DNA from: Beverwykella pulmonaria
Taxonomy: Eukaryota; Ascomycota; Dothideomycetes; Pleosporales; Melanommataceae
Direction: 5' to 3'
Assembly: GCA_001599595.1 (NCBI GenBank)
Contig: BCHH01000009.1
Span: 422,099 to 486,098 of the forward strand
Length of the DNA stretch: 64,000 nucleotides
This document shows, piece after piece, positions 1 to 64,000 of this stretch (positions are counted from its first letter, which is position 1; every line of letters starts with the position of its first letter). A program made the position numbers and the translations under genes. The notes beneath the pieces were generated by a model. The model saw only the letters and a program-made list of their open reading frames with translations. It did not search any database and was not told where the DNA came from.

Positions 1-263
1 TCGCTCTCCGCAAGCAAGGCCTCCAGTCAGGAATCCAGTGTTCGACCATCCTATCGTCTGCTCGTTTCGCATATGCCAATACACCCGACAACGACTCGAA
101 ACTACGAGCACACTACCTCGCACTCATCATCCGAGCTCGACACACCTTCAAGCGCAGTGGCACGATGCAGAATGAGATGGAGAACGGTGGCAAACTGTTC
201 TTTGATTTATTCGTCGCTATGGTCAACCACATGGACGACTTGTCTTCCAAGACACCTCGTTAG
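1..263 (+). CDS. C-terminal end of a BTB/POZ-type fungal protein (5' end outside window)
   Basis: An open frame read from base 3 runs to TAG at 261-263 and gives 86 residues. It includes LRAHYLALIIRARHTFKRSG and GGKLFFDLFVAMVNHMDD, a tail I associate with fungal BTB/POZ domain proteins of unknown substrate; such proteins often act as adaptors. The BTB fold itself would lie upstream of the window, so the family call rests on tail similarity only. Two other frames are open over part of this stretch but give basic or low-complexity peptides. Good confidence that it is coding, moderate for the family. Confidence 0.65.
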   Translation, partial: ALRKQGLQSGIQCSTILSSARFAYANTPDNDSKLRAHYLALIIRARHTFKRSGTMQNEMENGGKLFFDLFVAMVNHMDDLSSKTPR

Positions 264-2222
264 GTCGTTGTCATCGCCACTCAACCGTATGGCTCGACGC
301 TCCGTATCGACTTAACTTCGCCTCGTCTCTCTACTGCTGTCCACCGCCCTCCTCTTCGTTCGGACACTTCGTACGTCAAAAAAGCCTCGCGCTGTGTCCA
401 CGTGCTCCTTTCTTCTCTCCTGTCGCTCTGACTCACACTTTCTGCCACCCAACGATTCGTCATATTCCATCTCGCGCCGATCCGCCCCTCCGCCTCAACA
501 CCGAACACTTGTCAATCTTACCTCCATTTTACGCCCCTATCGCAGTACACAACACATTGACAGACGCTTACTATTCTTGTATAATAAAATTCCCTCGATC
601 AGCCCCACGGCTACGGCGCCCATGCATCGAGGCACTCCGCAATCAACTTATTTCACTTCGGCGTTCCTGCTTTCTTCACGGCGTACCGGTTCAGAGATAC
701 CATTTTTACCCTACCATATCATATCATACCCGACCTCCCATTCAGGCGCTCATTTGCCAACTCGTTGTACTATACTTATCTCGTCATCTTTATTGCTGCT
801 GTTCGAGTTATCATGAGTGTGTTTTTACATTTCCTTCTATTCGCCCAGTTCTCATCTGCGATCTGTATTTGGCCCTAAAATTGCAAAGAAAGATTGGCCC
901 TTGCTGGCGTTTTGTATCTCTTATCCCATCGAGCGTTCTACGAGTGTGTTTCACTGTTTATCTCTCTATAAGATAAAAACCTCAAAATCCAAAGCATACG
1001 TGGCCATGTCACGGCAGCGTCTGAGCTGTTTTCTCATCTTTTTTATCTGCATCTCTAGTTTAATGACGGCCAGACACAAGCATGTTTGCCATTTCATCAC
1101 TTTATTTCTGCGGGTCAGAGCAGCGGGATTGGGAGGCCCCTCAAATTGTATGACTGCAAGCCAAGTCTGAGAGACGGTGGACTAGGGCTTTTGTTGGATG
1201 ATGTCGCCAATATAATTACCATGATAAATCAGATATATCCCGAACGGGAGTCATATCACACTTTTCTTATTACTGCTGTAACTCCTTGAAAGTGTGACTG
1301 CTGCGTACCACCCTTACTATCATGCAAACCACAGAGTCGGACCCGAAAAGCAACGATCAACATCCACTTATACGCACTGCACACGGCACTATGCCAGAGA
1401 CGTTGGGATTAGCATTCGCGCTATACCCGCCATCGACAGGGGTGCGCTGTATTCGCGGGATGAGTGTCTTCGCCTGCTCGTAGCAGGGTCTCACTTCGGG
1501 CGTTGGGGACTAGTTGGGTCGAGTCGAATCACGGGCACGGTGGCTGGAAAAGGAATGCTATTCTAGCCGGACAGTCACGGTAACCATCCAGGACGTAATC
1601 ACAGCCCGTTGGAGGCCTCTGTGACTCACTGCACAACTCGACGCTCGACGACACCCAAGACATACAGTGCTGACCTCCTTGCGCAGACAAGGGCGCAAGA
1701 CAAAGAAAAGAAGGAACCATGGAATGAAATGCAATGCAGCTGCGGCAGATCTAAAATAGCGTGCAAGAGAAGAAAGGAGGACTTGCTCCGGTGTGCGAAA
1801 CGAGTAGAGTGGGGTACGTAGATTAGACTTGGGCTGAACCCCGACGCGATATCAGCTGATAGGGCGAGGACGTGGATTGGTGTCCGTGCACGCGGGACCG
1901 GCCAATGCAGAAGGAACGAGGGGTGGCGAGGTTGGCTTACTGAGGAATTTGGCGTCGCAATGGTGTGACGAACATAATTACACAAGTCATACAATGCAAT
2001 GTTTGAAATGAGGACTGTTGAATGGTTGAGTATATTGAGGCTTGCCATCGCTATTGCTGCTGTCTGCCGTTCGAAGCGAGTGCATTTGTATGCATGTAGC
2101 ATGTAGCGGAGGACTACAATTATCTTTATGCACGCGCTGACGGTACTGGTAGCATTGGCTAATGTTGAGGCCCGGTCTCGCGGGAAAGTCGTGGTGCAGT
2201 AGGGTGGTGCGCACTTTAGGCA
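264..2222. other. intergenic, 3' flanks of two convergent genes
   Basis: About 2 kb between the stop of the BTB-type gene (+) and the stop of CSN12 (-). Several open frames of 60-160 codons occur on both strands, but they overlap one another, lack conserved motifs and show no splice-linked continuation. I see no tRNA, rRNA or repeat. It probably holds the two 3' UTRs. Confidence 0.5.
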
Positions 2223-4037
2223 TCAAACCCCTGTTCCAGGGAACGCGCCCTTCTTATTTAACACCACCATACCATGGTCTCGCGAAATATAGCCCTTCAT
2301 GAGACCCTGCAACGATTGTTAGTGAGTGGGTTGCACAGCTCGACTACTATGTAGGTGGCAAAGCTGCCTAAACCAAGAGAAATCGCCTCGTACAAGGCAA
2401 CACTAGGCAATCAACCCAACAAGACATTCGGGAAAAATGGTGAAGATGGTGGAGGGTGGGTTAGGGTTCCAAGCGGCAACAACTCATAAGCGCTAGAGGC
2501 TGATCACATACCTTGTATATCATGTTGGCTAACAAGCACTCGACTTCATCGTCGTCCAAGACCTGGCCGCTGCCCTCTCCACGCACACCCATTCTTAGTG
2601 CGACGGCAAAATTTGCGATGGGTAGCCTAGTTTTTCTCATCCGATCTTTTGCGGCCTGGCCCTCCTTCAAATCCTCATAGCCTGCTGCAAGGAAGACTCT
2701 CCGCAAAAGGTTGCGCAAGGCGATATCGCGGCCCCGTTCTAGTGTTAGGTAGATACGGCGCTTGACGAATTCTGGTTCACTAGCCAGAAGGGCGTTGTCG
2801 AACCCAGAGAGATCGCCCGTCTTGATGCAGGCGACAAGTGGACCAAAGATGCTCTGGAGACGGGGGAAAGCTGCGAGAAGAGTTGGGCTTGGAATATTGT
2901 GCTTTGTGATTAGACGACATGGTATTAGGTATGTTAGAATGAGTCTGTTCTAATATTAGTGAGGCTGCCGAGTAGGATGGTAGGCTGAAGCATTACTCTT
3001 GATTCTTAGTGGACTCCGGAAAGCAATGGTCCCATGCCTCTGTTAAGTGCCGTTCAGCCTGTTCGACCGTTAGAAGGTAGCAGTGGACGTTTGGCAATGT
3101 GGAGACTGACATTCGCATAATCTTCCTGCAGGAAGGCGAGAATTCCAACGTAGTACTTGTATGTTACGCGATGTGCCTGTGGATACAGATCAAACATTGG
3201 GAGATCGACTTGTGCCTCGATGGATCTGACTACGTTCTTCGAGAGGCTAATTGCTTTGAGCTATGTAAGAGTGAGACTGAATATCCACAGAAATGCATGT
3301 GGCGGAGTCTATTACCTTGAAGTAGGTCTTGAACAAGAGATTGGCCATGCAATAGACACCCCATTTCCGAGACTCGGTGATATCGGGATTTCTACACTCG
3401 AGTCAGTGCTGCAAGCAGACTGGTTGATAGAATGAATCTCGGCAGACCTATCACCTAAGCATAGAGCAAACATCCTATTGAAGACACGTGCCGCTTCTTC
3501 AAGCTTGCTGTTCTTCGCAACCCCAGTGAGGACGTCGTCTTGTAGACCTGTGCTAAAGGTCACAGCGGGCTCGGCCTTCGCTAGCTGTGCATCCGCCTTC
3601 ATAGCAAACACTCTCAGATGATTGCCCACAGCGTACATGCACATGACCGTCCAAGGCGGGAGAGCGCCATTTGAGATGTATTTGATGATGCCGTTAGCCA
3701 CCTCTTTCCAAGCATCATATACGGCAACCAATTGTCCATCTCTAAGCTGCCCGAGGTTTCTGGCTTCCTCTGCTCTTAGAATCTCTCCCACAGCCTTCCA
3801 AAAGCTCACGAATATCTCAGTCCACGCGCTGCTCTCCTTGGGCGGGAGTTTGCTCGTCTGACTGTATTTCAAGGCATAGCGAATATCCCCCTCGACCTGG
3901 TGTTCATTCGAGGCACGGTAGAAGTCATAAAGACGACCAGGGTTATCGTGAGGTGGAATGGGGCTCAAAACGTCGGTAACGCGCCATGCCTGTCCTGAGG
4001 CATGGGCATCGTGGAATGGTTGGAGTGCTGCTTGCAT
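2223..4037 (-). CDS. CSN12: CSN12-like PCI-domain protein (COP9 signalosome subunit 12 / Thp3-Csn12 family)
   Basis: Six exons: 4037-3448, 3391-3316, 3260-3111, 3058-2997, 2944-2512 and 2306-2223 join to 464 residues, the usual family length. Landmarks are [10 protein letters not shown] near residue 35, [29 protein letters not shown] and the C-terminal [20 protein letters not shown], which together identify the Csn12 family and its C-terminal PCI/winged-helix domain. In yeast Csn12 works with Thp3 and Sem1 in mRNA transcription and splicing; that role is known for the family, not seen here. The first donor (GTCTGC) is weak but restores the expected Asp-Arg-Asn-Pro junction; a stronger GTGATA six bases upstream is the alternative. 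The start is the first ATG, directly after an in-frame TGA. Divergent from the L20 gene. Confidence 0.9.
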
Positions 4038-4413
4038 TGTTCAATTGAGAATCGGGAGCGGTTGGTACAAGCTGAGCGATTCCGGAGAGATATCGGAGAC
4101 TGGCAGCAACTGCGCGGAGAATCTTCAGGTGTTGGCCATCTTGGCGACCTTGGAACAAATTCAACTGTTGTTCAAGGCGGAGGTTGAGTGGTGAGGGAAG
4201 TTCGATGTTTGTGTTGTTTGGATATATTGTACTAGTTCCAAAGGGGCTAGGCGCTTGGCGAGCGCACAATCGCGAAATCGACAACCGATTTTCGCACCTC
4301 GCTGACTTCCGCCCAAATACAACGACAACACAGGCCGCAAACACGACGCAGCAAGAAAAGTGAGTTATGTTCTGTATATACACTCATTGACATTGATACT
4401 AACCTGCCTGCAG
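4038..4413. promoter_or_regulatory. divergent promoter region of CSN12 and the L20 gene
   Basis: 376 nt separate the two start codons. The L20 side appears to include a 5' UTR with its own intron. I could not assign a specific transcription-factor site. Confidence 0.5.
4360..4413 (+). other. predicted 5' UTR intron of the L20 gene
   Basis: The donor GTGAGT begins at 4360, a perfect TACTAAC branch point lies at 4397-4403, and the acceptor CAG at 4411-4413 directly precedes the ATG. No ATG lies in the stretch just upstream, so the start codon must come from the four bases between this intron and the next. Confidence 0.6.
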
Positions 4414-5440
4414 ATGGGTAAGCTTTGATTCTCTTACTCTCCCGTGAGCCGTCCAGCAATTGCAGTCCGAATATTCGAAAATTCAGCTTCCACTGAGCCT
4501 CGCACATGCAAGAAGGCAAACCGCACTCGGTCACTTGAATACACGAGAAGGATATCATTATCGCATTTGGAATATGAATGATATGGAGGCGGCCGCTGAC
4601 ATATCTGGGTGCGCGTTGGCAGTTGGAAAAGAGGCGGGCAATCGAGGATGCGGCTATGGAGTACGACGACGACGACGACAGAACCGGAACACATATCAAA
4701 GATACACTGGCTCCTAAATATTCTGACCGCGATTGCTGGGCTTGAGTTGAGAACTTGTAGCGAAGCTATACTGACCCAGAATACCAGGTCGTCTTCAGGA
4801 ATACCAGGTCATCGGGCGCCACCTGCCTTCCGAGGCCAACCCTACTCCCAAGCTCTACCGCATGCGCATCTTTGCCCCCAACGATGTTGTTGCCAAATCA
4901 AGGTTCTGGTACTTCCTCGGCAAGCTGCGAAAGATCAAGAAGGCCAACGGAGAGATCATCTCCCTGAACCAGGTGCGTAGAGGCAGATATGATACATAGT
5001 CATACCACAAGAGTCGAATATGTGTAGCTGAGACTAAATCTCGGCCCTAGATATTTGAGAAGCGCCCCCAGAAGGTCAAGAACTTCGGTATCTGGATCCG
5101 CTACGATTCGCGCTCCGGCACCCACAACATGTACAAGGAATACCGTGAGCTGTCCCGAACCGATGCCGTCGACAGCCTCTACCAGGATATGGCTGCCCGT
5201 CACCGATCCAGATTCAGGTCCATTCACGTATGCGCTCCGATATCCTTTCCTGTCATCAATATCTAACCATGTTTTGTATAGATCCTTAAGGTCGTCGAGC
5301 TCGAGAAGGCTGATGACATTCGCCGCCCATACCTCAAGCAGCTCCTCACCAAGGACCTCAAGTTCCCGCTCCCCCACCGTGTCCCCAAGAAGAGCGGAAG
5401 GAAGATCTATGCCGCCCACCGACCCTCAACTTTCTTCTAA
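4414..5440 (+). CDS. RPL20: 60S ribosomal protein L20 (eL20, formerly L18a)
   Basis: Exons 4414-4417, 4788-4972, 5051-5227 and 5282-5440 join to 174 residues, the exact family length. It starts [15 protein letters not shown] and contains [34 protein letters not shown] and the C-terminal [17 protein letters not shown], all diagnostic of eL20. The protein is a structural component of the large cytosolic ribosomal subunit. The first coding exon is only ATGG and is followed by GTAAGC; the 370-nt first coding intron is by far the longest in the gene. Ribosomal protein introns can host snoRNAs, but I found no convincing C/D boxes here. Confidence 0.97.
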
Positions 5441-5788
5441 GTGTCTTTTGCTTCTGCGGAGTGGTATCTGGGTGGCTTGGGATGAATTGGCATTCCGGGG
5501 CTATTATGCATGGCTTCAAAAACGAAGTATACTAGGAGTCAATCAAAATCCCTGAAATCAATGCAGAACTGTGGTGGTTGTGGAGTGAAGTGATACGACC
5601 AATTACTCGGTGCCGAGGTACGCTCTACGTGCAAGGGTTCTTGTACTCAATACAAACTACATTCCAAAAGGGATGTTCTAGGGCTTCACACAGATCAACA
5701 CAAGAGCTTATGGAAACTACTCCATACAGGTTGGGGTTTGATTTATATTTGACAAGATGCCGTATGAAGCGACTACACTAACCAGCAC
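5441..5788. other. intergenic between convergent stops
   Basis: 348 nt of 3' flank between the L20 gene (+) and the enoyl-CoA hydratase/isomerase gene (-). Nothing further seen. Confidence 0.5.
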
Positions 5789-6847
5789 TTAGATCTTGGG
5801 CTTTCCAGACGGATCCGCCTTTGCTCGTCCCACCACATCGATAGGCATCCACCACGGATACGCCGAGACCTGTGTGTTCTCCATCGTCCCCGTGAACTTG
5901 GCGGGCCTCTTCTGCATAAAAGACTGCACGCCCTCCTTGTTATCCCTAATCCCATCTCCAAGTCAGCACCAACTTCTCTAACTGGGGGAGAGGAGGATAG
6001 GATGTGAAACTTACGCAGACTGAAACAACTCGTACAAAATTCTACTATCCAGCAAATGCGTCCCCTCGGCACTCCCCGTATCCCTATACATTAACTCCTT
6101 CATCAGATACGTAGCGACACCACTCGTATTCTTGACCACGTCAAGCGCGATCTCGATAGCCTTGGGTAGCACATCCTCGGGTCTGTCCACAGTATGCGCG
6201 AACAAGCCGCTCCACACATCATCCTTCGCCAGATAAGTACTTCCTGTAGTGATAACCGTCATGGCGCGGGAATGCCCAATGAGTCGGGGGAGGAAGTAGG
6301 ACGAGCACGCCTCCATGACGAGCCCGCGGCGCGCAAAGACAAAGCCGATTTTGGCGCCCGAATACGCGATCCGGATGTTCATGGGCAGCGTCATTGTTAT
6401 GCCTATGCCGACGGCGGAGCCTTGCAGCGCGCCGATGGTGGGCTTGCGGCAGTGGTGGATGGCGAGGGTTACGCGACCGCCTCTGTATATTCAATTAACC
6501 CAATCCCAATCCCAATCTTTTGCAGAAGAAAGGACGTACCCATCCCGATGCTCATTCACAGGTTCGAGCCCGCCCTTAAACCCCTGCACTAAATCTGCCC
6601 CGGCACAGAAGATCTTGCCCGTCCCTGTAACAACAATGCACTTCACCCTGTCGTCGACATCGAACATACCATATGCCTGCTCTAGCTCCAGCATCATGGT
6701 GTTGGTGAATGCATTGTACGCATTCGGTCGGTAGAGGGTCAGGACGATGATGGACGGGTCCTCTTTGGCGTGCGCGGTCTTGATCTGCGTCCATGGGAGT
6801 GTATCATAGGAAGTCGGGAGCGCGATGGGGGCGTGGGGCTGCGGCAT
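5789..6847 (-). CDS. enoyl-CoA hydratase/isomerase family protein
   Basis: Exons 6847-6540, 6482-6015 and 5945-5789 join to 310 residues. The crotonase fold is shown by GKIFCAGADL (first oxyanion-hole segment), then LQGSAVGIGITMTLP (second oxyanion-hole segment), then RRGLVMEACSSYFLPRLIG with the conserved Glu. Members hydrate or isomerise enoyl-CoA esters in fatty-acid beta-oxidation. The C terminus GKPKI resembles, but does not match, a type 1 peroxisomal signal (S/A/P-K/R-L), so peroxisomal location is uncertain. It lies on the same strand as RRP7, 654 nt downstream of it. Hydratase versus delta3-delta2 isomerase cannot be settled from sequence alone. Confidence 0.9.
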
Positions 6848-7501
6848 TGTGAATGTATGAAGAAGGATGTTGTGGCGTTGGGGGCTGAGCCGTTGTTTGA
6901 GACGGAACTCGATCTAGAATTTCTGAAGTGTGAGTGCTTGAGTGTTAGCAATACATCAAGAAGCTCTGAATATCAATGGTAAGTCAATTGCCCTAGTGCT
7001 GCTCAGACACCCCCGAGTATGCGGAGAAGGAAGAGTAATCTGGGGAAGGCCGAGGTTGGAGCTTTGGGGACTGACATGCCGGCTTGGCGGGTCGCTGGCT
7101 GGTGATTGGGTGCCGAGTCGAGGTGTGCGACTCTTTGGTAACGAACGTGGGAACTTGGTAATTCGCGATAGGATTATCTCACATTTACCGGGCTGTTGAC
7201 CTTAGATAGAGTTAGGTTGGGTGAAGAGCTTTTGATAACAGACGTACTAATTGCATCCAAGACCACCTCATCATACTAAGATTTCATGAACTAAAACGGT
7301 GAAATCTTGAAGCTTGTATGCAAAATTCTGCGACGCTGTATATCCTGAAATAAAATGCATCCGCTCCCTAAAAAGGTGAAGATAGAACACGCACAGCTTC
7401 GAACGTTATGCTAAGCACTGTTATTTGTGTCTGTCCTATGTTTTACACCAGCCACTTTGTGGATCCATATGCCTGTGGTTTAACCTTTCCCACTAGCAAT
7501 A
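6848..7501. other. intergenic, promoter side of the enoyl-CoA gene
   Basis: 654 nt between RRP7 and the enoyl-CoA hydratase/isomerase gene, both on the minus strand. Only short overlapping frames; no motif I can name. Confidence 0.4.
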
Positions 7502-8569
7502 TCAAGTCTGCGGCCTCGTCTTCCCCTTCCTTGCCCTCATCTCCTCGACCCTCCTCCGATCGACCTCAAACTTCCTCCTCAGCTCGCCCTCCGCTTCCTT
7601 CCTCTTCTCCCTTGTTTGGAATCTGTAAAAGTCGTCCTTGACTCCATTCTTCTTCCTCCGCTCCTCAAGCTCCACTTTCTTCTTCTCCGCCTCCTCGAGG
7701 CGTGCAGGGCCTGTGCGTCCACCGCGGACAACGGTGATAAAGCCGTCTTCGTCGGGTACGGAGCGCTGTTTGGAGCGGAGCCGGTTGCGGGCTAGTTCTG
7801 CGCGGTTGAATTGTGTGAGGTAGGCGTTTATCGAGGTTTGAAGGGAGGATTTGGAGGGGTAGCGGAGGGTGTTGTGTGTAATGTAGCCTGTGACATTGTT
7901 AGCATTGGTTTAGAATATTCCTGGACATTCAAGCCCCTCAGGGCAGAGGAAAGCAGTGCACTCACGCTGAAGTCCCAACCCCTCGCCCTCCACCCACTTC
8001 ACCTCCCTCCCTTCTTTAACAGCTTTTTGCACCTCCTTCCATGCTCCCCTTGCACTCCTTTCATCCACAAAAACTACCACCGCCGTGCCCCCACTCGTTC
8101 TCAGCTCCGCCGGCCAGATCGGAGGTAATCTACTCTCTTTATCCTCGACTACGCCCTCGGCGACAATATCCTCATCCCTCTTCCTCTTCTTGCCTCTTGA
8201 ATCTCCCTGCGCTCTATTCACATCTCTCCACCTCTTCACACCAGCAACGGCGGGAACCGCACTATCGAACTCCACACGTTCGACCCTCGACCCGCGTAGC
8301 TGCTCGGCGAACAGCGTGCGGATATTCGATTCTTGCGCATCGATCGGCACATTCGCAAGGAATAGGCTGCGGTCATCGGAGGCGGTAGGTTGGCTTGGCG
8401 CATGCGGTTTGATATATAGGTAGTGTTTCGCTGTCGCGAAAATTTCGGGGACACTAGAGGCGGAGGGAAGGGTGAGTGGCAGGATGGTGAAGTCGGAGAC
8501 GGTTATGGGCGTGGAAGCTGAAGTTGATTTTAAAGATCGTGAGATCTTGGAAGATTTTGAGGACGGCAT
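7502..8569 (-). CDS. RRP7: ribosomal RNA-processing protein 7
   Basis: Exons 8569-7966 and 7887-7502 join to 329 residues. The N-terminal half has the RRM-like pattern RSLFLANVPIDAQESNIRTL, followed by a basic GKKRKRDED stretch that may be a nuclear signal and the linker GGTAVVVFVDERSARGAW. The C-terminal half has YITHNTLRYPS, then DGFITVVRGGRTGPARLEEA and KDDFYRFQTREKRKEAE, the hallmark of the Rrp7 C-terminal domain. Rrp7 is a nucleolar factor of the UTP-C/CURI modules required for 18S rRNA processing and small-subunit assembly. The ATG chosen gives MPSSKSSK; the frame is open about 150 bases further upstream but that peptide looks like 5' UTR. Confidence 0.92.
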
Positions 8570-9054
8570 TGTTGTAGGTAGTGTTGTGTGAATATCGAAT
8601 TCGAGGTGGGATGGTTTTCGGATTTGGAGAAATTTCGGCCGGGGTGGCACAGACGCACCCAACCTTGCAAGCTCAGCATCGAAGAGCAAGCAGGCCCAAG
8701 ACAACGAGAGTGCTAGCATTCAAAGGCTTTCCGTACTACCGTCTCTATTATACTGAATGCTATATTTCTAAAAATACTAGTTTCGCGTCATGGATGTAAA
8801 TCAAATCGCTCATTCCAACGTCCATCGTAGGGTCAAACAAATGGCTTCATCAGCAGCAGTAAAGAAAGCCATACCCACTCAAAATCACTCATACACGCAT
8901 GGAAACCAAAGAACCGAAGCCTGTCTACGTATGAACAATCCCATTACCCAGCTGCAGCTTCCACAATACTCCGTACAAGTCGACCGTCCAACCCGTGATT
9001 CATAATTTTGTGGCAAAGAGTAACCGCCCTGGATCGACTCCAAAGCATTGGTTC
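8570..9054. other. intergenic between RRP7 5' side and the SYLF gene 3' side
   Basis: 485 nt holding the RRP7 promoter and the 3' flank of the SYLF-domain gene. No other feature recognised. Confidence 0.4.
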
Positions 9055-11234
9055 TCAATTGAAACCTCCTGGAACATGCTTGATCGGCGATTCTGGCCTT
9101 GAGATTATGTCCTCTTTCTTCTCCGACTCGTTGCTCTCAAATTTTGGCTGAAGCGTGTTGCCGACACGCTCAAGACCCTCGGTGGATGAAATGCTGTGCT
9201 GGGATGAGGCAGAAGAAACGTCGTTCTTGAGCGACGGCGTGGGAGGTGGGCTTTGTCCATTGGAGACCATGGGCGATTGTCCGGCGCCCATATCGCGTGT
9301 TGAGCTTTCGTTTGCGAGGTTAGGGTTGACGGAGAGCGGCCTGCTGCGGAAGGGGCTCCGTGGAGGGAGCTTTGGAGGGATTGCCTTTGGAACCGTTACC
9401 ATCCGTGCCCGAGTAATCACCTGGGGAGCTGTTGCTTGATGTATTTCCTGAATAACAGCTTCTTCATCATCAGCATCGTCATCAGCATCGTCATCCGCAT
9501 CATCATCCGCATCGTCATCAGCGTCGTCATCAAAGTCTACGTCGTAGAAGCCTTTGGAGTCACTTGCCGAGCTTCTGGGCCTCGCGTCGTCGCTTGCGCT
9601 GTCTTTTCTTGCTTCTGGTAGAGAAATTGCCTCATCTATTCCCTTCTTTTCTGCGATTTGCGCAGGGTTGACTTCATCTGTGCTTGTGCTCTCCATAACT
9701 TGCATTGGCTTAGCCTCATCTGGGCTCTTCTTCTCTGAAACTTCTCCTTGGGGCTTCACTTCATCTATGCTCTTGGTCTCCGGTATTTCCGCCAGCTTAG
9801 GGCTCAGTTTGGGGCTGGTGTTCTGTTCAGGCCTGGGCGGCAATTGCGGCGGGACAAGGATAGGCAGGGGGGCATCGAAATCGGTCTGGGTACTCATGTC
9901 GACCATCTGGGAACTGCGCTCTATACTGCTGAACGTGCTTGACCGCCAGCTTGACCGTTTGCTCATGCTTCTGCCGTCTATGCTTGAGCGATCCATGCTC
10001 CTTCTAAAAGTTGTGTAAATGGGACTTGTTGGGCTCGGATTGAATTCGAATTGTGCGCTTGTTGGCCTTTTGTGAGTGCCAGCTTCTCGTATTTCCAGGC
10101 CAGCATTTTCCAGGGCCAAAACACCAAAAGGATCGGGGTCTTCTTTGGCGGGGATGCCGAAAGGCTTTTCTTCCGGGTGCTCTACCTCAAAATCGGCAGG
10201 CGGCGGTTCACTAGGCAATAGTGACTGGTCGATATCGATATCTCCCTGAGCGGATCGGATGGTTTCCAGGAGCCTTCTGGTCTCGAATGGCGGATGCCGC
10301 ACCTTCCCAGCGAGGATGTCTTTTACGCCAATGCGCTCTCCGTAGAAGCGCTCGTTTTCGTCGGTACGCTCGATGATGATGGTTCCGTCGATTTGGACTC
10401 CTGCATAGAATCCTCGCGACTTTAAATATGTGAAAACAGGAGCTTGTCGTTTGTGCACTTCGGTCTCCAGTACGCCACCGACGCCTACAGGACCCGCGAC
10501 TGCGCTGATCTCTCCGCCTAGAGTGCAACGTATAGCTGAGAATGCATCGAGGGCTTTTTGGGAGTTTATGACGACTACGCAATCGTAGATGTCTACCCCG
10601 ACGAGGAACCCGAGGCCTGCAGTATGCAGCATGATTCCACTTGGTGGCGACCATGTTCCGTCCTCCTTGCGGCCAACGAGTATGCCACTTCCGCCTGCAC
10701 CGGATACCCAGAGTCCTGTCCGCATTGTCGTGAAGATTGCCAACCCTTTTGCGTTCTTGATCACCTGTGGAGAATGTTAGCCTCACATTTCGTGACTGTC
10801 ATCTCCATGTCCTGCCATGTGACAGTCGCAGCCCTGCATGCTCAACGCGGCCGCTCAATCGCAAGCTACATCGCATAGTTTAGGAAGAGTGCATGGCAAC
10901 ATACTTCTGTGGGTATCCGTTTAAGCACTTTCTGCTTCGACCTGGGGCCATCAGAGCTCGCGCGGTCCTCTTCTTGGTAGAAGCCATCCTCTGTTGCATA
11001 ATTAGCGATATGCGACTGGCTTTATGGGACGTACGTACTGCAAAAGCTCTTCAGGATGCGCGCCGCCTTGTCGCTTTCTATGTCGAGCGTGGTGGGCCAG
11101 AAGGCCTCGGAGCCGAGCTTGTTGGACAGCTTGTTGACAGGCGCACCAAGCTTGTCCACCCATCCGTACACCTTATCGAACCCGACTTTAGAGCCGGACT
11201 TCGTCCTGGACCAAAGCGCAGCGGTTTGCACCAT
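9055..11234 (-). CDS. SYLF-domain (DUF500, Ysc84/Lsb4-like) actin- and lipid-binding protein
   Basis: Exons 11234-11039, 10990-10905 and 10764-9055 join to 663 residues. The N-terminal ~250 residues are a SYLF domain: DKLGAPVNKLSNKLGSEAFW, ESDKAARILKSF, AKGLAIFTTMRTGLWVSGAG and WSPPSGIMLHTAGLGFLVGV. In yeast the family (Ysc84/Lsb3) binds actin and the Las17/WASP machinery at endocytic sites. Unlike the yeast proteins there is no C-terminal SH3 domain; the remaining ~400 residues are disordered, rich in Ser, Pro and Glu, with a DDAD tandem repeat at residues ~502-528. The start at MVQTAALW fits the family; an in-frame ATG at 11300 would add 22 residues. Divergent from the Nup85-like gene. Confidence 0.9.
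9463..9532 (-). repeat. 12-nt tandem repeat coding for Asp-Asp-Asp-Ala/Asp units
   Basis: Near-perfect 12-base units (TCATCAGCATCG on the plus strand and variants) lie in the disordered tail of the SYLF protein and code for about five DDAD units. Such a coding minisatellite is expected to vary in length between isolates. Confidence 0.85.
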
Positions 11235-12222
11235 GGCTGGAACTGGGGAGGGGAACACAAAATGGAGGGCAAAGGTGCGGGGCGTCTCAATAATAGACAA
11301 CAGGACGAGGATTAGACATTAGAATAAGAATGGAAGGTAGCTGAAGTGCGAGTCATACGGGATGCGGCAGGAAGGAAAACAAACGGACGACGCAGGCGTC
11401 GCGGGCACCGCAAGGTCTTGAAGGCTGGCGGCCGGTACACGGCGGCTGCACCGTTTTCTGTGAGGGATACGTCAAGTGGTGTGGCCACCACCGTCAGCGC
11501 AACCCGGCATGACTAGTGGTCAGCAGCTGGCGGCGTTGACCACGCATCCCCAGCCCACCGCCGGGTACCTTGATTACTACATAGCGACCCCTGGTGCCGA
11601 AGATTCAAGAAAAAGGCAGCGCCCCCCGGGGGGTTAACAAACAAAGCATGCAGCATGTTGCATGGAGTCCGAAGAGAGGAGATGAACTGCCGGTTTCTGC
11701 ACGCCTGATTGGCCGCTGTCCGCCCCCAGCGGCGCAGGATAATAAGCAAGCCAAAGGTTGCGCGAGGTTGGGAAGAAGCAAGAGAGCCCACAACAAGGTT
11801 GTCTCGGGGATGCGCCGGTCTCCACGTGCAGCTAATCTCCCGAGCGCAGGCCAACAGACTAGAGATCAAGGCGTCGAGATTAATGCCCGGAGTCTGCAAT
11901 TTCGACCCCTGGAGATCCGGAGAGGTCACGTGAGAGAGATCTCCAACGTTTTTCCGGAAAGCGACAGGGGAATTGTTCCGCTGCACGCCAAGCCAATCCC
12001 TGGCGCGTTCGTGAAGCGGTCATGAAGTTTTGTGTTTGTTGACGACCGCGCACCGCCCTTCTCCGCTCACAGCCACCACGACCCGCTACGAGATCGCACG
12101 CCTGCCCGTACTAGGCCTGGCGTTCTCAACGCTGCAATTGCTCCGGTAGCTTCCAGCTCCATCTTGGACCTCGCCCGACCGAACACGATTGCACTTGAGC
12201 TCGCCCGAGCAGCAGCACAGCC
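11235..12222. promoter_or_regulatory. divergent promoter region of the SYLF and Nup85-like genes
   Basis: 988 nt between the two start codons. It holds two CACGTG E-boxes, at 11823-11828 and inside TCACGTGA at 11926-11933, and no supported gene. Short frames on both strands overlap and look random. Confidence 0.5.
11926..11933. promoter_or_regulatory. TCACGTGA palindrome (bHLH/Cbf1-type site)
   Basis: A perfect 8-base palindrome about 290 bases upstream of the Nup85-like ATG. TCACGTGA is the classic site of Cbf1-type bHLH factors in fungi; use here is inferred only. Confidence 0.3.
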
Positions 12223-15200
12223 ATGTTTCGCGTCCCGTCGTCTTCGCCGCCCTCGACTCCCGACTCCCGCCGCTCTAGTCGCCATTTCAATGCGCCGTCC
12301 ACTACGCCCGCGGGACCGCCGCCCGACATGGCCTTCATACCGTCGTCGACGCCAGCTGGCCCACCCCCCGCGACCGGCGGTCTCTTTGGCGCCTCACAGC
12401 CCAACTTTGGAGCTTCGAGGGCCCTAAACTTCAATCGCCCCAACTTTGGAAGCTCTCCTCCCAAGACGGAGCTGTTTGGCATTGGCAGTGGATCCATCAA
12501 GGCGTCGACTTCAGGTCGGCCTGCGACGCAGCGAGGCCGCACCAGCTCTGGGTATCGCGTCCCAAGCAGCCCTCCGCAGGCCCTGCAGAGAGAGCTCGAG
12601 GAGGAGGAAGAGGACTCAGAAACCGGCTCCGAGGAAGAGGATGACGAAATGGACGAGGAAGAAGAGGGCGACGACGATGCAGAGGGCGAAGAGGACGACG
12701 AGATGGACGACGACGAAGAGGAGGATTCCGAAGAAGAGGACTATAATAATACCGCCCAAGGAGCCCCACGAGGCCAGAACAGGCTTGCCCAGTCCACCTC
12801 GCGGAATAGCATGACCGAACCACCGTCCAGCCCTCTAATCGTGCGGCCTGAGGCTAAGCAGTCTCAGTACGACCTATTTCATTTGGCCAAAGGTCTTGCC
12901 CCGAGCAACGAACGCGTAGTCCTGCGAGAAACGGACGAGGTGATACTAGAAACCGAGCTCATTATGGAGAAGCTATGTGACTCAATGGCATCCGACGTGC
13001 CTGAGAAGAGGAGTGATATCCTCGGTGAAGTTGCACAAGAGTTGGTTGCATTGTGGAAAGGTCTACCTCAGTCATCGGCATCAAGTCATCCTGGAAAAAT
13101 TTCACACATGTCTCATGCCACCCGACTGGCAAGTCTTCTCCTCAACCTCCATTACCCTCCTCACATATCCCGGAACCAGCGCGCGTCTGCATTTTCTTTG
13201 GTTCCCACGCGTCCCGAACAAAGGCATTTCACCCCCATTCCTAAAGTGCTCCTGGATTGGTTGAATAACGAACACCAATCCTTTTCTGAGGTAGACCTAG
13301 TGTTGAAAGAGTCTCGTGGATATTCGGCCCATACGCATTTCTGGGACGCTGTTCAGGCTTCAGCATTTCGGGGCGACTTTGCGAAGACCCTGAAGTTACT
13401 TCGAGGAGCCAACTTCGGAGTCGCAGAGACAGCTCAAACCGATGGATTAGGAAACACCGGTTACAGCGGATCTCACCTAAGGCACACCAACGAGGCGGTA
13501 CGCATTGTTATAAGTCTCATCGAAGAGTGCCCTGCGATTACTTCAGAGGATTGGGATATCAAAGGGCATGACTGGGAGATCTTTCGGACGCGTGTTGAGC
13601 AGGCTTACAAGGACCTGCAAGAGTTTGCAGAAGGGGATAGTCAAAATCGACAAAGCGTCTCACAGCCATTCCAGGCTTCACACTTCGGCATCTCTCAGTC
13701 TCAGAACAGCTTCAACATGAGTACAGCCAGCCGAAAGGCGGAGAGCAATGTGCCGTGGTCCATTTACGAGAATCTGTCAAGGCTGTATAAGCAGCTTTAC
13801 GGGAGCGAAGAGGAGATAATTGCCGTCGCGACGGATTGGATCGAGGCAGTAATAGGCCTTACCATATGGTGGAATGGCGAGGAGCAAGAGGTCGCACAGG
13901 GCAGCCTCGCCGCTAGTCGCCGCTCCATTGCGCGATCACATCGAGTACGGACGGTAGATGTCACTCCCGTCAAGGCATACTGTCAGCGGCTATCCTCTGC
14001 ATTGGCTACTGTTTTTGAGACCGACGAAGCAGACTTTAGTCTCGATTGCACAAGCCGTGCTGAAGTAGGACTAGCCTGTATCTTCGATGATAATATCGAA
14101 GGTGTCTTGCAGATACTGCGTAGTTCGTCTCTCACTATCGCATCTGCCGTAGCGGAGGTCGCTAGTAGCGGCGAGTGGTTCACGAGAGCCGACGGTATTC
14201 TCAACCAGTTCGACCAAAGCGACCTCCTACTCCTAAGTCACACAGAGCCACTGCGCACAGGCATCTCTCGGGACAGTCTGCTAACAGATTATTCTAATCA
14301 ACTTTCGCGAAAGGGCGAGCTGACGAGTCGAGATGGCAAAACCGTCCGAGAGGGCTGGGAGCTTGCGATTCAGGTGCTTGGAAGACTGGAGGATATTGTG
14401 GCCGCCAACGATAAGATCGAACAAATCTTAAATGATCTTCCATTACAGTCACCAGAACGAGTCGATAAGATCACGCAGTTGTGCTATAGCATGGATTTAT
14501 CGAAACATGCCCTCAGCATTGCATTGGTATGTCACCTCTTCAAGAATTTGTGTCCAGCTCATACTAACATGCGCAGAAATATGCCGATCACCTCCGTCAC
14601 AATACAGAGAACTACGGAGATACGCTCTTGTACTATGCACGAGCCCACAACGCGGCAAAGATCCAAGAAGTCCTCCGGGTCCTCGTCGCACATTGCCTCG
14701 TAAAATCTATCGCATACCCTCCTCCTGCAGAACTAGATGAAAGTTTGAATGCTCTCATCGCATCTCCCAAACAGACTCTTACCAAACTCGCGAGCCAAGA
14801 CCCAGAAGGTGCCCAACTACTGTCGAACTACCTGAGTGGCTATGCTACCATCCGCAAATTTTATGATCTGCGAGATGAGGAGATTCTAGTAGAAGCTGGA
14901 GAGAAGCCTGCGCATCGACCGATGGCCCGGAAACGTGCCGCTGCGAATGCGCTGATGATCATTATCGCAAGTGCGGCATCCAGTATCCGAGGTGGCCTTT
15001 ATGATCCGGAAATCGAGACTGTGGTGCAGGTAGATGTGCTATTACCTCTTCTGGGGGAGGCGCTTATTTTCGTCAACCGTAAGAGTTCCTCCTTTTACTT
15101 CTCATACCTTCGACTAATTCGAGACCACAGAACCGAAGCGAACGCTCACTCTGCAGCACCTGTATGCCCTTCTCGCCGCAGTCGAAGACCTCGATACCGC

Positions 15201-15558
15201 ACCATCAATGATCCGCACCCAATGCGAAGAATGCCTCTCTACTACCCTCGCCGCCGCCCATGACTCCCAGTCCCGCATTCCTTCACCGCATTCTCTCCTC
15301 CAGAAATCAACATCTAATCTAACAACTGCCTCAAGTCAGTACTCCATCATTGGAAGCGCGGATTTTGGATCAGTAGAGGGCCAGAGCACGGAGAGTAGTG
15401 GTGTGCTGATTCGACGTGCAAATGTTGATGAAGTGAAACGAGCGTGGGATTGGAGGAAGGGTATGGCTAAGGATGCAACAGGCAGCGATGTGATGCGGAT
15501 CTTAAGGCTGGGAATTGCGAAGGAGACGACTAGAGCTTTTGCTCAAGGGGAGGCGTAA
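12223..15558 (+). CDS. NUP85: Nup85-like outer-ring nucleoporin (Y/Nup84 complex)
   Basis: Exons 12223-14526, 14577-15078 and 15131-15558 join to 1077 residues. Residues 1-125 are disordered with Phe-Gly-type patches (GLFGASQPNFGAS); ~126-173 is a long Glu/Asp run; the rest is an alpha-helical region with ATDWIEAVIGLTIWWNGEEQ, SKHALSIALKYADHL, DTLLYYARAHNAAKIQEVL and the end RAWDWRKGMAKDATGSDV. I recognise this as the fungal Nup85 pattern; the helices would form the ACE1 fold that anchors the Y-shaped scaffold of the nuclear pore. It is longer than yeast Nup85 (744 residues) because of the N-terminal extension. Intron 1 has a TACTAAC branch point. Another scaffold nucleoporin such as Nup84/107 is less likely. 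Confidence 0.78.
12598..12744 (+). repeat. acidic low-complexity coding stretch
   Basis: GAG/GAC/GAA-rich DNA codes for nearly uninterrupted Glu and Asp at residues ~126-173 of the Nup85-like protein. The complementary strand is open but shows only basic low complexity, which I treat as a shadow. Confidence 0.8.
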
Positions 15559-16648
15559 GGACCAGAAGGAGGGAGGTGAAACAATATCCCATGATCGGTG
15601 TTCCGGCATTTGGAGGCGAGCAAAAGAGTCATACCTGTCCCGAAACGATTATTTCAGCCGGACGCTTTAGTTATGCAGCTACAGCAAGTAGTCAAGACGA
15701 ATACATCATACCTTGATCCAGGCTATGAACGTCCGTCCTATCACGATTGCAGCTTTAAATTACTGACCATTCCTCAACTATGCCATCGGTCAGCAACATC
15801 AGTCTATTGAAGCTCATTTTTTTTGGCCCAAGTGCCCGGTCATCTACCAGCTATATACCTTTCCGTTCCCAACATACGCGACACCAGGAAGAGACGAGAT
15901 AATTTTTCATCACATGACTGCGTCTGCCAGAGCGATGTATGCTACCTCCACGATCTGCACATTGTCATAGAAAGTCTATTGCAGTGTGGGGGTTCGTGGG
16001 TGGAGATTGTGGAGGCCACAGCCACGAGCTCGGCCCTTTGGCACAGCCTCCATCTCGCGACTCGCCGCCCTTTCTCGAGTAGAGCGTATTAGTGCTGACG
16101 CTTGGCCGGAAAGAAATGTTATTTCCGAGGAAACGGCAAGTCTTGAGTCTTGGTCTTGAAGGCATTTATAGCCTTTGAAGATTTATTCATGTTCTTAAAT
16201 CTGTTGATTGTGTTCTCACCTCTGAAGACAATGTTATTTACCTTTAAGAAAGGGCTTTGCAGGCTGTTCATTCCGCGAACAAACATTCTGTGCTGCTAAC
16301 ACTAATTTCGTTCTACGATCGTAACTTTCAACAATTCCACGCTAGTCGCAGCGAGGTTCCCGGACTCCGCCCTTCCAATTCCGAAGGGCTGCTGCATGGG
16401 TTGGGTGACTCCAACCTGCTCGCACCAGGGCTCACCGGTGTCAAAGGGCTGTGGAATCTAAAAGATAGATGCGCCCAACCTCAGGCACCTGAGTCACTTA
16501 CCATCCCATTTCCTCCATCTGAGGTCGTATGCCATATTCCTGACGCTGACGCGCCGCCCTCGAACCACTTTCGAGGTCGTGATATCTGCTCTTTGACGCT
16601 CACGCGCCACCCTCAGCTACTATCTATACGAAAGAGCGAGAGAGGATC
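15559..16648. other. intergenic, upstream region of the HET fusion gene
   Basis: 1090 nt. The last ~130 bases hold an imperfect direct duplication (see 16521-16615). Several short frames are present with no recognisable domain. The fusion-gene promoter must lie here. Confidence 0.45.
16521..16615 (+). repeat. imperfect direct repeat just upstream of the fusion gene
   Basis: The block starting GAGGTCGT at 16521 and ending near 16562 recurs, diverged, at about 16573-16615. Both copies contain GACGCT followed by ACGCGCC and CCCTC. It ends ~33 bases before the ATG, so it lies in the 5' UTR or core promoter. Confidence 0.55.
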
Positions 16649-19600
16649 ATGGAGGGCGCGAATTTCGATTTCAATCCAGTCATGGATTTCAGCAGCATGG
16701 GTGGATTCGTTGCTGACGAGTCTGCGTTTTTGAAGCCGGTGGAGGGTAACACTTCCACGGGGTACTTCTTTGGGGGCGACGAGGGAATTGATACGACGAC
16801 TGGAAACAGCTTTGATTTTGGGAATCAACAGCACTCCAGCTTCTCGACATTCCCAGAGGCAAGCTATACGATGCAGCAGAATCTTGTAAGACCGACCATT
16901 TTGGCATCATGCTTGGATGATGGCTAATGGATATGCAGGGCATGGATAACACCATGGGAGGAGCTTCCGCATGGAATAGCCACCAGATGTCTCTATCGCC
17001 CGCGACACGGTTGGACGACTACACACCTGCCACCACGTCGTTTGATTCGATATACCAACCTCAACTTAGCAACAGTCTTCACAGCAAACGCCCTCTGCAG
17101 CTTGATGTGCAAGACTTCCCCCAACCTAAGCGACACGAAAGTGTTGCGGAGTATGCAAACTTCTCTCCTTTCATGCCGTCAGCGTCGGTGACTGGGTCGA
17201 GCTGGACGATGGATACACAGCCGATCGCAACGCCATCGAGTACGAGCGAGATTGGGTTGACGGATGAGGCGGCTGATGTGTGTGCTACCTGGTTCAGCAA
17301 GTACGCTGTATTGCCTAGGTATGAAATTTCTATTCAAGGGCAAGAGGATTGCCCTAGCCCTATTCTATCTGCCAGAGGCACATCTACGTTATCCCCCTTA
17401 GAGTTACAGCTTCTGACTCGATCCTAGTGACCGGCACATCGAATCATTGAGCCAACTCACTGGCGAATCGCACAATGCCATTCGGAACTGGTTTGGTCAG
17501 ATGTTGAAACAGGGCATGGCCGGGCACGACAGTGGTTATAAGTCGCAAACGAGTCTGAGCCAGCCGGATCAGCTTCTTGGCGATGTATCCTTCCAAACAG
17601 CAGTGACGGATATGTCTTGCAATCACGATTCGCAAACAGCAACCAACCCCCCTGCTTCACGAGGTGGCAGGAAAGGGTGCAAGCCTACATCGAACCCCGA
17701 TCTTCTTAGCAGGGACCCAAACAAAATCTATCAGTGCACGCGGAAGTGCGGCAAGAGATATGGGCGAAAGTGCGACTGGAAGAGGAACGAGGAAGAAGGT
17801 TACCCTTCCAAGTCATGGAAATGCAGTCTATGCATTGGTCAGGGGATGGAGAAGGTGAAGCCCTGCTTCAGGAAGTATCATTTTTCCCAGGTAAGCACAT
17901 TTGATCCTGAGACATGAGCATTAACTAACTGGTTATAGCACTTCAGGAATATCCACCCTGGGCTGAACAGCGCCGACTATGAGACCGAGAGCGTTGTGCA
18001 TTCTGATACTTCCTTCCCGCGGAAGTGCGGATTTTGTTCCCACAGATTCACGTCTCGGCAGAACCGCATCGACCACATTGCAGGTATGTAGATATACATT
18101 ATTCAGTCATCTTGTTACCAAAACTAATTATCGTACAGACCACTTCAAAAACGGAAAGTGTATGCTAGACTGGAACGATGACGAAGACGACAATGGCGAC
18201 TCCGACAACATGGATGACGACGACGATGACAGGCCCGACAGTGACGGCTTCGACGGTTCTGCCGATGACCAACAAGACCAGGACACACAAGGTCGACCAG
18301 GTCCCAAGCAAGGCGGCAATGGCAGCAACGGACCTGGCGGACAGCGTCTTCCTAGCGGATTCGGTCAATTCCAACTCTCTCAACTCAAGAATAGCGACGC
18401 CGGTGATCAATCTTTCTGCGTCGATCAACAATCAGGTTCACAGGATGATCAGAACAATACCACCACTGATGGCCTTGAACATGGCACCGGCCCTGGGCTC
18501 CAGTGTTCATTGGAGGAGCAGCACTCATTGCAAGAACAGTGTTCACACCAAAAACAGTCATTGCAAGAACAACATTCACTGCCAGAGCAGTGCTCAATCC
18601 AGCAACAATGTTCAATCCAAGACCAACGCTCGATCCAAGCAGAGCCATCACTTGATGAGCAATGCTCAAGTCGAAGTAACTATTCAAGGTACAATACGGC
18701 AGAGGGAAGTCACCCGGATTCTGTGGCCCGAGATGATGTCACCGGTACCTTGATCAAATCAACCTCCCGGACGCAAACAACAATAGAGGAATCAAATAAT
18801 CTGACCAAGCTGTCGAAGACACCTCTACAACGAACGACGAAATGTGACGGCAAACTTGAACCAAAGTTTGTGGGAGCGACCTCCGACCTACCACTTGCGG
18901 ACCTTGGTATCTTTCAACAAGACGGTGGCCCAGTATCTAGCCCTTCTACTCTCGTTTTACCAGTCACGGATGCTGTGTTTTCAGAAGAGATAACACGGCC
19001 CACTGGAAAATTCGGCGAGGGTTGTAGAGTTGTCGCCAATTCCTCCAGCCCCGACGCACCTCGAGACAAGCTGCGTCTATTGACGCTTGAAGGCGGGGGC
19101 ATCCGTGACTCAACACTAATTCACTTGTTGGAACATCTCATGGGACAGTTCAACAACGAGGATGAAACTCGTGGAGGACGCGCAAGGCTTCGAGATTTCT
19201 TCGATGCCATTGGCGGTACCAGCACTGGAGGGTACGTGTTTAACCTAACAAGCAGAAACATTCGACTAACCAAGAAACCAGACTCTTTGCAACGATGCTC
19301 GGCCGTATTGGAATGGAGCCTGCTGCCATCTTCGACTTCGTCGCGGAAATGTCTCGAGCCAGCAAAGAACAGCTGATTTGTAGGGATAGCAGGCCGTCGG
19401 ATTGCCCGGCACAACCGCCTCCTCCGCCCCCGCCGGAACCATCTAAACCAGACAGGACCACAACTGGACAACCGGATTCCGACTCGGGCATGAATCCCAT
19501 ATGCAATTCCGAACACGTCTCCCAAGGCTGTGAGGCCCAGCTCCAAGTGCATTTCAATGCGAGTCTGGAGAAACCTCTAAATACTTACGTCACTTCTAAC

Positions 19601-22165
19601 GCTCTTCAATCTTATGGGAACCAAAGCCAGCTAAGTATCTTTAACCTAACTTCCTTGGACGGAAATTCCGGCATTCCTTCTCGAATCGAACCAGTGGTGT
19701 GTATGGCCCTGTCCACCGCCAACGAACCACAGGGTTTGCCTGAATATGTTTCGAAGAACACTTCTTCAGCTGTGACAGACTGGCTTGAGATGATCACCCC
19801 AAGTATTGATGTCTACCAATCTCAATCCTTCCTGAGCGTGAAGCTTCTTGGTACAGGTGGCTTCAGCACGGTGGACGAGGTTGTCCACCGCGAGACAAAT
19901 CTCCGAGTGAGTCGGAAAACACTTAAGAACAGAGAGCACTCTGCCATGGAAGAACTTCGCAAAGAGGTGAACGTGCTTCAGAAACTTCGTCACCCCCATA
20001 TTATTCGGTTCTTAGGAGCCTACTCGAAGGGCGACAAGATGTCAATCCTCCTCTCCCCCGTCGCGGATACAAACCTAGCTGTGTGGCTTGATCAATCTCT
20101 CACTGGCAAACCTCCTGGGCTAGCCGACACCATCGTAAAGATGTTCGGGTGTCTCGTGTCGTCGATTCGATACTTGCACGAGCAACGCCCAGTCATCAAG
20201 CATATGGACATCAAGCCGCAAAACATACTCGTCATGCACGGCAACCAACAATTTCCGCACGTCATTCTGAGCGATTTCGGCGTCAGCTCGTCTGAAGAGA
20301 ATGTCTCGCCAGACCGACGAACGAAGCCACTAACACGCCAATACTGCGCGCCGGAAGTCCCAAGCGGTATCGCTCGCGAACAAGCTGCGGACATCTGGAG
20401 CCTTGGTTGCGTATTTGTGGAGATGGCCGCAACGGCCTTCAGCCAGAACAATTCGAAGTGGCTCGACTTCCTCAAGGAGTTTGGCAGAAGCGAAGGCAAG
20501 TACTACTGGCAAAGCATACCTCGCCTCCACGAATGGCTGTCCGGATTCCTGGATCAAACTTCGTCTCCGACAGAGACGACCGTACTTATAGCCATAACGT
20601 CCATGCTGAACAGCGAACCAGCCGAACGACCTGACGCAGCCATGCTGACCATGGTCTTCACCCCTGCGCCCTGTTGCCTCGGCTGGGCGAACGAGAAGGC
20701 CTCCTTCCCCGGACCTGACGAAGAGCTCAAAACGGTAGAGATGCTCATCCGAGCCGATGGTGTCGATTGTCACTCCCAGCTTCATCTTCACAGCGATACC
20801 TGTGTCAAACAACAGCCTGAGCCTTTCACACGAGCCAAGAGCTGGCTAAAAGAATGCTCTCACGACCACGACGTATGCCAACAGCAATCTACCAAGACAA
20901 ACTTCCTCCCTACTCGTCTGGTTGATCTCCAGCCGCATGATGCTCATGGCTCCGAAGCCTACATCCGCATCGTCAATAGCGTTGACATTGAGCCTGAGGC
21001 TCAGCCTATTTACGCCGCGCTCAGCTATGTGTGGGGCCCCTCGGATCTCAGACTCACTCACGACCGTGTAGATAAAATGCAGAGCGGGTTTACTCGGGAC
21101 TTACTGTCAATCGCCGTCAACAACGCGATGACTGCCGCGAAGAATATTGGGTTCCGCTATATCTGGATTGACACGCTGTGTATCTTTCAAGATTCCGATT
21201 CAGATAAGGCTCGCGAGTGTATTGCCATGGCATCTATCTATCGCAACGCTGCCCTTACTATCGTTCTGTTCGCAACGCCATCGCCAACCTCGAGCAGCAG
21301 CGACGCCCTCTCAAAAGCAATGCCAAACAAAGATCGCGGCGACATCGTCACCACCATGACTTGGACCGACAAGGCCGATACGCACAGCGCTCCTTTCTCC
21401 TCCGCCACTCCCACCCCTAGCTTCGCCCTCGACACCCGCGCATGGAGTCTCCAAGAGCGGCTTCTCAGCCGACGACTCCTTCACCTCACAGACTCGCAGA
21501 TGTACTGGGAGTGCAACGCGCTCAAAGCGAGCGAGACCTTCCCGCGCGGTCTGCCACCTCTTGTTTGGGAGAAAGTGCATACCAAGCCGACTGTTCCGAC
21601 AGGGTCAGCACCAACTTTATCGCTCGCTTCAAGTTCTATGACGATATTGGGCTCGGTGACGCCACGTACCCGACCATCCAGCCGCCCGCTTCTGCGCAAC
21701 CGCCAATACATCCTCAAACGAAGCGATACTATTGTGAACTCAAAAACCGCACAGACACAGATGAGGCACAAGTTACTGCCCGGAGACAACGAACAAAGAA
21801 TGGCTTCAAGCATGAAAAAGTATTTTGAGAGTGCGTGGAGATTTAATGAGAGTAGGCAGCCAATAATGGGTAAGTTCGGCTCTGGGCAGTCGACGGCGAT
21901 GAGGGATAGGAACAATCAGGGCTTTCGTTTCGAGTTCAATTTTGAGGTTCCTGCTCTAGTGGGGGCTGAGGATGATAAGATGTTTGGTAAATGGGAAGAT
22001 GATTTGGACTTGGGTGACGTGAAGATGGATGGCGCTGGCTATCCTGATACAATTTACGAAAGAAAAGCCAATGTGGCAGGAAAAAAGAAAAAGAAAACAG
22101 AAGCGGAAGCAGAAACAGGGCTCGAAGCACTCGAAAATCCTCTATATAACTCTCGGTTTTTTTGA
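16649..22165 (+). CDS. multidomain fusion: homeodomain, zinc-binding Cys/His region, patatin-like fragment, protein kinase, HET domain
   Basis: Exons 16649-16885, 16939-17318, 17428-17890, 17939-18083, 18139-19231 and 19282-22165 join in frame to 1733 residues. In order: homeodomain-like helix AIRNWFGQMLKQ (~190-235); Cys/His-rich segments (~308-415: YQCTRKCGKRYGRKC, then CGFCSHRF with HIADHF); acidic and Gln/Glu/Ser/Cys repeat linker (~420-585); patatin-like segment with GGGIR (727-731) and GTSTGG (Ser770); proline linker; kinase (~959-1235) with GTGGFSTV, Lys985, HMDIKPQN (1080-1087), DFG (1104-1106) and APE; HET domain (~1350-1517) with YAALSYVWG, YIWIDTLCIFQDSDSDK and TRAWSLQERLLSRRLL. 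HET domains trigger cell death in fungal self/non-self recognition. Function as a sensor or regulator is inference. The patatin part ends before its catalytic Asp; the kinase keeps its key residues but has Met for the HRD Arg. Confidence 0.82.
18505..18665 (+). repeat. degenerate coding repeat, Gln/Glu/Ser/Cys units
   Basis: Units of about 18-24 bases built on CAG/GAA CAG TG(T/C) TCA code for residues ~530-584 of the fusion protein (units like EQCS, EQHSLQ, QQCSIQ). The repeat lies in the linker between the zinc-binding region and the patatin-like fragment. Confidence 0.75.
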
Positions 22166-22872
22166 ATCTTTTTAGAAAGGTTTAATTATAGGAAAGACAA
22201 CGAGGATGAGCATGGAATGATGATAGGGTTTCTTTTGTCAATCCACTAGTTTATTTCTTTGCAGTAGCCACTTGAATGAAGGATTTTACCATTTTACTAA
22301 GTGGAGCGTATCGTGCTGCTACTTTCACATAGACACATCTGGACAATCCCACTCTTTCCTATTTTCTGCCGAACATTCAAGACTCCTCCAAACCGCCTGC
22401 TCCATGCGAGCCAAGTCTTAGCACGCTAGCAAGGGACTCCGCGCCTCAACCTCCGCTATCGTCACAACGTCTTCTACTCCGATAACAGCACACAACATAT
22501 ATTCCGGTGAGTTCCTGCTCCGTTCGTTTCCCATCTTGATTGTATCAATGTCGTCGCATTTCCGTGCCTTGATGACATGCAAGTGTCTCCTTAGGTGGGG
22601 GTGGCCGTAAACATCATAAGACCGTCCCGCAGCTTTTCCGTCGGAAAGATATGGCAATGTCCTACCCTGTATTTTGTTGCCTTTCGATCATAGACGATCA
22701 TTGTGAGCTACATGTCTTGGAGTATTTATATCGAGATCTCCTTTGTCATTTCATAATCTGTCTCAACATTCTCCACCCCTCCATTCTTTCATACTTCCAA
22801 TTCTGATCCTCTCTCACACACACACCGCATCACCCAGCTCGCCCGTATTTTCATAAGGCCCAAGCACAACCC
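22166..22872. other. intergenic, promoter side of D-amino-acid oxidase
   Basis: 707 nt between the fusion gene stop and the oxidase start, same strand. A pyrimidine-rich stretch precedes the oxidase ATG. No gene seen. Confidence 0.45.
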
Positions 22873-24410
22873 ATGGCATTCGTCCAAGAACCCGTCAACT
22901 TCGTCGTCCTGGGCGCCGGTGTAATAGGCCTCACAACCGCCCTCACCCTCCGCGCCGCCTACCCCTTCTCTTCTATTACTATTGTGGCAAAGCACTTCCC
23001 CGGCGACCGCTCCATCGAGTATGCGTCGCCCTGGGCCGGCGCAAACTGGTCCTCTTTTGCGCGCGACAACGGTCCCCTTGAACACTACGACCGTGTTACG
23101 TTCCATAAGTTCTCCGAGATCGTGGACGAGTATCCCGAGGCGGGGATTGGGAGGATGGGGATGTGGTGAGTTTTTGATTTCAATGTTGCGTTAGGTCAAG
23201 CGGTGTTAACGGGTTTTAGGGGCGTGTTTGATGCGCCCCTTGAAGAGTCGGGCATTTTGAGTGAAGGAACGGGCAAGATTTGGTACGAGAACTTGGTCGG
23301 AGGCATCAGGTTTTTAGGCGAGGACGAGGGGCCCAAGGATAAGGTGTTTGGGGTGGAAATTAAAAGCACTTTTCGGATTGATGTGCAGGTTTATCTAGGA
23401 TGGTATGTTGAACTTATGCCTTTTTTTTCTTGTCCTCCTAACTCTTGTGCGGCGTTTGCGGTGTCAAAATCGTGCTGGGCTGCCTTCTATCACATAGAAA
23501 AATGGCCTTTTATTACTCTGGAGGAGAGAACTCGTGCAGAATACGCTTCTCCATATCCTTCTATGAAGCTACCCCCAAAGAGTAGAGGAGTGTGCCATTC
23601 CCAGCCTTCCATTCCCAGCCCTTCTCGAATCTCAGCACACCGCTAACCAACACGTCCAGGCTCCAATCCTGCACCCTCACCCAAAACATCAAACACATCC
23701 GGCGCTCCTACGCCTCTCTGAGCGCCGTCCTCACTGACTTCCCTAATACCACCCTCCTCATCAACGCCACGGCCCTCGGATCCCTCTCTCTAACTGACGT
23801 CAAAGATACAAACATGTACGCAACGCACCGGCCAACTTCCATACCCTACTGCTACCTTGCCCCAGACTCCAACTTTACATACCAGCTGACTTTTCCCTGA
23901 TAGGTACCCCACACGTGGCCAAACCTTGCTAATCGCCGAGCCCACCGTCCCTATGAAAAGAATGTACTTCCGCAGCACGCAGCGCCTCTCCTCGGAAGCC
24001 ACTTACATCTTCCCGCGGCCGTCAGGGGGCGGCGTGATCCTGGGCGGGTCGCGGCAAGACAACGACTGGAACGGTGAAGTGGACATGGAACTCGCGCAGG
24101 ACATCATGGAGAGGTGCTGCAAACTCGCCCCTGAACTGGGACGTCCAGAGGACCTGAAGGTAATAAGTCATAATGTGGGGCTGAGGCCGTCGCGAAAGGG
24201 CATGATCAGAGTCGAGCTCGAGAAATGGAGCAACGGCGTTCCGATCGTGCATAATTATGGCCATGCCGGGGCGGGATATCAGAGCTCTTGGTAGGTCTTA
24301 CGCTTTTCTATTTATGAAGTGGGGGAATAGGAGCTGATTATTGCAGGGGCACGGCGGAGCGCGCGCTCGAGCTCGTGAAGAAGGCTCTGGAGACTCAGGC
24401 GAGGCTTTGA
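22873..24410 (+). CDS. D-amino-acid oxidase (FAD-dependent)
   Basis: Exons 22873-23165, 23220-23402, 23660-23815, 23904-24290 and 24347-24410 join to 360 residues, the usual size. The N-terminal FAD-binding motif VVLGAGVIGLTTAL (GxGxxG at 14-19) is followed by EYASPWAGANWSSFA, then YPTRGQTLLI and HNVGLRPSRKG, and near the C terminus IVHNYGHAGAGYQSSWG, the flavin-contacting motif of DAO/DASPO. The enzyme oxidises D-amino acids to 2-oxo acids, ammonia and hydrogen peroxide. The protein ends in Ala-Arg-Leu, an accepted type 1 peroxisomal targeting signal. Intron 2 is long (257 nt). D-aspartate oxidase activity is an alternative. It converges with a catalase. Confidence 0.92.
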
Positions 24411-24822
24411 GATATCAATTAATGCACTGTGCCATGGGCTGCTGACGAGGAATATATATAGCAATGAGTGTAGGTTTTGAAGCTTTTGCGGCTAGTATGA
24501 GGAAGGGGATAGGTGGTGGTGGAGTCAACAACGTTGATTCCCCATGGAATTGAGTGCCCTAATAACACACACTGCTGGACATTAATCGCCATAACATACA
24601 TCATAAATATACGAAAATACAGTATTAAGTGATGTGATACACTATGGAGGAAATGTCAATGGATGTTGTGGATGTGCTTGGTGCATGGAGATCATTGCTC
24701 TGCCATTTATTCGTCTGATATTTAACCTTCAACCAACAACAATTTCCAATAAATACAACGAGAAAAAGTTGACGATTTGACAATTCCATCCTCTGAACTT
24801 TCCTACCAACCATATCCCTACT
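24411..24822. other. intergenic between convergent stops
   Basis: 412 nt of AT-rich 3' flank between the oxidase and catalase genes. No gene seen. Confidence 0.5.
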
Positions 24823-27222
24823 CTAATAAGCGACCATAGCAGCCAACCCATCCATCTCCCGGTCGAAGTTCTTATGCAGCGAAATCGCATACATATAAGC
24901 CGCGGCGAACCCCGCTGCTCCCTTCACTAACTCCACCTTCTCCTTGAACCCGTCCGCATGAACCTGTCCCACCGTAACGACACCATAACTCTCCACCACC
25001 TCCCCAGTAGTCGAGTATTCCATTCCGGGAAGATTACACGCATTCTTGACAAACATGACAGCCTCCCCTGAGGCACCAATTGCCTTCAAATGACCAAAGG
25101 CTTCGCGGACCCAGTGTGTTGCCCGGCCGTTCTTCATGAGCGTCTGTACGGATTGCGCACCGCCGGGGACGAAGACGGAGTCGAAGAGCGTGGAGCGCAT
25201 GCCTTCGAGGTGGTGGTCGGGTGTCACGCCTTTGCCGGAGTCTTTGCTTTCGCCGACTGGGAAGATGGGGTTTCGCCTCGGTGCAATAGTATATGGTAGA
25301 GCGCCTGCTGCGGTCAACGCAGCTTTGATACCATTGTAAGCAACTGAATCGAAACCATCAGCGATAAGGATAGCAACTCGCCGAGTGGCAACTGTGGGCG
25401 TAGCGGGGACATAGTCGAGCTGAGAAAGACCCTTGGCTTTCTTGTTGTGCTTCTGGCGTTTTGCTTCCTTCGGAATGTCTCCGCCGACCATTTCGGCGAC
25501 GCTTTGGGCCAAGTCGAGATCGATTTCTGATAGGCGGTCGCAGATGCGCTTGTACACGAGTGGGTCGTCGCAATGGTCGAGCTCGAAGCCTAGGGCCCCG
25601 GTGAGATGCGCTTGTTCATGCGGTGAAAGTGAATTGTAGAATAGCTCGGCTTGGTTGATGTGCTCCCGGAACTTCTTGCTCTTAGTACGCGCCTTCATTC
25701 CGGTGATCTTTTGAGGATATTCCAGGTATGCTCCCTCTCGGGCGGTGGCTGGAGGGGCAGCTTCAAATCGGTTCGGCCAATAGTTGACAACTCCTTTGGT
25801 GATGGTGTGTCGCATGGCTCCATCGCGGTTGTGGTTCATGACTGGGCATATTGGCTTGTTGATTGGCAGCTCTTCCCAGTTGATCCCCAGACGGCTAAGT
25901 TGCGTGTCTTGATATGAGAAGTTCCGGCCCTGCAGCAGCGGGTCGTCTGAGAAGCCAATTCCAGGCACAATATGGCTGGTGCAGAATGCTACCTGCTCAG
26001 TCTGAGTGAAGAATTCATCTACATTCCTGTTCAGTTCGAGCGTTCCAATGTATCGGATTGGAACCATTTCCTCAGGCCAGACCTTAGTGGCGTCAAGGAT
26101 GTCGAACTCAAAGTCGTGTTCCTGAGACTGTGGGATAGTCTGGATGCCAAACTTCCATTTGGGGTACGCGCCGTTTTCGATTGCGGTCCAGAGATCTTGG
26201 CGGTGGAAGTCGGGATCTAAACAACCCACCCATCAGCGTAGTCATGGTCCTGGGGTGCGAAGATACATACTCTGTCCCGCAATCTTGAGCGCCTCATCCC
26301 ACACAAAGCTGTGAACGCCTAACTCGGGGGTGAAGATGAACTTGACAAAGTTCTTCTCTCCCTTGTCATTTGTGAGTGTGAAAGTGTTTACGCCAAACCC
26401 TTGCATCATGCGGTATGATCGGGGGATTGCCCGGTCGGACATGGTCCAGAAAAACATGTGTGTTGCCTCGGGATGCAGGTACTGGAAATCCCAGAAATTG
26501 TTGTGTGCGGTTTGTGCCTGATGTATATCTGAGTTAACGTTCCTAATTAAGGGTTGGAGAAGAAGAAGAAGAAGAAGAAATCTTACCTGGGGAATTTCAT
26601 TGTTCGGCTCCGGCTTGCCCGCATGAATGACATCCGGGAACTTCATTGAGTCCTGAATGAAGAACACGGGGATGTTGTTCCCGACGATATCCCAATTGCC
26701 CTCCTCGGTGTAGAACTTGACCGCGAAGCCGCGAACATCGCGAACCGTATCTGCAGATCCACGGGACCCAAGCACCGTTGAGAATCGGATGAAGACTGGC
26801 GTCTCGCGAGATGTGTCGGTCAGAACGCCAGCCGACGTGACATCCGCAGCGGACTCGAAAAGTGTGAATTTTCCGAAAGCACCTGAGCCTCGTGCGTGAA
26901 CGACACGCTCAGGGATGCGTTCGTGGTCGAATCGATGGATCTAAACTTGTTGGTATTTTGAAAAGTGAATTAATACAAGAAGCCAGACCTTTTCTCGAGC
27001 GAAATTGTCTTCTAGAAGCATGGGACCTATATGGTCCTCACTTGCAATAGTCAGCCAATCGTCCGTGTTGGCCTGCTTCACGCCAAAGTCACTTGTGATC
27101 CTCCAGCTCTTATCGTGGACATCCTTAGTGTCCTGCCTGAGGTCATTGATCTTCTTGCTGTTTTGCCCACTCATCGTATCCTTTACTTTCTCGGTCGCAG
27201 TGGAGAGCATTTCAGACGCCAT
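24823..27222 (-). CDS. large-subunit (clade 2) catalase
   Basis: Exons 27222-26989, 26940-26587, 26517-26271 and 26216-24823 join to 742 residues, the length of large-subunit catalases. Catalytic His93 lies in [16 protein letters not shown], the distal Asn in [14 protein letters not shown], and the haem-ligand Tyr380 in [12 protein letters not shown]. Residues ~557-742 are the extra C-terminal flavodoxin/GATase1-like domain ([13 protein letters not shown], then [11 protein letters not shown]). It breaks down hydrogen peroxide. There is no signal peptide and no peroxisomal tail (ends MVAY), which resembles the cytosolic or conidial CatA type more than secreted CatB. An in-frame ATG at 27270 would add 16 residues. 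Intron 2 contains a GAA/TTC microsatellite at 26559-26580. Confidence 0.95.
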
Positions 27223-27756
27223 GAACGTGTTGGCAAAAGTATTTGGATAGCTAGTAGTCGAATGAATCAATTGCCTAGCACTCCGGCTCCTAGAGGCAAG
27301 AGCAGTGTATAAGTCCCTTTCCTATTTTCTCTCTGACGTTGCCTCGACATCACGTTGTAGCATCTTGTTTACGTATCCTCCTGCAACCCGTATCACGTTT
27401 CTGTCCCTTTTCTGGGGTCATTGTCCGCGTCAAGACGCGTAGTACAGTTTAAAGCGTTATCCATCCAATAGCGGCAGTCATGGTGTTGACTTCTTCGCAA
27501 GAAATATGCACGTCACTGTGACAGCTGCGGCGCGCGACCGCCGTCATGCGAATCGCACTTTGCGATGCGGAATATTGGATCGGCATCGAAAATTGCATGC
27601 TGAGAAATCCAGGTGCGGAGGTGGTTGATCCAGGCCTTAACCCTGAAAATTTTGAAGTCAATGACGCGCGAGTTAATCGAAAGGAGGGGAAAACGAGTTG
27701 AAAAAAAAAAGATGGAACTGTTGGAAAGTTGTTATGAGGATGGAAGTGGGGCCACG

Positions 27757-27766
27757 ATCACGTGAT
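27757..27766. promoter_or_regulatory. ATCACGTGAT palindrome upstream of catalase
   Basis: A perfect 10-base palindrome with a CACGTG core, ~535 bases upstream of the catalase start codon. A bHLH-type binding site is the natural reading; regulation of the catalase is inferred. Confidence 0.35.
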
Positions 27767-30700
27767 GGGCGCCTTCAATAGCCCAATGATGAGTGGCGCA
27801 TTTGACAGCGGGACACACCTCCGCTCAAGACAAAAAGGACAGGAAAAACGCATTCTCAGCAACCAATCACGATTTCTCATTTCCTTCTCTTCCGTGGTTG
27901 GCTGGACGGCTGGAAGAGTCCCTCCGTAATATTGTCCTTTTCGCCGGAACGACAAGAGGGGTTTTAAACTTTGTCCAACTTGACTTAGGTTTGGATAGCC
28001 GTTGAGAAAGCACGGATGTCTCGGGATATCTGACAGTCTAGCCTAGATCACGCCATGCATGCTCATCCCCTCTGTGAAGTCAAAAGGCCCAACCTACCCC
28101 TCACACTCCGCCACGAAAGCTCTCCGAGAAACAACCACCAAGTGAACGTGAATGTCGGTGCACAAACCTTGGAGCTTCTTCGGACGCACTTGCACCTGGT
28201 ATCATATAAACGAGCTCTGTCTCCAAAGAGGCCAAAGAACCGCGGCGATTCCGAATCACTTGGGTCCTTGTCGGCTGCGCTAAGGAAAATATTTCTTGCC
28301 TGACCTTCCTAAGCTTACCTTTTCCGCGATTCGCCGTATGCGAACCGTGTTTGTGTGATACGGCCGTTAGAGTGCATCTAGACAGCTTCAGCCTACCCCT
28401 TCGATAGCTTGGCACAGGAAAAGCGTAACGGCTAGCGTGAATTGCTAAATATTATCAGATGATGCTAACGCGGGTGAGATTTCGATGCACCGCGTCTCCG
28501 TCTCTCAAGCCATGGCTGGCTGCATATATGTGAAGTGAAAGTGGACGTTTATCGTGGAGGCGTTGCGTTGAGTGGGGTTACACAACGTTGGTGATTGCCT
28601 TTCGCAAGTTGCCAAAGGCCTGCAGATTACAGGAACCGAAAACGGCGAAACAGAGTCTTTGGCAGTGTAGTGAAGCCCCGCCAATGAGACAAGAGGATCG
28701 TTTGCCCTTGACTTTGTTTTGCTGTATGCGCTGGAAGGGGGTCGGAAGACAAGGCACATGATGAAAGGCAAGAATGTACCAGAAACCTCCTGCCGTTCTT
28801 GCTGCAAAGGCCATGAAGATTCTCTTGAACGGCCGATCACCATCGTTCACAAGTGTTCGTGGATTTCGATGTGCCGCAGTCCAACATGTCGACAGCCCAT
28901 TCTGAAAAGTTGAAAAAGTTGATAGGCGTCGGAACTTATACCCGACCAGATGCACATTGTGATCGGTGATGCCTCAGCTTCCCAGGCACGCATGCTCGCT
29001 TCTTCGCTGCACATCGCAACAAGTGAAATCAGGCATCGCGGGTTGTCGGCTCTGTATGCCTCGTAAACAAGGTTATACCTGAAGGTCGGGAACTGGGAGT
29101 TGTTTGTTCTGGAGTCCTCATGCTGGCTGTCTCGCTTGGCCATGTCTGGCTAACCTGGGAACATCGAAGTGCGATATCCGAGGATGTCCCTCGCACACAT
29201 GAGATGTGGACAAAATGTGGACAAAATTCGGACGAGGCAGCCTGACTTGCTGATGAGCCACCTGGCATACCTTCGAGCGTGAGGCGTTGGTAATGTTGGA
29301 AGGTCTGGGCGATCGGGCTTGTTGATTCATCATATCTCGGCGTCGGCAAACAGTGGGTTGAGTGTTACGGATGCTTTGAGCTATCCTACCGATCCAATGA
29401 ACAGAAGATTTGTCCATAGAATATCAAAAGAACAACGCAAGCGGTGTTCTCGTGTTTGGAGATAAGGAAACAACCTCAAACCGCGGCTTCCTTGCATACC
29501 TGCATACCGTGCACCTCGAGAAAAAGGGATGTGTGCTGCTACATACTCATGGCTTGTCATTCGCTGAGTTTTGGGGAAAAATTACAAGGTTAGTTTTAGA
29601 TTTGGCGTTGCGTGATCGATCAGCGCGTTCTCGTTAACGAAGGGTTTAAAAAGCAACAAGCAGATAGTGAGTAACGATTGACAGGACGAAACAGAAGAGA
29701 CACAGCCAGGCTCTTCTATCGGGTTAGTGCTGACCCATAGCCTCTCTCTGTCGAATACACTCATACAAAACCCTTACCAGCTTGCTTTCTGAAAGGAGAG
29801 CAGTGCTTGTGGTAAGTCGTGTGGTGTGAATGGATGTACATAGACAGAGGAAACGTGTTACAATCTGCCAACCTTACCGGCTACTTTGATGCAGCGAAGT
29901 TTGGCGCTACCTGGGTGTGCTAAGGTGTGTTATTCATGCCCAAGGACAAGTTTCTTTTTCCAGTCCTAGAAGGATGTACGCAGGTACATCTCGAACCTAG
30001 CCAGGTCTATGGGGTGAAAAGTATGACGGGGCATTGCCTGCAGGTAGTAACGAGTCCGCCCCTGAAATGAACAAGATGTTCCGTCCACACGCTGATTTCG
30101 GAGTTCGGAAAAGAACAGAGGACCTCGTCAAAGTCGAGCAAGCCTTGAATGTCTCTTATTTATAATACGAAACGCGTTGCTGATGCCGCTCGGTGGAGCT
30201 CGCGTTCCATGTCTGGAGATACTTTTGTTTTTACGCGGCACCCCGCATTTCTCGCTCGAGGAGGGAGATTCAGTGGAGCTGCTGTTTTCTAACAAGCTCA
30301 AACTGCGAGCCCAGCGTAGCCGAGCATAGCCGGAGGAGCCTTGGAAAGCGCCACGACAAATCGTCCGGGAGCGAGCCAGAGGCCGTGGGGAAGCTCTCAA
30401 GCGAACACGGAGAGCTGAGTGGGAGTCTCGCAGCGAAGATATCGGGGTGGGGGTACGAAACGGGTGAAGGTTGTTGGGCAATCATGGCTCATGAAACACG
30501 CAGTTTCACCTCCACATCTCTCGAGGTTGGCGCAGACGATCAACGCGCACATCAAGCGTCGTTGAGCCGTGGCGATCGTCTTTCCAGACGCCGCTGTGGG
30601 CCAGGGCCGGCAATAATCGTCGAGCGTGTCGAAATTTCTTTGTCGTGCTGTGCCTAAGGTGGCCAGTGCGCGCTCAGATCGACGCCGGCCCGAGAGCTAG

Positions 30701-32371
30701 TCCGCGCCGGGCAAGGTGCTGGCGCAGTTACGCACCCTTGCCGCCGCCGTTATTTTATGTGACAACTTTGCTAGCATGCGCCGCCGAGACCTTGCATCTC
30801 ATCAGGGCGAACATTTTGCCCGCAAAGCTGTGGCAGACAGTGGAGGTAGTACGGCCGGCAGTCACGCAGTCACGCGAATCCAGGCTCGGCAATTGGCCTT
30901 TCTTTGCAACACTCTGCTGACTCTCTGTGTGTGATGCTCCAAGACAAGCCCACTACACAGTTGGTCCCTTTGTTTGTAGTTCGGCACCATTCTCTCAATC
31001 GCTAACATTATACGGTTTTGCGTGTTCTAAATCTAGTCCTGACTCGACGCTGTGGACGGTTCAGACATCCCAGTTTTTCCAATCTTAATATTGAAGCGTA
31101 ACAGCCTCCCGCGCCTCACCCGTGAGGCGCAAACAGAAGATTCGATGCCCAACATGCCCACCAGAGGATGACCGCTGGCCGGCTTGGGACCGCCGTCACG
31201 CCTTACTGCGTCTGTATCTGCCCTCATCCGCACTGAATGCTATGCAAGGGCAGCTCAATGTTTCACCCGTCTCTTTCGACGACGTGGAGCAGACATGACG
31301 CATTGACACATGATGGCGCTCGCTCTTGAACCAATTCTCTTCAGGCTCGAAAAGTGGCCGCAGGAGAAGCAGGGGTGCCATGTGCGGATGCACTTCAAAG
31401 GCATGTGAGCTCAGACTCAAACATACTCGTACATCAGGAGCGCAGCTCTGCCGACTTCTCTCATCTTCCCGTTTCTCGGGGCCATTCATGATTCAAGGAG
31501 GAAACAGCCTTGAGAACTTTGTTCGCGAGCCATGACGATGACGGCAGGGTCCGCCTGTTTGGAGAGGACGAGGGAAGGCTGCCGGCATACGCATCTATGC
31601 AGCCAGCCTTTGGCAGTGGGTCTGTACGTTATTGTCGCAGGCAGCTCGCATTCAACAATTAGATGCTGTACGAGCCGGTGCCCAGATAGAGCCTCAGCGA
31701 GCATATCAGGCCACGGCCACAGGGCTGATGTGGTGATGTTCCTGTCGAGTGACAGGACTGGGCGGGCTCTCTTCCGCCGCCAGTTGGGGATCTCCATACA
31801 TAGTGCACAACGACGCTCCGGCTAATGTTGGCAGTCTACGTTACTGTACCGTGGTGGCGCCGGAATGCCAGAATCTGGCCGTCGAGCCATGTGAGACTCG
31901 CGGGACGTGAAGCTCCTGATGATGGAGCCAATTTGAAATTCGCCGCTCGAGGTCGAGCTTGCGCCGGGACTGGCGCGGCGGATGTGAGAGAAACATGCCG
32001 CCGCGAGCGAGGAGAGCTGCAAGACCCTGGGCGTCGTCGAGTGGAGGCCCAAAGCGGACGCGGGCGTGTCTGCACGCCTGCGCGCCTGCATCCTGCTGCA
32101 AGCTCTGCAAGGCGGCGAGCGACGAGGAGGCATCGCGTCCAGGCGCCGTTATTGGCGTCCGGACGCCCTCCCCATCACCAACTGCGCGATGGCCTCCGGT
32201 GGGCGATTCGACGGGGATGGCCCTGGGAGCGCGTACCTTGCTAGGCCGCCGTGCGTATTTCCTTGCACACGGAGCCAACGGCCACGACTGTCGCATACCA
32301 TGTTGCAAACGGGTGCGGCAGCAATCTAATAGCTTGTAGCTTGCGAGGAGCATCTGCGGCTATGTCGACCT

Positions 32372-32378
32372 TATAAAA
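32372..32378 (+). promoter_or_regulatory. TATA box candidate of the small Cys-rich gene
   Basis: TATAAAA lies 390 bases before the ATG at 32762 in otherwise GC-rich DNA and is followed by a C/T-rich leader of the kind seen in highly expressed fungal genes. Confidence 0.45.
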
Positions 32379-32761
32379 CCACCCCACGGCCCCAGGTCCT
32401 CCCATCTGGACGCTCTCTTCCACCTGCCCCCGATACAGCACCAAGCTCTCTTCAGGTACCTTTACCTGCCCCGGCCCACACACTCTCCGTACCCTCAGTG
32501 CCCAACCCCGTTGCCAATACCGACCTCTTCCACGTCTCCAGCATCCTCGCCGCCATCACGCTACTGCCCCGGCGTCGCCGCCCATTGCTCTCCAGAAACA
32601 ACGGCAGGACAAAGACAGGACCACTCAACGCAAGAGCCCCGCGCGCGCTCCACCAATCAGCACTACCAATCAGCGCCCTCGAGCTGCCCCGCGCCTTCCT
32701 TTCCTCACGCCTCGCGCCGCGCCTGCCTTCTCGCCTCCCACCACCGCTAGCCACCGCTAGC

Positions 32762-32908
32762 ATGTGCACCAAGGTCATACACACATACGGCTGCGGCCAC
32801 CAGGTCCAGGAGAAGGCCCCCTGCGCGACGTCGAGAAGCGCCAACTGCGGTGTGCTCAACACCAAGACAGTCAAGCACGATGAAAAGTGCGATAACTGCG
32901 ACCACTGA
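32762..32908 (+). CDS. 48-residue Cys-rich conserved small protein
   Basis: The frame starts MCTKVIHTYGCGHQ and ends EKCDNCDH. Cysteines lie at 2, 11, 21, 29, 43 and 46, with His7 and His13; the TYxCGH opening and the C-terminal CxxC suggest a small zinc-binding fold. Very short proteins of this pattern (MCTKV, KAPC, DEKCDxC) are familiar in filamentous ascomycetes without known function. The frame is open 88 codons upstream, but that peptide is Pro/Arg/Ser-rich and follows a TATA box, so I read it as 5' leader. A 235-codon frame on the opposite strand overlaps it and is taken as chance in GC-rich DNA. Confidence 0.72.
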   Translation: MCTKVIHTYGCGHQVQEKAPCATSRSANCGVLNTKTVKHDEKCDNCDH

Positions 32909-35207
32909 AAGGTACTGCTCCATGCCCTCGCACCCTCTCCCAGCCCAGTCGCTCGCGAGTTACACCTGTCTGACAAAACCCATCGCAGTGTGCCAGCGCA
33001 GACTTTATCCGGACGACACCCCATGACGGCCAGCGGCACGTAAACGGGTGCCGGTCCACGCGTAGGCTGTTTCGACACGCAGCTCTTCCCTCCATCTCTT
33101 AGATGGCCCGTGGGCGAGCGCGGCGCGGCCCACGGGCTGTCCTGCAACACAGGCTGCATTTTACGGCGTCACGGAGACCAAAAGTACAGGCGTTGGAGGG
33201 GCATTGGGATCCACATGGGACCATCGTGAGTCCGGCGTTTGAATACAGGCTGGTGTTGCATAGCACTTCACATCGTGTATTACTCGGCACCGTCTTTTCA
33301 CATTGATATCAGGCCTCTCCTAATTTTCGATTTCTCATTGTCTATTGTATGCGGAAGGAAGACGGGAGGAATGGGCCTTCCCTGTTATTATATATCCCTA
33401 TTGTTACAGTTACCATCTCTTCACTGGTGGTCCGTGCCGCCAAGGCGGGGGACCGGGAAGCGAGAACAGACAGAAAAGCAAGTTGAATTAATACCCAGAA
33501 CGCCCGAGACTGCTTCAAGGAGCAGGTCCTTCTCTACATGGGCGGCCTCTTTTTCATACATCAACCCCTCTATTCGGAAAGCGTCGTCTGAGACGCAATG
33601 TGCCAGGAACTCAGGGTCGACCTCGAGACCAATCGCAAGCGGATGATCTCCAGCCAGTGGCGATCAAAGCCGCGGATGGCAGATGCAGCACCGTTTCTCG
33701 CCAATCGCCGGAAAAGGCTGCCTCCGCTATGTATGCGACCATTTAGAATACAGCCAGTAGATACTACCAGTAGATACTGCCCTTTGGTGACATAGCCAGC
33801 AGCAGTCGTCAAAACCAGTTTTTCGAGTCACCCGGCCGCGGCAACAGCCTCATTCGCTCTCGATATTGATCGCAATGCTTCAATATTGCAGCCGTGGCAC
33901 TTGGGTCCTGGCGAGACCGCATGGGATTGGCCGAGTTTGTGTCTAAACACCGGACATGATAGGACGAGATAAGTGAGGTTGACTCACAATATTTTCCGGT
34001 ATGCAGCATAGGCTCGGCCTGGAAAGAGGCGTCGTGTTCGACCGGGAAACGAGAAGCAACACAGTCAGACGAGAAAGAGACATGTTTGCTTCCCGATCCT
34101 CCCGCTTCTGCTGAGGGAACGGCCCGGTTCGCCTTGCAGAGGTCAGCGCCTGGTGGCAATCCTGTCAGCTGTGCCCCACCTGTTGCGATACTGAAGCAGC
34201 CTCGTCCTAGTATATTCGACAAACTTGGCGTGATTCACGAGGAGATTGGGCGAGATGCTCGAGGTTTCATGTGACGCCGGGGCGTATATAGGTGGTAGGG
34301 CAGACAGGGTCTTGATTAGCCGTGTAAAAGATCGATATGGGACCTGATATACCTCCATTGCCTAGTCTGGCGACCTGCAGATACAGATGCCTTTGAAGAA
34401 GGCATTCTGTCTGACACACACGGTGTTGGTTAAGAACTCTGGGCCGCTAATATCAAGAGCATTTACAAGGAACCTGTACACCACACTCTAGTATGCGTCA
34501 CGCCGTCCGCCGCACACCCCGGCCTGTTTGCGGACTTTCCTCCAGGCTGAGCTATCGACCTCATAGGGGAGACCATGTCTTGCGCTAAAAAGTGCTTGGT
34601 CAGTTAATATCCATCTGCCTAAGGGCATATGCAGGCAGCGTCTATCGCCGTCGAGCCCTAGCCGTGGTCATACGCATTGTTCGCTTGCGTGCCGCTGTCT
34701 CCGGGGCGCGATCTGGCACGCAATCAGCCTGCAACGCAGATGATGGATTCTGCAGAGAAAGTTGTTCGGCATACACGCGCGTGCATGATGCAGCAACGCC
34801 ATGCGGCTCTGCTCTCATGCCCTTTATATAGCGTTTCGTCCAAATACATTTTTCAAATCTGGATTTTGTCGCCATGGTGATCAGCAGATATCTCATGGCT
34901 GTTGCCAATAATGGACTGAGTGCGTGCCTCTTGTACTGTATTTGAGAACGGCAAGGATTGGACGGATATCAGGGTAGCCCGCAACCGAGCAGGGCATGAT
35001 GCACCTGGAAGCGTGCATGACCACTTCTCGAGGCGTGAACGAGAGCTTGTCAAATAATATCACTATTGAACCGTGTTGTTAGTGGTTGGGATTTTCACTA
35101 TTGGTACTGGGCGCTCAGGCCAATTTTCCTCGGCTCGCCTTGTGGCTCGTTCAGGACAAGTAAGGCGCAACCTCCGTTTTATCCACGACGCTCGTCGTCG
35201 AATAACG
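32909..35207. other. 2.3 kb intergenic interval
   Basis: No supported gene. Only short overlapping frames are present. A 14-base unit (CCAGTAGATACTAC) is duplicated in tandem at ~33754-33779. The MDM12 promoter must be at the right end. Confidence 0.45.
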
Positions 35208-36512
35208 ATGTCGATTGATATCAACTGGGACACACTCACAGGCGGCGCAGATGGGACCGCCCGCGCAGAGACAATCCGCGCCTTCATTCACGACAAGTTC
35301 CAGCAAGTGACACTACCCCGTTTCATCCGCTCCGTACACGTCCACTCATTCAACTTCGGGAGCGTGCCCCCAGAGATTGAAGTCAAAGACATCTGCGATC
35401 CTCTCCCAGACTTTTACGAGGAGGATGAAGATTACCCAGACGAGGATGAGGGCGAAGACGAGGGTCAAGCGCCCGGCAGGCCACTCGGCACCAGCGATCC
35501 CACTTCGCCCCGTACGGCAAAGGGGCGTCGTAAAAGAGACACGGAAAGGGGATCATCGACCACGGAACAGCATTCACCAGCATACTCGCGTGTTACACCG
35601 CCCTATGGCAACACGAGAACCCCCGGATTTCGGAGCACGCTGACGCCGGCGGAGCAGCTGGCAAGTCCTCTCCTTCCTCGCATCTCAACGCCTGGCATTC
35701 CTGGAGGAACATCCAACATGAACTATTTCCATCTCCCCCTGGGTGCAGGCCTCTCAGGTGCCACAACGCCTCTCGCTGCTGTAGCCGGAGCGCAACTCCA
35801 AGGATGGCTCGAAAACCCATATGGAAGGCCCACGACGCCAACTGGGATGCGTCTTCGCAATGCTGCTTCATTCAGCTCCCTGACACTGACACCGCAGTCG
35901 CATCCGGACCCCAGCAGTCGTCCTTCTTCGCGGCATCAACACGAGTCAAAGAGGAGGAACTCCAACGCCGAATCAACGGGCTCCTCTCTCGATGGCTACG
36001 ACCGGACGCCGTCTGAGTCGCCTCCCCGCATGCGCGAAAAGAGCCCCGAAGACATTCAAGTTGTATCACATGTGCAGTACTCTGGAGACATCAAGATGTC
36101 GCTTACCGCGGAAATTCTCCTCGACTACCCCATGCCAAGCTTTGTTGGAATTCCACTGACGCTGAACATCACCGGGCTAACCTTTGATGGAGTGGCTATC
36201 CTGGCGTACATCAAGAAACGTGCCCACTTTTGCTTTCTATCGCCCGAGGATGCCAATGCACTTGTTGGAGGCGAAACCAGCCTTGACTCTCCACAGACGG
36301 ACACACAGAGACGAGAGCCACACGGCAAACATCGCTCCCGAATTGGTGGACTTCTCGAGCACATCAAAGTCGAGAGCGTGATTGGCAAACAAGAAACCGG
36401 AAAGCAAGTTCTCAAGAATGTTGGAAAGGTCGAGACGTTTGTCCTGGAGCAGGTCAGGCGAATCTTCGAGGACGAATTTGTCTATCCCAGTTTTTGGACG
36501 TTTCTCGTTTGA
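35208..36512 (+). CDS. MDM12: mitochondrial distribution and morphology protein 12 (ERMES subunit)
   Basis: A single uninterrupted frame of 434 residues starts MSIDINWDTLTGG, the usual Mdm12 beginning; the frame is open 45 codons further upstream but the family starts here. The SMP lipid-transfer domain is split: residues 1-~70 (IRAFIHDKFQQVTLPRFI, EIEVKDICDPLPDFY) and ~280-434 (DIQVVSHVQYSGDIKMSL, ending FVYPSFWTFLV). Between them lies a ~200-residue disordered Ser/Pro/Thr-rich insert with an acidic run. Mdm12 links ER-bound Mmm1 with mitochondrial Mdm34/Mdm10 and moves phospholipids between the membranes. It is the only long intronless gene in the window. Confidence 0.96.
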   Translation: MSIDINWDTLTGGADGTARAETIRAFIHDKFQQVTLPRFIRSVHVHSFNFGSVPPEIEVKDICDPLPDFYEEDEDYPDEDEGEDEGQAPGRPLGTSDPTSPRTAKGRRKRDTERGSSTTEQHSPAYSRVTPPYGNTRTPGFRSTLTPAEQLASPLLPRISTPGIPGGTSNMNYFHLPLGAGLSGATTPLAAVAGAQLQGWLENPYGRPTTPTGMRLRNAASFSSLTLTPQSHPDPSSRPSSRHQHESKRRNSNAESTGSSLDGYDRTPSESPPRMREKSPEDIQVVSHVQYSGDIKMSLTAEILLDYPMPSFVGIPLTLNITGLTFDGVAILAYIKKRAHFCFLSPEDANALVGGETSLDSPQTDTQRREPHGKHRSRIGGLLEHIKVESVIGKQETGKQVLKNVGKVETFVLEQVRRIFEDEFVYPSFWTFLV

Positions 36513-38386
36513 TGTACCCGCCAGTTGACTAGCTTAGGGGACCCAGTGACAAAGACTGCTAAAAGTTCCCATGCTGCAAGTTGTGCGACCAGACCTCTAG
36601 CTACCTTGATGTCATCTGCAGCCTTGTGGCAACACGATAGTGAACATGATAACTCCACTTGCTGCATGAGAAGGAATTGGGCCATGCGGTCAGCCGACCT
36701 GCAGCCATCATTTCATCCTTCGCGAAACTGTGTGCTTTGTGCGCTCTGTCAAAATGCGAGCAAAACGTCGACCCGCCTTAGCACGAGTGTTTCGTTCTCT
36801 CGCGAGATGTTACAGAGCACAGTCTCCACTGTCGAACGAGAGTCACGTTACAGCGCAGTGTGGGTGTGCAACAACCGGTGCGGCTTTTGCAGTAAGCGGT
36901 TTCCCATTGCCTGCATAGCTGCTGCACGAAAACGTGGGTTGGTGTCTGCCACTCGCGGCTGGGCGCAGAAGGAAAGAGTGACAGAATTTTGACAGGTTTA
37001 TAGTTATCACTGTTAAGTTACTGGTTCTCTGGCTGACGGCGGAATCAGGCTATGTATTACGCAGTGTTCATGTACGCAGCAAACTTCAATCCACTCAAGC
37101 CACTGTCCTCCTGTCGCCATCATGTCAAAGTCGAAGTGACAATATAAAAATGACCACTAGGGACGAGTACAGTTTCGCCTTGTCATTTGTGTTCCTCACT
37201 AACGCACCGTGCTTTGTCATCGTCTCCATCCGCCATGCACGCAGGCGATCCTTTGTTCTCTCCATCCTCTCAGTGTGACGCGTCCTGCTCCAGGTATCCC
37301 GCGATTCCCGCGATCCCCATCTCAACGGCTTCCCGACCCCTTGCTGTGCTGTCTATCATAGCCCCTCGCATAGACCACATGATAGCAGCTCCTCACACGG
37401 TCCGATTGGCGAATCTCAGCTGCCAAAACTGTTGAAGTTCCAGACATGCACAAACCACAGGCCGGCTGCCGGCTGCCGGCTGCCAGCAGAAGACGCAGCT
37501 GCCCATGTAACGCTGCAAGTGCTTTGGAAGACTTGCAGCATGCTCGTCAGGGCGGTAGGGGACCGGCGTCTGTATTGATTGCTGTGCGGACTCGGAAATG
37601 AATATTAGATTCAATGAAAAGCGAATCCGAAGCGTCCTATTCTTAGACGAGGGGAATATAAAGGCAGAGACCTCCGTACCGACCTTCTGAGGGCGCCCCA
37701 AGGCTATATCGCAGGCTAGTATACGACCTCTTTCTCTTCTTTATTATCACATATAGGCGATTGGGGTATAAGATCATGGTAGGGTCTTAGCGAGGCGGGT
37801 CGATGAGGTGATTGATCTATCTTGCAGCTGCAGAGAGCACGTCTGCCTGGTTGCTCATTCCTGTTTCATTTGGATACCAGTGAATGCCCCCGCGCAGAGA
37901 GGTTCTTGGAGAAGGACTTGGTTGCGTTCACAGATTAGTTCGATTCCACTGGCCGGGCTCGACCACGTGATTGCAGGTGATAGATGGGGTCCAGAACATG
38001 CCACTTGTGTGAGTCGAGCTTGCCCGCGGTTGGTAGGCGCGATGATTGAGAAGCTACATTTCACTATCCTGTCGCCCTTTGGCGTGAGATGCCACATCTC
38101 TCCCAAAGCAAACAGGAGTTCGCGTTTGTGAGCGGTGCAAGCCAAGGACCCTGGACCAATCAAGCATGGCTCCAGCCACTGTGGCGACCACCACCCCCTC
38201 ACTGCTCGTCATACTGGGCACGAGTTTATGCCCCGCCATGACAACTTGGAAAGCTGAAACACTCGAGGTCTGGCCACAACAACGCCTCTCTCCCCTCCTC
38301 CAGACCAACACACCCCCACCTACACATATTCCCCTATTGCCTGACCTACCACAGTCTACATTCATTCCTGCTCAGCAGCACGCACG
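36513..38386. other. 1.9 kb intergenic interval upstream of HET-C
   Basis: No supported gene. It includes a 7-base unit (GCCGGCT) repeated about three times at ~37461-37484 and a CCACGTGATT box near 37965. Short frames are unconvincing. Confidence 0.45.
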
Positions 38387-41300
38387 ATGGCGCGCTCCGA
38401 AATGAGTTTCGGCTCCCTCCTCCTGCCATGTGCAATTCTTCTCATTTTCTGGGCCCGCCCCGCTCATGCGTTTGGTGCCGGCAACATTGCTTCGCTGTCG
38501 AAGATCGAGGGCCAGAATTGGAGACATGGAGATATCGAGGATACGCTACTCACGCTTTTGATCTCCTCGAGCACCGGCAAGAAGTTCAGCAAAATGGACG
38601 TCAAGCGCGTCTACTTCGGCAACTGGCTTCGTAAGTCTATGCGCTCTTGACAAAAAAACATAGGAGCATTTGGACTGATGGTGACGCCTGCAGGTGACTA
38701 CTCCCAAGCTGTCGACGTACGTCCACCCCACAACTGCACTCTTAACCTGCCCTCTGCATCCACAAAGACGACCGCTAACACACGCACAACAGGTTGGCAC
38801 GGTCAAAAATATTTCAGCTGAAGCGATCCGGATATTGCTCTGGGTCCTTGGCTTCTTGAGCTTCGGATACGGCACCAGGGAGTTCGAGGTTACCCGAGAC
38901 AGACTGGGCTGCTACAGACCTGAGGAGCACATCGACAACCCGAAAGTGAGTTTAGGCTAACTCGGAACCTTATGCCTGTAACTGACATTCTCTCAGGACT
39001 ATGCCGACAATCTGGACGCCCGCCAGTACGACCGCCGCCTTCGGGGACCAGTCGATGAGAGGCGCGAACTTAGCGTTGACGAGCGAACCGGTTTGAAGAA
39101 CTACATTGCTTCCGAAGATTTGGGCATTGTCACCTCCGCGGGTATGGTCCGTGACCTGTTCCGTAGGTGTATTGACCTGGGACGCCGCTCTCGTGGCCAA
39201 GGACCCGATTTCTACGAAGCTCTCCGGCTGCTCGGTACTGCCTGCCACTGCTTGGAAGATTATTCAGCCCATTCCAATTACACCGAGCTTGCATTGATCG
39301 AGCTGGGCGAGCGCGATGTGTTCCCTCATGTCGGCCGCCGCGCTCAAATACGGCTTCAGGGCGCTCGAAATGCCGTCTATCCCATTGTCACGGGAACTTT
39401 TGGCGGCGTCGATTTCCTTCACTCCGTAATGGGCGAGTTCAACGACAAAGCTACCCAGTCTGAGCTCCAGGAGCTCGAAGGTGCTATCACGGACGCCGGC
39501 AGGAAGGAAAACAAGAGCATCATCAAAGATCTTCTCAGCCAGCTTCCCGAGGGCATCTTTGGCGGCAAGGACCAAGCTGGCAAGGCCGACGAACTCGAGC
39601 AGAATGCCAATGCCGCTAAAATGCAGAACATGCACATCACTCCTAAGGAGCCCGAGGCCTTCACTCAACAGCTGGGCGAGCTCGTCAAGCAGATTTACCC
39701 TATCATGGAGTTCCATGACGAGATCATGCAAGACATCAGCAAGATCATCGAAGAAATCCCCCTGCTTCCCGAGTTGCTCGAGAACCTCCAAGAGCAGATC
39801 AATATCTTCGTCTTCAGCCTGTTGGCTCCTTTCGTTCTTCCTATCATCAGCCAGGTCAAGACAGAGCTGGAGACTGGTTCTTCCGAGGTTATCGCCAGCT
39901 CCCGTGAGAAGCAACATATTGTCTTTAACGATGACGAGTCCACGGATCCAACCCACTCCATGATATCCAAAGACCATTTCAGCAATGTGTTGAACGAGCC
40001 CGCAGGCAGGATCGCATCCGAGGTTCTCAAGTGGGCAGTTCCTCAGATTGTCAAATGCTGGGACAATGATCGCGAGGACGCTGAACGTACCATTCAGCGC
40101 ATTATCACGGGTGTTTTCCACCACCCAGCCCAGCGTGGTTATGGTGAAGACGGTGCTCGCGATGCTCGCAACATCATGTTCGGGACCGTCGAGAACTGGT
40201 GGAGCCAGCTCTCCGAGCGTGCCAAGGACGATCTACGCGACAAATTGAGCCGCGATGGTGTCGAACAAGGCCGCAACCACAAAGAAGGAGTCCACGATAA
40301 AGGTCACGGATGCGGAAAGCCTCTTGGTATGGCCAACGATATCGGTGGCATTGGAGGAAAGGGCGGAAACAAGCAGTTTCAACAGGTCAGCAACCAAGCC
40401 GGTAAGATGGCTAGCGAGGCCGTTGGTGGAGGTGCCCTCGGCGGTCTCGTCGGTGGTCTCGTCGGAGGTATTGGTGGAAGCCTTCTCGGTGGCGCTTTTG
40501 GAGGCGATGAGAAGGAGAGCAAAAAGAGTAAGAAATATGACGACGATGGCGGCTACACCCAGTCCTACTCCGAACAGGGCCATCATAAGAAAAAGTCTCA
40601 AGATGACACGGAACGATACGGACAAGCACAGTATTCGCAGACCCAATACCCAAGTGGTGGGCAGCGCGAGGAATACTCTCGCCATGAACAAGATTCGCGT
40701 GGCGGATCCTACAGCTATCAGCAAAAAGTTGAGACAACCGGCTACAGTGGATCTGGTGGCTATGAGCGCCGTGAGGAGACACGCTATGAGAGTGGCGATC
40801 GATACCAGTCCGAGGTGAAGAGGGAAGGATTCGACCAACAGGGCCAATACTATCAGGAGGAGAAAAAGTAAGTATTCTGCCGACTCTTCTCCCCTTCAAA
40901 TTCCGTCCCTGTTAACACTTCCCAGGAAAAAGGGCAAAAAATACGGCCAAGAGGAATCTGAAGACGAAGAAGATGATGACAACGATTCCTACGAGGAGAA
41001 GCGCCGCAAGAAGGAGAAAAAGGAGCAAAAGAAGCGCGAGAAGGAAGAGAAGAAGAAGTACAAAAAGCACGGCGATGACGACAATGACTCGGGCGATGAT
41101 GCTTACAAGAGGCGCAAGAGCCCTAGCCCAAAACGACGCTCAGGAGACTACTCGCAAGAGAGCGGCGGCTATGGTGGCGGCTATGGCGGCGGAAGGGGTG
41201 AACAAGCAAGGTACGGGCAGGAGCAGGAGTACGGTGGTGGTCGCCAGGAGTATGGAGGTGGAGGTGGTCAAGAGTATGGGGGCGGGTATCAAGGCGGTGG

Positions 41301-41502
41301 CCGTCAGGAGTATGGCGGTGGAGACTCTTATGGATCCAGGCGCCAGGAAGAAGGCTATGGTGCTAGTGGAATGCCTGGTGGCTTTGATGAACAACAGGGT
41401 GGATATGGTGGACAGCAGGGCTATGGCGGACAGCAGGGCTATGGCGGACAACAAGGTGGATATGACGACCAGGGCTATGGTAGTGGGAGGCGGTATGATT
41501 AG
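38387..41502 (+). CDS. het-C: HET-C heterokaryon incompatibility protein (Het-C family, PF07217)
   Basis: Exons 38387-38630, 38694-38716, 38793-38945, 38997-40867 and 40926-41502 join to 955 residues. The N terminus is a signal peptide (hydrophobic LLLPCAILLIFWA, then AHAFGAG); in-frame ATG 38402 gives a more classical one. The core is unmistakable: KIEGQNWRHGDIEDTLLTLL, VYFGNWLRDYSQAVDVGTV, GCYRPEEHIDNPKDYADN and LIELGERDVFPHVGR. A hydrophobic stretch lies at ~409-427 and a glycine-zipper stretch at ~616-643; the tail is charged, then rich in Gly/Tyr/Gln repeats as in Neurospora HET-C. In Neurospora crassa allelic differences at het-c, together with the linked HET-domain gene pin-c, trigger incompatibility. 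Whether this copy is active in recognition cannot be judged. Confidence 0.95.
41390..41465 (+). repeat. 18-nt tandem repeat, Gly-Gln-Gln-Gly-Tyr-Gly units
   Basis: Copies of GGACAGCAGGGCTATGGC and close variants lie in the last HET-C exon and code for GGQQGYG units. They extend a longer Gly/Tyr/Arg-rich tail that starts near 41155. Confidence 0.8.
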
Positions 41503-42858
41503 ACTGCTGGACTGAGGTGAAGCGGGACGGCTTTATGTACTGAGAGGTGCTGCGCACCTTGTTGGTCTGTGGGTGCCTACGGAAGACTGCTGGACCTGTC
41601 CTTGGACGTCATGACCTGATGATCCTATATCAGTAGAATGAATCTTCTCTCATAGGAAATGTTGATTTCTCTCCACTGTTTTCTCACTGACTCGAGACTT
41701 GCTAGCATAACGTTCACAATTAATTATGTGCTCGTACAGATTCTAGGAGATAAAACGTCAGCGTCCCAAGAAACGCAAGTACAGGGACAAGTAAACACGC
41801 AAAAATTACATGTAAGAAGCTTCAAAATAGTGATACAATCGCGAGACTTATCAATCCCATCCCGGACTTGGGGTCAGGAAGGCTGGTACTTTCCGGTCAT
41901 AGATAGGGATAGGCAGATCAAAAAGAAAATACATTTTTTCCCCTCGTAATAGTAATAGAAATGGGCCGTTGCCTACGGTATTAGGGGGTGCTGTACATCC
42001 GCTTCAAAAAGGAGGCCCTTTGCTCTACCCATAAGGCCATGCTTGGTGGTTCGTGAGCACCCGGACTGCCTTGCTCCTGCCTCCCTCCTCCATACACACC
42101 GCTTCACTAATTACGCGGCGGGATATTTCTTCCTACCTGGGTTGTTTTTTCTTGATTGGGAGAGTTGCGATTTCAAAAGGACCCTACACCCGGTTTTGCT
42201 GTCTGAACAAAAACACGCCTTTGCCCCATTGGTCTCTATTTCTGCATATAGTCACCCGTCCGTGGGTTGATCAGTGGTGAGGGTAGTTGCCAAAAAAGAG
42301 CGCAGCCTCATCTGGTATACAATCTACTTCTGCTGCTTACAAAAAGTAGAAAGGTTAAAGTGTTGAGCAAGGATACAAAATGCTAGCAGATACAATAAGA
42401 CAATGTAGAGCTTGAGTAATCGTTCTGCTCTCTTTCTAAATCAACATAGGCTAGCAATAGAAACGAGTTGACGCATCGCGGTGGAAAGGACAGCAACGAC
42501 AGCACCAAGAAAGAGTCACGCCGAACGTGAAGTTGTAGAATATTTTATCATAGTTGGTCACATGGGAGTAATATCATAGGCCAAATAAGACGCGTGAATC
42601 GGGAGGGTTGCTTGGAGGTTCCGAGTGGTGCTCGAAACCTGCGCTGCACCGGCTCTAAAGATGTATGTAGTCTCTTCTATGATGAGGGGCCATAGACTTC
42701 GATTCTCGAACCTGGTATACATCCTCAGCGACGTCTCTCGTGCGCGTTCCCGCTCGTCATGGCTTTGCGTCTCTCACAATGGAGAGAAGCAAGCTAGCCT
42801 CTCGTTTTGATAGTTGTGCCACTCGAAGCTTTTCCTCAGGCGCTGGCACCTTCACGTT
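41503..42858. other. intergenic between convergent stops of HET-C and SWD1
   Basis: 1356 nt. No gene, tRNA or repeat that I can support; presumably the 3' UTRs of both genes. Confidence 0.45.
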
Positions 42859-44515
42859 TCATCCAGCGCGCCGTCTCTTTGCCCCATTCTGCACTGCGCC
42901 CGTCCCATTCTGGGCCCTTCTTGCTTCATCCCCGCTGACCCCATCTTCATCATTCATCCATTCTCGCCCTGTCCCTGGACTCTTCCTTCGGAATTGGCCG
43001 GCCCCAATCGCAATAATCTCATCCTCGCTATCACTCGCTTCGATGTCCAGCAGAACCGGCATTCGGAAGTCGCCGGCCTCAAACTCGGTCGCCATTTTCG
43101 CCGATTCAATGGTAAGGACATCAATTTCCTCGTCTTCCTGGTCGAGGCGGCGTTTGTGTATTTCTTCGATGGGCTGGATGTCGAACTCGTCTTCACGCTC
43201 GATGTATTCTACATTCTCTTCGACTTCCACAAAGTCGGGGGCAAGTGCAGACCATCTTTGAGGTTGCAGGATGGACCAAAGCCAGACACGGCCTGAATCG
43301 ACACCTACGGCAGCGAGCTTTGGGCGGAAGGGATGCCACTGCGTGATGTTAGCGTCACGTCGTCTGGCGAAAGGCTATGATGTACCTCAACAGCAGATAG
43401 TTCTTCTTTCGTCCCTTCTAGAATCTTCACCAAACTGCCCTGTCCCCGCTCCCAGACATAGATGTGGTGATTCATCCAGGTTGATGCAGTGACGTAATCG
43501 CCAGTCGGGCTGAATGAGACGTGATTCCACGACAGCTTCTGGACTAGATCCTGGAACTTGTGTTCCACCTCCAGATGGAGCGTTTCGAAATCTAGCTTTG
43601 GATCTGCAAAGTCGGGAAGGTGGAGCGTTCGAACAATTCTGTCGCTTGAATTGATCACAATGTCTCTGCCTGACGGCGTCAGCCGTATAAATACAATGAT
43701 ATTGTTTGTGATGCGGGTCGAGTGCCGGAGCTGATGCGAGGCAGTGTCGATAATGTTTAACCAGCCCTTGTTTGTGCCTGCGATGATGTGGTCCCCCGAG
43801 GGAGTAAAGACGGTGACGGTTGTTGTCTGTTTCGCATCCTGGGCATTCTGTTTCTCAGTCGCATTCTCGCGCTCGGCTTGCGATCGGAGGGGAGCCGAGG
43901 GCAGGGGGTGCTTCACGGGGATTTCGGAGGACATGTCGACGAGGACGGGCTGGTCTTCGAAAAGCGCGGCTACGAACAGCATGCTGGTGGAGTGTTAGTA
44001 GGAAGCTGCAGCGGTCTGGAAGAATACCATGCTCACTGATTCTTGGGGTGCAGCTCTGCTATGAAGATGGCAGCCTCGAAGCGGACGGTGCGCGCCCGCG
44101 AGCCATCCTTCAGGTCCCAGAGCACACATTTCCAGTCCTGGCCTGCGCTGAGAAGATAGCGGTCGTTGGAAGACCAGCTTAGCGACTGGACCTGGCGTGT
44201 GTGGCCGCGCAGTTTGCGCGCGACGCCGTTGGTCTCGATATCGAAGATGACCACGATGCCATCGTGCTGAGGCGGTCAGTTGGTGCGTCGAGCCTAGAAG
44301 GGGGCGCAATTAGGCCATACCCGTCCTGACGCAAGCAGATCGCCGCGGTGGCTAAAACGGATCGACGTGGAATGGCCGCTGTCTGCGAAGTGTGTGAGTC
44401 ACGATAGGCTTCACTCCGCTGGTGGGGGGAATGCTTAGCACTCACGAAGGCGGCCGGTGATGACATCGGGGCAGTCCTGGGCGAGGACGAAGGGGTCGAC
44501 GAGCGACAGATTCAT
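42859..44515 (-). CDS. SWD1: Swd1/RbBP5-type WD40 subunit of the COMPASS (Set1) H3K4 methyltransferase
   Basis: Exons 44515-44446, 44382-44321, 44266-44037, 43983-43386 and 43338-42859 join to 479 residues. It starts MNLSLVDPF; WD repeats follow with IVVIFDIETNGVARKLRGH, SLSWSSNDRYLLSAGQDWKC, TVTVFTPSGDHIIAGTNKGW and YVWERGQGSLVKILEGTKEE. After the propeller, WSALAPDFVEVEENVEYIER and EREDEFDI match the RbBP5/Swd1 hinge that docks the SET subunit. COMPASS mono-, di- and trimethylates histone H3 Lys4 and is recruited by Ser5-phosphorylated Pol II. The last ~60 residues are acidic, then basic. It is divergent from RPB1. Confidence 0.93.
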
Positions 44516-45217
44516 GACGCGGTGGAGGGGCTCGGGGTCGGGGTAGGGGCAGAGGCGCCGGCGCGGTGCGAGTACCGTGTGTATGCCTGGTTTATTTGTA
44601 GCATCTTCTTCGCAGGCGCGTGTATCTCGCCTGGGAGACGCGCTTGGTGAAGAGATTCATAGGCGAGCAGCTGGCGTGCCGTTTGCGGTGGCGACCCTTG
44701 TCCGTTTCGGCTTAGGGGGCTTAGTGGTCTTGGCTCTCACCCTCTTCACAAAGAGTCGTCTCTCCTTGTTGTCAGAGCCCGCCTCCATCTCCACCACCTC
44801 CCCCCCCATCTCGCCCGGCCGCCTGCTATCAGCGAGCGCGCACTACCTCGCTGCCCGACTGCGCTGAACGACGTGCATCACTAATAGGCGCGTCAACAAC
44901 CCGTCACAGGCGCGACCCGCCAGCAAGCCCGAGCCCCCGACTTTGGCAGCCTCTGACCGCGGGCTCCCTTCTTCAACCTCATCTCTTCGCGCGCGCCCGG
45001 CGCATCGAAACCCATCTCCCGGCCCACGGCGCGCGATATCCACGGCGGCGACATAGTTACGGCGGCAGCGTTACAGAAGTTTTAGACGGAGGAGTCGCCC
45101 CCAGCCGGCGAGGCCACCACGGCCGTCTGCTCCGCGACGGCGTGAATCCCTTTTGGAGCCCGGTAAAACGGACAACAACGACACTCTCTCTTACGAGACC
45201 TAATCACAAGTGCAACC
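44516..45217. promoter_or_regulatory. bidirectional promoter region of SWD1 and RPB1
   Basis: 702 nt, GC-rich, between the two start codons, with no supported gene inside. A shared or back-to-back promoter is implied by the geometry; no specific factor site is claimed. Confidence 0.55.
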
Positions 45218-48200
45218 ATGGCGCCCGGGGCACCGTTGCAGTCGAAATGTCCCCTCCGGACGATCAAGGAGATCCAGTTCGGTCTTCTCTCGCCTGAGGA
45301 GATCAAGGCGATGAGCGTCGTGCACATCATCTATCCTGAGACGATGGTACGTCGCGCGCGATTTTTTTCGCGTTGCTGGCGCTAACAGTGCGATAGGACG
45401 AGCAGAAGAACCAACCGCGGGTGCAGGGTCTGAACGACCCGAAGCTCGGCACCATTGACCGCATGTACTCATGCGCGACGTGCAAGGAAGACATCCAGGT
45501 CTGCCCCGGCCATTTCGGTCATATAGAGCTTGCCGTGCCTGTCTTTCATGTTGGTAAGCATTTCCTCTCTACGCGCGCTCGCATATTTTCGTGAACTGAC
45601 GTCGGGGGCAGGTTTCGTCGTGAAGATTAAGAAGATTCTCGAGACCGTATGCCACAACTGTGGCCTGATTCTGGCCGACTTCAACCATCCAGACTGGAAG
45701 CAAGCCATCCGGCTGAAGGACGCGAAGCGCCGATTCGACATGATCTGGCGTCTGTCCAAGACAAGGCGGGAGTGCGTGTCTGAAATTCCCGAAGATGACC
45801 AGAAGAAGGGAAACAAGACGCCCCACGGTGGCTGTGGCAATAGGCAGCCGGACTCCATCCGAAAGGAAGGCCTGAAGTTGACGGCATCATACAAGCCCAA
45901 GAAGGATGACGACGAAGGCAAGGGCGAGGAAAAGAAGCCTATCACCCCCCAGGACGCGCTCAACATCTTCAAGAATCTCTCTGACAACACCCTCGCACTC
46001 CTTGGTCTGAACGCCGACTACGCTCGACCTGAATGGATGGTGCTTACCGTTCTGCCCGTGCCCCCACCTCCAGTCCGGCCTAGTATATCTGTGGACGGAA
46101 CAGGACAAGGCATGCGTGGCGAGGATGATCTGACCTACAAGCTGGGTGATATCATCCGTGCCAACGGGCGCGTTCAAGAGTGTATTCAACAGGGCTCCCC
46201 TCAACACGTTCTCAATGAGTTTGAGAGTCTGCTCCAGTACCATGTCGCTACATACATGGACAACGACGCGAACGGCGTGCCTCAGGCCATGCAGAAGTCT
46301 GGGCGACCATTAAAGACCATCCGTGGTCGCTTAAAGGGCAAGGAGGGCCGTCTGCGAGGCAACTTGATGGGCAAGCGTGTCGACTTCTCTGCCCGCACGG
46401 TTATCACCGGCGACCCCAATCTCTCTCTAGACCAAGTTGGTGTACCACGGTCTATTGCTCGAACTCTGACCTATCCGGAAGTGGTGACCAAGTTCAACAT
46501 CAGCAAGCTTACGGCCTTGGTGCGGAACGGACCCCTGCAACACCCCGGCGCCAACTACGTGATCAAATCCGATGGCGTGAGGCTTGACCTTAAGCACAAC
46601 AAGAACCTGGACGAGTTGCGACTCCAGTACGGCTGGAAAGTCGAGCGCCACATTGACGATGACGATGTTATCATCTTCAACCGTCAGCCTTCTCTTCACA
46701 AGGAATCTATGATGGGACATAGGGTCAAGGTCATGCCGTACTCGACATTCCGTCTCAACCTCTCCGTTACCTCCCCCTACAACGCCGATTTCGATGGCGA
46801 CGAAATGAATCTTCATGTTCCCCAGAGCGACGAAACCCGCGCTGAAGTGATGAACCTTTGCATGGTTCCCCTCAACATCGTTTCGCCTCAGCGTAACTCC
46901 CCTCTGATGGGTATCGTGCAGGACACGCTTTGTGGAGCGTACAAGATATGTCGTCGTGACAATTTCTTGACCAAGGATCAAGTCCAGAATATCATGATGT
47001 GGATACCGGAGTGGGATGGCGTCATTCCCCCGCCTGCTATCATGAAGCCACGTCCGCGATGGACCGGCAAACAGATCATCAGCATGGCGTTCGAGAAGGG
47101 CATCAACATCGTCCGTTCTACTGATGATACCCTCAAGGATGAGGGCCTGTTAATCCAAGGTGGTGAGCTCCTCTACGGTGTTCTCACCAAGAAGATTATT
47201 GGTGCTTCCGCGGCTGGTGTCATCCATGTTGTGTACAACGAGTATGGATGGCAGAAGGCAGTCAAGTTCTTTAACGCTACCCAGCGGATTGTTTGTTACT
47301 GGCTGAGTCATAATGGCTTTAGTATCGGTATCGGCGACACCATTCCTGACGTTAAGACGGCGGATAAGATTGCAGCCGAGATCACGTCAGCTAAACGGCA
47401 AGTTGAGGAAATTGTCAAACTCGCCACCAAGGACGAGCTTGAACCCAGCCCTGGATTGAGTGTGCGCGCGACGTTCGAGTCCAAGGTCCAGAAGGCTTTG
47501 AACGAAGGCCGTGAAGGTGGTGGTACGGCAGCGCAAAACAGTTTGAAAGATTCTAATAACGTCATTCAAACAGTCCTGTCTGGTTCTAAGGGTTCTACTG
47601 TCAACATCTCACAGATGGTTGCGCTTGTTGGACAGCAAGCCGTGGAAGGAGCCCGTATTCCATTCGGATTTAAGTACCGGACCTTACCCCACTTCACCAA
47701 GGACGATTATTCTCCAGAGTCTCGAGGGTTCATCGAGAACTCTTATCTGCGTGGGCTGACCCCAACCGAGTTCTTTTTCCACGCCATGGCCGGTCGTGAA
47801 GGTTTGATCGACACAGCAGTCAAGACTGCCGAAACTGGTTACATTCAGCGTCGGTTGGTGAAGGCACTCGAAGATGTCATGGTCAAATACGATGGCACAG
47901 TCCGAAATTCCATGGGAGATATTGTTGAGTTCATCTACGGAGAAGACGGCCTTGATGGCCAGCATATCGAGCAGCAGAAGGTGGATACCATCACTTGCTC
48001 TGATGCCAAATTCGAGCAACGATTTAAGATGGACGTCATGGGTGATCGCCCTCCCATATCTCCTAACCGTCTTGAAATCGCCAATGAGATTCAGGGAGAC
48101 CTCGAAGTTCAGGAGCATCTAGATGCGGAATGGGAGCAACTTTACAAGGACCGACAGTACTTGCGAGTGCGTGCGACTGAAGACACGCAACAATTCCAAC

Positions 48201-50632
48201 TACCTCTCAACGTGCAGCGTACAATCGAGGCCGCCCAGGCGACTTTCAAGATCAAACCTGGTGCGCGGAGTGACCTCCACCCTGTGGAGGCTATCACACA
48301 AGTCCGCGAACTAATGGAAAAGCTCATCGTCATTAGAGGAGATGACCACTTGTCTCTTGAAGCGCAGGACAGCGCAACTCAGTTGTTCAAATGCCATTTG
48401 AGATCACGACTTGCCTTCAAGCGTTTGGTCATGGAATACTCGCTCAACAAGTTAGCGTTGGAAAACGTCTTGGGAGCGATTGAGAACAAGTTTCTACGGG
48501 CTGCTGTCGCTCCCGGTGAGATGGTAGGTGTCCTAGCGGCTCAGTCCATTGGTGAGCCTGCAACGCAGATGACCCTGAACACCTTCCATTTTGCTGGTGT
48601 GTCGTCCAAGAACGTTACGCTAGGTGTTCCTCGACTCAAGGAAATCCTCAATATTGCGGCCAACATCAAAACCCCATCTATGGTTGTCCATCAAGAAGAC
48701 TACAACGGCACTCAGCAACAGGCGAAACTACTCCGAAGCCGGATCGAGCACACAACCCTCCGTTCGCTGGCAGAAACAGTGGAGCTTTACTACGATCCGG
48801 ATGTACACTCTACAGTCGTGGAGGCCGATGAGGACATGGTTGAGTCTTACTTCATCATTCCAGAAGAGGATGTCGACACCGAACAACAATCCAAGTGGCT
48901 TCTGCGCATCATTCTCGATCGCAAGAAATTGCTCGACAAGGATATTTCTATCACGGAAGTTGCTTCTAGAATCAAGGAGGACTTTGCTCCCAACGTTGCC
49001 ATCATCTTCAGCGACGAGAACGCGGATGAACAGGTCTTGCGCGTCCGATTCATCTGGGATTCGAACCTCAAGCAGGAGGACGAAGACGAAGACGACAGAG
49101 ACGAGCGCTGGATGCGCAAACTTGAGAAGCATCTTCTAGATGATGTCACTCTCCGAGGAGTGCGTGGCGTTGAGCGCGCCTTTATCCGAACCGAACTCCG
49201 GTTGGCTACCAAACCTGACGGAAGCATGTTCCTTTCGAAGAATGATCCTCTGTGCCAAGAATGGATTCTCGACACCACTGGTACTGCTCTTGCAGAAGTG
49301 CTTTGTGTTGATGGTGTCAATCCCACCAACACATACTCGAACTCGTTCATCGAAATCCTTGGTGTTCTCGGAATTGAAGCTGCCCGTGCTGGACTGTTGA
49401 GGGAACTGGGCATGGTCCTCTCCTTTGATGGTTCCTATGTCAATCATCGTCACATGGCTCTTCTGGTTGACATTATGACTCAACGTGGCTTGCTCATGGC
49501 CATTACTCGTCATGGCATCAACCGAAATGACACTGGCGCACTCATGCGCTGTTCGTTCGAAGAAACAGTCGAAATTTTGCTCGACGCCGCAGGGTTTGGC
49601 GAATTGGACGATTGCCGCGGAGTGTCGGAGAACATCATGTTAGGCCAACTTGCTCCTATGGGCACTGGAGAGTTTGAAATCGTCATGGATAACGCAATGT
49701 TGCTCACCATGATTGAGGACAATTCGCAAATGCGCATGGGTGCTGGTGCTGGCAACTATCTGGACAATGGTGCACTCACTCCATATGACCTTGGCTCGCC
49801 CACTTATGAAGGCGGTATGGGCGGTCCCACCTACGATGCAACCTTCTCTCCCCTGGCGGCTCCTGGTGGAGATGATCATGGCGGCTTTAGTGTCCGTATC
49901 GACAATTACGGCGACGGCAACTTTAGCCCGTTCAACCCAGGTCGAAGCCCTGGCTACGCCCCGGTGAGCCCTGGAACGAGTCCAACTTCCCCAGGTTACT
50001 CGCCAACTTCACCGGGCTACTCGCCAACATCGCCAGGCATCAGCAGCCCGCGCTTTGGTGCCACATCTCCGGGTTATTCAATCACAAGCCCACAGTACTC
50101 GCCCACCTCTCCGAGCTACTCACCCACATCGCCGGCTTATGGGGCCTCTCCTACCTCCCCGTCGTACTCTCCAACTTCACCAAGCTACTCTCCTACGTCA
50201 CCATCGTACTCACCGACGTCTCCGAGCTACAGCCCTACCTCTCCAGCACAGCTGGGTCTTCGTGGCGCGAAGTCGCCCCACTACAGCCCGACATCTCCTG
50301 CCTATAGCCCTACGTCGCCAATGTATAGCCCAAGCAGTCCCCAGTTTGGTGCTGGTAGCGATAGGCGTTCTCCTACCTCTCCCACTTCACCAAGCTACAG
50401 TCCGACCAGCCCGGTTTATAGCCCAACTAGTCCTGCAGCAAATCAGTACTCTCCAACGTCTCCGAAGTTCTCTCCCACTTCACCTGGTCCTGCGCCATAC
50501 TCGGCGACTTCGCCGAAGTGGTCCCCGACCAGCCCTACGTACTCCCCTACGTAAGTCCCCCCATAATCATAGTTGTAGATCTCTCCTCTAAGTATCAATT
50601 GCTAAATTCTTTCCAGGTCACCTCGGCAGTGA
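45218..50632 (+). CDS. RPB1: DNA-directed RNA polymerase II largest subunit
   Basis: Exons 45218-45346, 45397-45553, 45612-50550 and 50617-50632 join to 1746 residues, full family length. The N-terminal zinc module has [20 protein letters not shown]; the clamp and active-site parts include [20 protein letters not shown] and the catalytic Mg-binding [11 protein letters not shown] near residue 488; the bridge-helix/trigger-loop region has [20 protein letters not shown]. The C-terminal domain from ~1535 consists of YSPTSPx heptads with spacer insertions ([21 protein letters not shown]). Rpb1 is the catalytic subunit that makes mRNA, and its CTD recruits capping, splicing, COMPASS and 3'-end factors. 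The last exon holds only 16 coding bases. Confidence 0.98.
49935..50550 (+). repeat. CTD heptad-coding repeat array of RPB1
   Basis: Roughly 25 YSPTSPx-type heptads, many degenerate at Tyr1 or Ser7, with at least three non-heptad spacers. Units are 21 bases with frequent synonymous differences, so the array looks old rather than freshly expanded. Confidence 0.9.
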
Positions 50633-51713
50633 TGATCTACCCCGAATGCATTTAGCGTAACGGTGTGTTTATATATGTAAGGGCAATACCTTGCTTTGTA
50701 CAAAAAGTCTTTCGCTTCGCGGATGGCTAATTTTGGTGACCTAAAGCATCACCGAAAATTTGCCCATCTAAAGCTCACGACTGCCCGAAGACGTACCTTT
50801 AACTAGGCCCACGCCAGCGAGCCCCCGTGTGCGAATTTTGTTTATTTACCCCTTTATTCCTGAGCTCGATTTGTACAACACCCTACTTTTGCGGCCCGAT
50901 CCCCCCAAACTTCCCATCGCAAGGTGTGCTCGATGCACAGCTGTGACCCAAAAAAAAAAGAATGATCCCGATTATCATGCATTTACTACGTCATGTTTCT
51001 CTGGGTTTCCGGCGTCTTTGGTGGCTCCTTTTTGTCTTTGGTTCAGAGAGACGTCAATCGATCGGAAGAATGATCTGAGTAGGGACTAATTTGACGGATC
51101 TCTTTGTTTCCCTATTTCTTTTCTGCACAAAATGCGAGGCGTTCTGGTCTAGGGTGCATATCATATGGGTATCAAGAATTCGCACCAACCGCTCGACCCA
51201 CCCCAGCAACGAGGGATGGTGGGGGGCTTTTCGGAGTTCTTGTTTCTTGCTGCGTTACTATTCTTTGCAGTCTACCTTTTTCTGTCACGTTTATTGAAGC
51301 CGCTGCCCATCAAATTGAGTCATCTTTGGGGCGAGCTGGTTCGTTTATAGAGCTTGCTAAAACTTTTAGGTTAGGTGATACCAGTAGGAGATTGAAGGGA
51401 TCGAGGGCATTTGAGGGAAAGGTGTGAAAATGTCGACGAGATAGATAATTCTGAAATGACAAGCCTGCATTTGTCAAACCTCGTGCCTCTTGAAAGTGAA
51501 CCTTGAATGGAGAAGATGCAAGGCTCGGTGCACAGACACGCCCGCGCCCCAAGCTCCCTCAATCCCAGAAACCCAAATTCTTCCATCTCGCTGGCTGCAT
51601 CGTCATCACCACCTCAAGCAACTGCACCACATCGACCGTGTCTATAGAAAGAGCTCGCAACCCCGCTCTTACCCCCAATACCACCAATCGAAGAACCAAA
51701 CTCGCCACTCAAG
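50633..51713. other. intergenic between RPB1 and TIM10
   Basis: 1081 nt, same-strand neighbours: RPB1 3' flank then TIM10 promoter. Short overlapping frames only. No gene supported. Confidence 0.45.
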
Positions 51714-52154
51714 ATGTCGTACCTCTTCGGCGGCCGCCCGCAAATCTCCTCTGAGCAGAAAATCGCACAGGCAGAGGCGGAAATAGACATGGTGTCGGAT
51801 ATGTACACACGGTAGTCCTCCCTCCTCCTTCTTTCCCCATTATTCCACTTTCCCTCCTTCCCTCTTTCCCACAAATCCCCCCACTATTCCCCTCCCATCT
51901 TCCCTTGCTCAATCTCCATCCACCTCTCTATAAGTATGTGCGTGCAGCCGCTGATGCGTTCGTATATTAGCCTCGTACAATCCTGCAGCAAAAAATGCAT
52001 CGACACTTCGTACCGCGAGGGTGATTTAAACAAAGGGGAATCCGTATGCCTGGATCGCTGTGTGAGCAAGTTCTTCGAGGTCAATGTCAAGGTCAGCGAG
52101 AAGATGCAGGGTGAGGCACAGGGCAAGCAGGGCGGTGGCGTGTTTGGGGCTTAG
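51714..52154 (+). CDS. TIM10: mitochondrial intermembrane-space chaperone Tim10
   Basis: Exons 51714-51811 and 51971-52154 join to 93 residues, the family length. It starts [10 protein letters not shown] and has the twin CX3C motif: Cys38-x3-Cys42 and Cys59-x3-Cys63, with 16 residues between. [20 protein letters not shown] is close to invariant in Tim10. With Tim9 it forms hexamers that escort hydrophobic carrier precursors from the TOM complex to TIM22; the cysteines form disulfides through the Mia40 pathway. The 159-nt intron is longer than most here. Confidence 0.96.
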
Positions 52155-52625
52155 ACGTGGGGATATAACATGGGAAGGGAGAGACCTAAAAGAGGAAGAA
52201 TGAGATGGGCGGGGAGCGTAGCTGCATATGCTGGATGGAGGATGTGGGAATAGATAGAAGAGCAGGCTATGCGTGGGGACTCTCCGCTTGTTATTTTGGC
52301 GCCGTGGGATATTTATCTGTACAATACTGGGATAGAGCGATTATGGGCGACGACGCATGGGTCCCCATTTACAAAGAATGACAACGAACTCTCAAATCAT
52401 GACTATCTATCTGCGCTGACCACGACCTCCTGGCACCGCAAGCCTAATGATATGATGACCGAGAAATCAGCTTACCACGGGGAAAGTCAATAGAACATCA
52501 AATGGGCGGTCATCTTGCGGAATCTGAATTACTTTCCTTTGTGGGAGACGCTATTCTACACATCCCCTTCCTTCTCACTCCATGCTCGAAATCGAAATTG
52601 GCCCACATCACCAACCCCTCGCTTT
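52155..52625. other. intergenic between convergent stops
   Basis: 471 nt between TIM10 (+) and the unrecognised minus-strand gene, whose exact 3' end is uncertain. No gene supported. Confidence 0.4.
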
Positions 52626-55157
52626 TCAGACCTGAAAACCCAAATCGCCACCGAGAGATTTGCCCTGCCAACAAATCGTTCTGAGATATAGATAGTGGCA
52701 GCTCAAAACAATCCTAATCCGGCTGAGAGGTGCCTGAAAGGTGTGACTAGAGGAACATTTGGGCGCCGAAATAGTTACTAAGAAAGTACAAGTGGAACGG
52801 AGGGAGGGCCAATAGCCAGTAGGCCAGGTCAGAGGTCGAGTCCAAGCTAGCTCCCCAGAAGACGCGTCCACTAGCCCAAGACTATGAATTAGGTTCTTGA
52901 AGCCCTGCATAATCTCGCTGTCAAGGCCTGGTTCCACAAGTTTCTGAAGCCTCTGTAACTCGAGGTTTGCAGTATGGTAATAAAGTTCAGCATCTCGAGC
53001 ACACGATGGCATGGACTACAGACTTTTTTTTTTTGGAGAGTCAGAATTACTTCCTCCAAGACGAGGGAACGGTTGTAGAGGGTTTGACATACTTCTACGA
53101 TTTCCAGACCCCGAAGGCGGTTCACTGAAGCTGAGGGAAGAGGTTCGACTCGGTCGATGATGTTGTTGATGATAAAGGATGTATCTTGCCGAATCGCGGG
53201 TGGTGTATCTATCGGCGGGAAGGAAAACGCATGGTCTTGCGGTGACGCGAGTACAGTCCCAGTTGCATTCGAAATCCTAGTCTTGCCCATCTCAGGTAAT
53301 GGTTCATGCTTAAATTGACGGTTATTTTTCGCCTCATTGGACAAGGTTGCTTTCGAGAATTTGGCGGGGTTCCTAAAGCGCATGGCGAAAGTGTTCCCGG
53401 TGAGGGACGATCGCTTTGGGGTGTGCTTCCGAGGAAGATTCACAGTCTGTTTAGGGTCATACTTGTGGAAAAAGGCACGAAAACTTTGCTTGGCCTCAAT
53501 ATTGGCCACTGCTTCGTTGGGAACCATGGTATCCTTGCCACGGAGAGCAAAGGACGTGGTGCGTGGCCTCGATTGCTGCAGCTGTCTCTCTTTCTTAGCG
53601 TTGGGTGGGCGACGATCTACCGTACTGGAGCTACTTTGAATCAACTCAGCGCTCCCCGTAGGTATTAATTGGGAGGAGTGAGATCCACGGCCTTCGGCAT
53701 GCAATCCTAAAGCCTGTTGGGTATCTGATAGGTGTGACCAGTACGGTTGCGCTTCCATTAGCTTTGGTTTCAGACGAGTGTGGTGTACTAGACCGTGAGT
53801 CTCTACTAAGTGACATCTTACACATGGTCTACCGAGAGACGCGACCTGCAAGACCACTGAGTGACCTCTCTTGTAAGGATTTCACAGACATTGTGTCAAA
53901 TAGTGGTGGTACTCCCGGGACGGAGGCTCCAGGACCAAGAAGAACAGCGTCGGCATCGTCGGCAATCGTTAAAGATAGGACCAAGTCCTGAATTGAGAGT
54001 ATGAGTAGACAGGCCCTTCACGCGTGTGTTGGAGTCCAAACCTTACTCATGTTGCTTTGCAACAGAGAAGGCATCACTAGGGCTCCTTGTAGAAGGTGCC
54101 TCGGTGGGAATTTGCCGCGAGAGTGACCTATGGTATGTATCGGTAGACTGGATGGCCTCGAGAACTTGGTCTTCATCGTTCGGCTGTGAGTGTATGGCGA
54201 GTTCTTTCCCTACAACATCATGCATCTCGCATAATGGCAAAGGTAAGGGTGCGGAAGGGGAAAAGGTTGAAGTATCGAGCAATGGCCAATTCGTCGAATC
54301 CAGCTTCATGAGTCCACGCCGAGATGCGGGGACCTCATTGCCTGAGCTAGTCTGGGCTTTATCCGGCAGATGCAGAGAGCTTCGCCTCAGGCGCAGCGAG
54401 CCCCCTCGAGTAGGAGTCGCATTTGGATTGATCTCGGTAGGAGCGCAGACGCTCTTGTTGCTTGCGAGGGGGCTATATAGAGCCTTGCTGTCTAGAGTTG
54501 AGAACGCGCATCCAATCTCTGAGAGGGAATCCAGGCGTCCTAGGGTTTGCGGTTCAATCAGCTCAGTCGACTCCACAGGATATGAAATCTCCGCCTGAGG
54601 AGGCGTCTCCATCTCTCGTTCATTGCAGACGAGGCCGAGGCGAGGGAAGCATGGACATTCTCCGGACGAATCACCGGCCGTTTTTCTTCTATAGGAGTGA
54701 TAACAGTGGCATCGATCAAGGTGGGTTTCGCTTTGACTGGACTAAATGGATTCACAACTTGGGCGACCGGAGGACTGGGTAGCTTTTTATCGAGATCAGC
54801 AGGCGGGCTTGAGGAAGATTTCGGTGTCTAAAGGCGTGTTAGTGTAGATATAAGATGAGTGGCTTGGAGTGGACATACTGGCTGGCTCGGAGTGCCTACT
54901 GCTTTACTCCCGCCGCGAGATTTGGGCAAGATGCGCTGCGAGGTCGCACCAGCTACGCTCTTGGGACCCTTCGAAAGTGAACTAGGAGTCTGCGACTTGC
55001 GAGGAATCCTGGAGCCGATCATGGGGGACATGTTGGACTTCATGGACGGAGTTGGACGCGCCATTGTGCGACGTGAACCGTTCGAGGTGACAAAGAGTGG
55101 GATTCGGCAAGTTTTGTCACTACCGTCAATGGGCGTGGTGGAACCTGGTTTGCTCAT
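52626..55157 (-). CDS. unrecognised Ser/Pro-rich, mostly disordered protein
   Basis: I do not recognise this protein. A multi-exon model is supported by consistent reading frames: exon 1 55157-54879 (MSKPGSTTPI), exon 2 from 54827 (TPKSSSSPPADL), exon 3 from 54594 (AEISYPVESTELIEP), then open stretches 53987-~53840 and ~53855-53100, and a last exon (MPSCARDAELYYHTANLELQ) reaching TAG at 52626 or spliced earlier. Exons 1-2 join cleanly; the donors after exons 2 and 3 are weak and the 54.05-53.84 kb junctions are unresolved. Most of it is low complexity with many Ser, Pro, Thr and basic residues. The short C-terminal helix (LQRLQKLVE, EIMQGFKNLI) could be a coiled coil. No catalytic motif seen. 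Confidence 0.6.
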
Positions 55158-56070
55158 CGAAGACTTTCCTGGGTCGAGGCCAGGCTGTCGTCGGTTGTTG
55201 TCGATGTCAATGAGTGTGTGGTACACATTTATGCGGCCTTGAGTAGAATTGAAGGATTGGAAAAGTTATTTGCGAGGAAAAGAAGATTGGTTGCGCAATG
55301 CGGCCCTGGAAGCGTCGCATAGGTGAAGTAGAGAGCATATAATACCGGCCTTGGCGGACAAATCTCGGCCCAGAACACGTGGGTACGGGGCCAATAAAGG
55401 CATGAACAGAAAGGAGGTAAGAGTGAATGCTACTGGCAATGTGCCATATGACGATCGAGACTGTGACACGATGTGAAGGACGAAGGCACCTAATCACGAA
55501 ATCGATTACCGCAAGAGCTTAACCACGCTCTAGCTGAATGGGAAGTGCCCGGATATGCAAAGTAATGAAATAGAAACTGTGAAGCAGCACTCCTTCTCTG
55601 GAGAGGGCGAGGGTAAAGGTTCTTGAACACTATGAGACGGCATTGCAACATCGTTGTCAGGGTGCCCACAAATTCGCCGTCTTCAATAGTTTGAACATGA
55701 TTATATTACCATCTACGGCCTACTGATACACCGTGCTTTTCAATCTTGTGAAGATTAATGTTACCAAACGCAAACCAGCGACTGGTGCTGCAGATGATGA
55801 GACTAGAGGATTTTACAGGCGTTTGGCAGTGGTGGTCAAACTCTCCACATAATGCTGCATTCTTATAACAATCCATGGACGGGAATAGTGGGTATGGTGA
55901 ACCTTGTATGCATTGAAGCAGGCTCCACGGTGTTGATATGGCTGTCGAATGGCTTGCAGTTGAGTCGCGAGGAGCCGCCGGAACAATATTCATCCGAACA
56001 ACCGTGGCTCCAAGTCGCGTCTTCCATTCGCACCCTTTGACACTACGCAATATTTCCCACATCAATTGCC
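55158..56070. promoter_or_regulatory. divergent upstream region, disordered-protein gene and GWT1
   Basis: 913 nt between the two start codons, on opposite strands. No supported gene inside. Confidence 0.45.
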
Positions 56071-57600
56071 ATGGCTAAGGACTATAAAGCCATGAAGGAG
56101 GCCTGGGTTACCGGTCTGACCGGTAGCACCGTCGCCGACGTCAACACCGTGTCTCTCGCCATGCCGGTACGATGCGCACCCCGACGCGTTGCATGCTCCC
56201 TTTGCTAACCTCGCAATCCACAGCTCACCCTTCTCCTCTGGTCCGTCCTTCAATGTCGCATGCGCTTATTTACTCCATACACGCCTGTCGCATGCCTCGT
56301 CGATTTCTTGCTCAATTGTGGAGCTATCCTCGTTGCAACGACTGTCTACTCGTCTTCGCCCTGGCTGCTTAATATCCTCCTAGCTCTACCAGCAGCCTTC
56401 CTCTTCCTTACCCCGCCCTCGTCGTCTACCAGGCAGGCCGTGCCGCGTCCTCTGGTCAAATCCACTACCACAAAATACACTCCGAATCCTCTCCCAGTCA
56501 AGCCATTTGTGACCCACTACCGCGGCTCCATGATGATGATAACTTGTGTGGCTATCCTCGCCGTCGACTTCCGAATATTTCCTCGGCGCTTCGCAAAAGT
56601 TGAGAATTGGGGAACGTCGTTGATGGATATGGGTGTCGGGTCATTCGTCTTCACCTCTGGCGTCGTGTCAGTCCGATCCTTCCTTAAAATCGAAGCCGGG
56701 AAGCGCCCCTCGCTATACAAGCGTTTAGTGGGGTCAATTCGTCACTCTATACCTCTCCTTATTCTGGGATACATACGCCTTCTCACTGTTAGAGGGTTAG
56801 ATTACGCTGTGCACGTCACCGAGTATGGCATCCACTGGAATTTCTTCTTCACGCTGGGGTTTTTGCCGCCGTTTGTCGCCCTTTTCCAAACAGCGTTCGA
56901 CTTCATACCTTCCTATGCCGCTCTTGCCTGCATATTGGGGGTTGCATATGAGATCGCCCTTGATAAGACTGATATCGGCAAGTTCATCTTGACAGCGCCG
57001 CGGACGGACCTTCTATCGAAGAACCGCGAAGGCATATTCTCCTTTATTGGTTACCTTTCCATCTTTCTTGCTGGTCAGTCCGTCGGGTCCTTTACTCTTA
57101 TAAGACAGCAACCAGCCCGTAGGGATGCTTCAGCAAGAGACATTATTAGGCAGTCAATCCTAGGAAAGCTTGCAATGTCAGCCGTCATATGGACAACCTT
57201 GTTCTACATCTCTATAAGCTACTACGGGCTCGGCTTGACCGTCTCTCGAAGGCTTGCGAACTTACCTTATATTCTCTGGGTATCTGCATTCAATAGCGCT
57301 CACCTTGCACTGTGTTGTGCTATCGAAAGCGTATGCTTTCCCAACATATACAAAGCCACAAGTAAAGAGGAGGAAACACAGAGATGCAGGGATGCGACTA
57401 GCACTATTCTGTTCGCATTCAATCGAAACGGCCTTGTGGTCTTCTTAGTCGCAAACTTGCTCACTGGACTAGTTAACCTCACCATTCCCACACTGAGTAT
57501 GGGGGTACTTGAGTCTATGGCTATACTAGCGGGCTATATTGCGGTTGTATCGGCTGTCGCTCTTGGTCTAGATAGACTAGATCTTTCTATCAAGCTTTGA
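56071..57600 (+). CDS. GWT1: Gwt1 inositol acyltransferase of GPI-anchor synthesis
   Basis: Exons 56071-56166 and 56224-57600 join to 490 residues with about 12 hydrophobic segments. The N terminus YKAMKEAWVTGLTGSTVADV is the conserved luminal start of Gwt1/PIG-W. Other landmarks are KPFVTHYRGSMMMITCVAIL, DFRIFPRRFAKVENWGTSLM, GVGSFVFTSGVVS and FAFNRNGLVVFLVANLLTGL. The enzyme acylates the inositol of GlcN-PI in the ER, an essential early step of GPI-anchor synthesis and hence of cell-wall mannoprotein delivery; it is the known target of the antifungal manogepix class. Its stop lies 55 bases from the stop of the DUF4419 gene on the other strand. Confidence 0.95.
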
Positions 57601-57655
57601 ACTCCCCCAGGAAACTCGTACAATCAGAATCAACATTCTATTTACCATGGCGCCT

Positions 57656-59065
57656 TTAGAACAATACGTTCTGTACGATATCCCCAAAAATATTCTTGAA
57701 TCTGCCTTTACTCTCGCCGATATCGATTGGGGGGGAAGTACCGAGCATAGCGGGCTTGCTGTTTTGCCCTGAATAGGAGCGGCGTAAAGAGTGAGCGAGA
57801 TTAGAGAGCTCGTCGTCTTGGTAAGAAACTTCTCCAGAATCCGAATGGGGAGCTGGTCCATATATCATCCAACTCGACATGGGTTTCAGGGTGCCGTGAG
57901 GCCATCTCTCGTCCACCACGGACCCGTTGAACCGCATCAGCGCTTCCGCATAACCATCTGGTAACCCTGGGCTGATCTCTTTGCCTACGTTGCCAGCTAG
58001 AACGTACGCCGGGAATTCGCCTTGTTCCTGATAATTCAAGATTTTGAGTGGCGCTTGCGCATACCCAATGGGCAGTCCATCAATGTTGCGGCGTGTGTAA
58101 TTTATCCCGTCAAGGCTCAATGCACCTGGTACTTGGTAGAGCGGCTCCCCTTCTCGATCCCAGAAGAAGAAACCCATTGGCCAGCCACTCAGGTAATACG
58201 GTGGACTGTCGCAATACTCCTTCACTCGTTCTGCGTAGATGATGCTATTCCAGAACAGGCGGATCTCGGGGTCATCCCGCGTATCGAAGGTCTTCACAAA
58301 GCGCGACAGAATCGGTTCGAGTTGTGCTGCGTATTGCCTCGGTTCCCTGCCAAACTCCGGCAGAAAATTTAATTGTGCATGCAGGTCTTCCCAGTCGCTT
58401 TTTTCTCCCAGCAGCGTCACGGATGGCAGTCCGCATATCATGTAAATGCCATAATCGAAGTACTCTTTCATGAGTCCTATCATCAAGACATTCGCAGTTA
58501 GCACATCGTTTCTCGCAGATGTGGTGAAGTTCGGCGTAATCCACTTCAACAGCCAGTCTGTCTTAAGATGGTGTTGTATCGCACCGCCAAAGCTCGCTAG
58601 GATTTCCTCCACGGTATTGCCTTCTACAACGATGGATTCCTTCCCAGTGTGATTCACAAAAAGGCTTCGCAATTCTTCTGCGTTCTTCCCCATGTAGAAG
58701 TTCATCTGTGCCAGGATGGAAAACCACACTTCGTCGGGCCGCAGAACAAGATGTTGGTGCTGTGCCTAGGCGTCGATTGCACCGCGCACGAAGCCATCAG
58801 AGCTGGGGTAAACGTGGCCAGAGGAGAGCGGACCCGAGGTGCCGGATAAGTGTACGGTGGCGTTGGGGTAGTTGGAGAATTCATTGGGACAGCTTTGGCA
58901 GAAGATATCTTGAGATGTGAATGCGGCGGAGGGGAAATCGGCGTGGTCGTATGCTCGTGGTTCGGCGTTTGATGGGAAGACAATAACTGCTAGACCTGCG
59001 CTTGCGAGGAGGAGAGAGAAGAGGAGTACGAAGAGTGGTGACTGATAGGAATTCCGGGAGGACAT
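57656..59065 (-). pseudogene. DUF4419-family gene interrupted by an in-frame TAG
   Basis: One continuous frame of 470 codons runs from ATG 59065 to TAA 57656-57658, broken only by TAG at 58766-58768 (codon 100). Residues 1-99 have a signal or anchor segment (LFVLLFSLLLASAGLAVIVF), FCQSCPNEFSNYPNATVHLS and SSDGFVRGAIDA. The frame resumes AQHQHLVLRPDEVWFSILAQ and MNFYMGKNAEELRSLFVNHT, then GLPSVTLLGEKSDWEDLHAQ and YLSGWPMGFFFWD, typical of fungal DUF4419 proteins of unknown function. The family usually has Trp at the TAG position, so TGG-to-TAG by one change is the simplest reading. A 51-nt GTTTAC-CCTAG intron could remove the stop but would also remove conserved residues. Sequencing error or readthrough is possible. 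Confidence 0.78.
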
Positions 59066-59420
59066 TGTGGTAATAATTTACCGATGTTGCATAGCTCTGA
59101 GTACAATGAGGCTATCTAATATGCTTTGCAGATGCTTGGTTCTGAGGGGCGAAATCTTGCCGGGGGCTGATAATGACAGATGCTGTCAAGGACATGACAC
59201 GTCTCGCTTTGACTATTTAGGATGCCTGCTGTCTGCTACACCTTGGCCAAAGCTGAGTAACCTAATGGATCATGATGATGGAAGGCACGAATCACATGAT
59301 AGCGCGACTAGCGCGTGCGGACCAGAACTATCCACCCTCCACAAGCATTGGTTGTCGGCATTCAGCCCTCAACAACGCCACCAACCACAACTCAATTGCT
59401 CGAATCCACTCCTTACAATC
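59066..59420. promoter_or_regulatory. divergent upstream region, DUF4419 gene and SFR1
   Basis: 355 nt between the two starts. The SFR1 frame is open upstream of its ATG, but that sequence lacks family similarity. Confidence 0.4.
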
Positions 59421-60291
59421 ATGGCCGATGATCGTGACACCACGCCAGCGACAATGTCTACGCCACAAGCCAAACGGCGGCGGCTGAACACAGCAACCAA
59501 AACCCTCCACAAGCCCTTCAAGTCGCCGTTCCGCACGCCGCTGAAGCCCACTCAAGCTTCCGAGCTTCCTTCAGACCCTCTAGAAAATTCGACGTCTCAG
59601 ATCATATCTCAGACCCCTGTCGCGCCCGCTGAATCTGAGCTAATTGCTCGCAAACCGTTCACCCCGCACCCCGCATCCACGAACATTCCTACCTCTGCAC
59701 CCATCCGCTCTCTCCAGCCAAAGAAGTCTACCACCACCACGCCTAAACCCAACCCTAGGCTCACACGCGAAATCATCGCCCTGCGCGCCGACATCCAAAT
59801 CCTCTCCCAAGCGCTCGCGCTCTCCACATCTACGAAAGACGAGGACTTGGCTGCTCTGGTGGATAAATGGCGGACGGTGAGTCGGGCCGCGGCGGAAGAA
59901 TTGTTTGCAGGTACGAGGGATAGGGTGAACAGGATGGGTGGCGTGGGAGCGTGGAGGACAAGGGAGAAGGAGCAGAGGGAGTGGAGGGGAAAATGGGATA
60001 AGGAGGAGGCGGAGGCGGAGAGAGAGAGGATGATGGAAGCGAGAGAGGGTGGGGAGGGCGAGTATTATGGGGATGGGGAGCGAGATGGGGAGGGTGAGGG
60101 AGGTAAAGAGGAGGAGGTAGAGGTTGAAGGGAATGACGATGACGTAAGTCGACTTTTAGACTGAGTGGAAATGCGCAGAGTCGTTTGCTAACCCTTTGCA
60201 GTCTTTCACGATGGATATGATGCTCAAGACGCTGAATATTGACTTGAAGTTGATCGGGTACGATAAAGAGGGACAGAGGTGGGATGGATGA
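59421..60291 (+). CDS. SFR1: Swi5-dependent recombination repair protein 1 (Sfr1/Mei5)
   Basis: Exons 59421-60143 and 60202-60291 join to 270 residues. The N-terminal third is basic and disordered, with the motifs AKRRRLNTATKTLHKPFKSP and FRTPLKP. A predicted coiled coil begins LTREIIALRADIQILSQALA and leads to the family block AAEELFAGTRDRVNRMGGVG. An acidic stretch follows, and the protein ends SFTMDMMLKTLNIDLKLIGY. Sfr1 pairs with Swi5 to load and stabilise Rad51/Dmc1 filaments in homologous recombination. Met12 (59454) is an alternative start. The acidic linker just before the intron is low complexity. Confidence 0.88.
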
Positions 60292-60735
60292 ATCGGACGA
60301 CAACAGGGACGAAAGACTATATTATGGTATTATGACTACAAGCACAACCCTTAAAAAATAACCGGATACAACAAAACGCGGCAGAAACGGGATGAATGAA
60401 TAGAAGAAACAGTGGGGACCGAAAATTGTTGCTATGAATCATATAAAGAAGAGAATGGCCTTGAGAAAAGGGAATTATAGGGTATATGTACGTCTGTTTC
60501 TTCTCATTCATATGATTCTCCCCAAGTCAGTCTCGCTGACCCAAAAAAGCAGTTAGGCTCGAATTGCCAAATACCGTTAGTACCTGTGGATCTCTAGGTA
60601 GAAATGCCCCTCAGAACATCAACAATCGAACAATTTGTATTCTTCTTCATTTCGCGCGTACTTCTATCCAACAACGCCGACTGGAATAAAGCTTTGTCGT
60701 GCCCCAAACGAAGTATTAAACTAATATTCCACGTA
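60292..60735. other. intergenic between SFR1 and the kinase gene
   Basis: 444 nt; an in-frame ATG at 60604 could extend the kinase N terminus. No other gene seen. Confidence 0.4.
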
Positions 60736-62461
60736 ATGGCTTCCCAGAACATATATGCCAACACTCGCCGAATGGGCGTAAGTACTACCCTAGGCGGGCG
60801 TGACTATACTTATACAGCTTAAAGGAGAGCCCAGAGTGCTACGTACCTGGAAATTTTCATCCAGTGCACCTTGGCAATGTTCTCAATAACCAGTACCAAG
60901 TCTTCCGCAAGCTAGGCACGGGCTCGCAGGCCACCGTCTGGTTGGCACGAGACAAGGAGTGAGCCACCCAAACATAGTACTAGCTCACTAAATTTAATGG
61001 TCGCTGCTGTATAGTGCACCAACCCGCCGCTACGTAGCCGTCAAAGTTTTTGGCGAAAAATCTGGCGCAATGGAGATCAAGCTCAACGCCCTCCTCCGAC
61101 CTACAGATTATCCAGGAAAACAGCATGTGGAACTCGCCCTCGATGCTTTCTTCGTCCATGGCCCCAACGGCACGCACTTCTGCAAGGTTCTCGAGCCGCT
61201 AGGCCGCTCGCTGCACGATGTTCTTCAAGACGCATTTGAGCATCGTGCGGATCTCAATGAGCCCGATTCCTGGAAGGGGCGAGTGTTGGAGGGCGATCGG
61301 TGGTCTGGTAGGGTTGCCAGACGGGCTTGTTGGCAGGTACTGTTGGGGCTGGATTATTTGCATAAGCAGGGGTTTGCGCACAGGGATGTGCAGCCTGCGA
61401 ATGTTATGTTAGCTTTGGGGGAAGGGTTGGACAGGTTGATGGAGAATGAGGTTCAGAGGGGGGTTTGGCCGGAGGATACGGAGGGAGAGGTAGGAGGTGG
61501 AGACGGGAAGAAGAGCAAAGAAGTAGAAGAGGGAAAAGGAAGCAATGAAAAGGAGGATATGAACACTCCCAAAGACGACATGTCCTCCTCCTCTTCATCA
61601 TCATCCGACGACAGCGCCAAGCAGAAATACTGGCGCGTAATAGAAGAAGGCCAGCGTCTCACCTTAGAAAAATGGACAGCACTTTCCTTCGACGCCGGTG
61701 ACAAAGACGCCGAGCCACATTCAACTTCCTGGATAAAAGCAAACTTCCTCCTCTCCCGCTCTTCAATCGAGCTCCTCCGCCGCTGCGACGGTGCGCCACC
61801 AAAGCCAGATGAGATTCAATACACCGTGTCTCCGACACCCCTTGACTATTTTACCAAATTGGATGATAAGTCAACCCTCGTCCTCAACGACCTCGGCTTC
61901 ACCGCCCCCTTCTCAGAATGCGAGGCCTTACCCTTGTACAATCTCTCTGACTACCAGCCACCCGAGTTACTCCTCAGCATCCCAGCTACGTACAAAGCGG
62001 ATATCTTCTCCTTAGGATTGCTGTTCTGGGAAATTGTTATGTTGAGGCGGTTGGTCGAGACGCGGTTTAAATTCCCCGATCCAGGACGTGTGTATTCTAA
62101 GAATAGGTTGTTGAGGGATTTGGCACAGCGGCTGGGGCCAGTACCAGAAAGTATGAGGAAGCATTGGAAGGATAAGGAGAAGTGGGTTGATGGGGAGGGG
62201 AGGGCGTTGAACCCGCAGGAAAGAGATGATGAAGGGAGGTGTAGGGATAGCCAGGAGGAGGGGGAGGATCGGTGGGAGGAGGAGGAATTTGAGTGGGGGG
62301 ATTTGGAAAGCCATGCAAGCTGGAGGAAGCCGTTGGATATGCAGGACCAAGAGAGAGATACATTTGTAAGCCTGGTGAAGGATATGCTGCAGTTTGAGCC
62401 TGAGAAGAGGCCTGAGACGGGGGAATTGTTGCGGCATGAGTGGTTTAGGGGGATGGTGTAG
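60736..62461 (+). CDS. SRPK-like Ser/Thr protein kinase
   Basis: Exons 60736-60777, 60825-60958 and 61015-62461 join to 540 residues. ECYVPGNFHPVHLGNVLNNQ is the usual lead-in of SRPK-type kinases; then GTGSQATVWLARD (Gly loop), VAVKVF (ATP Lys), HRDVQPANVML (181-191, catalytic loop), LNDLG (351-353, DLG in place of DFG, common in SRPKs) and YQPPELLL (activation-segment end). About 160 residues separate the catalytic loop from DLG, including an acidic/Ser run, like the SRPK spacer. SRPKs phosphorylate Arg-Ser-rich splicing factors; the substrate here is unknown. The catalytic-loop Lys is Gln, so activity is uncertain. The AAAG acceptor of intron 1 is unusual, and an upstream ATG at 60604 would add 44 residues. 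Confidence 0.85.
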
Positions 62462-62683
62462 AAGATATGGTATAAAGGTGTGGATGGAGCAGAGTGTGGA
62501 TGGCTGAGATAGTCATAGAAGTCATGCACCTCATCGATCTTTCCCAAGAAGAGAAATTCCGACAAGAAATTGCATTACATATCACTTATTCGCTAAGTGT
62601 TATCATTTCGTGGCAGTGTTACATCGTTAAGAAGAAATTTCCAAGGCCTCTTTTTCAAGCCTTATCACCTCTACTTCTTTTTC

Positions 62684-64000
62684 TCATGACACCCCAACCT
62701 TCTCCTTCGCATCCTCCTTTCCATTCTCCATCTTCAGACCAACCTCACTCTCATAATCCACTGTCACGCTCGTCGTCTGCTTAATCCCCAACTGCCCAAT
62801 CATAAATTCCTCACCTAGAATACTCTCCTCTGAACCCTTACTCGGGAGCTGCTTAATCTTCCTCCCACCCACACCTCCAGTAACTGTTGTCTTACTCTTG
62901 CAGTCTTTATCAGTATGCGTATGAGTGTTTCGATTAGTGTTGGTGTTCGGGGCTGTGGCATTGCGCGAGCGGTCTTGAAGCGTGTATCCGTATTTAGACG
63001 CGCGGACTGAGATGCCGGTGCTGTCAGTGCTGCTACCCAGACCCTTGACGTAGCGTCGGTAGAGGGTTCGTGTTGCCGGAAGGCAGACACATATTATGGA
63101 GACGGATGTCTCAGTGCTGGACCAGATTATTGCGCCGTAGAAACCATCTAGAGGGTACTACTGTAAGCTCGCTGGCGACTAATGGAGCAAGGGTGGAGAA
63201 GGGAACGAGGCCTTACAGATGCGGTCTGCACTATGTTGCAATTTGACGATTTCGGCGAGGCGAACGATGCCGCAGATGCCTGCGCTGGGGGCTTGTTAGG
63301 TTCGAGATGTGAAAAAGGGGGGGGGGTTGGACGTACAAGACTCCTGCACTGAGAGATATACATATCGTGATCTTTTCTTTGCGTTTCATGTGCAGGCTAT
63401 TAAGGAAAAACCAGGGGAGTGCTGCGAGGAAGAAGTCGAGGAAGGATCCATAAGCTGTGCCAACATTAGCAACAATGAAAGACTTCAAGCAGGTGGGAAT
63501 GGAGCTTACCAGTAAGCATGTATCCGACTGTAGTGACGTCGAAGTGGCACTCCTTTTCCATAAAGGGATTCCAGTTGGCCTCGATTGGGAAACATTGGAC
63601 GAATAGCCCTATGAATTCTAGCAATGAGATAAGACCGCAAATTCCGATGCTGACCCAGAGGATGATCTTGTGTCTATTCAGAACACAGTTAGAGTGTGGA
63701 ATGAGTTGAACGAAGTAAAGCGACTTACATTCTCTCGACAACAATCATAAGCAGGAACGCAACAACCGCTGCTTTGCTGATGAAAAGGGAGAACGACAGA
63801 AGCACTGGGTACGCGAATAAGTACTTTGATAGTGCCATAATGGTCTCGGGCGAATGTAGTTCTGCAGTGTGGTAGCCCAAGCCGTGATACACGGCTGCGA
63901 TGGTGTCCCCAGTAATCGCGATCAAAAGGATCTAAATTTCAATTTAGGAACACTATAAGTATGCATCAAGAAATACATCTTACCATTGCCGCCCAAAGCA
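62684..64000 (-). CDS. rhodopsin-domain (PTH11-like) integral membrane protein, 5' end outside window
   Basis: Exons, in order on the minus strand: 64000-63984, 63931-63729, 63673-63510, 63454-63337, 63284-63217 and ~63157-62684. Hydrophobic segments include YLFAYPVLLSFSLFISKA, ILWVSIGICGLISLLEFIGL and FLDFFLAALPWFFLN; GAIIWSSTETSVSIICVCLP is the hallmark of the fungal rhodopsin-domain family, often annotated as PTH11-like receptors. The ~110-residue hydrophilic tail is rich in Ser, Thr and Lys. The first five exons join in frame with canonical sites. The last junction does not: the clear donor at 63216 leaves phase 1, while the last exon reads in frame only from phase 0. A one-base frameshift, a non-canonical site or a sequence error is possible. 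Confidence 0.8.

Follow-up and report, generated by a model that had tools for sequence, protein, structure and literature searches.

HET domains are reported to be common on incompatibility genes, while the available part of the same source restricts an allorecognition role to a small minority of HET genes and describes HET genes as poorly conserved between distant species (PMC10197012). Among homeobox-C2H2 genes, PsHOX6 and PsHOX9 of Phoma sorghina var. saccharum have been reported in mycelial growth and conidiation (PMC11121360, available part), and fungal NLRs are already known to integrate zinc-finger and kinase domains (PMC12258605, available part).

Here we describe a gene in the window, by which we mean the whole analysed stretch of 64,000 nucleotides of Beverwykella pulmonaria DNA, that joins a homeodomain-like and zinc-binding head, a protein kinase and a HET domain on one chain. 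The parts are of known kinds and what is new is their combination, which is already present in public databases; we found no functional description of it, and titles and abstract openings of the papers listed, in a search with most subscription journals outside its coverage, yielded no published account. Databases name the protein after its kinase only, because Pfam misses the head. With a probability of roughly 0.45, we read it as a gene of the Pleosporales and their near kin, stepwise in origin, in whose product a head descended from a transcription factor places an active kinase next to a HET module, putatively TIR-like.

Gene structure and the family of homologues

The sequence-only reading had proposed six exons with canonical splice sites and consistent phases, giving 1733 residues, and this model was borne out, its junctions fitting the proteins of relatives. 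The features are as follows.

16649..22165, + strand: whole gene, six exons, 1733 amino acids; splice joints match relatives' proteins
16649-16885, 16939-17318, 17428-17890, 17939-18083, 18139-19231 and 19282-22165, + strand: exons
16886-16938, 17319-17427, 17891-17938, 18084-18138 and 19232-19281, + strand: introns 1-5
16649..17259, + strand: N-terminal region, residues 1-186, low complexity, split by intron 1, with KR-x12-KR
17260..17518, + strand: homeodomain-like helix bundle, residues 187-236, split by intron 2; W48 and F49 present, N51 and R53 absent
17708..18179, + strand: zinc-binding region, residues 300-422, split by introns 3 and 4; mean identity 0.78
18201..19798, + strand: fast-evolving linker, residues 430-945, split by intron 5, containing the patatin-like fragment
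19080..19360, + strand: patatin-like fragment, residues 723-799, split by intron 5; GGGIR and GTSTG only
19838..20644, + strand: protein kinase, residues 959-1227, with its catalytic residues
20825..20998, + strand: pre-HET segment, W-x3-C-x3-H-x2-C...LPTRL, residues 1288-1345
21011..21583, + strand: HET domain and conserved extension, residues 1350-1540 (Pfam match 1350-1498)
21596..22165, + strand: C-terminal tail, poorly conserved, and stop codon

All five introns are GT-AG, with phases 0, 2, 0, 1 and 2, and the spliced translation runs to 1733 residues and a stop, with a frame that is open through all modules. The residues flanking junctions 1-4 match in both relatives compared, P0001 (Pleomassaria siparia) and P0005, and those at junction 5 match P0001, the segment there being absent from P0005. 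A single uninterrupted exon holds both the kinase and the HET part, and the frame of the tail is supported by a short LRxxQxxxKxxD-like match seen by eye.

A search with the whole-length protein returned 205 homologues at E<=0.001, 120 of which were listed and aligned; together with the window protein they make up 121 alignment rows, and row choice by the D-I-K-P-x-N kinase pattern dropped none of the 120. The domain order recurs in other fungi: among these 205 matches, 100 of the 120 listed homologues have all four modules (homeodomain-like, zinc, kinase and HET) covered to at least 60%. Taken module by module, coverage of at least 60% was seen in 120/120 for the kinase, 119/120 for HET, 117/120 for the zinc region and 101/120 for the homeodomain-like part, and in the precomputed Pfam list HET is present in every listed homologue except P0110 (n=120). 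Searched against NCBIfam, P0001 and P0055 gave kinase models only, all far under their cut-offs. The Pleomassaria siparia homologue is 58% identical over 96%.

An NCBI organism name is attached to 65 of the 120 listed homologues (61 distinct names, counted by hand), and the named ones are presumably Pleosporales or near kin; the taxonomy we looked up places Pleomassaria and Delitschia in the Pleosporales and Zopfia in Dothideomycetes incertae sedis. Four names occur twice, two of the pairs being 99.8-99.9% identical and the others 92% and 81%, so that a second copy in some species is possible. Within the genome, no listed match outside the window shows the full layout: identity is 39% at the HET place that scores best after the window's and 34% for the corresponding kinase. 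Of the 44 kinase matches listed, inspected by eye, one lies less than 3 kb from a listed HET match on the same strand, namely the window's own.

Because many related fungi have relatives with the same layout, the gene looks like a conserved signalling protein and not an accident of one genome. Such wide conservation would set the family apart from the reported turnover of HET genes, the yardstick here being the literature statement and not the other HET genes of this genome. That one gene encodes one long protein is strongly supported by these comparisons, and the fusion of a DNA-binding-like head with kinase and HET that had been proposed is likewise supported, being common to the 100 listed homologues. 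It is very improbable that a neighbouring head gene and a kinase-HET gene were wrongly joined. Exserohilum P0124 is indeed annotated as head only, and several metagenome models from the head search stop in the linker, but the homologues with all modules on one protein come from many sources, the linker has no stop in the spliced frame, and the short models P0130, P0133 and P0137 seem to end by reading into the place of intron 5.

The head and the linker

All five parts named in the sequence-only reading are recognisable, although the patatin is a fragment and the homeodomain is degenerate at its DNA-reading residues. When the whole 1733-residue protein was compared with Pfam, kinase and HET came out above cut-off and patatin below it, and there was no homeobox or zinc-finger match at E up to 10; the homeodomain piece alone matched Homeobox_KN at E 0.02, with 15.1 bits against a cut-off of 24. 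The three-helix homeodomain fold is seen in the predicted structure of the P0124 head, for which Foldseek gave probabilities of up to 1.00 against homeodomains, with no E-value <0.1, and a TM-score on target of 0.86 to DUX4-HD2. Numbering from the end of the KN profile match and from two relatives with these residues intact, L042 (FFANARAR) and L045 (WMTNARAR), we find W48 and F49 retained in 102/104 rows with a residue there. Asn51 and Arg53 are the DNA-contact residues of homeodomains. In this family the asparagine is found in 1/103 and the arginine in 0/105 rows with a residue, and the window protein has Q and L at positions 51 and 53, from which we infer a head that retains the fold and lacks canonical homeodomain DNA reading. 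In front of it, residues 1-185 have a median identity of 0.49 among the 80/120 listed homologues that cover at least 60%; K129 R130 and K143 R144, near-invariant among 14 aligned proteins, may weakly hint at a nuclear-localisation-like motif.

In the zinc region, finger 1 is degenerate: C309 and C313 are present, N326 stands in place of His, and the expected His is found in 0/110 rows with a residue there. Fingers 2 (C338 C341 H361 H366) and 3 (C390 C393 H406 H410) retain their ligands in the C-x2-C ... H-x3-5-H arrangement, the least-kept ligand being C338, in 112/114 rows with a residue, while H366 and the whole of finger 3 are exceptionless. Pfam recognises no C2H2 above cut-off on the window protein, on the zinc piece, or on the 13 other members of alignment A1. 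The 'nuclear read-out' that had been suggested for the protein is therefore weakened by the loss of N51 and R53 across the family, but it keeps some footing in the two C2H2-type fingers.

The linker is covered to at least 60% in only 9/120 listed homologues, with a median identity of 0.19, and it is in this most variable part of the protein that the patatin piece is located. Its Pfam match (residues 723-799, E 4e-5, 24.5 bits against a cut-off of 27.7) spans profile positions 1-63 of 191, and a complete patatin with a Ser-Asp dyad is not present. The piece, about 77 residues long, was seen by its pattern in 4/144 proteins. Among the 120 aligned listed homologues P0001 is the sole carrier, with GTSTG changed to STSTG; the metagenome models P0130, P0133 and P0137, from the head search, also carry it, and seem to run past it into the place of intron 5. 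Seven other places in the genome match the piece at 37-42% identity. We therefore rejected the patatin domain listed in the sequence-only reading as a working module, and take the piece as a captured fragment, probably a remnant peculiar to its lineage that has no separate role.

The kinase, the HET part and their assembly

The kinase gives a strong Pfam match (PF00069, residues 959-1227, E 3e-40, 138.6 bits against a cut-off of 31.7). P-loop, catalytic Lys, Asp, DFG and APE are present in 121/121 rows, as are K985, E1001, D1082, N1087 and D1104, and judged by these residues the kinase is apparently working. It had no match to PDB sequences at E up to 1e-20, a null that says little because the limit is strict, and the comparison of its DNA with phage records, also without a match, is uninformative.

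The HET match is likewise well above cut-off (PF06985, 1350-1498, E 2e-24, 86.9 bits against 22.5), and HET is matched at E up to 0.1 in 14/14 members of alignment A1. The HET part had no matches to PDB sequences at E up to 10, and its structure model none in Foldseek at E<=0.001. The window's own HET has both the motif-1 glycine and the motif-3 glutamate. Across the alignment this glycine is found in 22/121 rows, and the glutamate position reads E in 89, D in 26, N in 5 and a gap in 1. As a control we used 11 other HET loci of the genome, in which the glycine is present in 11/11 and the glutamate in 9/9 reaching motif 3 (L002 and L003 end before it in frame), a comparison tilted to well-kept copies because 8 of them were taken as the best HET matches in the genome and the other 3 as those most similar to the window's HET. 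The tail is covered to at least 60% in 32/120 listed homologues, with a median identity of 0.16.

As to the origin of this arrangement, the zinc module has ten other genomic matches at E up to 0.01. L042 and L045 are homeobox-C2H2 ORFs with the N-x-R residues intact, and in L037 and L038 a kinase ORF lies behind the zinc-module ORF, with an in-frame stop between them in L038. Heads without a kinase occur in P0145, P0146, P0148 and Eremomyces P0131, and Homeobox_KN is recognised in the head-only proteins P0146, P0148 and P0150; head and kinase without HET occur in Coniosporium P0132, P0151 and Icmadophila P0152. Truncated gene models could mimic a missing HET in head-plus-kinase relatives. P0151 and P0152 have the family's kinase words V-D-E-V-x-H and R-K-T-L, and share with the HET-bearing family a post-kinase motif, F-x-P-[AG]-x-C-C; these common motifs point to common descent of the head-kinase fusion, which the kinase tree fits weakly (support 82/77, with L029 also in the group). 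Together, the head-only and head-kinase relatives suggest stepwise assembly with HET last, and the order head, kinase, HET is the simplest reading of these sequences, not a proven one.

Proposed function and comparison with known systems

In our preferred reading, a homeobox-C2H2 transcription-factor head would have been fused first to a serine/threonine kinase and then to a HET module, putatively TIR-like. The head, with its two C2H2-type fingers, would keep the protein attached to a fixed partner, nuclear or otherwise, the kinase with its catalytic residues would be the main output, and the HET module may be a kinase-activated cell-death or NAD-linked effector, or a signalling platform. Cellular location, trigger, substrate and any death output are things we infer. 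Towards a sensor-to-death role, such as the sensor-transducer-executor order suggested in the sequence-only reading, only the general HET-domain literature would point, and motif 1 of this HET is eroded in most rows (n=121). We find it doubtful that, in full, the protein is a one-chain pathway of the Pleosporales and their near kin, in which a retired transcription-factor head, its homeodomain fold intact but its DNA-reading residues gone, would tether the active kinase, and the kinase in turn would trigger a TIR-like HET executor, as a nuclear-to-death or nuclear-to-NAD switch retained as a conserved orthologue despite the fast turnover reported for HET genes.

The mean all-pairs identities are 0.78 for both the homeodomain-like part and the zinc region, 0.665 for the kinase and 0.57 for HET, against 0.51 for the N-terminal region, 0.43 for pre-HET, 0.22 for the linker (13 pairs only) and 0.41 for the tail (140 pairs only). 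With the head best conserved and the kinase next, it is a real, if tentative, possibility that the protein is a nuclear or developmental regulator, in which the zinc head would bring an active kinase to chromatin or to a complex of transcription proteins, with HET as a worn-down, non-killing scaffold. The scarcity of the motif-1 glycine, the unfixed motif-3 glutamate, the head-plus-kinase relatives that manage without HET, and the reported part of PsHOX6 and PsHOX9 in growth and conidiation (PMC11121360, available part) are all in keeping with this. However, HET is largely constrained at 0.57, the pre-HET residues W1294, C1298, H1302 and C1305 are present in 121/121 rows, and the homeodomain lacks its DNA-reading residues. 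The fast-varying linker and tail could instead be taken for the sensed allelic variation of a vegetative-incompatibility or immune-type determinant in which HET executes death, HET domains being frequent on incompatibility genes. This is improbable: few HET genes act in allorecognition, the poor conservation reported for them between distant species (PMC10197012, available part) is unlike this family, and a polymorphic incompatibility gene of the usual sort would not be expected to be so widely conserved. HET genes are reported to turn over too quickly for distant species to be compared. On the reading that we prefer, the present HET module, joined to a kinase and to a head of transcription-factor descent and kept in many related fungi, makes a stable set of relatives for testing kinase-regulated HET, and the interest of the protein lies more in its conservation than in its length.

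Compared with fungal NLRs that have integrated zinc-finger or kinase domains (PMC12258605, available part), the window protein similarly carries effector and signalling domains on one chain. It differs in having no repeat family and no NACHT or NB-ARC match (none up to an E of 10, subject to HMMER's filters), and we rejected NLR membership on that account. With HET-domain proteins such as the incompatibility proteins TOL, HET-6, PIN-C and BH, as described in the available parts of PMC10197012 and PMC10890737, it shares a significant HET match, pre-HET and motifs 2 and 3; unlike them, it is a kinase protein with HET towards its C-terminus, is widely conserved, and belongs to a family in which motif 1 is often eroded. 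Homeobox-C2H2 proteins of filamentous fungi such as PsHOX5-9 (PMC11121360, available part) resemble it in having a zinc region of C2H2 type behind a homeodomain fold, and homeobox-C2H2 ORFs elsewhere in the genome are matched by its zinc module, whereas its homeodomain is without N51/R53, falls under the Pfam cut-off and is joined to kinase and HET. Finally, the predicted proteins of Coniosporium tulheliwenetii (P0132) and Icmadophila ericetorum (P0152), unlike the window protein, have no HET, but their zinc head is of the type found in it and their kinase is related to its own; behind the kinase the Icmadophila protein has FSPAxCC and the family described here FTPAxCC.

Surroundings of the gene and related loci

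The gene lies between the two neighbours listed first below; the remaining entries are places elsewhere in the same genome (G000) that match its C2H2-type zinc-binding module.

window 12199-14703, Nup85-like nucleoporin, upstream of the gene
window 22807-24294, FAD-dependent (DAO family) oxidoreductase, downstream of the gene
L037, G000:C13:934500-944400, zinc-module ORF like that of the window gene, then a kinase ORF
L038, G000:C4:490500-500400, minus strand, the same arrangement as at L037
L040, G000:C1:4391000-4400900, zinc-module ORFs at 2261-3229
L042, G000:C8:578000-587900, homeobox-C2H2 ORF, N-x-R residues intact
L045, G000:C5:3022000-3031900, minus strand, homeobox-C2H2 ORF, N-x-R residues intact

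No HET domain was seen alongside the zinc-module and kinase ORFs of L037 and L038. The zinc-module sequence at L040, compared by eye, appears to be a near copy of that of L038, and neither of the two ORFs scanned at L040 gave a match to any kinase family. The head of the window protein, which has lost N-x-R, likely derives from the homeobox-C2H2 layout with these residues intact, as in L042 and L045.

HET matches and linker inserts

Across the 45.6-Mb genome we found at least 155 HET-domain matches, a lower bound on a count in which intron-bearing genes can give one match per exon. Two HET matches (G000:C20:569165-569632 and G000:C24:5502-5969) have identical scores and frame lengths, and are perhaps a duplicated segment or an assembly duplicate.

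In the homologues from Lojkania (P0002) and Zopfia (P0004), the linker carries inserts that differ from that of the window protein and have, by eye, C2H2-like Cys/His patterns. Because these relatives have other inserts in the same linker, the linker seems to take up inserts repeatedly.
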